34,516 nucleotides of DNA from Gonapodya prolifera JEL478. Lineage: Eukaryota; Monoblepharomycota; Monoblepharidomycetes; Monoblepharidales; Gonapodyaceae. The position numbers and the translations under genes are program-made. Below the pieces are notes generated by a model. It ran no database searches. It was not told the origin of the DNA and worked only from the letters and a program-made list of their open reading frames with translations. The stretch covers positions 25,823-60,338 of the forward strand of contig KQ965888.1 in assembly GCA_001574975.1 (NCBI GenBank), written 5' to 3'. Below are positions 1 to 34,516 of the stretch, in pieces; the stretch's first letter is position 1, and each line of letters opens with the position of its first letter.

Positions 1-1667
1 TGCAGATACGACCTGACGGGGTGGATGGTGTGGTACGTAAAATTTTGATTTTGCATATGCAGAGTACTACACTATCCATTAGGGTGCGTCTCCTGCCCAT
101 CGAACTGTGCGTCAACACTGCTACAATAACATCTTGAAAGACGGTGGCATTATTTTGGAGGTATGTGACAGACTTGGAGCGTGTGCAAACTCACTCTATG
201 ATAACTTGCCCATCCCCTAGGCTGTTGAGCTTTCAACTTTCGGCGCTATCCAGTCAGACTACTACCTTGCTGGTTGTAGAACCATCCACCGCATTGAGGT
301 TGGCGAGACACCCACCTCCACCAAGACAAAAACCGACACCGACTTTGCAAGTACTGCCACCATCCTCAAGACAGGTGACACGGTTATGTTCCTTGTGGTG
401 GTGAAAGGAACTGTTCCTGGCCAGTTCTCCTGGTCTAGTGCCATGGCTTTTCGGTCCCAGCTCACTTCATCCATGTTTCCGGCCACCTCTAAGTTACATA
501 AGTTGGAGATTTTGGTAAGTCTGGTACAACATTCTACAGAACTTTTTCAGCTTTCCCACACTCACACCATTTACAGAAAACCTCTTCTCCAGGCAAGAAG
601 ACATTGTCAGTGGCTTTCCGTAGCCAAATTGCTGCTGCAGTTTGGATGGAGCTACTACTCCAGATGACCGACTCTGGAGATGCCATATTTGCACCAATTG
701 TTGGATGCAGATCGCTTGCCATAGCTTGTGCTGCACTTGGCCGCCATTTCTATGGCATGACGGTATCGAGTGAAATCCTCAGTGGGGTTGACAGCCTTGT
801 GGCCAAGCTAGAGGAGGAGTTTGGCAAAGATGCATTCAATGCATTTTACATGTAAGTGTTTTTTGTTTGTCAATGCGTTGCCACACTAATCTGGTACTTT
901 ACCAACTCCCACACCCACCCCACCAACAGGTTGCTACGCTCCAACAAGAAAAGGCTGCAATACATCACTCAGACGTTCTGNACCTTTGTGCCGGATCGGG
1001 CAGCTTCTGAGAAGAGAGGTAATAATGGGGACAAGCAGGATGAGGAGGAGGATGCTGGTGGTGATGAGAAGGGCATCCCCAAGGTGCCACAGATTCCCAA
1101 AGACGGTGAGAGAAACAATTTTATGTTTGTGTTAAGTCTCACTGAAAACTCCTTTCAGTGGGTCGCTACTTGATTCTTGAGGCCAAAGAGGGTCGGGAGG
1201 ACAATGAGGAGGACGATTTGGAGGATGATGAGGATGATGAGGATGATGAAGGTGAGGCCGAGGGAAGTGGACCTGATCTTGAAGAAGGTAGGGGCTCGTG
1301 TTTCTTATTTCCTTTTGGATGAGCATGGAATCTCACTTCAGTCATCTTGATAGTTACACGCACACCGCCCCAAAGGTCCAAACAAGCTGCAGTTCCAGCA
1401 TCTACCTTTGCTGGAATTAATGTTGGTGAGTTTTTTTGACTTATATGCATGGACTGAACCTGTTGCTATACTAAATGGTAATCTGCATTAGATATTCCCA
1501 CCCCCTCTAAGCCTAAGGGCCGTGGTGGTTCTGCAGCAGCATTCTCACCAGGAGTTGTGACTAGGGCAGCAGCAGCTGTGAAGGATACTCGGACTACACG
1601 GAAGCGGGGAAGGGACACAACTGATGACGAGGGTATGGGAGCTCGGACTCAACGTGGTAGGAAGTAG
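1..1667 (+). CDS. N4/N6 DNA-methyltransferase-like protein, 3' part, degenerate
   Basis: The gene is cut by the left edge. Exons read best as <1-32, 83-160, 221-514, 577-851, 930-1105, 1159-1287, 1354-1425 and 1492-1667, all with GT-AG introns and continuous phase from 83 on; joining the first exon is uncertain. The encoded order matches the second half of N4/N6-type DNA methyltransferases: an LKDGGIIL strand, a VVVKG strand, then a SAM-site region (FAPIVGCRSLAIAC, followed by ALGRHFYG and SSE) that aligns with the usual DPFxGSGTTAIA..LGRxFxGxE. The expected motif-I Asp and GSG are not conserved, so SAM binding is doubtful. The catalytic DPPY-like motif would lie left of the window. The C-terminus is a long acidic D/E tract followed by a basic tail with KPKGRGG, TRKRGRD and a final GRK. 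An AATAAA lies at 1693. It could be a transposon-borne or domesticated methylase. Base 981 is an N. Confidence 0.6.
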
Positions 1668-3900
1668 AAGTACCTACTTTTATCTTCCTTACAATAAATG
1701 TGTGTGAGAACAACTTGGTGTTTTACTTTTCTGAATCACAAATATGACTTTGGTGATGTGGGGGTGCTTCCTGTTTTTGGTGGGGGTATGTCCCCAGGGT
1801 GGGGGTGTGTCAGCATTGGGACAGCGGGACCTTCCAGGGGGAATGTGAACGCCACGGGAAACTATGAAGGACAATGACGTTCAGGCACCAGCACAGTTTA
1901 CTGGGACAATGTTGAGGTGCATGGTTGAAGCTTTTGTGGTTGACACAGGAATAGTTACTTTGGGTACAAATTAAACAATGTAAATACAATAGTCGCCAGC
2001 ATCCTCGGCAATGTGCAAATGAACCAACTATCACCTTCTGGAGGTGACGTCACCCAGGCACCGAAGTCGCTTCCTTGTAACAACTACCTTTAGTGGATCC
2101 AGACAGCACCCTGTCCCCACTAGTGCACCTCAAGCGGGAAAAGAGAGACCCTGAGGTGGGTTTCTGGGAGCTGCAACCCATCAATGGCTGTCACACCTGG
2201 TTGGGCCATTCGTGGTGTCAGTGTCTTCCACCGTGCATTGCGACACTAAATCCCACCTCAAAGTAGTTTTGATGGGCCTGTTTTGGTCCGAACGTGCGGT
2301 AAACATACTTTGCATTGGATACGCCAGGAGGGGCAATTAAGTTACGCCAAATATTCCCAACCCGATGTGACAAAAAACGGAGAAAGGAGAAAGTAAAGTT
2401 TGCCAAAAATCGATAATATGTGATAAGTCAAAGTTCGAGCGTATTTGGGCGTCGTTCTACGCTGACAGATATGCATGAAGGCCATGAGCAGGTATGAAGG
2501 AGAAAATGCACGGAGTTGACAATAAACTCACCTTGCCAGCTGCTAACACACTCAAGAGCACAAGTTCGCCACCTTTTGCCTTCACCATTGTCCGGTATGT
2601 CCCATCTGTCCCAGTCAAAGACCAGTGGCATCCGCATCGGTGGTCCTGCCATATATATCTTAACCGCGATTTTGTAGAGTGACGTCTTTCTCGAGCCGTC
2701 TCCAGAGCATGGAAGCCAGCAGCGAATGATCACGGAGTCCCTAGTCGATATGATCGCATGTTTTTCACTGCATTGGTGGGAACGAAAGTTGTGTTTGTTC
2801 AGTCAGTCGAAATGGTGGGGACTAAAAACCAACGTGTCACTCTGGCGTTCTCACATAAGAAAGAGAAACATTCGGTTTCAGAGAAAATTCAATTGAGAGA
2901 CATTCTGTATCAAGCGTACTGTGTACTCTAAATAAATTACTTGCAAAGAAACATACTAATGGTGCAGGGTGAGTCGGTGAGCGTCCACCTGTTCGAACAT
3001 GACGAGCCTGTCAGGCACTTGGTCTCGCAGACTCACCAGTACTGCCGACAGAACGGAACAAGAGAAAGAGGAGGTGACAAACAAGGATTTCAAGGAGCAG
3101 ATGTGAACATGAAACACACACCTTGAGCGTTCGCCAATCGCGCTCTAGCACCTCCCAGACACTTAAGTGTACCCCTCGCACAACATCACCGATGTGCAAT
3201 GGATGATCCTCCCATCTCGCACGGTTACATCCACCTCCAGCAAATCTCAGAAACTAGAGGGCACCACGCACGAGTTAGGTGCCTTTGGTGAACTGGAAGG
3301 CATGATCCGTGTCAGCAGTCGTAGTGAAGGGCTGGAAGCGCCAGGAAGAACGTGTTGGCGTGTTGATGGTTGACACCAAGCGAGGACGGACGCAACAGGC
3401 ATCGATGCTGTGTGTCTTGGACGTTCCCAAAAGTCGCCAGATAAATGCGTGAGCGCGGTAGGGGAGGCGAGTGAGAGGAAGGCAATCCGTCGAGAGGACG
3501 AAACGGTTGGGAGAGCGGAGTGCATGCTCGCCTGCGACCACAGCGACCGCAGCCATTTGTGTTGAATTATTCTGCCGCACATCCGTAGAACACTTAGGAT
3601 TGAGATAAACACGACATAGCCACTTAGTTCTTAGGCGTAGATTTTATCTTTTTCTTTTGTCTTCAACTTCTACAATCATACTGGCTAGTGCGCTGCCGGC
3701 TACGATTTCAACAATTTGGACCCTGAATGATTTGGGCCACAGTCATGCCGTGAATATTCCAATCCACACACAGTCGGACTGCATCCCATTTTCGGTCAGT
3801 GACGATGCAGATCGAGACCGCGATGCCGAGGAGGCCAACGAGGTGGCGGAGGGAACCCAACAGGAGACGAAACGGGAACAACTCCGATGGTGGAACCGGA
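1668..3900. other. No recognised gene
   Basis: This stretch carries only short ORFs without family resemblance. A minus-strand ORF at 3275-3580 is rich in Arg/Ser/Thr and looks like a mitochondrial-targeting leader. In the same frame downstream, at about 3125-3230, lies a segment ending in a good GTGTGT donor, but two stops separate the pieces and I could not find a convincing splice. Nothing else is supported. Confidence 0.4.
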
Positions 3901-4019
3901 CGCACATTCAGATAGACCACTCGGTTATTTCTACGTGTCATTTTTCACAAGGCACCTGTGCGGAGAGAAGAAACTCCCCATCGCCTCCTCTGGCTCGCAG
4001 ATGCCTTTCTTATACCATC

Positions 4020-4320
4020 CGAGTGTTGGTTGTCACCAAAACCATCACCATGAACAACGTAATGAACCTCTGGGACAGAAAACTGTGCTCCACCAATGCC
4101 GCCTTGGTGGGTCTGCGTGCATGCTCCCAGTGAGACGTGAAGAACGTAGTCACCTTCCACCCGTCTTTACGTCGCAGTCAATGAATATCTTCAGAGTGCG
4201 TCACTCACCGTGGCTTTTGATGAGGTCAAAATAGTTCTTCGTACACTCTTTGCCGTCCTGGACCAAAGTACCATACTGAACCGCCTCTTCTTCTGCCACT
4301 GCCGAGCTGAAATGTTCAAC
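4020..4320 (-). CDS. Candidate two-exon fragment, unknown protein
   Basis: On the minus strand one frame reads through VEHFSSAVAEEEAVQYG and ends KNYFDLIKSH just before a good GTGAGT donor near 4209. An acceptor (GTAAAG) 44 nt on restores phase and continues DGWKVTTFFTSHWEHARRP, then a hydrophobic stretch (ITLFMVMVLV) and a stop. Codon flow and splice signals suggest coding sequence, but I recognise no family, the intron is very short, the start is not found, and a different frame after the stop also looks coding. Boundaries are approximate. It may be a decayed gene. Confidence 0.3.
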
Positions 4321-4740
4321 TTGTATCCGAGAGACCAGACCTGCCCGTCCACGACACAGTTCACAACAACGTGAAACTCCGCCTCAGCGCAAAATCTTGA
4401 AGAAGAGAGCTCGCGAGGCAGCTGGCGGTCCACACGTTTATCAACGCGATTTCGCGGGCAGTAAGCTTGACATGTCATTTTCCGCAACATACATCCTCTC
4501 GTGATATGTACCAAAAACAATTAATTGCAAGATCAAAATGTCTACTACACATGTACCCACAAGACCGCTCCCCGATGCCGGCGGGCGGACGGTGAAGACG
4601 CAAAGATCGTTGTGCGACATGAAAGACATAAATGAAAGAGTAATAACGTGCAATATATTTCAGATTTCAAGATGGTGAAAAAAAATGTCAAAACGTGCGT
4701 GCAGAATTACGCCCACTCCCTACACTTCCCGCCCGCCCAT

Positions 4741-6533
4741 CTACTTTGTCCTCTTTCCCCGAGCTGCGAGCTTCGGAGGGCGCCTCTCCATCGGATCGTC
4801 GAGCGCATCGGGCGCCTGGTCGAGGACGGGCTCCGCAGATGGTACCGGGTCCGAAGGCATCTCCGACGCAGGGCGAGTGGCATCTGCGGCGGTGGGAGTT
4901 GGCAGGTCACCACCTGGTGTTGGAGTGTTGTTCTTCCGCTTTTTGGCCCCACCGCCCATGAGTCTGGGTGGACGTCGCGCCATTGGATCCTCAAGAAGCG
5001 TCCCCGAATCTCCACCTCCGTTGGAACTGGCGGGGACAGAAAGTTCCGGCGGTCCATCGACGTCCATTCGATCAGCGGCAGCAGTCGCCTCATCAGCCTG
5101 AGCGCCCTCTTGAGTTTGAGCACCTTGAGCACCCGCCTTCTGTTTCTTTGAGCCGGCGCCAAGTTTGGGCGGCCTCCGCGCCATGGGGTCGGCAATCTCC
5201 ATCCCAGAATCTACAACCCCCGCTTGTGCCGTAGATGCGGGAGGGAGAGAAGGCGGTTCCGCCGGGCCTTCGTGGGACGTGTCACCCGCTCCAGGGGAAT
5301 TGCCGGGCACGTTCCGGGCTGAGGTGGGAGGAGTGCTTACTGCAGCTGTCGCATTCGATCGTTTGATCATTGGTCGTGGAGGCTTCAGGCGCGGAAGAGC
5401 CGTCGCAGACCGCCGTGTGCTGGGCGTAACAACCGGGGAGAGCGTCGCTTCCGGTACGACGGGAAGAGATTCATCAGACCCGGTCAGGTCATTTACAGCG
5501 TGATCGCCCGCATCTTCTTGGCCAGCCGGCTGCCCTTCCTCCACACCCTCCTCCTTTTTAATCACAACCGCATCCTCAGCATCCGCTTCCTCACGCCTCC
5601 TACGTAGGTACTCGTCCAGAGACGGTGTCGCGATCGCACCGGCCTCTATAGCCGCGACAGACGTGCCATGGCGGGCGGCGTAGATGGATGGATCTGTTGG
5701 GGGATGCTTAGTCTCCGGTCAAGAACAACCGATTTAGAGAAAAACACCAACCAAGCTTGTTCCGCCGTTTGAGTGCTTGCGCGACTCGAGCCGGGTCAGC
5801 TCGCTCCTCTCGGGTATATTTGTTCTTGAGCTGCCTCTGGTTGCGGCCTGGGAAGAGTGGAACCGCGAGGGTGAAGGCAGTTCCACACATGGAGAGCGCC
5901 TGGTGCCCGCGAAAACAGAAAGGTCATAAAAGAGCCCAGGCCAACAATTCAGATGAATAAAATCACCTCGTAGAATTTCTCCGTTTCCTCCTCCGTCCAC
6001 TTTTCAGACTTGGTCCTCCGTTTCGCGTACGTCGCGTTGGTGATTCTCCGAATCTCTGCGGACACAGCATCGTTATTCCCATCAGTGGCACCGTTTTCGT
6101 TGGTCCGTGATTTCCCGTCCTCGTCTGGTCGAGCCCCGAAGGCATTCCCCGATCCTGGCCCTGACAACTCCCACACGCCACGCTCTTTATCGAATTCGTA
6201 CTGAGGGGGAGGCGCGGGATTCGAGGGAGGATTCGATGGTGGTGAGACGTTGTCACTGGCAGCACCTTCCTGGCCGTTCTCCCCTTCCAAAGAGCCTTTC
6301 ACTGCGCCAGCTCCGTCCCCTTCCGACTTTTCCGCCTCATCTCCATCCTTGATCTTCTTCCAAGGTCGCTCGGGAAGATTGATGAGCTCCTCCGGCACCA
6401 GTAGTCCCTTCTCGATGAGTTGAAGCGTCCACTGGTCACAATCGACGGGGAAATACAAGAGCGAAATGGCGAAATACCCTTATCAAATCAACAATACGCT
6501 GCGATCGCCATCATCTTGCTCAATACAATACAT
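4741..6533 (-). CDS. BDP1: Transcription factor TFIIIB component B'' (Bdp1), SANT domain
   Basis: Bdp1 joins TBP and Brf1 in TFIIIB to place RNA polymerase III on tRNA and 5S genes in the nucleus. Four exons give 533 residues: 6498-6533, 5967-6431, 5752-5899 and 4741-5693. The diagnostic SANT domain (about residues 148-205) spans an intron: KRRTKSEKWTEEETEKFYE on one side, then LFPGRNQRQLKNKY on the other, followed by the typical REERADPARV helix. The N-terminal region is acidic and short for the family. The C-terminal 270 residues are low-complexity and carry three copies of DPM(A/E)RRPP(K/R)L, at about 385, 452 and 516, each followed by a basic patch, the last at the C-terminus. The third intron starts with an unusual GTTGGT donor. 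The proposed ATG lies only 17 nt below the stop of the upstream P450, so the true 5' end may differ. The family assignment is firm; the first exon is tentative. Confidence 0.88.
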
Positions 6534-6550
6534 TATATCGATCTCGACGG

Positions 6551-8327
6551 CTACTCCAACCACCCTCTATCGCCTTTAGCTTGAGACAGCAATGAGCGCC
6601 TCCTCAGTCTCACAGGTAAGCAGTCCTTGGATCCAAATCCGACAGTGATAAAGTCAGATCCGTGGACCTCCAATGTGGTGTCAAACCCTGGCGCGAGATC
6701 GTACCGCCGTACAAGGTATGCCAACACGGATAGGAGTTCTGTCCAGAAAATGTTGTTTGCATTCTTCGCCGTGTTCATGTAACAGAAGGAACCCCACCAT
6801 CCCTCGCAAAGTTGCGGCCGATGCAGTCTCTATCATGTGGGGAATCAAACGTTCGTTACGACAGGGTCAACGGGTTTACTGGTTTACTGTGCTGTGACTC
6901 GCATCAAAGTAACACTCCATCGATCTCACCTTGAACCAAGTGAAAAGGGCATGAACGCTTCTTTGCACACCGCTGTCGGGCCACTGGCAGATCCCTCAAG
7001 AACACCCTTTGCGGTGTTGTCGTCCTTGGCGATGCCCCATACCTCTTCGTCGGTAACTGTTTCGACAAGCCAGCGCTCCGGCCAGAAATCTTCCGGGCGG
7101 ATCCAGACTGATGTCAACGAAACAACAAATACGAGGTTCGCCGAGTGCAACATCAGCCACGTGTGGACATACGTTTTGAGCTCCTTTGAAGACTGTAGAT
7201 TGACACCTCGACAGTGGTACCAGCTAGAACCTCATAGCTCCTCGGTACACTTTGAAGACTGTAGATTGACACCTCGACAGTGGTACCAGCTAGAACCTCA
7301 TAGCTCCTCGGTGTACCGTCGGTATCATGCCCGACCACCGAGGTGTCTTCATCAACTCCACGGCTGACTTTTGTAACAGCTGGCGGGACCAGTAGTGTTT
7401 CCTTGATGACCGCGTTGAGCTAGGCAGCTTCTTCAGTTCAGCGAGGGCCAAAGGCTCCGTCAGCCCGTCGGGAAAAGCGTCGTTAAGCTCCTGCCGCAGC
7501 CGGTCAAGCTTTTCCGGGTGCTTGAACAGCAGATACGTAGCCCAGACAAGAGATTTGGCCGTAGTCTCGGTGCCTGCGAACATGAGAACAGCCAAGTTGA
7601 CCCGCATCTTGTCGTAAGGGAGCTTCTGATCAATTAAGAACTGTAGAATGCCGTTGATCCATGTTCCAGATCCATTCAGGCTCTCGCGCGCGACCACAAA
7701 CGACTTGAACAGTCTTTGAATCGTCCATTCTGAGTTTTGGTGGGACTGGGTGCGGTGGATTGGGAATGACAGAATGGCCGTCCCGTGTAGGCCCCAAAAG
7801 AGTGATGTTTTGATGGAGTCGATGTACACATGTGATCCGTTTGTGACGGAGTGAAGAGATTGCCAAATGCGGTTTGGGAGATGAAATCCGCAGTGACAGT
7901 CTGACAGTTATGAAAACGGGGAAAGAAAGTTGGTAACTGGGTGTTGAACACTGAAACTGCCATGAACGTCTGTTGTACACCTTCACCATGTCCAACGTCA
8001 CATAACCGTCAGCTTCTTTCGGCGCCTTCAAAATCTCTCCTCAAGCTCCACAAGCACCGCCTTCATCATAGGTTCCAAGCTGGCAAGATACTTGATTGCG
8101 AATGCTGGTGAAACCAGTGAGCGAATGCCTTTGTGTACCGCAGGGTTCCGTTCGGCAACAAGGCTCGTGGGCTCGCCTTGTGTTGCGCAAAGTCATTCAG
8201 TTGGTTTGTTCGCTCGTTCCTCCCGCATGTGAGAGGGGAAGGTCGACAATATTTGACGCACATCACGGAGACGATCTCAAAGGCGGTCGTAGAAGCTTGA
8301 CTTTGGAATGTCGTCTATACCAAGAAG
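6551..8327 (-). pseudogene. Cytochrome P450 (fungal microsomal type), frame-disrupted
   Basis: P450s are haem mono-oxygenases, normally ER-anchored. Reading down the minus strand: a PKSSFYD segment, LVAERNPAVHKGIRSLVSPAF (B'-C region), TADFISQTAFGN, the I-helix oxygen motif AGTETT (about 7590), the K-helix region NAVIKETL, the meander FWPERW, and the Cys-ligand loop FSLGSRDCIG across an intron, then LAYLVRRYDL near the end. At least three single-base frame breaks interrupt the body (near 8043, 7840 and 7425), and an in-frame stop lies near 8297. The K-helix reads ETLL, so the ExxR Arg is missing. A 66-bp in-frame duplication (7184-7312) repeats the strand after the K-helix. The haem loop and several introns are still well formed, so decay is recent or some breaks are assembly errors. 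No N-terminal membrane anchor was found. It ends 17 nt before the proposed BDP1 start. Confidence 0.82.
7184..7312. repeat. 66-bp in-frame tandem duplication inside the P450
   Basis: Two copies of a 63-bp identical core (7184-7246 and 7250-7312) stand at a 66-bp period. On the minus strand each encodes RSYEVLAGTTVEVSIYSLQ, the strand segment following the K-helix. The duplication keeps frame (22 codons). The identity of the copies suggests a recent event. Confidence 0.95.
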
Positions 8328-9650
8328 CTACCATGAAAAACGAGTTTCGATCGGGGTGAAGGTGCATTTCTTATCTCAATTTTCCCTTTCAAGGACATGA
8401 ACTTTGTACGCCAGAGGCACATCAGCGACAGATATCGTTCCTTTGTCCAATCTTCCTCAGAGATGAATTCAATGAGTAACAGTTGCCTTGAACCCTAAAC
8501 AGCGGTAAACGCACCGGACTACTGTCCCATATTGTTCATGAAGGTCGTACACAAAACGATGCCCCGTCCTGGAGATCGGTCCATAATTCATAAGAGACAC
8601 TTTGAATTGCCACAGCTCTCCATTATGTCAAGGATGTTTTTTTTCCGCGTTATAGGATGAGTTTAGAAGAAATGGAGAAATGTTATTGCGAAAATATGAG
8701 TTTTGGAAATAGCACATGAAAGAATGCCGAGATCAACGTTCCAAATGAATCTGGTGAGCACTTTCCCCCATTACTGACACCCGATCACTACAGATCGATA
8801 CTTCAACGCTTTGGACCCCAAATCGTTGCATATGTGAGCGTGGATGAAGCTTGCACACCTGAACGATGAGATCCACGGCGAGTGTCTTTCGCAGCAACTG
8901 TTTCGAGAAGAGACTGCGTTGGACGCTCGAGAAGAAGAAAATGGTGCCGAAAATGGACACTGCATGACCCTGAGTGACCACGGCAGTCTCCGCATTCCCC
9001 CGATTGCGCGCCGCACCCAATCGCGCGCAACTGCGATGGAAAACAATATGTACCGTCAACTGACCCGCCGTCCGAGGATCCGTTTGGGACGTTCTCGGTC
9101 AGACGTTGGTCCAAGTGCCCGAATCGGCAACACTTTCCACTCTCTCACTTCCCTCTTGACGCGTCTCAACAACTCGATTGGGAGGGTATTGCCACTGGGC
9201 CGACCCGCATTCATGTGCTCGCTGCTGCCAGATGGCTGTCATCTCCCGTTTCCATCCCCTCACTGGGGGGATTCGAAGTATTGAACATCGAGGGCAAACA
9301 AGTTGCAGCGTAAAAGGCCAAGTCAGACAGGGCCCAAATCTCTGCCTCCGTTTCCAATTCCAATCGTGCTGGAGGCTACGGTTCTCCACACTGAATGAAC
9401 GGACGAGAAAACGATGTGATGCAGGCCTGCTCATTTTTGGGGGGGCTGGCAAGGTTTCGCGCCGAAGGCAAATATATAGCGCTGTGCTCTCGAACAACAA
9501 GAGATGTGAAACCGTACAAAAAAAATTCCAGAGTAAGTTAAATGTGGGGAGCACTTCGAATTTGATGCTCATCTATATACTTATCAGCGTAGCGATCCCC
9601 TCCAATATCGCGCAAGATACTCACGCGCGACCAGTACTGCTGCAAGCTAT
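8328..9650. other. No recognised gene
   Basis: ORFs of 90-157 codons occur on both strands (for example 9099-9572 minus and 8844-9284 plus) but overlap each other and show no motif, domain or splice structure I can support. The missing 5' exons of the P450 could lie in 8330-9060 minus; I could not place them. Confidence 0.4.
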
Positions 9651-9655
9651 CCTGC

Positions 9656-10260
9656 GTGACACGGAGTGTGACCAACTTGTCCCGTCATCCATTTCTCCAT
9701 TCGGATTCGAACGCTCAAGAGCCATCAGCGCATCAACTTGAAAGGACAGTACAAGACCGCGCCAACAAATTACGGGGTCTGGGCCTGGGCGGCGAATCGT
9801 TCTCCGCGACTGCCTTTGCACCTCGCCAACGGCACGACGCGATTAGCCAGCCGGACAGGGTCGCGACCCCCAGGCGTACGAAAGTCTTGAGCATCGACTA
9901 AAGTACGCTTCAATCTCAAACGGCAAGCCAAGCCCACATGCAACTTGGGAACAAATTCTCTCCAAAATTGACTCATTAGCTGGCTTGACCGCACGAATGG
10001 GCTCTGCGCCGATGTCTGCAGATGATGGACTACGACGAACAGTACCACGACGTGGACTCTGTCTTCGCTCTCGTTCTGTGGGTGTATATGCAAGATTGCT
10101 GCTCGTGGGGCTTGGCTACGTCACCACGATCTTAATCAAGCAGTGTTCTGGTTTCCGCTACCGGTCGAAACGCAGCGGGAGCTCTTTGCAAAAACTTTAG
10201 ACGGAGAACGAGCACCTGGTTACCCTCCCTTCCTCCGATCATTCACCATCTCACATGTTT
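9656..10260 (+). pseudogene. Frame-broken coding remnant, unknown family
   Basis: Three successive stretches on the plus strand look coding but lie in different frames: HQLERTVQDRANKLRGLGLG (about 9740), then DPQAYESLEHRLKYASISNG into WEQILSKIDSLAGLTARMG (about 9870-9995), then MMDYDEQYHDVDSVFALVLW (about 10024) and finally DLNQAVFWFPLPVETQRELF with DGERAPGYPPFLRSF (about 10130-10245). No good splice sites connect them, so single-base indels are the simpler reading. I do not recognise the protein. The boundaries are the visible limits only. Confidence 0.35.
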
Positions 10261-10402
10261 TTACAAACTTTTTAACAAAGTAAGATTCTTTCTCACGGAC
10301 CGCCGAGAGACTGAATCTTCCTCCGTTGAAGAGTTTGGGAAGACGACTTTTGTTGAGGATTTGCTTCTCGACCGTTTATGGATGGCGACGCATCTCATGA
10401 CC

Positions 10403-10582
10403 GATACATTTCAGTTCCGATGAATCACCAGTTCGACATTCGCAAGTCGCTATGCATCGCAAGTTCCAATACATAAGTTCCGATACATCTCAGTTGCGTC
10501 AACCTCGGATTCAACTCGAGTCCGATTCATATCTACCTGGGATACACCTAAACTCCTGTGAATCACAACCTGCGATACACCT
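10403..10582 (+). repeat. Degenerate dispersed GATACAYYT repeat
   Basis: The motif GATACA(T/C)(C/T)T occurs at 10403, 10482, 10541 and 10574, interleaved with related GATGAATC, GTGAATC and GATGCATC words and repeated AGTTCC. Spacing is irregular (79, 59 and 33 bp). It looks like an old tandem array. No function is evident. Confidence 0.5.
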
Positions 10583-10599
10583 CGCGTCAGATGCATCCG

Positions 10600-11113
10600 A
10601 CGTTCCAACACAAGATGCTCATCTCAGGTTCTCGTACACAAGGAAAGAGGGTTCAAGATTGTCGGTCCGGAGCATGTACAGGGAGGTGCAGTGGGGGAGG
10701 TGCCATTGCCAGTGGGATCCGAAAAAGCAAAAGCAACATCGGGGAACCAAGATCCAGATGGAGCGGGGGGAGATGCCACCACCACGGTCGACAATCCACT
10801 CCGTCCCGATGATGACTTCTTTTTTCGCTGCGACAGTGTACGTGAAAAGGACGGAAATGGTCACCGCGTCATATTCAGTTCCTGCCATCCGTCATTTCGT
10901 TCGCACTTGCCCGAGCGAACTCACTCCCTCTACGAATCTCTGAACATGATTTCAACTTGTATCCCATCACCAGCAAATTTTTAAGCAACAAATTTCAACA
11001 AATTTCTCGAAATGAGTATCATGACATGTATTTCAGCAAAATCTTTCAAAACATTATGAGCTGTGCTCCCGTCGATTTCCCTCCTCTTCGCCACGTTTAC
11101 TCCTGGCGCGTGC
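10600..11113. other. No recognised gene
   Basis: Overlapping ORFs of 84-97 codons occur on both strands without family resemblance. The right end is the 3' flank of the deubiquitinase gene. Confidence 0.4.
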
Positions 11114-13922
11114 TTACTTCCGCGATTTGCTGGCACTTTTCCGTCGCTTCGCTGGAGGTTCCTGAACAGAATCGTCGACGTCGTCTCCATCTTCATCGTG
11201 ATCCAACCTTTCCGCTTGCTGCTTCTCCCAAAGCTTCATCCTCACCTCCCACATTGCTCCCGCCACCTCAGCACCCCTCTTGCGCTCAAAGCTCTTCCAA
11301 GCATTACCGTTGGGACGTTCCGACCGTTTCAGACGCCCGTCCAAATCTAAAACGGCATTCTCAAGGGTGGACAGTGAGTCCATTTGCTTTGTTGTCAAAG
11401 TTTTGTTTCGAACATCCAGAGACGCGGTGAACGTCCCCTTCGCCGTAATAGAAGTAATCTATAGAGTGGTGGCACAAAAGTTCTGTGATTCTGAACAAAC
11501 TGAAAACGGATTTCAACACACCGTCGCGCTTCCCCGAACATCAATGCCTCTCAAGCCTCGCGCGTATATGAGCGTATCGCCGGTTCGTAGTTCATTCGCC
11601 GCAATAAGGTCGCGAAGTGAAAGGGCCGCGGAGGCACTGCGTTGTTGCAAGACCAATGTAAGGATAGTATCATAGTCCCCCTAAACAGAACATAGAAACC
11701 CACCCTGCAACGGCAATTTTTCTCTTTTCCCCACTCTCACCCCACCATGCTTCATACTCGTCATCTTTCAAGTTGACCCCTTCTTCCTCGCGTTGCCACT
11801 GCTCGAAAAGCTCTGTGTAGCTTTCCTCAAATTGGCCGAGTCGCAATGATTGCAGCCACGATTCGGCGTCTTCCATGAGGAAATTGTTGTGTTTTATTGC
11901 ATGCTGCAGACTTTTTAGAGCGTCTTCGTCACCGCCCACGGCATTAATGAAGGCATTGGCTCGACTGTCGATGTTCTCATCCGTAGGGACGTCGAAGGAT
12001 TCCTGGTTAAGTCCCGGTAATACGCCCCTTTCAATGAGTTTGCTGAAGTAACTTGAAACAAAAGGGGTGTAGTCATGTTTTCGGCGAACGTTTTCTTGCT
12101 AACAATAATCCGAACTGGTCAGCCAACACGTTGAAATCATGAAATCGGCTATACTACCAACCGCTTGCTGATCTTGGGTTTCCTTTTCACTATTGACGTC
12201 CCGTCGAGCTGCTTCCAACTTTTCCTCCAATTGTTTAATCTGCTCCTCGGCACTTCCAGTGGTGTCGATTGCGATCTCATCATCCTGGCCTTCTACGGCA
12301 TCAATCTCCATACTCAATCCTTCCTGGTCCTGACCATCTTCTGGAAGCCTAAGGGTTTTCCTCAACTCTGAGCGTCTGAGTAGGAGCTTGCGAAGGCGGA
12401 GTTGCAAACGAGGAAGACGTTCTGGAACAATAGCCAGCAAAGACGTAGTAATCTCCTTATCCTCGAACCTTAACGAGAGAGCAGTCAGACGGCCACTTTT
12501 GTACGCGAATGAAGAATGTAACTCACGCCGCCATCTTCTTCTGTAACCGAGGCACCACCAGATCGAGCCACCCAAGACTTTGCTTGTTCGATTCCTTTCC
12601 GCGTGCTGTCCCTGTCGACGTTTCGTCGATGTTCTCGCCCTGACTAAGAGTGCCGACTTCGACCGGTCCTCGCCTTAAACCGTCAAGCTCCCAAACAATT
12701 CCCTTCGATTCGACGTACACAATGTAGTGGAACACGTCCTGGTCTGTAAGGACGAAAGTTTCCTCCTCCTCCTCCTCGTCTTCATCTTTCGATTTTGACT
12801 TTGACTTTTTGGCCTTTCGAGGGCTTGCATTCTCAACAACTTCAAACAGATTGGCATAGCGTGGGTGAGCCTCGAATTCCTGTCTGCGGAGAGCAAGAAG
12901 ATCGCTGGGGCGCGCGAAAGAGTTGTGTATTTCCCTGAGTGTTGGGCTATTGGCGATTGTTTCACCTTTCAACTGGAAACAAAAGAGATAATGTGAGCAG
13001 ATTGGGGATTGCAAGTGGTTCCTCCAACTAAACTCACCGCAGGAGTGAATCCTTCGGTGAACTCCCTGTATCCCTCCAGCAAGCCTCCAAGTTCGACTCC
13101 GGGTCGTCCTCTTAAGTTCATGACAATATTCATTACTGCATAAGTACCGCAAGCATTATTCTGAACTTGATTTGCGAAGAATAGCTCCGGCGGAAGGTCC
13201 GTTTCGCCAACGACAAAATCTCTCGGGTCCGTCGGGACTTTGTAAAGAAAAATAAGTCCATGGATCGTTCTGTAGATGGTATTAATTAGCTTCCCATGGA
13301 TTCCACCATCTGATTCTCCTTTGAGCACTCCTCAGAGTGCCACTCACCCCACGTCTCGCAGGTACCCCTCTTCCAGCGTGTACAGCTCCTCTGCCTGTAG
13401 ACCTTTTACTCCATAACCTCGAAGCAGACCAGTGAATACACCTGTCATCCAGATCACATGATTCGATTCGGTTGCAGAAGAGGTGATTCACTGTAAATCG
13501 ATTGAACCGAGGGAAAGGTGTTTAGGTCCCACCTGGATCCGAGACAGTCAAGCACCAGTTGCCTAAGATGGAGACTCAGCATCGATGGATGACTAGCGTT
13601 CGTGGATGGATGACCAACCTCCCACGAGTGAAAGCCCACTCTTCGTTTCAGTGGGATCAACATCGCGCTGCTTTGCCTTCCCTTTCTCTTTCCTTGTTTC
13701 GTCCGGTTGCTTTTCTGGCTCCGCGGCGGATGCCGTATCTTCCATTTGAACACCATTCGAGGGTGGTGACTCCTTCCCAATTTCTGGTGAATCGAGAGCT
13801 AGACCATTCGAAGAAGACTCATGTGGATCTATTGGCTCCATGGGTGTGTCTTCCGGAGCGGTGTTGTCCATTGCAAGTGATTGAAGAGCAATCTTGCACA
13901 CCGTCACTCTAACAAGCTTCAT
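11114..13922 (-). CDS. UCH37/UCHL5-type ubiquitin C-terminal hydrolase with C-terminal RAMA-like domain
   Basis: Peptidase C12 cysteine protease that removes ubiquitin; UCH37 acts with the proteasome or chromatin complexes. Nine exons in continuous phase give about 755 residues: 13619-13922, 13533-13562 (30 nt), 13348-13441, 13038-13269, 12527-12972, 12162-12468, 11704-12098, 11522-11636 and 11114-11458. Start may instead be Met at 13871. Visible motifs: NWCLTVSDPGVFTGLL, oxyanion Gln177 and catalytic Cys183 in NQVQNNACGTYAV, REIHNSFARP, His302 in DVFHYIVYV and Asp317 in WELDGL. A Lys/Ser then Asp/Glu insert (about 273-291) sits in the active-site region. The UCH37 tail motif NVRRKHDYTPFV follows at about 474. 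Animal UCHL5 ends soon after this (about 330 residues); here another 270 follow. Residues about 604-715 (SLRDLIAANELRTGDTL, SLSTLENAV, NGNAWKSFE) resemble a RAMA domain. The C-terminus is acidic, then an NLS-like PPAKRRKSASKSRK. Flanking genes give no functional clue. Confidence 0.9.
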
Positions 13923-14266
13923 TTTGAGTCGTTTTGTAGCTACACTACTCCTTCATACATCCCTTACCTGTTTAGGCCCTCAGAACGCTGCTCATAAAAC
14001 CAGTACGTCGGAGCCTATTTCAGGAAAAATTTCTCGCCTTTATTGATGAGTTATGTGTGTCGGAGATTCCATCGCCCGGCCACCGGTCACATTGCCCCAC
14101 ACTCGATCGTAGAAAATCTCTTACGAATAAGCACCACACCATCGACTTTCGATTCAAAGACTTTAAAAAAATCAACAACCGTGCCATAATGTAAACTGCT
14201 GAACTGCATGTTATCTTACCGAATGTGTTGTGACTTTGAATGACTTGTGACGACAGTTCCGTGCGA
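13923..14266. other. Intergenic, presumed promoter side of the deubiquitinase gene
   Basis: No ORF with coding character. It separates the 5' end of the deubiquitinase gene from the 3' end of the next minus-strand candidate, so it should contain the deubiquitinase promoter. I see no specific site. Confidence 0.4.
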
Positions 14267-14647
14267 TCAAACAGCTGGGTGCTGAGTATGGTTGGTGGTC
14301 CCTCCTCCTATGTAGCACACAGCGAGCACGCGATCGTCCCACAAAAAGAAAGGCACCGTTCTTATCTGCTCTCGCTCCGATCCCCACTTTCTCTCACGCT
14401 TATGCAGATCGTTGTAGAGTTGCTCCTTCAACTCTCCCAAATGCTCGGCATCCACAGGTAGCTTTTCCGCTTCGTTGTGCTTGAGGCGTGCTTGTTCTTC
14501 TAAGGGTGCACTTGTACTTTGGAAATGTACGACCGTAGCGTTGGCATCACGAAGAGCCCAGAACTTTAGGTGACGATTGATTGATTGATAAACCCAAACG
14601 ACACACGACTCGAAACTCACTGCTTGCAAGGTCGCGATAGGCAGCAT
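14267..14647 (-). CDS. Small hypothetical protein, two exons
   Basis: Exon 14621-14647 (MLPIATLQA) splices in phase through a GTGAGT...CTAAAG intron of 57 nt to 14267-14563, which begins FWALRDANATVVHFQS and continues through a charged helical stretch (EKLPVDAEHLGELKEQLY, DLHKRERKW), about 107 residues in all. The codon pattern and splice sites support coding; I do not recognise the family. The upstream piece at 14667-14770 also looks coding in another frame, so the two may be parts of one gene with a frame break. The C-terminal 30 residues are less convincing. Confidence 0.4.
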   Translation of the reverse strand: MLPIATLQAVSFESCVVWVYQSINRHLKFWALRDANATVVHFQSTSAPLEEQARLKHNEAEKLPVDAEHLGELKEQLYNDLHKRERKWGSEREQIRTVPFFLWDDRVLAVCYIGGGTTNHTQHPAV

Positions 14648-14666
14648 GTCCCGCTTCTCTCTCTGA

Positions 14667-14770
14667 TCACTTGGACTCGAGCTCTTTGACGTCTTTTGTA
14701 AGATACCGGTCGAGGTATTCGTTGTCGAGCATCCGTCGGTCCAGGATAAACATAAGTGCTTTTCGTAGTC
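14667..14770 (-). CDS. Possible terminal exon, unknown protein
   Basis: After a CCCAG acceptor the minus strand reads RKALMFILDRRMLDNEYLD and then RYLTKDVKELESK followed by TGA. The sequence is strongly protein-like, but no upstream exon was found. The stop lies 19 nt before the ATG of the next candidate; an indel joining both is equally possible. Confidence 0.33.
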
Positions 14771-17075
14771 CTGGGCCTTACGGACGTCACAAATGGCGTG
14801 AACACGGTTAGGGAGCGAGAGATAAACGTAACTCCTCGCGTCGTGAGCCGGTTAGAAAAGACGATGTAGGCCGAAAAACGAGTATTTGTAGAGGTGTGCT
14901 GCAGAAAGCAAAGTTAGTGTGACTCCTATGTTCGAAAGGGGATAGATCGGTGAACTCTGCTCACCAACCCCAACAGCCACGATCACAGGGGACGGAGTGA
15001 CTTAGTCCAGGTGAGCGACATAAGAAAGGCGCCAACTTTTTGCTGCGACCGCGACCAATATCGGGCCAAGAATTTCGAAAGCCATACACTCGACATTTCA
15101 GCAGCAGTTAAATGTGGGCCAGCGAATGCGCTCGGGGTAGGCAGCCGAGTTTAGAATAAAGACTACGGAAAATAGTCATGTAAATGTGGACGCTGAAAGC
15201 AAAGTTTCGCTGGAGGCAAGTGTCTTCAGCTTACCGGACTTGAATTCGGAATTCAAACCACTCGACACTTTCCACCACCACGACGGAGTCTTTTGACGAT
15301 TTCCGCCATGCTCGTCGCCAGAATTTCCAAAAGGGAGTTTCCCGTCTGCGTCACGGTCGCCAAAAGAAGCTTCAGATCCACGTGCCGGGGGGCTTATGAG
15401 AAGCCAGGGTACATGAAACTCATTCAGAAACTCAAGTGGAAAATGAAATAGACGGACAAGCAGAGCTCCGGATAGTCCTTGAGGCGGAAGAGCTCAGCAT
15501 TGCACCGTTCCTGTCTTTCCCTTGTGAGTATTGCCATCACTGTGACGCGCGGTCGGAACCAAATGAAAGGTACCAAAAGAAAGGCATTCGACGAAAGGGC
15601 AGCCATGATCCTCTCAACTATTATTGGAAACGTGCACCCAGAGTTCCATTGTCATTGGATCGCTATCCAACCCTTGCCCACTCACACTCCACACATCCCA
15701 CTCCCTCACTCACCCAACATCTGTTAAGGATTCCATCTTCGCGCGGCCACCTTCCCACCTCGCCCACTCGTGACAGTCCACACAAACTGCCTAGTCACAC
15801 TACCTTTTCTTCTGCCACCAACGTCTCACCGGATAACAGCATCCAAGTGGTGGTGAATAATTGCCCTCGTTGCCTCGCTCGCAAAAATGTCACTGCACTT
15901 CAATTAAGCCTCCACCTGGTAAACGTGATAAGCACGTAACCATGGGAACTATGGACTCAATCTCCCCTCCACCGAAGAATGTGATGGGTTCTCTTCTATG
16001 CAAAAGCCCCTCCTTCGAAGGGTTCCACGGGGGCAAGTGGAGCGATACCATCTTTCAGCTTGCTGTGTGACCGGGCTGGCTCCACTCAGTGGCTCCTGTC
16101 TGGTGTGACGGTGTCCCTGGAGAGGTTTACAGACCCAAACAGGTCCCTCTGTGAATGCCACACAAAGCGCTCCGCGAATGAAAATCGCGCACATCACTTC
16201 CAGTGGAAGTCGTTGCCAGGGTCGTGGCGTCTGAGCGACTCTTTCAGTTCCGAGTGTCCCGTCTGCACTGGTGGCACTACATTGCAACCTCGGACCTGCT
16301 TACCAGCGCTGTCATCCGTCGAACCCCCACTCCACCCGCACGCCTTCCCTTGCATATTCTGGAACAGCCCAACTTGCCATGTCGCCCTACGCGTGTGACT
16401 CCCCATCCTTCTCTCATCGCCGCCCCACTTTTTGATTCGCGACCGGCTCACACGATTGCGGCTCAGCCGATATGACCTTGCCGCGGGAACACACGGGGAC
16501 GGGCGCGTGAGATGTGGCTCTACATCGAGGAGGACGTGGAATATTTGCGATGAATATCGCCTCACAGCGGCGATAATCTGTGTAGCAAGCGTGATCTCAT
16601 TGCTATGAGAAGGTGCGTAGCAACCTCTCTTTGGTAAGGAGCGTGTCATTCTGGGTCCCGCGAAACCGAGGGCGGGTGGGAAAGCAGCTGGTACGATTCT
16701 TTGTGTACTCTTGAGCAACACTGTTATGTACACTTTACTATGGGTTCATCCAATGCTCTCATGAACCGCCTTGGTGCCAGTTCCGGCCCATATTCGAGGG
16801 GGTCGGGGGTGGGGACGGGGTTAAACGGTTTTCCCTGCCGGAGATCATCCTCAAACCACGACCATTTCCAGTGCTATTGTTCGTGCTCCATCAAGCTTTC
16901 CACCCCGGCAGGGGGGGAGCCCTGCGCGCCTTCGACCGGAAACGCTACCGTTCTTTGTTTATCGCCAACAACCAAGTGTGCTCGCAAGCTCCTTGAGAAT
17001 GTGAGGTGACACTCAACTTCGATGCCCAAAAGCTTCGGCAATATGACGCTCCGTCCCATGATTGTAGCATCAGAA
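14771..17075. other. Gene-poor stretch with an F-box-like fragment and a dispersed repeat
   Basis: Minus 16165-16212 reads RLPLEVMCAIFIRGAL, which fits the core of fungal F-box motifs (LPxEVxxxIF), but no following F-box protein body is evident. 15615-15830 is copy A of a repeat found again at 22560-22795. Other ORFs here are short and overlap on opposite strands. Confidence 0.35.
15615..15830. repeat. Dispersed repeat, copy A
   Basis: A diverged direct copy of 22560-22795. Shared landmarks in order: GATCG(C/T)T, TCACACTCCACACA, ATCTTCGC, CCACAA or CACAAA, TTTCTTC, then ACCAAC and TCACC. The sequence is pyrimidine-rich on the plus strand, like a fungal 5' leader, and a Met codon follows within about 120 bp. 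Confidence 0.5.
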
Positions 17076-17330
17076 CTACATTGATCGCGATACTGCGTGT
17101 TTCAATTGTTCGCTGCCACCGTCGATGCTTTGGACGAACACGTCACTCTTCAAAGTAGGGCTTCCGTTGTCGATAGCTGCGGAGACATAGGTTTGCTCTG
17201 GATTTAGTGTCTCCTGGAAGGTGAGAGAAAGTGGCTCTCGAGTTTTTACCTCCGTGATTGATAGTTCGCAGCAAAATGTCGATGACGCTATGAACGTTGG
17301 GAGAGACGCAGTGCGACATGGACAAGACTA
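17076..17330 (-). CDS. Candidate terminal exons of an unknown, possibly secreted protein
   Basis: The last exon, 17076-17213, reads ETLNPEQTYVSAAIDNGS and then LKSDVFVQSIDGGSEQLK to a stop. A GTAAAA...TTCCAG intron (17214-17249) joins in phase to an upstream segment with FIASSTFCCELSITE and an earlier CPC. The intron is only 36 nt and a TAG bounds the upstream segment, so the 5' end is unresolved. Family unknown. Confidence 0.28.
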
Positions 17331-20300
17331 TGCCTCGCCATATCAATCGCCTGCTTTACTGTGGATATTCTTCTGTTTACGACTCGGTCGGTCGGTATTA
17401 CCGAGTATCGTCAAGGACCCCTCAATCCACCGGAATGCCAGTTACATTTCTGGAGTTTGGTGTACTTCTCCGCCAAAATTCGACCCTAATCTGATACCCA
17501 GAATCTGCATCGTTTGGGCACATCGCAAATCACGTGTTTGTTTCACAAGCTGTCGTATTTGGTTTGAATCACCTTCGAGACATCGATGTCATGGTGTGGA
17601 GAATCTCTAAGAAACTCCGGTGAGCAATTGCTGTTCCGAAATTCGAAATTTACTCACTTTGCCATACAATGTGTTCATCTTTCACGTGTTTGCATGTTCT
17701 CACCGACTATCCATCCAAGCACACACCAAGAATCCGACATCTTTAAAAGAGGAGATCCCACTACTTATGCCTGCTGTTGGTGATGCCGTGGACACTGGTC
17801 GATGGCGCTTCGGCTGAAGTATGGGTACATTTCGACATGTTGCCTTACTAAGGTGAGAAAAATAATAACACTTCGGCATCGGAAGAGAGAGCCCGCCAAA
17901 CAGGGCTGTGGTCAGCGATATCGATGGGCATACTGCAAGATGACGTCGTTGAACGGCAAGGTGATGCCGCCTTTGATGGGATGCTAACGGTAGCGATGTG
18001 GATGGTGTTGGTCGATCAACAGGAAGAATGGGACCAGCAGACCATGGCAAAAGCAAAGGATGATGTCTCTCTTTTGCTCTTCAGCAGAATCGATGTTTGG
18101 TTTACAATATCCTCTTCTCCTTCCTATTCAGGTCAACCCGTCCCTCCGCCATAACCTGTCAAAACCGTGCGCTCGATCGCACCTACGCCCACACACTCTA
18201 TACAACCTCGACGTCTGTGCGCAATTAAGCTTTATTCCTTTGTTCCTTTCAACCGAGTTGGTCTTCGCATTGGGGTCGAAATATTCACCAACCGAAAAGT
18301 TCATCCTGTTCCAAGGCAGCAAACCATCGGATCGACGCCATTTTGAGGTAGGAAACTCACTTTGCAATATATACCACGAATCACTGACGTCTTCCCCGAA
18401 TGGCCAAACCAGGGCTTGTGAGATTCTGTCACAAATTACGATTTCCACCAACACACTGACTTGGATCGTCGACTTGAAAGTGCATTATCAAACCAAGTAT
18501 GGCGTGTTTCTATGTACGAGGATTTTGCTTCTTCAGCGATGCAGAGTGGGACTTCGAGTCGGCAACATATTTCGAGAGGTTGCACACATCTTGCGAATCG
18601 GCGCCCGAAAGGAGGACTGCCGCATTGTAAAATCAGGAGCATGGTGAGCTGTGACAGAATCCTGGCGGGCTCATAGTGACGAATGTTTGACATTTTTTTC
18701 CAGTTACAGTTGGCCTTTGGATTCTTCACCAGCCTTGACCCTGGGGCATTTCCTGGCAAAAGTGATGCGCAAAACATCTGCGCACACATGGGATGTTTGG
18801 AGGCCACTCAGTCACCCAACGTGCAAAGCATCCTAGCTTTTCGACACACGCTAGTCGCTACCCTGGGTTGGACATAGGATGCAATGCAGGCACTATGGTC
18901 GCGTTGCTCAAAATCGGCGGTCGACTTCCCACACATGCGGATTCCGCCTGTGAAACCTTTAGTTCGCCGCCATTCCAAGTTACGTTGTGATCTATGAACC
19001 CAACTTCTCTGAACAATGTAACGTCTGACTACCCACATCGCGTTCGTCCTTGAAAGGGGTCAGTTTTGAATATGGCATTTACGAGAAGTGGTGAGCTTTT
19101 TGTCTCTAATTTATTTGTGACAACCCCCATCGTGGGCTCACCTAGTGAACCATAAAGAATGTGAAACACGGCAATACAGAATCTAGTTCTCACAAGCATT
19201 CTGAATAATTAGTCAATGTGAAGTTTGATGGATACCTTTATTGAAAGCCATGTACAAACATAGTGATTGTCAAAACGGAATATCGGCTCAGTGCCCACAC
19301 TTTCGTTCGAAAGCGCTTTCCCAGGACACAACCCGTGGTCTTCCGCATGATGTCCCACCTAACTACGTTATATCTACCTCCTCAGAAAAGAGCAGCCCAC
19401 GCCCCTGTCGAGCCTCCCCCAATCGCATGGCGAACCGCCACTCCAGCATCTCCGCCAGGGGGGGCTCGACATCCGTCACAGCACCTCTATTGTTCCTCCG
19501 CTTATCTCTTCGCACCGGTGCTCGCTATCGCGTCGCAGCAAACTCGGTTGAGTCCCCCTTCGACTCTCAATCCTCGGTCGTTCTCCCTTCCAAATATGCG
19601 CTTTCTTTGCTTCCACCGACTCCCGAATTCGTCCGCCCAAGGAATAGCGAACGGCTCCACTACTCGCCCCCAACCCAAACCGCAGAAAGAGGTGTCTGGG
19701 GCAAACGAGAATGTACCTCCAGTAGGCTGAGGCAAACCAATCAGCACGAGTGCGGTGAGGGAACCGTGACGGGGAGCGGGCCGTCAATAGAGTTAGCAAA
19801 GGGTATTCGGAATGTTCGACATTCCGAAGGGTAGCGAGCTTGGGGTACATGGTGAAAAATTGGGTAGGTAGCGGGGAGTACGAGCAAATAGTGATGTCCA
19901 CACCGACCACGTCAGAGATGACATCCAGTTTGTGAGCTCGCGGGATTCACGTCGAAAACGACTCATGGCTCCCCATGCGACATAAAACCGTCCCGCTCAG
20001 TGTTGGTTGAGGTGGATGAACGAAGTCCGTCAACCTCCCGGTCATCCACAATTTGTGGGTTTCAAATGTCGAAAGAACGAGGACAGCGCAAAAGATGCAG
20101 TTCATCTCCGAATGCAAGGTGCCAAATTGGAGTTCGTGTACAGTAGTCGATGGGAGTATCGATGCTCCGGAGTATCGATGGGAGGAAGAAAAGGGATTTG
20201 AAATGTGTACAGCCGGGAGTTCGAACAGGCTGGAAGACCCAAAGGCACTCAACAGGTCGGCGTCCTTGTGATAGATACTGGAGTTATTTTATGATTTGGC

Positions 20301-22559
20301 GGAGCACCCGCGAACGTGGACGAAAAAGGCACCACTGCGCACTATCTGGGTCTGGGCGCATCCGGACCACATTGTTGAAGCCTCTTGTAGGCTGCCTCCC
20401 GCTCTGTTCCTCGCCGCGTCCTCCACCTCTAATCCCAACTTCCTTGGCAACAGTGGTGAAGCCGACGCGACAGGTATGCCATGACGTCAGTTCGGTATTG
20501 GAGCGAGGGACTGGCTTTCCAGGAATCCAACGTTGGCGACGCAGGTTGTACACGCGGCGGTGGGGAGGGATCAACACGGGCAGAGTGTGGGTGTTCTGAG
20601 GAAGGGGTGTGACGGTATCGAGTGGTGCGTACGGTGGGTTGGGGAGGGTCTCAACTGAACTTTCCTGGGGGTGAGGGTGGAAGACGTGGGGGAGGGCAGG
20701 GAGTACGACGGTACGTGGCAGTTTCGGCAGAAGTGGGGTGTGCGTGGCGTTCACGCAGGTGTGCGTGGATGGGAATAGTGGTTGGTTGCCATGAATGGGG
20801 GGATCGATGGATGTCGAGCTCATCAACTCGACGACCATCCCCCCCATCCCCCCACACGCCGCCCGCCACGACTCCCGCGCGCCTGGTACGCGCACACTGG
20901 CACTCTCAACATTGCGTAATTAGGGCGGGCCGGTTGGATTCCATCCTTGGCCATCTCCAGCTTCACTGTGCCTGTTCCGTCATCACGAAGTGTCCCCCCC
21001 GGAAGGAATGCTTCGGGCGTTTGCATGTGAAATCCATCGTTCACGAGATTCCAACCACTAATTGTCTTCAGGTGCTCATTCGTCGGCGAGGTCTGGTTCC
21101 GGCGCGGAGTGTTCATTAACAATGTCACCAAACGTGACGGGCCGCTGCGCGTTGTTAACGGCATTTTTAGCGGCGTTTTTAGCACTTTCGGTAGACACAG
21201 TACGCGCCCGCGACGGTCATCGTCGGCCAGATTAGCCCGGGTCCTGGTCCACCTCATGTACTCCAATATCACACATCCATCCACCGCGCAGCGATACTCG
21301 CGTGCCCCTGCGCACACATTTCAGTGCTCTCTACACATTTTCCGACAAGAAAGTGCAACTCGTGGGTCCCTTCCGGCAGCCATCTTTATCGTGTGTCCCA
21401 TAACGACCAGTTCACTCCTCCGAGCGTCGCGAAAGCCCTTGCCCGCGCACCCCTGCGGGCACAATCCAGCACCATCTACACAGTTCACGTCAAGAAGTTG
21501 CTAAACGTGGTCCCCGTCCGTCGGCAAACCCCACCTCGAATCCACCACAATGACTGTTGACGGCAGAGCTGCAGCGGAAATGGGGGTCAGGAAAGGGTGG
21601 AGTGGTGGAGTCGCTTGGACGATTCCACGTCCAAGCGGTTTGTTGGTGATGTTGGAACTGGAGTTTGAACAGAAGTGATAATGGCATCGGTGGGGAAGAC
21701 GTGTCGGTCCGGTAAGCACGGGGAGCAAGCACCCAGCTCACAGAAGGATGACACGCACCGACATCTACATTCGATTTTCCACGTCCGGATGCCTCCAGTT
21801 GTGTCTCAGTCGGGGACTGTCAAGTTCGGAGCCTTCACTCTGTTTCACCTCGCCCAACACTTCTAGCGACCGGTGCGGAACCCGCCAGGGTACGTGAGTG
21901 AGCCGGCAAAGTATAGGCTCATTGATTTCTTGTAAGTGGACGAAAAGCCGGCGAGGAGAGGAAGGGGTTTCGAGAGTTGGGGCTCGGGCTGGTGGGATGT
22001 TTCAGGTGACAATAAGAACGGCGATTGCTCCTGTGGTTGCGTCCGAAACTCGCGCATCATGCCGTGCCAGCGAGAAGTGGCATCGTCGGTCTGCAATTCC
22101 GCGACTTAAAAGAGTCCGTCCCTTTTGGATGCTGGTGCAGTTTTGCTGCGGACGGAGGCTCAAGCCGTATGCCGTGACTTCTCCATCCGATTAATTGCCT
22201 CTTTGTTCCTGGAACATCTTCGATTTCCTCGTGTCTTTCGTAAAAAGGAGATGAAAGCGGGGGAACGACGTGGTGCGGATGTGGAAGGGATGGCAGCCCA
22301 ACATTGGTGATTGTGTGGGGGATGGACGGCGCCCATCGATTCAGAGCGGCCGAGGTGAGGAACAAAAAACTAGATTCAAAGCGGAGCTGCTGATTTTTGT
22401 GGAGAAAAAAGGTGTAATCGACTCCGAATGATCACCATGTTGGATATGCCCTCTGCCATGATGCAGAAGGCGTTGTGAAACCAAGGGAAGTAGAAATGCC
22501 ATAATCCGAGAAGATACTGGCACTCCTTGCGGCAGAAGAATTAAGAGCTTCGCTTCGCC
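17331..22559. other. Gene-poor stretch, isolated coding-like segments only
   Basis: A minus-strand segment near 18370-18470 (VEIVICDRISQALVWPFGED) ends at a good GTGAGT donor but the following acceptor does not keep frame. Long ORFs near 20284-21317 exist in several frames on both strands in a GC-rich, Pro-rich stretch, which weakens all of them. I see no recognisable gene or mobile-element protein. Confidence 0.35.
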
Positions 22560-22795
22560 TTTGTCTATCTCCGGCAATTATCAATTGCTCCACTTACACT
22601 AGAAACCTCCGCCTAGAATCGATCGTTTAATCGCCTCCTGCATTGCACATTCACACTCCACACAAACCGCTCCGTCACTCTGTCACTCGACACTCCTCCA
22701 GAATTTCGATCTTCGCTCGACAACCGTCCCGGCTCTCGCACCCACGCTCCCCACAAGCCGCCCGTGTACTTTACTGTTTCTTCCGATACCAACCT
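22560..22795. repeat. Dispersed repeat, copy B
   Basis: Direct but diverged copy of 15615-15830, about 7 kb away in the same orientation. It is followed at 22841 by an open frame starting MPHRIHQTLPVV, so it may be a promoter/5'-leader region duplicated with a gene family, or a non-autonomous element. Confidence 0.5.
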
Positions 22796-24116
22796 CACCA
22801 CCATTGTCAACCCCGAACATTAATTTCAGTGATACTGTCATGCCTCACAGAATCCACCAAACGCTACCTGTTGTTCCACTGACCGAACAGCCTAATGATG
22901 TCACTTCGGTAGGTCTCTCCCTGACATCCGGGAGGATTTTCTTTGGGGATGGATCAGAACGTTACCGAAGTTTCGGACAGAGGTCTCAAGGACCCCGCGC
23001 TCTCGGAATTCCACGCAACAAGCTCCGCAGGCGGAATCACCGCATCGACATCCCTCCAATGAGGATAATGCCGACCTGGCGTCGTTCTGAGCAACACGTT
23101 AAGTTTCGTGTATCCCTCATCCTCCGGTGACATCACATTCAACCCACGGTGGTATGAAAGCTGTATTCTCGGACCTCCTCACCAGCACAGTCACCCATAG
23201 AAGGCCCACTTCACCTCCACCTTCACGGCATCCTTGCTCATTCTAGAGCCCACCCAGTCGCCACGTCGCCTTGCTTACGCGCGTAGCTTCCAATCATTCT
23301 ACTACCGTTGCCGCCCAGGGTTTGATGAGCGATCAGCTCCCCCAAATGCGCCTCACCCGACATCACCTTCCCAACGCTTTCCCTGCCACCGCGGTCCTGC
23401 TTTCGCTGCTTACCGCAGACTTGCCCAAACCCGCTCAAGTAGGGAGGAGAAGGGAACTTGGGTGAAGTGAAGAAGTCGTGACCACCCTCGCCACGCCTTG
23501 ACGGGATGGAAAGCAGCCAGAATGGAGTTTTTGCTGGGATCTAGATGGTGGTGCGTGACGTGGTGACGGGGTCACGAAGCGCCCTGAGGATCGGAGGGGG
23601 GAGCGGGATTGGAAGGCTGGTGTTGCTGTGAGTCGCAAGTCAATATTAAATTTGGGCGACGTTGATCACAGATATCTGTTGTTACTTTAGGAGGTTCGAT
23701 GCGCAAAAGTGAGGGCAAGGTGCACTTCGCTCGGCCCTCTTTTCATTCGCTGTCCCGGCCGCTCCGACCTCACTGCGCGCTTTTCCCGCGATAGCAAGCA
23801 TTCCGACTTGCGCGACCTCGCCGACACTAGCCGGTCGTGCCGGGTACATGGCCCTTTGGTGTGAAGGCAACCGTCGACGAATTCCAGAGAAGGGAGTCCG
23901 AAGTGGCTGCGTGTACTGAAATGCATTGGGGGTGGGAGGTGCCGATATTATGCTCGCACAATTCGAAGGAACAAAGTTCAAGTCCGGGTCTCCGACTTCG
24001 AAATATTCATCCTTCCGTGTGATCGATCTTCTGACAAACGTCAGAGGAAGCAAAGACTCAGAAAGGACAAACACAGTCGCAATCGAGTGTAAGGATGAAG
24101 ACTTCCACGACTGCAG
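22796..24116. other. No supported gene
   Basis: An open frame at 22841-23130 follows repeat copy B but shows no motif. A plus-strand frame from about 23926 (GTKFKSGSPTSKYSSFRVID, then TNTVAIECKDEDFHDC) looks coding and runs into the next candidate, but a shift of frame separates them. Confidence 0.35.
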
Positions 24117-24693
24117 TGTTTTATTTCCACTTCCTGCATCTGTGATCTGCAATTTGGCATACCTCGGGCCGAGTACAAAACCAAGGAGCTTGGAGGCTCG
24201 TCACCAGTGGATGTTCATCTTACCTTCAATGAAACTTTTCCCTGGGAATCTACAAGATGTGTGTTTGGCGACGACACTCTCGCCCTGGAAATGCGCCTTT
24301 ACCAATGCAATCAGCTGTCGAAGAGGCAAACAAGGGCGAATCGTAGAGCACGTGGCGATGTAGAAGCAAAGTTTCCCGTGGAACTGAAATGCGACAAGAG
24401 TACACTATCCACACTTCGAAAGTTGGAACTTTTGCATTATGTGATTTCAGCCAGAGTTCGGCCGCATGATATGTTCGTTTATCCTTTCTTCGTCAAGTCA
24501 TGTGAGTTCATTCTTAAACCAGTTTTCTTTCCAGCATTTTGTGGAGAAGATTATATTACTATCGAGGGTGCAAGTACACCGGGTAAGGGGGAAGGGTTGG
24601 TATCAAACGTTCTGGACGACTCGAGTTTGGCTGAGTGAAGGGAATTTGGATGGCGAAACTTACGATCTCTATCTTAAGCAGAAGCCGAGGTGA
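24117..24693 (+). CDS. Hypothetical protein, 3' exons
   Basis: From a CTGCAG acceptor at 24116 the plus strand is open as CFISTSCICDLQFGIPR, then PVDVHLTFNETFPWES and MRLYQCNQLSKRQTR, to RPHDMF at 24475. A 58-nt intron with donor GTTTAT and acceptor TTTCCAG (24476-24533) keeps phase 0 into HFVEKIILLSRVQVH, then GKGWYQTFWTTRVWLSEGN and a stop after KQKPR at 24693. The second exon is distinctive Trp/Tyr-rich sequence. No family recognised. The upstream exon probably includes the coding-like frame at 23926-24110, but the junction is unresolved. Confidence 0.42.
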
Positions 24694-25108
24694 CGGGCCT
24701 TGCCTTGGCCCAAGTCCTCTCCGAAGCTAGTCACTGTCATGAGAATGCGCTGCTGTCGCATCTTGCGGAATAACGCCTGTGTGCGTCTGGCTCCTGGTAA
24801 GCTCCAAGCGCTTTGTTGAAAAATGAGTGGGATGGTGCCTTACTGTTTGACTCCATAAAGGGCACATGCTCATCGAGGTCGCGGCACTCGCGTGCGGTAT
24901 TCGCTATTCACCAGCAGCACTCGCCGCCAGCTCCGACCGTCATCAACGCTTACCATGGAGTCCTGGTACCCCGATTGATTCGGATGCATGCACACAATGG
25001 CCAGATCAGGTGCTGGGAGAGTCGTTTATCACCAAGAGGAGTACATTCGATCTCGCACAACCTTGCACATGGTCGCCGCACTAACACAACGTGTTTAATA
25101 TCGCCCAT
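24694..25108. other. Intergenic, no recognised gene
   Basis: Short ORFs on both strands only. It should carry the promoter of the candidate gene starting at 25109. Confidence 0.4.
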
Positions 25109-25693
25109 ATGACGTCTCCCTGGCACGACACCGCGACGGCCAAGGGCCAAGGGTAAGTAAGACAACAAGTTACTCACATCTTCTCACGTTTCATTTCCCA
25201 ATTCCCCCCTCCACAGCAAAGACCTGACTCTTGGGCCTGTTGCATGCATTCTCTCGCACCCATACCCCACCAAGATCTATAAAGGCAACGTCGGTTCAAG
25301 CAGCTCCAGCTCCGCCGTCGACACAAAGCTGTGCCCGCAGCTGGACCGCAATTTGGAAGACCGTAGCACACTCAGGTACAGAGGCTATGTAGAGGGGGGG
25401 CAAGGGTTGAGGTGAGAAAACCTGTTTAGCGGAGTTTCCGCGGCAGCATGAGGTCGTGGGGTGTAGCCGCTCTCCGCTTCGTGGATCAAGGCCTTGCTTG
25501 TTGGAGGCTGGTTGGAATGGTACTGACTTGGAACTCGAGCCTCGCTGTTACTTGGAGACGACACGTGTTCGACGGTCTTCACATTATGGTCGAGATCGCC
25601 AAGAGCAGCAGATTGCAGATGTCGACCTACAGCGCAGCCATGAAACCTCTAAAGAGCTTCGGAGCGCTTCATATCGTGGATCGCGCTTACTAA
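25109..25693 (+). CDS. Hypothetical protein, three exons
   Basis: Exon 25109-25152 (MTSPWHDTATAKGQ) splices by GTAAGT...CCACAG to 25217-25375, in frame: KDLTLGPVACILSHPYPTK, IYKGNVG, a run of six Ser, then KLCPQLDRNLEDRS. The first two exons have textbook splice sites and clear coding character. The third is less sure: a 71-nt GTACAG...GGCAG intron leads in phase to 25447-25693 (MRSWGVAALRFVDQGL, ending HIVDRAY), but another frame over the same DNA, rich in Arg and ending SRRLASRD at 25758, also looks coding. I do not recognise the family; the motif HPYPTKIY may help a search. Confidence 0.48.
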
Positions 25694-26192
25694 GGAGCGT
25701 CAATGGACACAACTCTCACAAAAGGAAGAAGAGTCGCCGTTTGGCATCTCGAGATTAAGAAGTGAGATATTTCTTCTGGTGGATGACGGATGGAGTCAGT
25801 CATCCGCAAGTCATTGGTATTCCAAAGGACACACGCCAGTTCGAAATCCTGACAGACGTGACATTTCGAGATGGACATAATAACTCTGATGCGAAAATTA
25901 GCCCACCACACTAGGAAATCGCGCTCAATGGGATAGTCTGATCGAGGGTTCGAACATTTGGACTGAGATGGTGGGTTGACATGATTCGAGAAAGATAGAG
26001 GCAGATGCAGTGGTAACTCTTGCGAAAAGCAAAGAGAAGAAATGCAGGAATGTGTAAGAACAAAAGTAATAAAGGTACAAATAAAATTTGTCAGAAAGGA
26101 GTTCCTCGCTCCTCGTTCCCTCTTCGCAACCGCTGGTGCTTGTTTGTCGAAGAGTCTTTTGCAGGGAAAGGCTCGCAGTCATCTTCGTACGG
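25694..26192. other. Intergenic, upstream of the H-NOX gene
   Basis: No supported ORF. The region should hold the H-NOX gene promoter. I see no clear TATA or operator. Confidence 0.4.
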
Positions 26193-28475
26193 ATGTACAG
26201 TTGGATCAATCTTTCAGTGGAGAGGTATGCACTAGTTGTCGCTGCGAAAGGATTGGGCCGGCATTCAAGCGTTCTTCCACTTCAGCTTCGTCATCGAGAA
26301 ATATGGAATCGATGCATGGGAAGCCATCAAGAAAGAGGCTGGCTGTCTGGTGCCGAATGGAGGATTTGCTCTGAAACTAGAAGTAAGTTCGGCGATCGAG
26401 GACGAACACACCAAGAGGCGCCAGTCACAGAGGCGGTCTGTATTGCATCTACATAGTATCTTGATGATTCGGAGACAGTTTCTCTTGTAGTCGCTGGGGC
26501 GAAGCTTCTCGGCGTGGATGCATCTGTGGTATTGGAGGCCTTCGGAAAGTACTTTGTCCACTTTGTGATAAAGAATGGCTATGGAGGATTACTCAAGGTA
26601 CCCTCTTATCTTTGCGCGTGTGCGAGATGTTCAACTTGACTGCAATTCGATCTATCTACAGGCCCAAGGAACGGATCTTCGATCCTTCATCTCGAATTTG
26701 AATAGTCTCCACGCTCATCTCGCAGCCAATGCATTTCCGGAAATGCTCCCCCCTGGATTTGAAGTTACAAATGGGGCCGAACAGCCGCGGCCGCTGGCGC
26801 CCGATGAGTTCGTGATCAAGTATTCAAGTCGACGGGACGGTCTCTACCCTCTTGCGATCGGAGTTCTCACAGAAGCGTCACGAATGCTGTTCGAGAAAGA
26901 TATTACTTGCACTCTCATTCGGACGGAGAAGGTGGCAACTATGGATCAGCGTGCAGGAGCCTTGAAACCACAAAACGATACATTCTTGCTGATCAAAATG
27001 CTCGACGACTCGGCACCTGGAGTCGAATTACGTGAAGCCAGAAAGGCATCTGCCTCGATTCGTGGCTCGTTGTCCTGCCCTGCGCTGGATGGCCATAGCA
27101 TAGCAGAGCCCGGTTCTGTACCACGGAAGGATGCTGTGGAGCTCTTCCCATTTCACCTTTCGTTTGACAAAGATTTGCGGATTGTTTCCATGGGATGCAA
27201 AGTTCAAGACATCGCAAACCGTGTTCGCTCCTCTAAAGAATCTCTTAAGGGGAAACTGATCAGCGACGTGTTCGAAATAACGAGTCCGAGTGACACCAAG
27301 TGGGATGCGGAGAGCTTGCGAACCCAAGCGAAAGACACCGCGTATACCGTTCGGTTGAATTCTTGGGCGGAAGCAATGACCCCGCTCGAACTCACGGGGC
27401 AGATTTACTTCATGTCTTCTGAGATCTACGTCTTCATATGCTCTCCGTCTTGCTCGTCGGTGGACGATCTAGTAGCACTGGGCTTACAATTGTTTGATAT
27501 ACCCGCGCACGATAAAACACGGGAGCTGATTCTTATGAATGAAAGACTTCGTGCTGAGGTCGATCGAAATGAACGACTTGAGAAGGAGACGAAGAGCATG
27601 TCGACGAAACGGAGAAGCAAGATTGCTACTGATGCATCAGCGGAACTGGTTGGTGTTCCGTGACTTCAACACGTATGGTTCGACCGCTTAGCGACTGATT
27701 TCGCGCATGTACGATGCAGCTCCGCTACCTCAACGTCCAAAGTGCCGTAGAAGTATTCTGGCTCATTGTTGGCATTGTCGACATCGTTTTACTCGCTGTT
27801 TCAGGCTTGCAAGCGGCTCTTGCTCAAGACGCCGCGTTCGGAGTTCAGCGTGCGGTCGTTATTGCGTTCGCTTTCTTCGCAGCCCTTTGCGTCCTGGTCA
27901 AGATATCCATGACCGTATTGAGAGCGCGCAGTCTCAGGACGAAGATGATCGAGTCGCGGACCGGGAGGATCGAACTCCACCTTCCGACGGCAGGGTTAGA
28001 ACTGGGGACAGGAGAAGGTGGTCAAGCGTCCATGTCCAAGGCGTATGGAAAGATCAAGCAGCTCGACTATGATATTGAAGCTTCGAATCGCCGCCTTATT
28101 GGCCAACTTCCAAATCTGCCGCTATTGTGTATCCAAGGTTTCATCGCATTTACTGGATTGGGAGCGGCCGATGTGACTCCACAGCTCAAAATCTCCCTTA
28201 TTCTCGGAGCCGTCACGATTGGTGCCCACCTGCAACTCTTCACGCGCGTCGTCCAGCTTCAGACGGAGCGGGCGAGTCTTCTTGTCAAGATCCAGAAGGA
28301 GGAGGTCGACAAGGTTGAGATTCGGGCAACAAACGAGAAGGCTGTCATGGAAATGCTTGGAAAAGTGGTCAATGGGTTCGCGAGGACCAAATCGATCTCG
28401 GCGCAGGGAGGGGCGGCTCCCATTGTGGCAAGTCGGCGACGGGATACGTTGGAGGTTCCCAATGTTCGCGTTTAG
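26193..28475 (+). CDS. Soluble-guanylate-cyclase-like H-NOX/HNOBA haem sensor without cyclase domain, with C-terminal membrane region
   Basis: Five exons (26193-26224, 26286-26382, 26457-26597, 26662-27648, 27720-28475) keep phase throughout and give 670 residues. H-NOX (1 to about 190) begins MYSWINLSVESFVIEKYG and AWEAIKKEAG, as in cyclase beta subunits. Then come VVLEAFGKYFVHFV, the proximal haem ligand His107 in NLNSLHAHL (animal beta1 uses His105) and the propionate motif Tyr144-x-Ser146-x-Arg148. HNOBA (about 252-375) shows FPFHLSFDKDLRIV, FICSPSCSSVDDL and LQLFDIPAHDKTRELIL, followed by a coiled coil (about 378-405). No class III cyclase catalytic domain follows. Exon 5 encodes four hydrophobic segments (about 431-453, 463-486, 552-569, 575-593), a charged helical linker and a basic tail. 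H-NOX binds NO or O2; a sensor with unknown membrane output is inferred. The last intron (27649-27719) uses a GTTGGT donor. Unspliced, translation stops at 27661 and exon 5 would need its own ATG at 27714. Confidence 0.9.
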
Positions 28476-28762
28476 TTGCGAAAGGCTTTGCCTGGACAAC
28501 GCTGATAAGTTTATTGGACATTGTACATTATTACGTTTTGAATATTGTTCGTCTAGCTGTTTCTTCTTTTATACTCTTTTTCAATGTGCGCATTCACATC
28601 TCCACATGAAGAAGCACAACAAACGACATACCGTCGGAAAAAGTGGGGCAGGTTTCACCGGCCGTCGGTTGTAGGGAAACCGCTTCCAAGCATCACCAAT
28701 GACATTTAAACCAAGCTCCGGAGCCCTTTCGCATTCATCTACACAATCACAGAATCTGAATC
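28476..28762. other. Intergenic between H-NOX and FABP-like genes
   Basis: A 287-bp AT-richer spacer. It should hold the 3' end of the H-NOX transcript and the promoter of the next gene on the same strand. Confidence 0.4.
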
Positions 28763-29543
28763 ATGACTATCCCCGAAGGATGGCTCGACTCGTGGAATGG
28801 AACATGGGTGAGTCGTTTCCTTGCCACCGGAAACAATTCATGCTGCCATTTCACCACTTCTACTGTCTCGGTGCAGACAAGCACAAAGGAGCTTGAAGAT
28901 TCCAAAGTGATGGACGAGATTCTGACAATCCAGGGCGTTTCTGTGAGTTGGATCGGTGAGATCGAGCTCGGTTTGCTTGCACTGGAGCTCAATGATTGGC
29001 ACTCTTTCTCGCTCAGTGGATGGTTCGGAAAGCCGCCGCAGGGGTGACGCCACAAGACGAGCTCAAATTATACGTGAGCATCCATTGAGCCGCGTGAATG
29101 AAAAGCTTCCTCACATCCTCAATTTCGTTGCCGTGCCCGAACCCCCAACCAGCGCGAGGGCGACGTTCTTGTCCTTGAGGTCAAGCGCAAATCCATGGCA
29201 GGCGAAACCCTTCGTAAATGGCACCTAGACGGCCGCGAGGTAGAACTCAATGAGCAGCCACCCACAGGCCACGTGTGCGTTTCGTGGAACGTCACGGACC
29301 AGGACGGCGTGCTCGTGCAGGAGACCAAGGAGGTCAGCGGCGCGTGGTCGTCAAAGGCGGAGTGGTCTGTTGTCGTGGAGAACGGAGTGCCGTTCCATTA
29401 CCGCAAGATTAACTTCCAAGGGAAGGGCAAGCTGCTTCGGTTGGTGCAGAAGGTACGTTTGTAGTTGGTTGGACTGGGGTGTGCGCCATATTGAATCTCT
29501 GATTGTACTGGTTGTGTTTATGTAGTTTAAGAAGACTGCATAA
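28763..29543 (+). CDS. Small calycin (fatty-acid-binding/lipocalin-like) protein
   Basis: Five exons (28763-28807, 28877-28942, 29017-29073, 29153-29452, 29526-29543), with phase-0 introns throughout, give 161 residues without signal peptide, so probably cytosolic. The N-terminus has the Gly-x-Trp hallmark (WNGTWTSTKELEDSKVM), then a helix-like IQGVSWMVRKAAAGVTP matching the alpha-helical lid of FABPs, followed by alternating beta strands (DVLVLEVKRKS, RKWHLDGREVEL, VCVSWNVTDQDGVLVQETKE, AEWSVVVENG) and a short basic end (FKKTA). The length is slightly above the usual 130-140 of FABPs. The fold class is a reasonable call from pattern; the ligand, presumably hydrophobic, is unknown. It lies 287 bp after the H-NOX gene on the same strand, without evidence of a shared role. 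Confidence 0.72.
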
Positions 29544-30060
29544 AGTCCTGCGATAGTCTTGTGGTGGTGGAAGATACCCCGAATAGCATCTTTCTGCTAT
29601 ATCTACCTGTCCGCCAAATATATTTGTTTATTATAACTCTTACGATGCTTGGTGTCGTTCGAGGAGGAGTTGAGCGTGCACGCGTTTGGTAAAATTGCGA
29701 GTCCGCGCGACCCTTCACATTTTCTTGTGGACTGGGTGAAACAGATGGTATGTTAATGACGATAATTTATTAATGATGAAGAGCTACATTGAGTCTACCA
29801 ACGCGTATAATGTAAAACGGTACACCTCCGGAATCAAACCCTGCTACCATATATCCCACCTCTGCTCCCACAACTTCAGGCGTGCTGCTGCTCGTGTTGT
29901 ACGAGAATCAGCTCGAAAATGTGGGAGAAAGTGAGTGGCGGTTGGGCCGGAGGAACTCCCGCCCCACGCCCACGACAGACACTCGACACCGCGACACCGC
30001 TGGCGCTGCCACCACTTTTGGGCGGGGCTGTTTAGTCCTACCCCCCACACTGTATTCATT
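29544..30060. other. Intergenic, no recognised gene
   Basis: AT-rich 3' flank, then a GC-rich stretch with overlapping short ORFs. Nothing supported. Confidence 0.4.
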
Positions 30061-30336
30061 ATGCCTCCACAACAAACGAAACGGTGGCGCCTCGTCTACG
30101 GGCCCCAAGTCGAATCTCGACACCTCATTCACCGACAGTTCGGGTCCGGGGTCAAGTTACACCCTCCCTCGCGTTCTAGGGAACTATCTCGTGCTCAGAA
30201 GGGGCACCAGCGCGAACGATCGCATGTGGAGTTCCACGAGAGTCGATCTGAGCTCCTGGGATACTGTAATTTTGCGCGGACTGTAATGCGTCTCTGCGAG
30301 GAGCAGGGGCTCAATCTCACACCAACATCGGTGTGA
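30061..30336 (+). CDS. Small basic hypothetical protein
   Basis: A 91-codon single-exon frame starting MPPQQTKRWRLVYGPQVESR and ending CEEQGLNLTPTSV. It has GC-rich third positions over its length, an uninterrupted frame, and many Arg/His. The same frame stays open upstream to 29935, so the start is a guess. No domain is recognised; a second frame over the same DNA is also open for much of the length. Confidence 0.3.
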   Translation: MPPQQTKRWRLVYGPQVESRHLIHRQFGSGVKLHPPSRSRELSRAQKGHQRERSHVEFHESRSELLGYCNFARTVMRLCEEQGLNLTPTSV

Positions 30337-31030
30337 GTCACCCCATTTGCAAATATTTACATTTAGACATCTTGACGATTTGATACCACATTATGTTAGT
30401 TTGGAAGTTTTGGTAGCAATTTGAGGCTCCTTCATTTAGTTACACGTGGAATATAAGGAGGCGGCGGTACAAAAATAGTTTTAATATGGGGATACATGGG
30501 GATCAGCAGCGCTTGGGATGGTGATGTTGGTGGATCACATGCAGGGCTGTTATGTCACCGTTGAAGATAGCTTGATGTGTACGTACCAGTGTCACAGTCT
30601 TGACGATGAAGACCGTGCTTGGGAGAGTATGACGCGCAGCTCAGATGCCATTAGGTGAGCTACAAGTAGGTGAACAGGGTGCCATCATCCAATATAATGA
30701 CTCAGGGAGTCAACTCACCTACAGCGTCCGGTTTCTCCTGCACAACCATGTGATCGCTCCCTTCCATAAAGATATGACGTGCATTTGTAAGCCTGTCCAA
30801 TATCGCGAGATCCCTGGGGACAATCTTGGTGGGGTTCCATGCGAGTGAGAACTGGAACTGGAGGTGTTGCGATCGTGATCCGTTGTAAGTTTTTTTTTGT
30901 AAAGTCGACCCATAGACAATCCCTCACACGCATGAACTAAAAGCTCACCCTCACGGGCTCTCAATCACCTCAAACATCTGTCACGCTCACCCCTCATCGT
31001 GTTCTTTGTGCCGACGAATTTGAGCCATCT
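30337..31030. other. Intergenic, no recognised gene
   Basis: Only short ORFs (67-81 codons) that overlap on opposite strands. I see no motif. Confidence 0.4.
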
Positions 31031-31131
31031 CATTTAAGTCACATAGCAAGATCATTTCAATTTGACTTCAACCTCAGATAGAATATCACAGCATTATTAA
31101 AGCTACGTTCTTGATAACACCCTAGCAGACC
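31031..31131. repeat. Direct repeat flanking the SDR gene, copy 1
   Basis: About 100 bp similar to 32930-33031. Shared words in order: TTTAAGTCACAT (TTTGAGTCACAT in copy 2), GCAAGAT, TTTCAATTTG, CAAC, AATATCACAGCATTA, TGATAAC and CTAGCAGACC. It ends about 215 bp before the SDR start codon. Confidence 0.75.
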
Positions 31132-31345
31132 TTCAATTCCACCCGGCCGTTGCACTGCATTTTACACGATAACTCCCAAGGAGACTGGAAAGCTAGACGT
31201 GACTACAACCACAGGGTGCCCAGGTGGTGCAAGCAACAGCCTACCCACGTCCACGACCGGAGTACGGAGTGTGGTTCACAGGCTGTCCTCGGCCAAACCC
31301 AGGACAAATGGATATACATGAAGAAAGTCCGCAATTCATTGCACC

Positions 31346-32689
31346 ATGGCACCAGCATCCCACACAGGACCCATCAACCTTGGCATCGCTCGTCGCGTTT
31401 GCCTCGTCACGGGAGGGGCGAGTGGATTTGGCGCGGCGCTCGCGGAGAAGTTAGCTCGGGCGGTGGGTTCCTTCTACGACACGCTGGTCGACATCAACGC
31501 TTATACCCACACGATCTCGGCCTCAAAGGGTGCCATCGTTGCTATCGCAGACAGAAATGAGGAGCTAGGACGGAAATTGGTCCAGGAGTTCGAGGAAAGG
31601 TGGGGTCGTCGCAAAAGCCGTGCTATCACTTTTGGTTGACGGATTCCCTGATTCGGATGTCAGATATGCTGGAGAACTCGATATTGGGTTTTTCATGTGC
31701 GTGTGGATGTCTCTCTCGTGCCCAGGTCAAAGGTGACCAAGTGCTGCAGGTTTATCAAAGTTGACCTTTCTAAACTGGACGAAGTAAAGCGCATGGTTGA
31801 TGCAGTCGTGAGGCGCTATGGTACTATTGATGTGGGTGTCTCCTGCCTTTTGTACGACGCAAACGTGCCTCGCCAACTATCCTTCCTCGTAGGTTTTGGT
31901 CAACAATGCCGGAATCGGGGACGGAGACACGTACGTTATGTCGCCATTTTCTTCCCGTTCTGGCACCTCACATTTTTATTTAGCTGGTTCCAACAGGGGA
32001 ACTCCCAGCGCTGGGTGAGTGTTGCAAGCTCAAACATCCGTCATACTTCCACCCACCCACCCCCTGCAAGGTTGAGACTTTCGGCGTCAACATCCATGCC
32101 GCAATCTACGCAACCCAATTGGTTATAAACGAGATCTGGAAGCAGCCGGAACGTCAGAATCGCGGAGGTGTCGTTGTTAATACGGCATCAATGGCAGCAT
32201 TTGACCCACCCGCACCCGTCTACGTGAGTCCCGCTCTTTGCGCCACACAAAACTTTACAATCCATTTGCGCGGTTCCAAAGGGCGCCACGAAAGCCGCCG
32301 TCGTTGCATTCACTCGTGCGCTCGCGTCGCTCGCCAAATCCCACAACATCCGTGTAAACTGCGTGTGCCCAGCGGCAAGCCCGACTCCTCTCTTGCTTAG
32401 CGGCATGAATCAGCCTCAACTGAAAGAGACCTACGAGAAGTTCCTAAAGGGGGGCTGGACGGTGCCTGTGGATCTCGTCGCGGAGGGTCTACTGTATGCT
32501 ATTGTGGACACCACACTGGCCGGTAAGTGCTTAAGTTGGGCGCCTCGAGTAGCTATAGTTGATAGCCAAATTGTGTTCATCACCGCGAAAGGTGCTGTCA
32601 TTCGTGTCCTACCGAAGAATGGCATTGAACTGTATGACTACAAAATTTCGAAGGGGGTGAAAGCTGAGTGGCCCCGACAGAAATTGTAA
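31346..32689 (+). CDS. Short-chain dehydrogenase/reductase, classical SDR
   Basis: NAD(P)-dependent oxidoreductase with a Rossmann fold. Eight exons (31346-31462, 31529-31599, 31750-31831, 31893-31930, 31984-32014, 32071-32223, 32282-32522, 32592-32689) keep phase and give 276 residues, the normal length. Visible motifs: nucleotide-binding TGGASGFG (22-29), acidic Asp47 in AIADRNEE, which favours NAD over NADP, NNAG (94-97), structural Asn120, and the catalytic Ser153, Tyr164 and Lys168 (NTASMAAF; Y-GATK split by an intron). NIRVNCVCPAA and a GAVIRVLP end match the family. The layout resembles 15-hydroxyprostaglandin-dehydrogenase-like SDRs; substrate unknown. The ATG context (CACCATGG) is good. 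The second intron (31600-31749, donor GTGGGG) is the least certain: this splice leaves a slightly short beta3 loop. A ~100-bp direct repeat flanks the gene. Confidence 0.9.
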
Positions 32690-32929
32690 TAGTGTAATGA
32701 CTGGTATTGGTAGTCGCATTTACGTTGCAGCCTACACTAATAGACATGAAATATGTGTAGCAATCCCCACTTCCAAAAAGACATGTTTGAGTGGCCCAAG
32801 TCCTCCATTTATCGCAACAAGGTGTTTTGCACCTCTTACCACAGACTTCGCTCCAAAGCATCATCCCAGTATGAGACATATATGCAGCCCTCATTACGTC
32901 CCGAGAAATGAGTTGGCCCGTGGTCATTT

Positions 32930-33031
32930 TATTTGAGTCACATTGCAAGATAGTTTCAATTTGCCTCCAACTGCATACACAAATATCACAGCATTAGTAC
33001 AACCACGTGACTGATAACCCTCTAGCAGACC
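32930..33031. repeat. Direct repeat flanking the SDR gene, copy 2
   Basis: Second copy of 31031-31131, in the same orientation, 240 bp beyond the SDR stop and about 95 bp before the 3' end of the convergent propeller gene. The AATATCACAGCATTA core is identical in both. Confidence 0.75.
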
Positions 33032-33126
33032 GAGTTCTGCACCGAAGGATCACTGCTGTAAGTCCCATTCACACCCGAGAACGAAACGAGCGTCATATAA
33101 GAACCCCTGTGTTCCAAATGGTGCGG

Positions 33127-33848
33127 TTATATCAGAGCATAGAAGTTGAAAGGGAAACTGTACACAAAACTTGTCGAACCGGCAACCGTCGCCTTCCAAA
33201 ATGGGCGACCAGTTGTTGAGTTGTGAGCGTAGATGTTACCACCAGCCCTACGAGACGTAATTGAGACAATTGTTTGCACAGGATCCCAGAGGACGAGAGG
33301 TCGACGCTCACCCAAAGTACACGACGTTGCCCTCCGAAAGCATTGCTGTGGGCTCGTGGCCACCTCCCACGAGTTCCTGTTGCCATACGACGGATCCAGT
33401 TTCGATCGATATTCCCATGGCGCGGCACTTGGATACGGCGATGAGCAAGCCACTCGGGGGTGGGGTTCCAGAGTCCTCTTCACGAATGGAAGTAAGGGTT
33501 GGCTCCACAGCTGGAGTAGAGGGGGCCACCACGGAAAAAGAAATCGAAGCTGTCGAGGCCGAAGGAAGGAGAAGGGTGACGGGCTCGATGTTCACGAACT
33601 GAGGGAACGGGGTTCGCCAGAGCTCTGCCCCAGTCACGGCATCCAGGCCGATGACCTGGAGAGCAAGAGACAGTTCCCTTTCGTTGAGTGGTTCACGGTG
33701 GAACAATATGCGATGTCTGTCCTTACCTTGGCTAGAATCCCCACAAAAAGAATAAACCGTGACCGGTCAAGGGTGAGAGTGACGAGAGCCATTCCAGCAC
33801 TCGGGAGGGAGTTCTTCCAAACAGTCGTTCCTGCGTTTATCAATAGCA
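33127..33848 (-). CDS. PQQ-like (quinoprotein) beta-propeller protein, 3' part
   Basis: The minus strand encodes repeated propeller-blade motifs. Exons read as about 33727-33848, 33312-33655 and 33127-33247, with in-phase introns (GTAAGG...CTCCAG; GTGAGC...TCGTAG). Blade signatures of the form D/N-x-x-TG-x-x-(L/V/F)-W recur: INAGTTVWKNSLP, GLDAVTGAELWR, SIETGSVVWQQEL and HNSTTGRPFWKAT, each followed by strand pairs (ILFVGILAKVIG, NVVYFGAGGNIYAH). This is the pattern of quinoprotein alcohol dehydrogenase-like propellers; no PQQ-binding residues can be asserted, so binding or scaffolding is as likely as catalysis. The stop is TAA at 33127-33129. The 5' end is unresolved: MIFVGTIGQCAVLS near 33990 looks like an earlier blade but does not join in frame, so the gene may be truncated or broken upstream. 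Confidence 0.7.
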
Positions 33849-34516
33849 CTAAAGCGAGTACGCGTAAGCAAGATCGACCTGAATTGAATCTTCCAGACGA
33901 CTTACTAAACACTGAAAGGTGAAGACCGTCGTCAGCAAAAAAGTCGAGCAATGAAAATCATGGACAAGACAGCGCACTGGCCAATCGTTCCCACGAAAAT
34001 CATTTCACGCCCCACCGAGAGACGTTTTTCGTCCTGCGACTGTTGCTTCGAGTCACCAAGAGTAGTCGAGGATTCGGAGGCGGTGTATGGGGGAAGATCG
34101 GAGACCACTGTGTCAGGGAAATGCCTCCCCCCCCCATAATATCTCCCCCCCCCCCCAAAATAAGCATTTTCAATTGTACTGTTAACTTTAATGTAATCTT
34201 AAACAACGTGTTTTGGTGTCACTACATTCCAACATTCACTATCCCTCGAGTGCCTCTAAGTCCAGGAACTGCATTACATCAGGCGGCACCTGCCTGGAGT
34301 TGACGTCACTCCGTCTTCTTCCTTCTTTTCATAGGTGCGGCCGACAATCCAGGTTCCAATGTAATACGCCTCTCTGTAATATTAATTCAATATGAGCAAA
34401 CAAAAATTTTGGGCATGTCAAGTGCTGACTCACTTTTTGGTGTTGTCTGAAGCTGCTCGGAAGGGAGTAGTGCTGTTACAACTGAGAGTTTCTTCACATA
34501 CCGACGCTGCTTAGTC
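33849..34516. other. Unresolved upstream part of the propeller gene and flank
   Basis: One blade-like segment occurs near 33990 on the minus strand; beyond 34050 nothing is recognised. The stretch includes the poly-C tracts listed separately. Confidence 0.4.
34127..34156. repeat. Poly-C tracts
   Basis: A run of nine C (34127-34135) and a run of twelve C (34145-34156), separated by ATAATATCT. Low complexity; run lengths are prone to sequencing error. Confidence 0.9.

Follow-up and report, generated by a model that had tools for sequence, protein, structure and literature searches.

In Gonapodya prolifera JEL478, the arrangement of a sensor of the soluble guanylate cyclase (sGC) type and a membrane region within a single predicted gene is well supported by sequence, the base of this support being one intact gene in one genome. 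The analysed window, 34,516 nt in length, corresponds to bases 25823-60338 of contig C158 in the 47.6-Mb assembly, and the gene lies on the + strand at window positions 26193-28475 (C158:52015-54297). As the original prediction had proposed, five exons splice in frame, giving 670 codons and a stop with no internal stop codon, and all four introns are of the GT..AG type (Table 1). The gene's own frame had the best codon score of the six frames in all 6 parts tested, scored against a codon-usage reference of 1,455 codons taken from the rhodopsin- and GAF-cyclase genes of this genome.

Table 1. Features of the predicted gene, in window positions.
Feature	Position	Strand	Content	Basis
Exon 1	26193..26224	+	Start codon, MYSWINLSVES	Frame; gapless alignment with sGC beta-1 N terminus
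Exon 2	26286..26382	+	HNOB domain	Frame, Pfam, sGC beta-1 alignment
Exon 3	26457..26597	+	HNOB domain	Frame, Pfam; found in C38 copy, exon-3 end in C73 fragment
Exon 4	26662..27648	+	HNOB end (His107, YSSRR), linker, HNOBA, putative start of signalling coil	Frame, Pfam, sGC beta-1 alignment; pieces in C73 and C38 copies
Intron 4	27649..27719	+	71 nt, GTTGGT...CTGAT...TGCAG	Donor and acceptor comparison with copies; indel-rich between copies
Exon 5, part common to decayed copies	27720..28192	+	Hydrophobic segments 1-3 and charged loop	
Exon 5 tail	28193..28475	+	Hydrophobic segment 4, long C-terminal helix, stop	Codon score, hydropathy, low-confidence models

Sensor half of the predicted protein

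The N-terminal half had been read from the letters alone as an H-NOX domain with His107 and a Y-x-S-x-R motif, followed by HNOBA, and Pfam domain search recovered both domains far above their cut-offs. HNOB (PF07700) covered residues 2-173 with an E value of 1.8e-33 (116.2 bits against a cut-off of 25.5, profile positions 1-161 of 163), and HNOBA (PF07701) covered residues 243-408 with an E value of 6.1e-29 (101.5 bits against a cut-off of 23.4). The absence of a cyclase behind the sensor was likewise borne out, as Guanylate_cyc gave no Pfam match anywhere in the 670 residues at E values up to 10, and neither the methyl-accepting signalling domain nor Bac_rhodopsin had a Pfam match in the 670-residue protein.

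In a sequence search of PDB, the best match of the sensor half was sGC beta-1 (6jt0_B, E 1e-42), with bacterial H-NOX proteins ranking lower (2.3e-23 and weaker) and sGC alpha-1 being matched via the HNOBA part. His107, within LHAHL, aligned with the position of the beta-1 haem ligand, the proximal His, and Y144-S-S-R-R148 aligned with the Y-x-S-x-R motif of sGC beta-1. Counted along the same alignment, Leu154 stands opposite beta-1 Ile145. O2-binding H-NOX proteins carry Tyr at this position, and because Leu154 and not Tyr occupies the distal position here, the ligand predicted from sequence is likelier to be NO than O2. Of the earlier proposal of a membrane-tethered NO/O2 sensor, the sGC-beta-type sensor fused to a hydrophobic region without a cyclase therefore stands, while its ligand would, given Leu154, more probably be NO. 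The sGC beta-1 alignment reached residue 403, and the heptads of residues 373-419 were only moderate, with 0.46 of the a/d positions being hydrophobic. The sequence comparisons support the presence of the sensor domains in the predicted gene, their fusion to the membrane part and the lack of a cyclase domain; haem, NO binding, topology and output of the protein we infer.

Predicted membrane part encoded by exon 5

Exon 5 had been described as adding four hydrophobic segments. When the 19-mers of the protein were ranked by the octanol scale, these four came out as the most favourable to the membrane. On the Kyte-Doolittle scale two of them were strong (2.54 and 2.56), and segments 3 and 4 were weaker (1.59 and 1.50), falling below a stretch within HNOB (residue 51) that scored 1.89; we are therefore less sure of segments 3 and 4 than of segments 1 and 2. 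The first segment begins 11 residues past the exon 4-5 junction. Five K/R residues are found directly behind segment 2, a distribution of charge that suits a cytosolic middle loop, and therefore a predicted topology with both ends of the protein in the cytosol.

AlphaFold2 models of the membrane part contained five helices, the last of which was segment 4 extending into a long C-terminal helix, and were of low confidence (mean pLDDT of 58 with the single sequence and 65.4 with a nine-row alignment). Membership of the module in a known family was considered and rejected: no Pfam family matched above its cut-off, with HemY_N staying below it at an E value of 0.16, and no PDB sequence matched at E values up to 10. 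Foldseek searches with both models returned no match at E <= 0.001 (0 of 186 and 0 of 265). Among the 50 matches listed by VIA-align, Z values reached 10.1 over 74-141 aligned residues of long-helix and bundle proteins, a range that the tool itself calls common and that was obtained with models of low confidence. Similarly, no match to the membrane part was confirmed among 105 stretches of the bacterial and archaeal set genome_contigs or among 10 stretches of viral_contigs, and none to exon 4 was confirmed among 3 stretches of viral_contigs; no intact relative of the gene turned up in this genome or in these collections.

Decayed copies and the exon 4-5 join

When exon 5 was used as the query against the genome, the window gene was recovered together with seven other matches, which fall into three loci at C73:242 kb, C38:2.7 kb and C32:392 kb. 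The copies extend over C73:241.4-242.4 kb, C38:2.6-4.0 kb and C32:391.98-392.34 kb, and all three contain stops or frame changes. Additional searches with exon 4 and at the DNA level showed that the C73 and C38 copies also retain pieces of the sensor and the coil region ahead of the membrane part, arranged and oriented as in the window gene, while the C32 copy meets the contig end before any sensor part. A further fragment at C73:254.7 kb reaches from the last part of exon 3 across intron 3 and just into exon 4, and exons 1 and 2 had no match in any decayed copy. A separate gene for the sensor alone at another genomic site was rejected as a candidate, the matches found being confined to this gene, its decayed pieces and a single weak hit on C56 (E 0.301). 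The copies represent related segments and not independent species; their common order shows the arrangement to be older than the duplications, which does not make it widespread.

In all three copies the similarity to the gene breaks off at window 28192-28193, so that the final 94 residues (577-670), which include segment 4 and the C-terminal helix, are represented by the window only. For these last 94 residues the gene's frame was again the best of six on codon usage (0.162 compared to 0.02 for the next), a score close to the 95th percentile (0.164) of open 94-codon frames in window positions 1-25000. Since the 3′ flank of the C32 copy matches window 30062-30149 (78% alike), the difference between copies and window amounts to a replacement of about 1.9 kb, either by loss in the copies or by gain in the window, and window 30062-30149 probably belongs to the duplicated segment or to a repeat.

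Two further features of these loci were observed. The C38 copy (C38:2649-4012) is stripped of CpG, with an observed/expected ratio of 0.14 compared to 1.14 for the window gene, 1.14 for C73 and 0.83 for C32, as after methylation-driven or RIP-like C-to-T decay, which is not the case in C73 or C32. In addition, all five places with the gene or its pieces (C158, two on C73, C38 and C32) are less than 14 kb from a contig end, as for a subtelomeric family or for an assembly broken at repeats; the final 3 kb of the window contain neither TTAGGG nor CCCTAA and so give no sign of a nearby telomere. The contig-end placement, and the decay of all three other copies examined, could suggest that the gene in the window is dying as well, a functionless last member of a decaying family. 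Against this stand 670 open codons, four GT..AG introns and the best score of the gene's own frame in every part tested, and we regard a dying gene as the least probable of the readings considered here.

Read without splicing, exon 4 continues for 4 extra codons to a stop at 27661-27663, giving a protein of 423 residues. Joinability alone was rejected as proof that intron 4 is spliced, as 22 looser GT..AG pairs also keep the frame open; because it proves little, we used the copies and a stricter chance control. With the control restricted to introns of the form GTNNGT..YAG, 45-140 nt in length and near the stop of the run, 1 of 55 forward open runs (at least 100 codons) in the window could be extended by 251 codons, and this was the gene itself, the next best extension being 80. 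A CTGAT branch-like motif is located some 22 nt upstream of the 3′ end of intron 4, and intron 3 has a looser motif at 23 nt. We give the CTGAT motif little weight as evidence of splicing because introns 1 and 2 are without one.

The splice sites were then compared with the two copies covering intron 4. Window, C73 and C38 all have the acceptor TGCAG^CTC; the donor reads GTTGGT in the window and GTAAGT in C73, and is a broken site in C38. Between the window and C73, intron 4 showed 0.239 gaps per site versus 0.023 in exons 4-5 (p 5e-11), and between the window and C38, 0.085 versus 0.033 (p 0.04). Identity to C73 was lower in intron 4 (0.644) than in the exons (0.794, p 0.013), while for C38 it was not clearly lower (0.652 versus 0.730, p 0.17). 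All of these copy comparisons, and those by codon position below, share one intact window gene and are thus not independent of each other.

Differences in exon 5 fell mainly on third codon positions, being 27, 20 and 53 at positions 1, 2 and 3 for C73 (p 1.2e-4), 29, 23 and 65 for C38 (p 1.5e-6), and 20, 15 and 41 for C32 (p 5.1e-4). The third-position excess was thus seen in 3 of 3 copies for exon 5, and in 2 of 2 for exon 4, with 22, 19 and 37 differences for C73 (p 0.026) and 44, 39 and 75 for C38 (p 0.0011). Exon 3 compared with C38 showed no such excess (14, 9 and 10, p 0.49). This pattern of substitution argues that exon 5 has evolved as protein.

Two readings of the locus depend on whether intron 4 is removed. 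The first is that the intron is sometimes kept, so that one locus would give both a 423-residue soluble sensor and the membrane form. The early stop of the unspliced frame would allow this, and the window donor GTTGGT, which is off the commonest form, looks weaker than the GTAAGT of C73; however, the stop at 27661 does not occur at the same place in either C73 or C38, and we think two products quite unlikely. The second places two adjacent genes at the locus, one for a soluble HNOB-HNOBA protein and one for a membrane protein that starts at ATG 27714. An in-frame ATG does lie at 27714-27716, just before the acceptor, C38 also has ATG there, and segmental copies would preserve the order of two neighbours equally well. 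On the other hand, just 50 nt would separate the stop from this ATG, the ATG is GTG in C73, and indels are frequent in the spacer but have spared the acceptor; the GTAAGT at the C73 donor, and the lack of a stop at the corresponding place in C73 and C38, also speak against a gene boundary. A pair of neighbouring genes seems highly improbable to us, and on these comparisons a separate gene with its protein ending at 27661 is disfavoured, while the exon 4-5 join of the predicted gene model has gained support.

Genome context and proposed function

Class III cyclase domains gave 7 matches in the genome, which we read as 5 genes. Two tandem genes at C1:1418333-1422307 each have a bacteriorhodopsin-like stretch upstream of the class III cyclase domain, the cyclase gene on C7 has GAF domains, and two weaker matches were found on C92 and C35. 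None of the 7 was on C158 in this search of an assembly with gaps. A hidden downstream or missed cyclase was rejected as a candidate, with none found by Pfam in the gene and none on C158 of the gapped assembly. A gene for an NO synthase, comprising oxygenase, flavodoxin and FAD/NAD-binding parts, was located at C9:132500-138500, and is the likely source of NO. Elsewhere in the window, a ubiquitin C-terminal hydrolase gene (Peptidase_C12 and UCH_C matches) lies at 11673-13331 (-), a cytochrome P450 exon at 7293-7907 (-), and a short-chain dehydrogenase gene of several exons, of which two stretches were matched, at 31322-32686 (+).

The predicted protein has HNOB with proximal His and Y-x-S-x-R, HNOBA and the presumed coil start in the order of sGC beta-1, and differs from it in having a hydrophobic multi-segment exon in place of the catalytic cyclase. 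A search of the gapped assembly with a first-look filter found no second HNOB or HNOBA gene as a candidate for an alpha-subunit partner, the one of each being this gene. Outside nucleotide cyclases, where it forms the front end, the eukaryotic HNOB-HNOBA pair is not known to occur. No eukaryotic HNOB-HNOBA-membrane protein, or other output of a eukaryotic HNOB-HNOBA pair, was found among the papers listed and the passages accessible in the open-access literature, where searches for H-NOX together with fungi, chytrids and guanylate cyclase, and for NO synthase, chytrid and guanylate cyclase together, also found nothing. HNOB is reportedly present in archaeal two-component systems.

H-NOX chemotaxis receptors carry membrane segments. 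Fusions of bacterial H-NOX to chemotaxis receptors occur in obligate anaerobes, according to the accessible part of PMC8196705. These receptors resemble the present protein in joining an H-NOX sensor to an output other than a cyclase, whereas the present protein has HNOBA and a distal Leu, and no methyl-accepting domain was found in it. Rhodopsin-guanylyl cyclase fusions are described for zoosporic fungi of Blastocladiomycota and Chytridiomycota in the portions available of PMC4046227, PMC9616733 and PMC7655827. They are similar in recombining sensor, coil and membrane modules, come from organisms of the same kind, and are represented by two genes in this genome, but their membrane part senses light and their output is a cyclase, while the present protein has a haem-type sensor and no cyclase. 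Membrane guanylate cyclases of placozoans with NIT domains, for which the accessible text of PMC7400543 gives nitrogen-oxide sensing as a proposal, are comparable in their proposed sensing at the membrane; they have NIT and not HNOB, two membrane segments flanking the sensor, and a cyclase.

We lean slightly towards a reading in which a haem receptor for NO, anchored in the membrane and with its output via the membrane module, is the product of this single gene. Activation of sGC starts with NO on the beta haem. The cytosolic N-terminal half would correspond to the sensory half of sGC beta, with HNOB holding haem via His107 and NO breaking or loosening that bond, and HNOBA and the helix behind it would relay the movement. 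As described in the available part of PMC8196705, the cyclase domains of sGC shift and their site opens when the coil rotates; the coil helix, which moves a cyclase there, would here lead into hydrophobic segment 1. In the four-segment membrane module, the charged middle loop and the two termini would face the cytosol, and NO may alter how the membrane helices pack or assemble so that a pore or docking surface is changed. A more specific version, namely a cGMP-free receptor of the sGC-beta type in which NO from the organism's own synthase gates a multi-pass membrane protein (a channel or switch) and the cyclases are kept for light, is a tentative possibility that we find doubtful.

The chief rival with a known mechanism is pairing in trans with a separate cyclase. 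The membrane part would then be an anchor, and the coil would pair with the coil of a rhodopsin- or GAF-linked cyclase, letting NO tune cGMP or cAMP. The two tandem rhodopsin-cyclase genes and the GAF-cyclase gene of this genome could provide such a partner, and the coil of a fungal rhodopsin-cyclase has been modelled on the sGC coil, as stated in the accessible portion of PMC4046227. However, a plain anchor requires one segment and not four, and the membrane part shows the protein-like evolution described above; we judge pairing in trans to be unlikely.

If the membrane-anchored NO receptor is real, this would be a fungus that has both NO synthase and a haem-based sensor for NO but in which no NO-driven cyclase was found, and cGMP-free NO signalling in fungi would therefore become directly testable. 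If the reading is true, the sensory half of sGC would be a portable part able to drive membrane helices, which may be useful for building NO-controlled membrane proteins.
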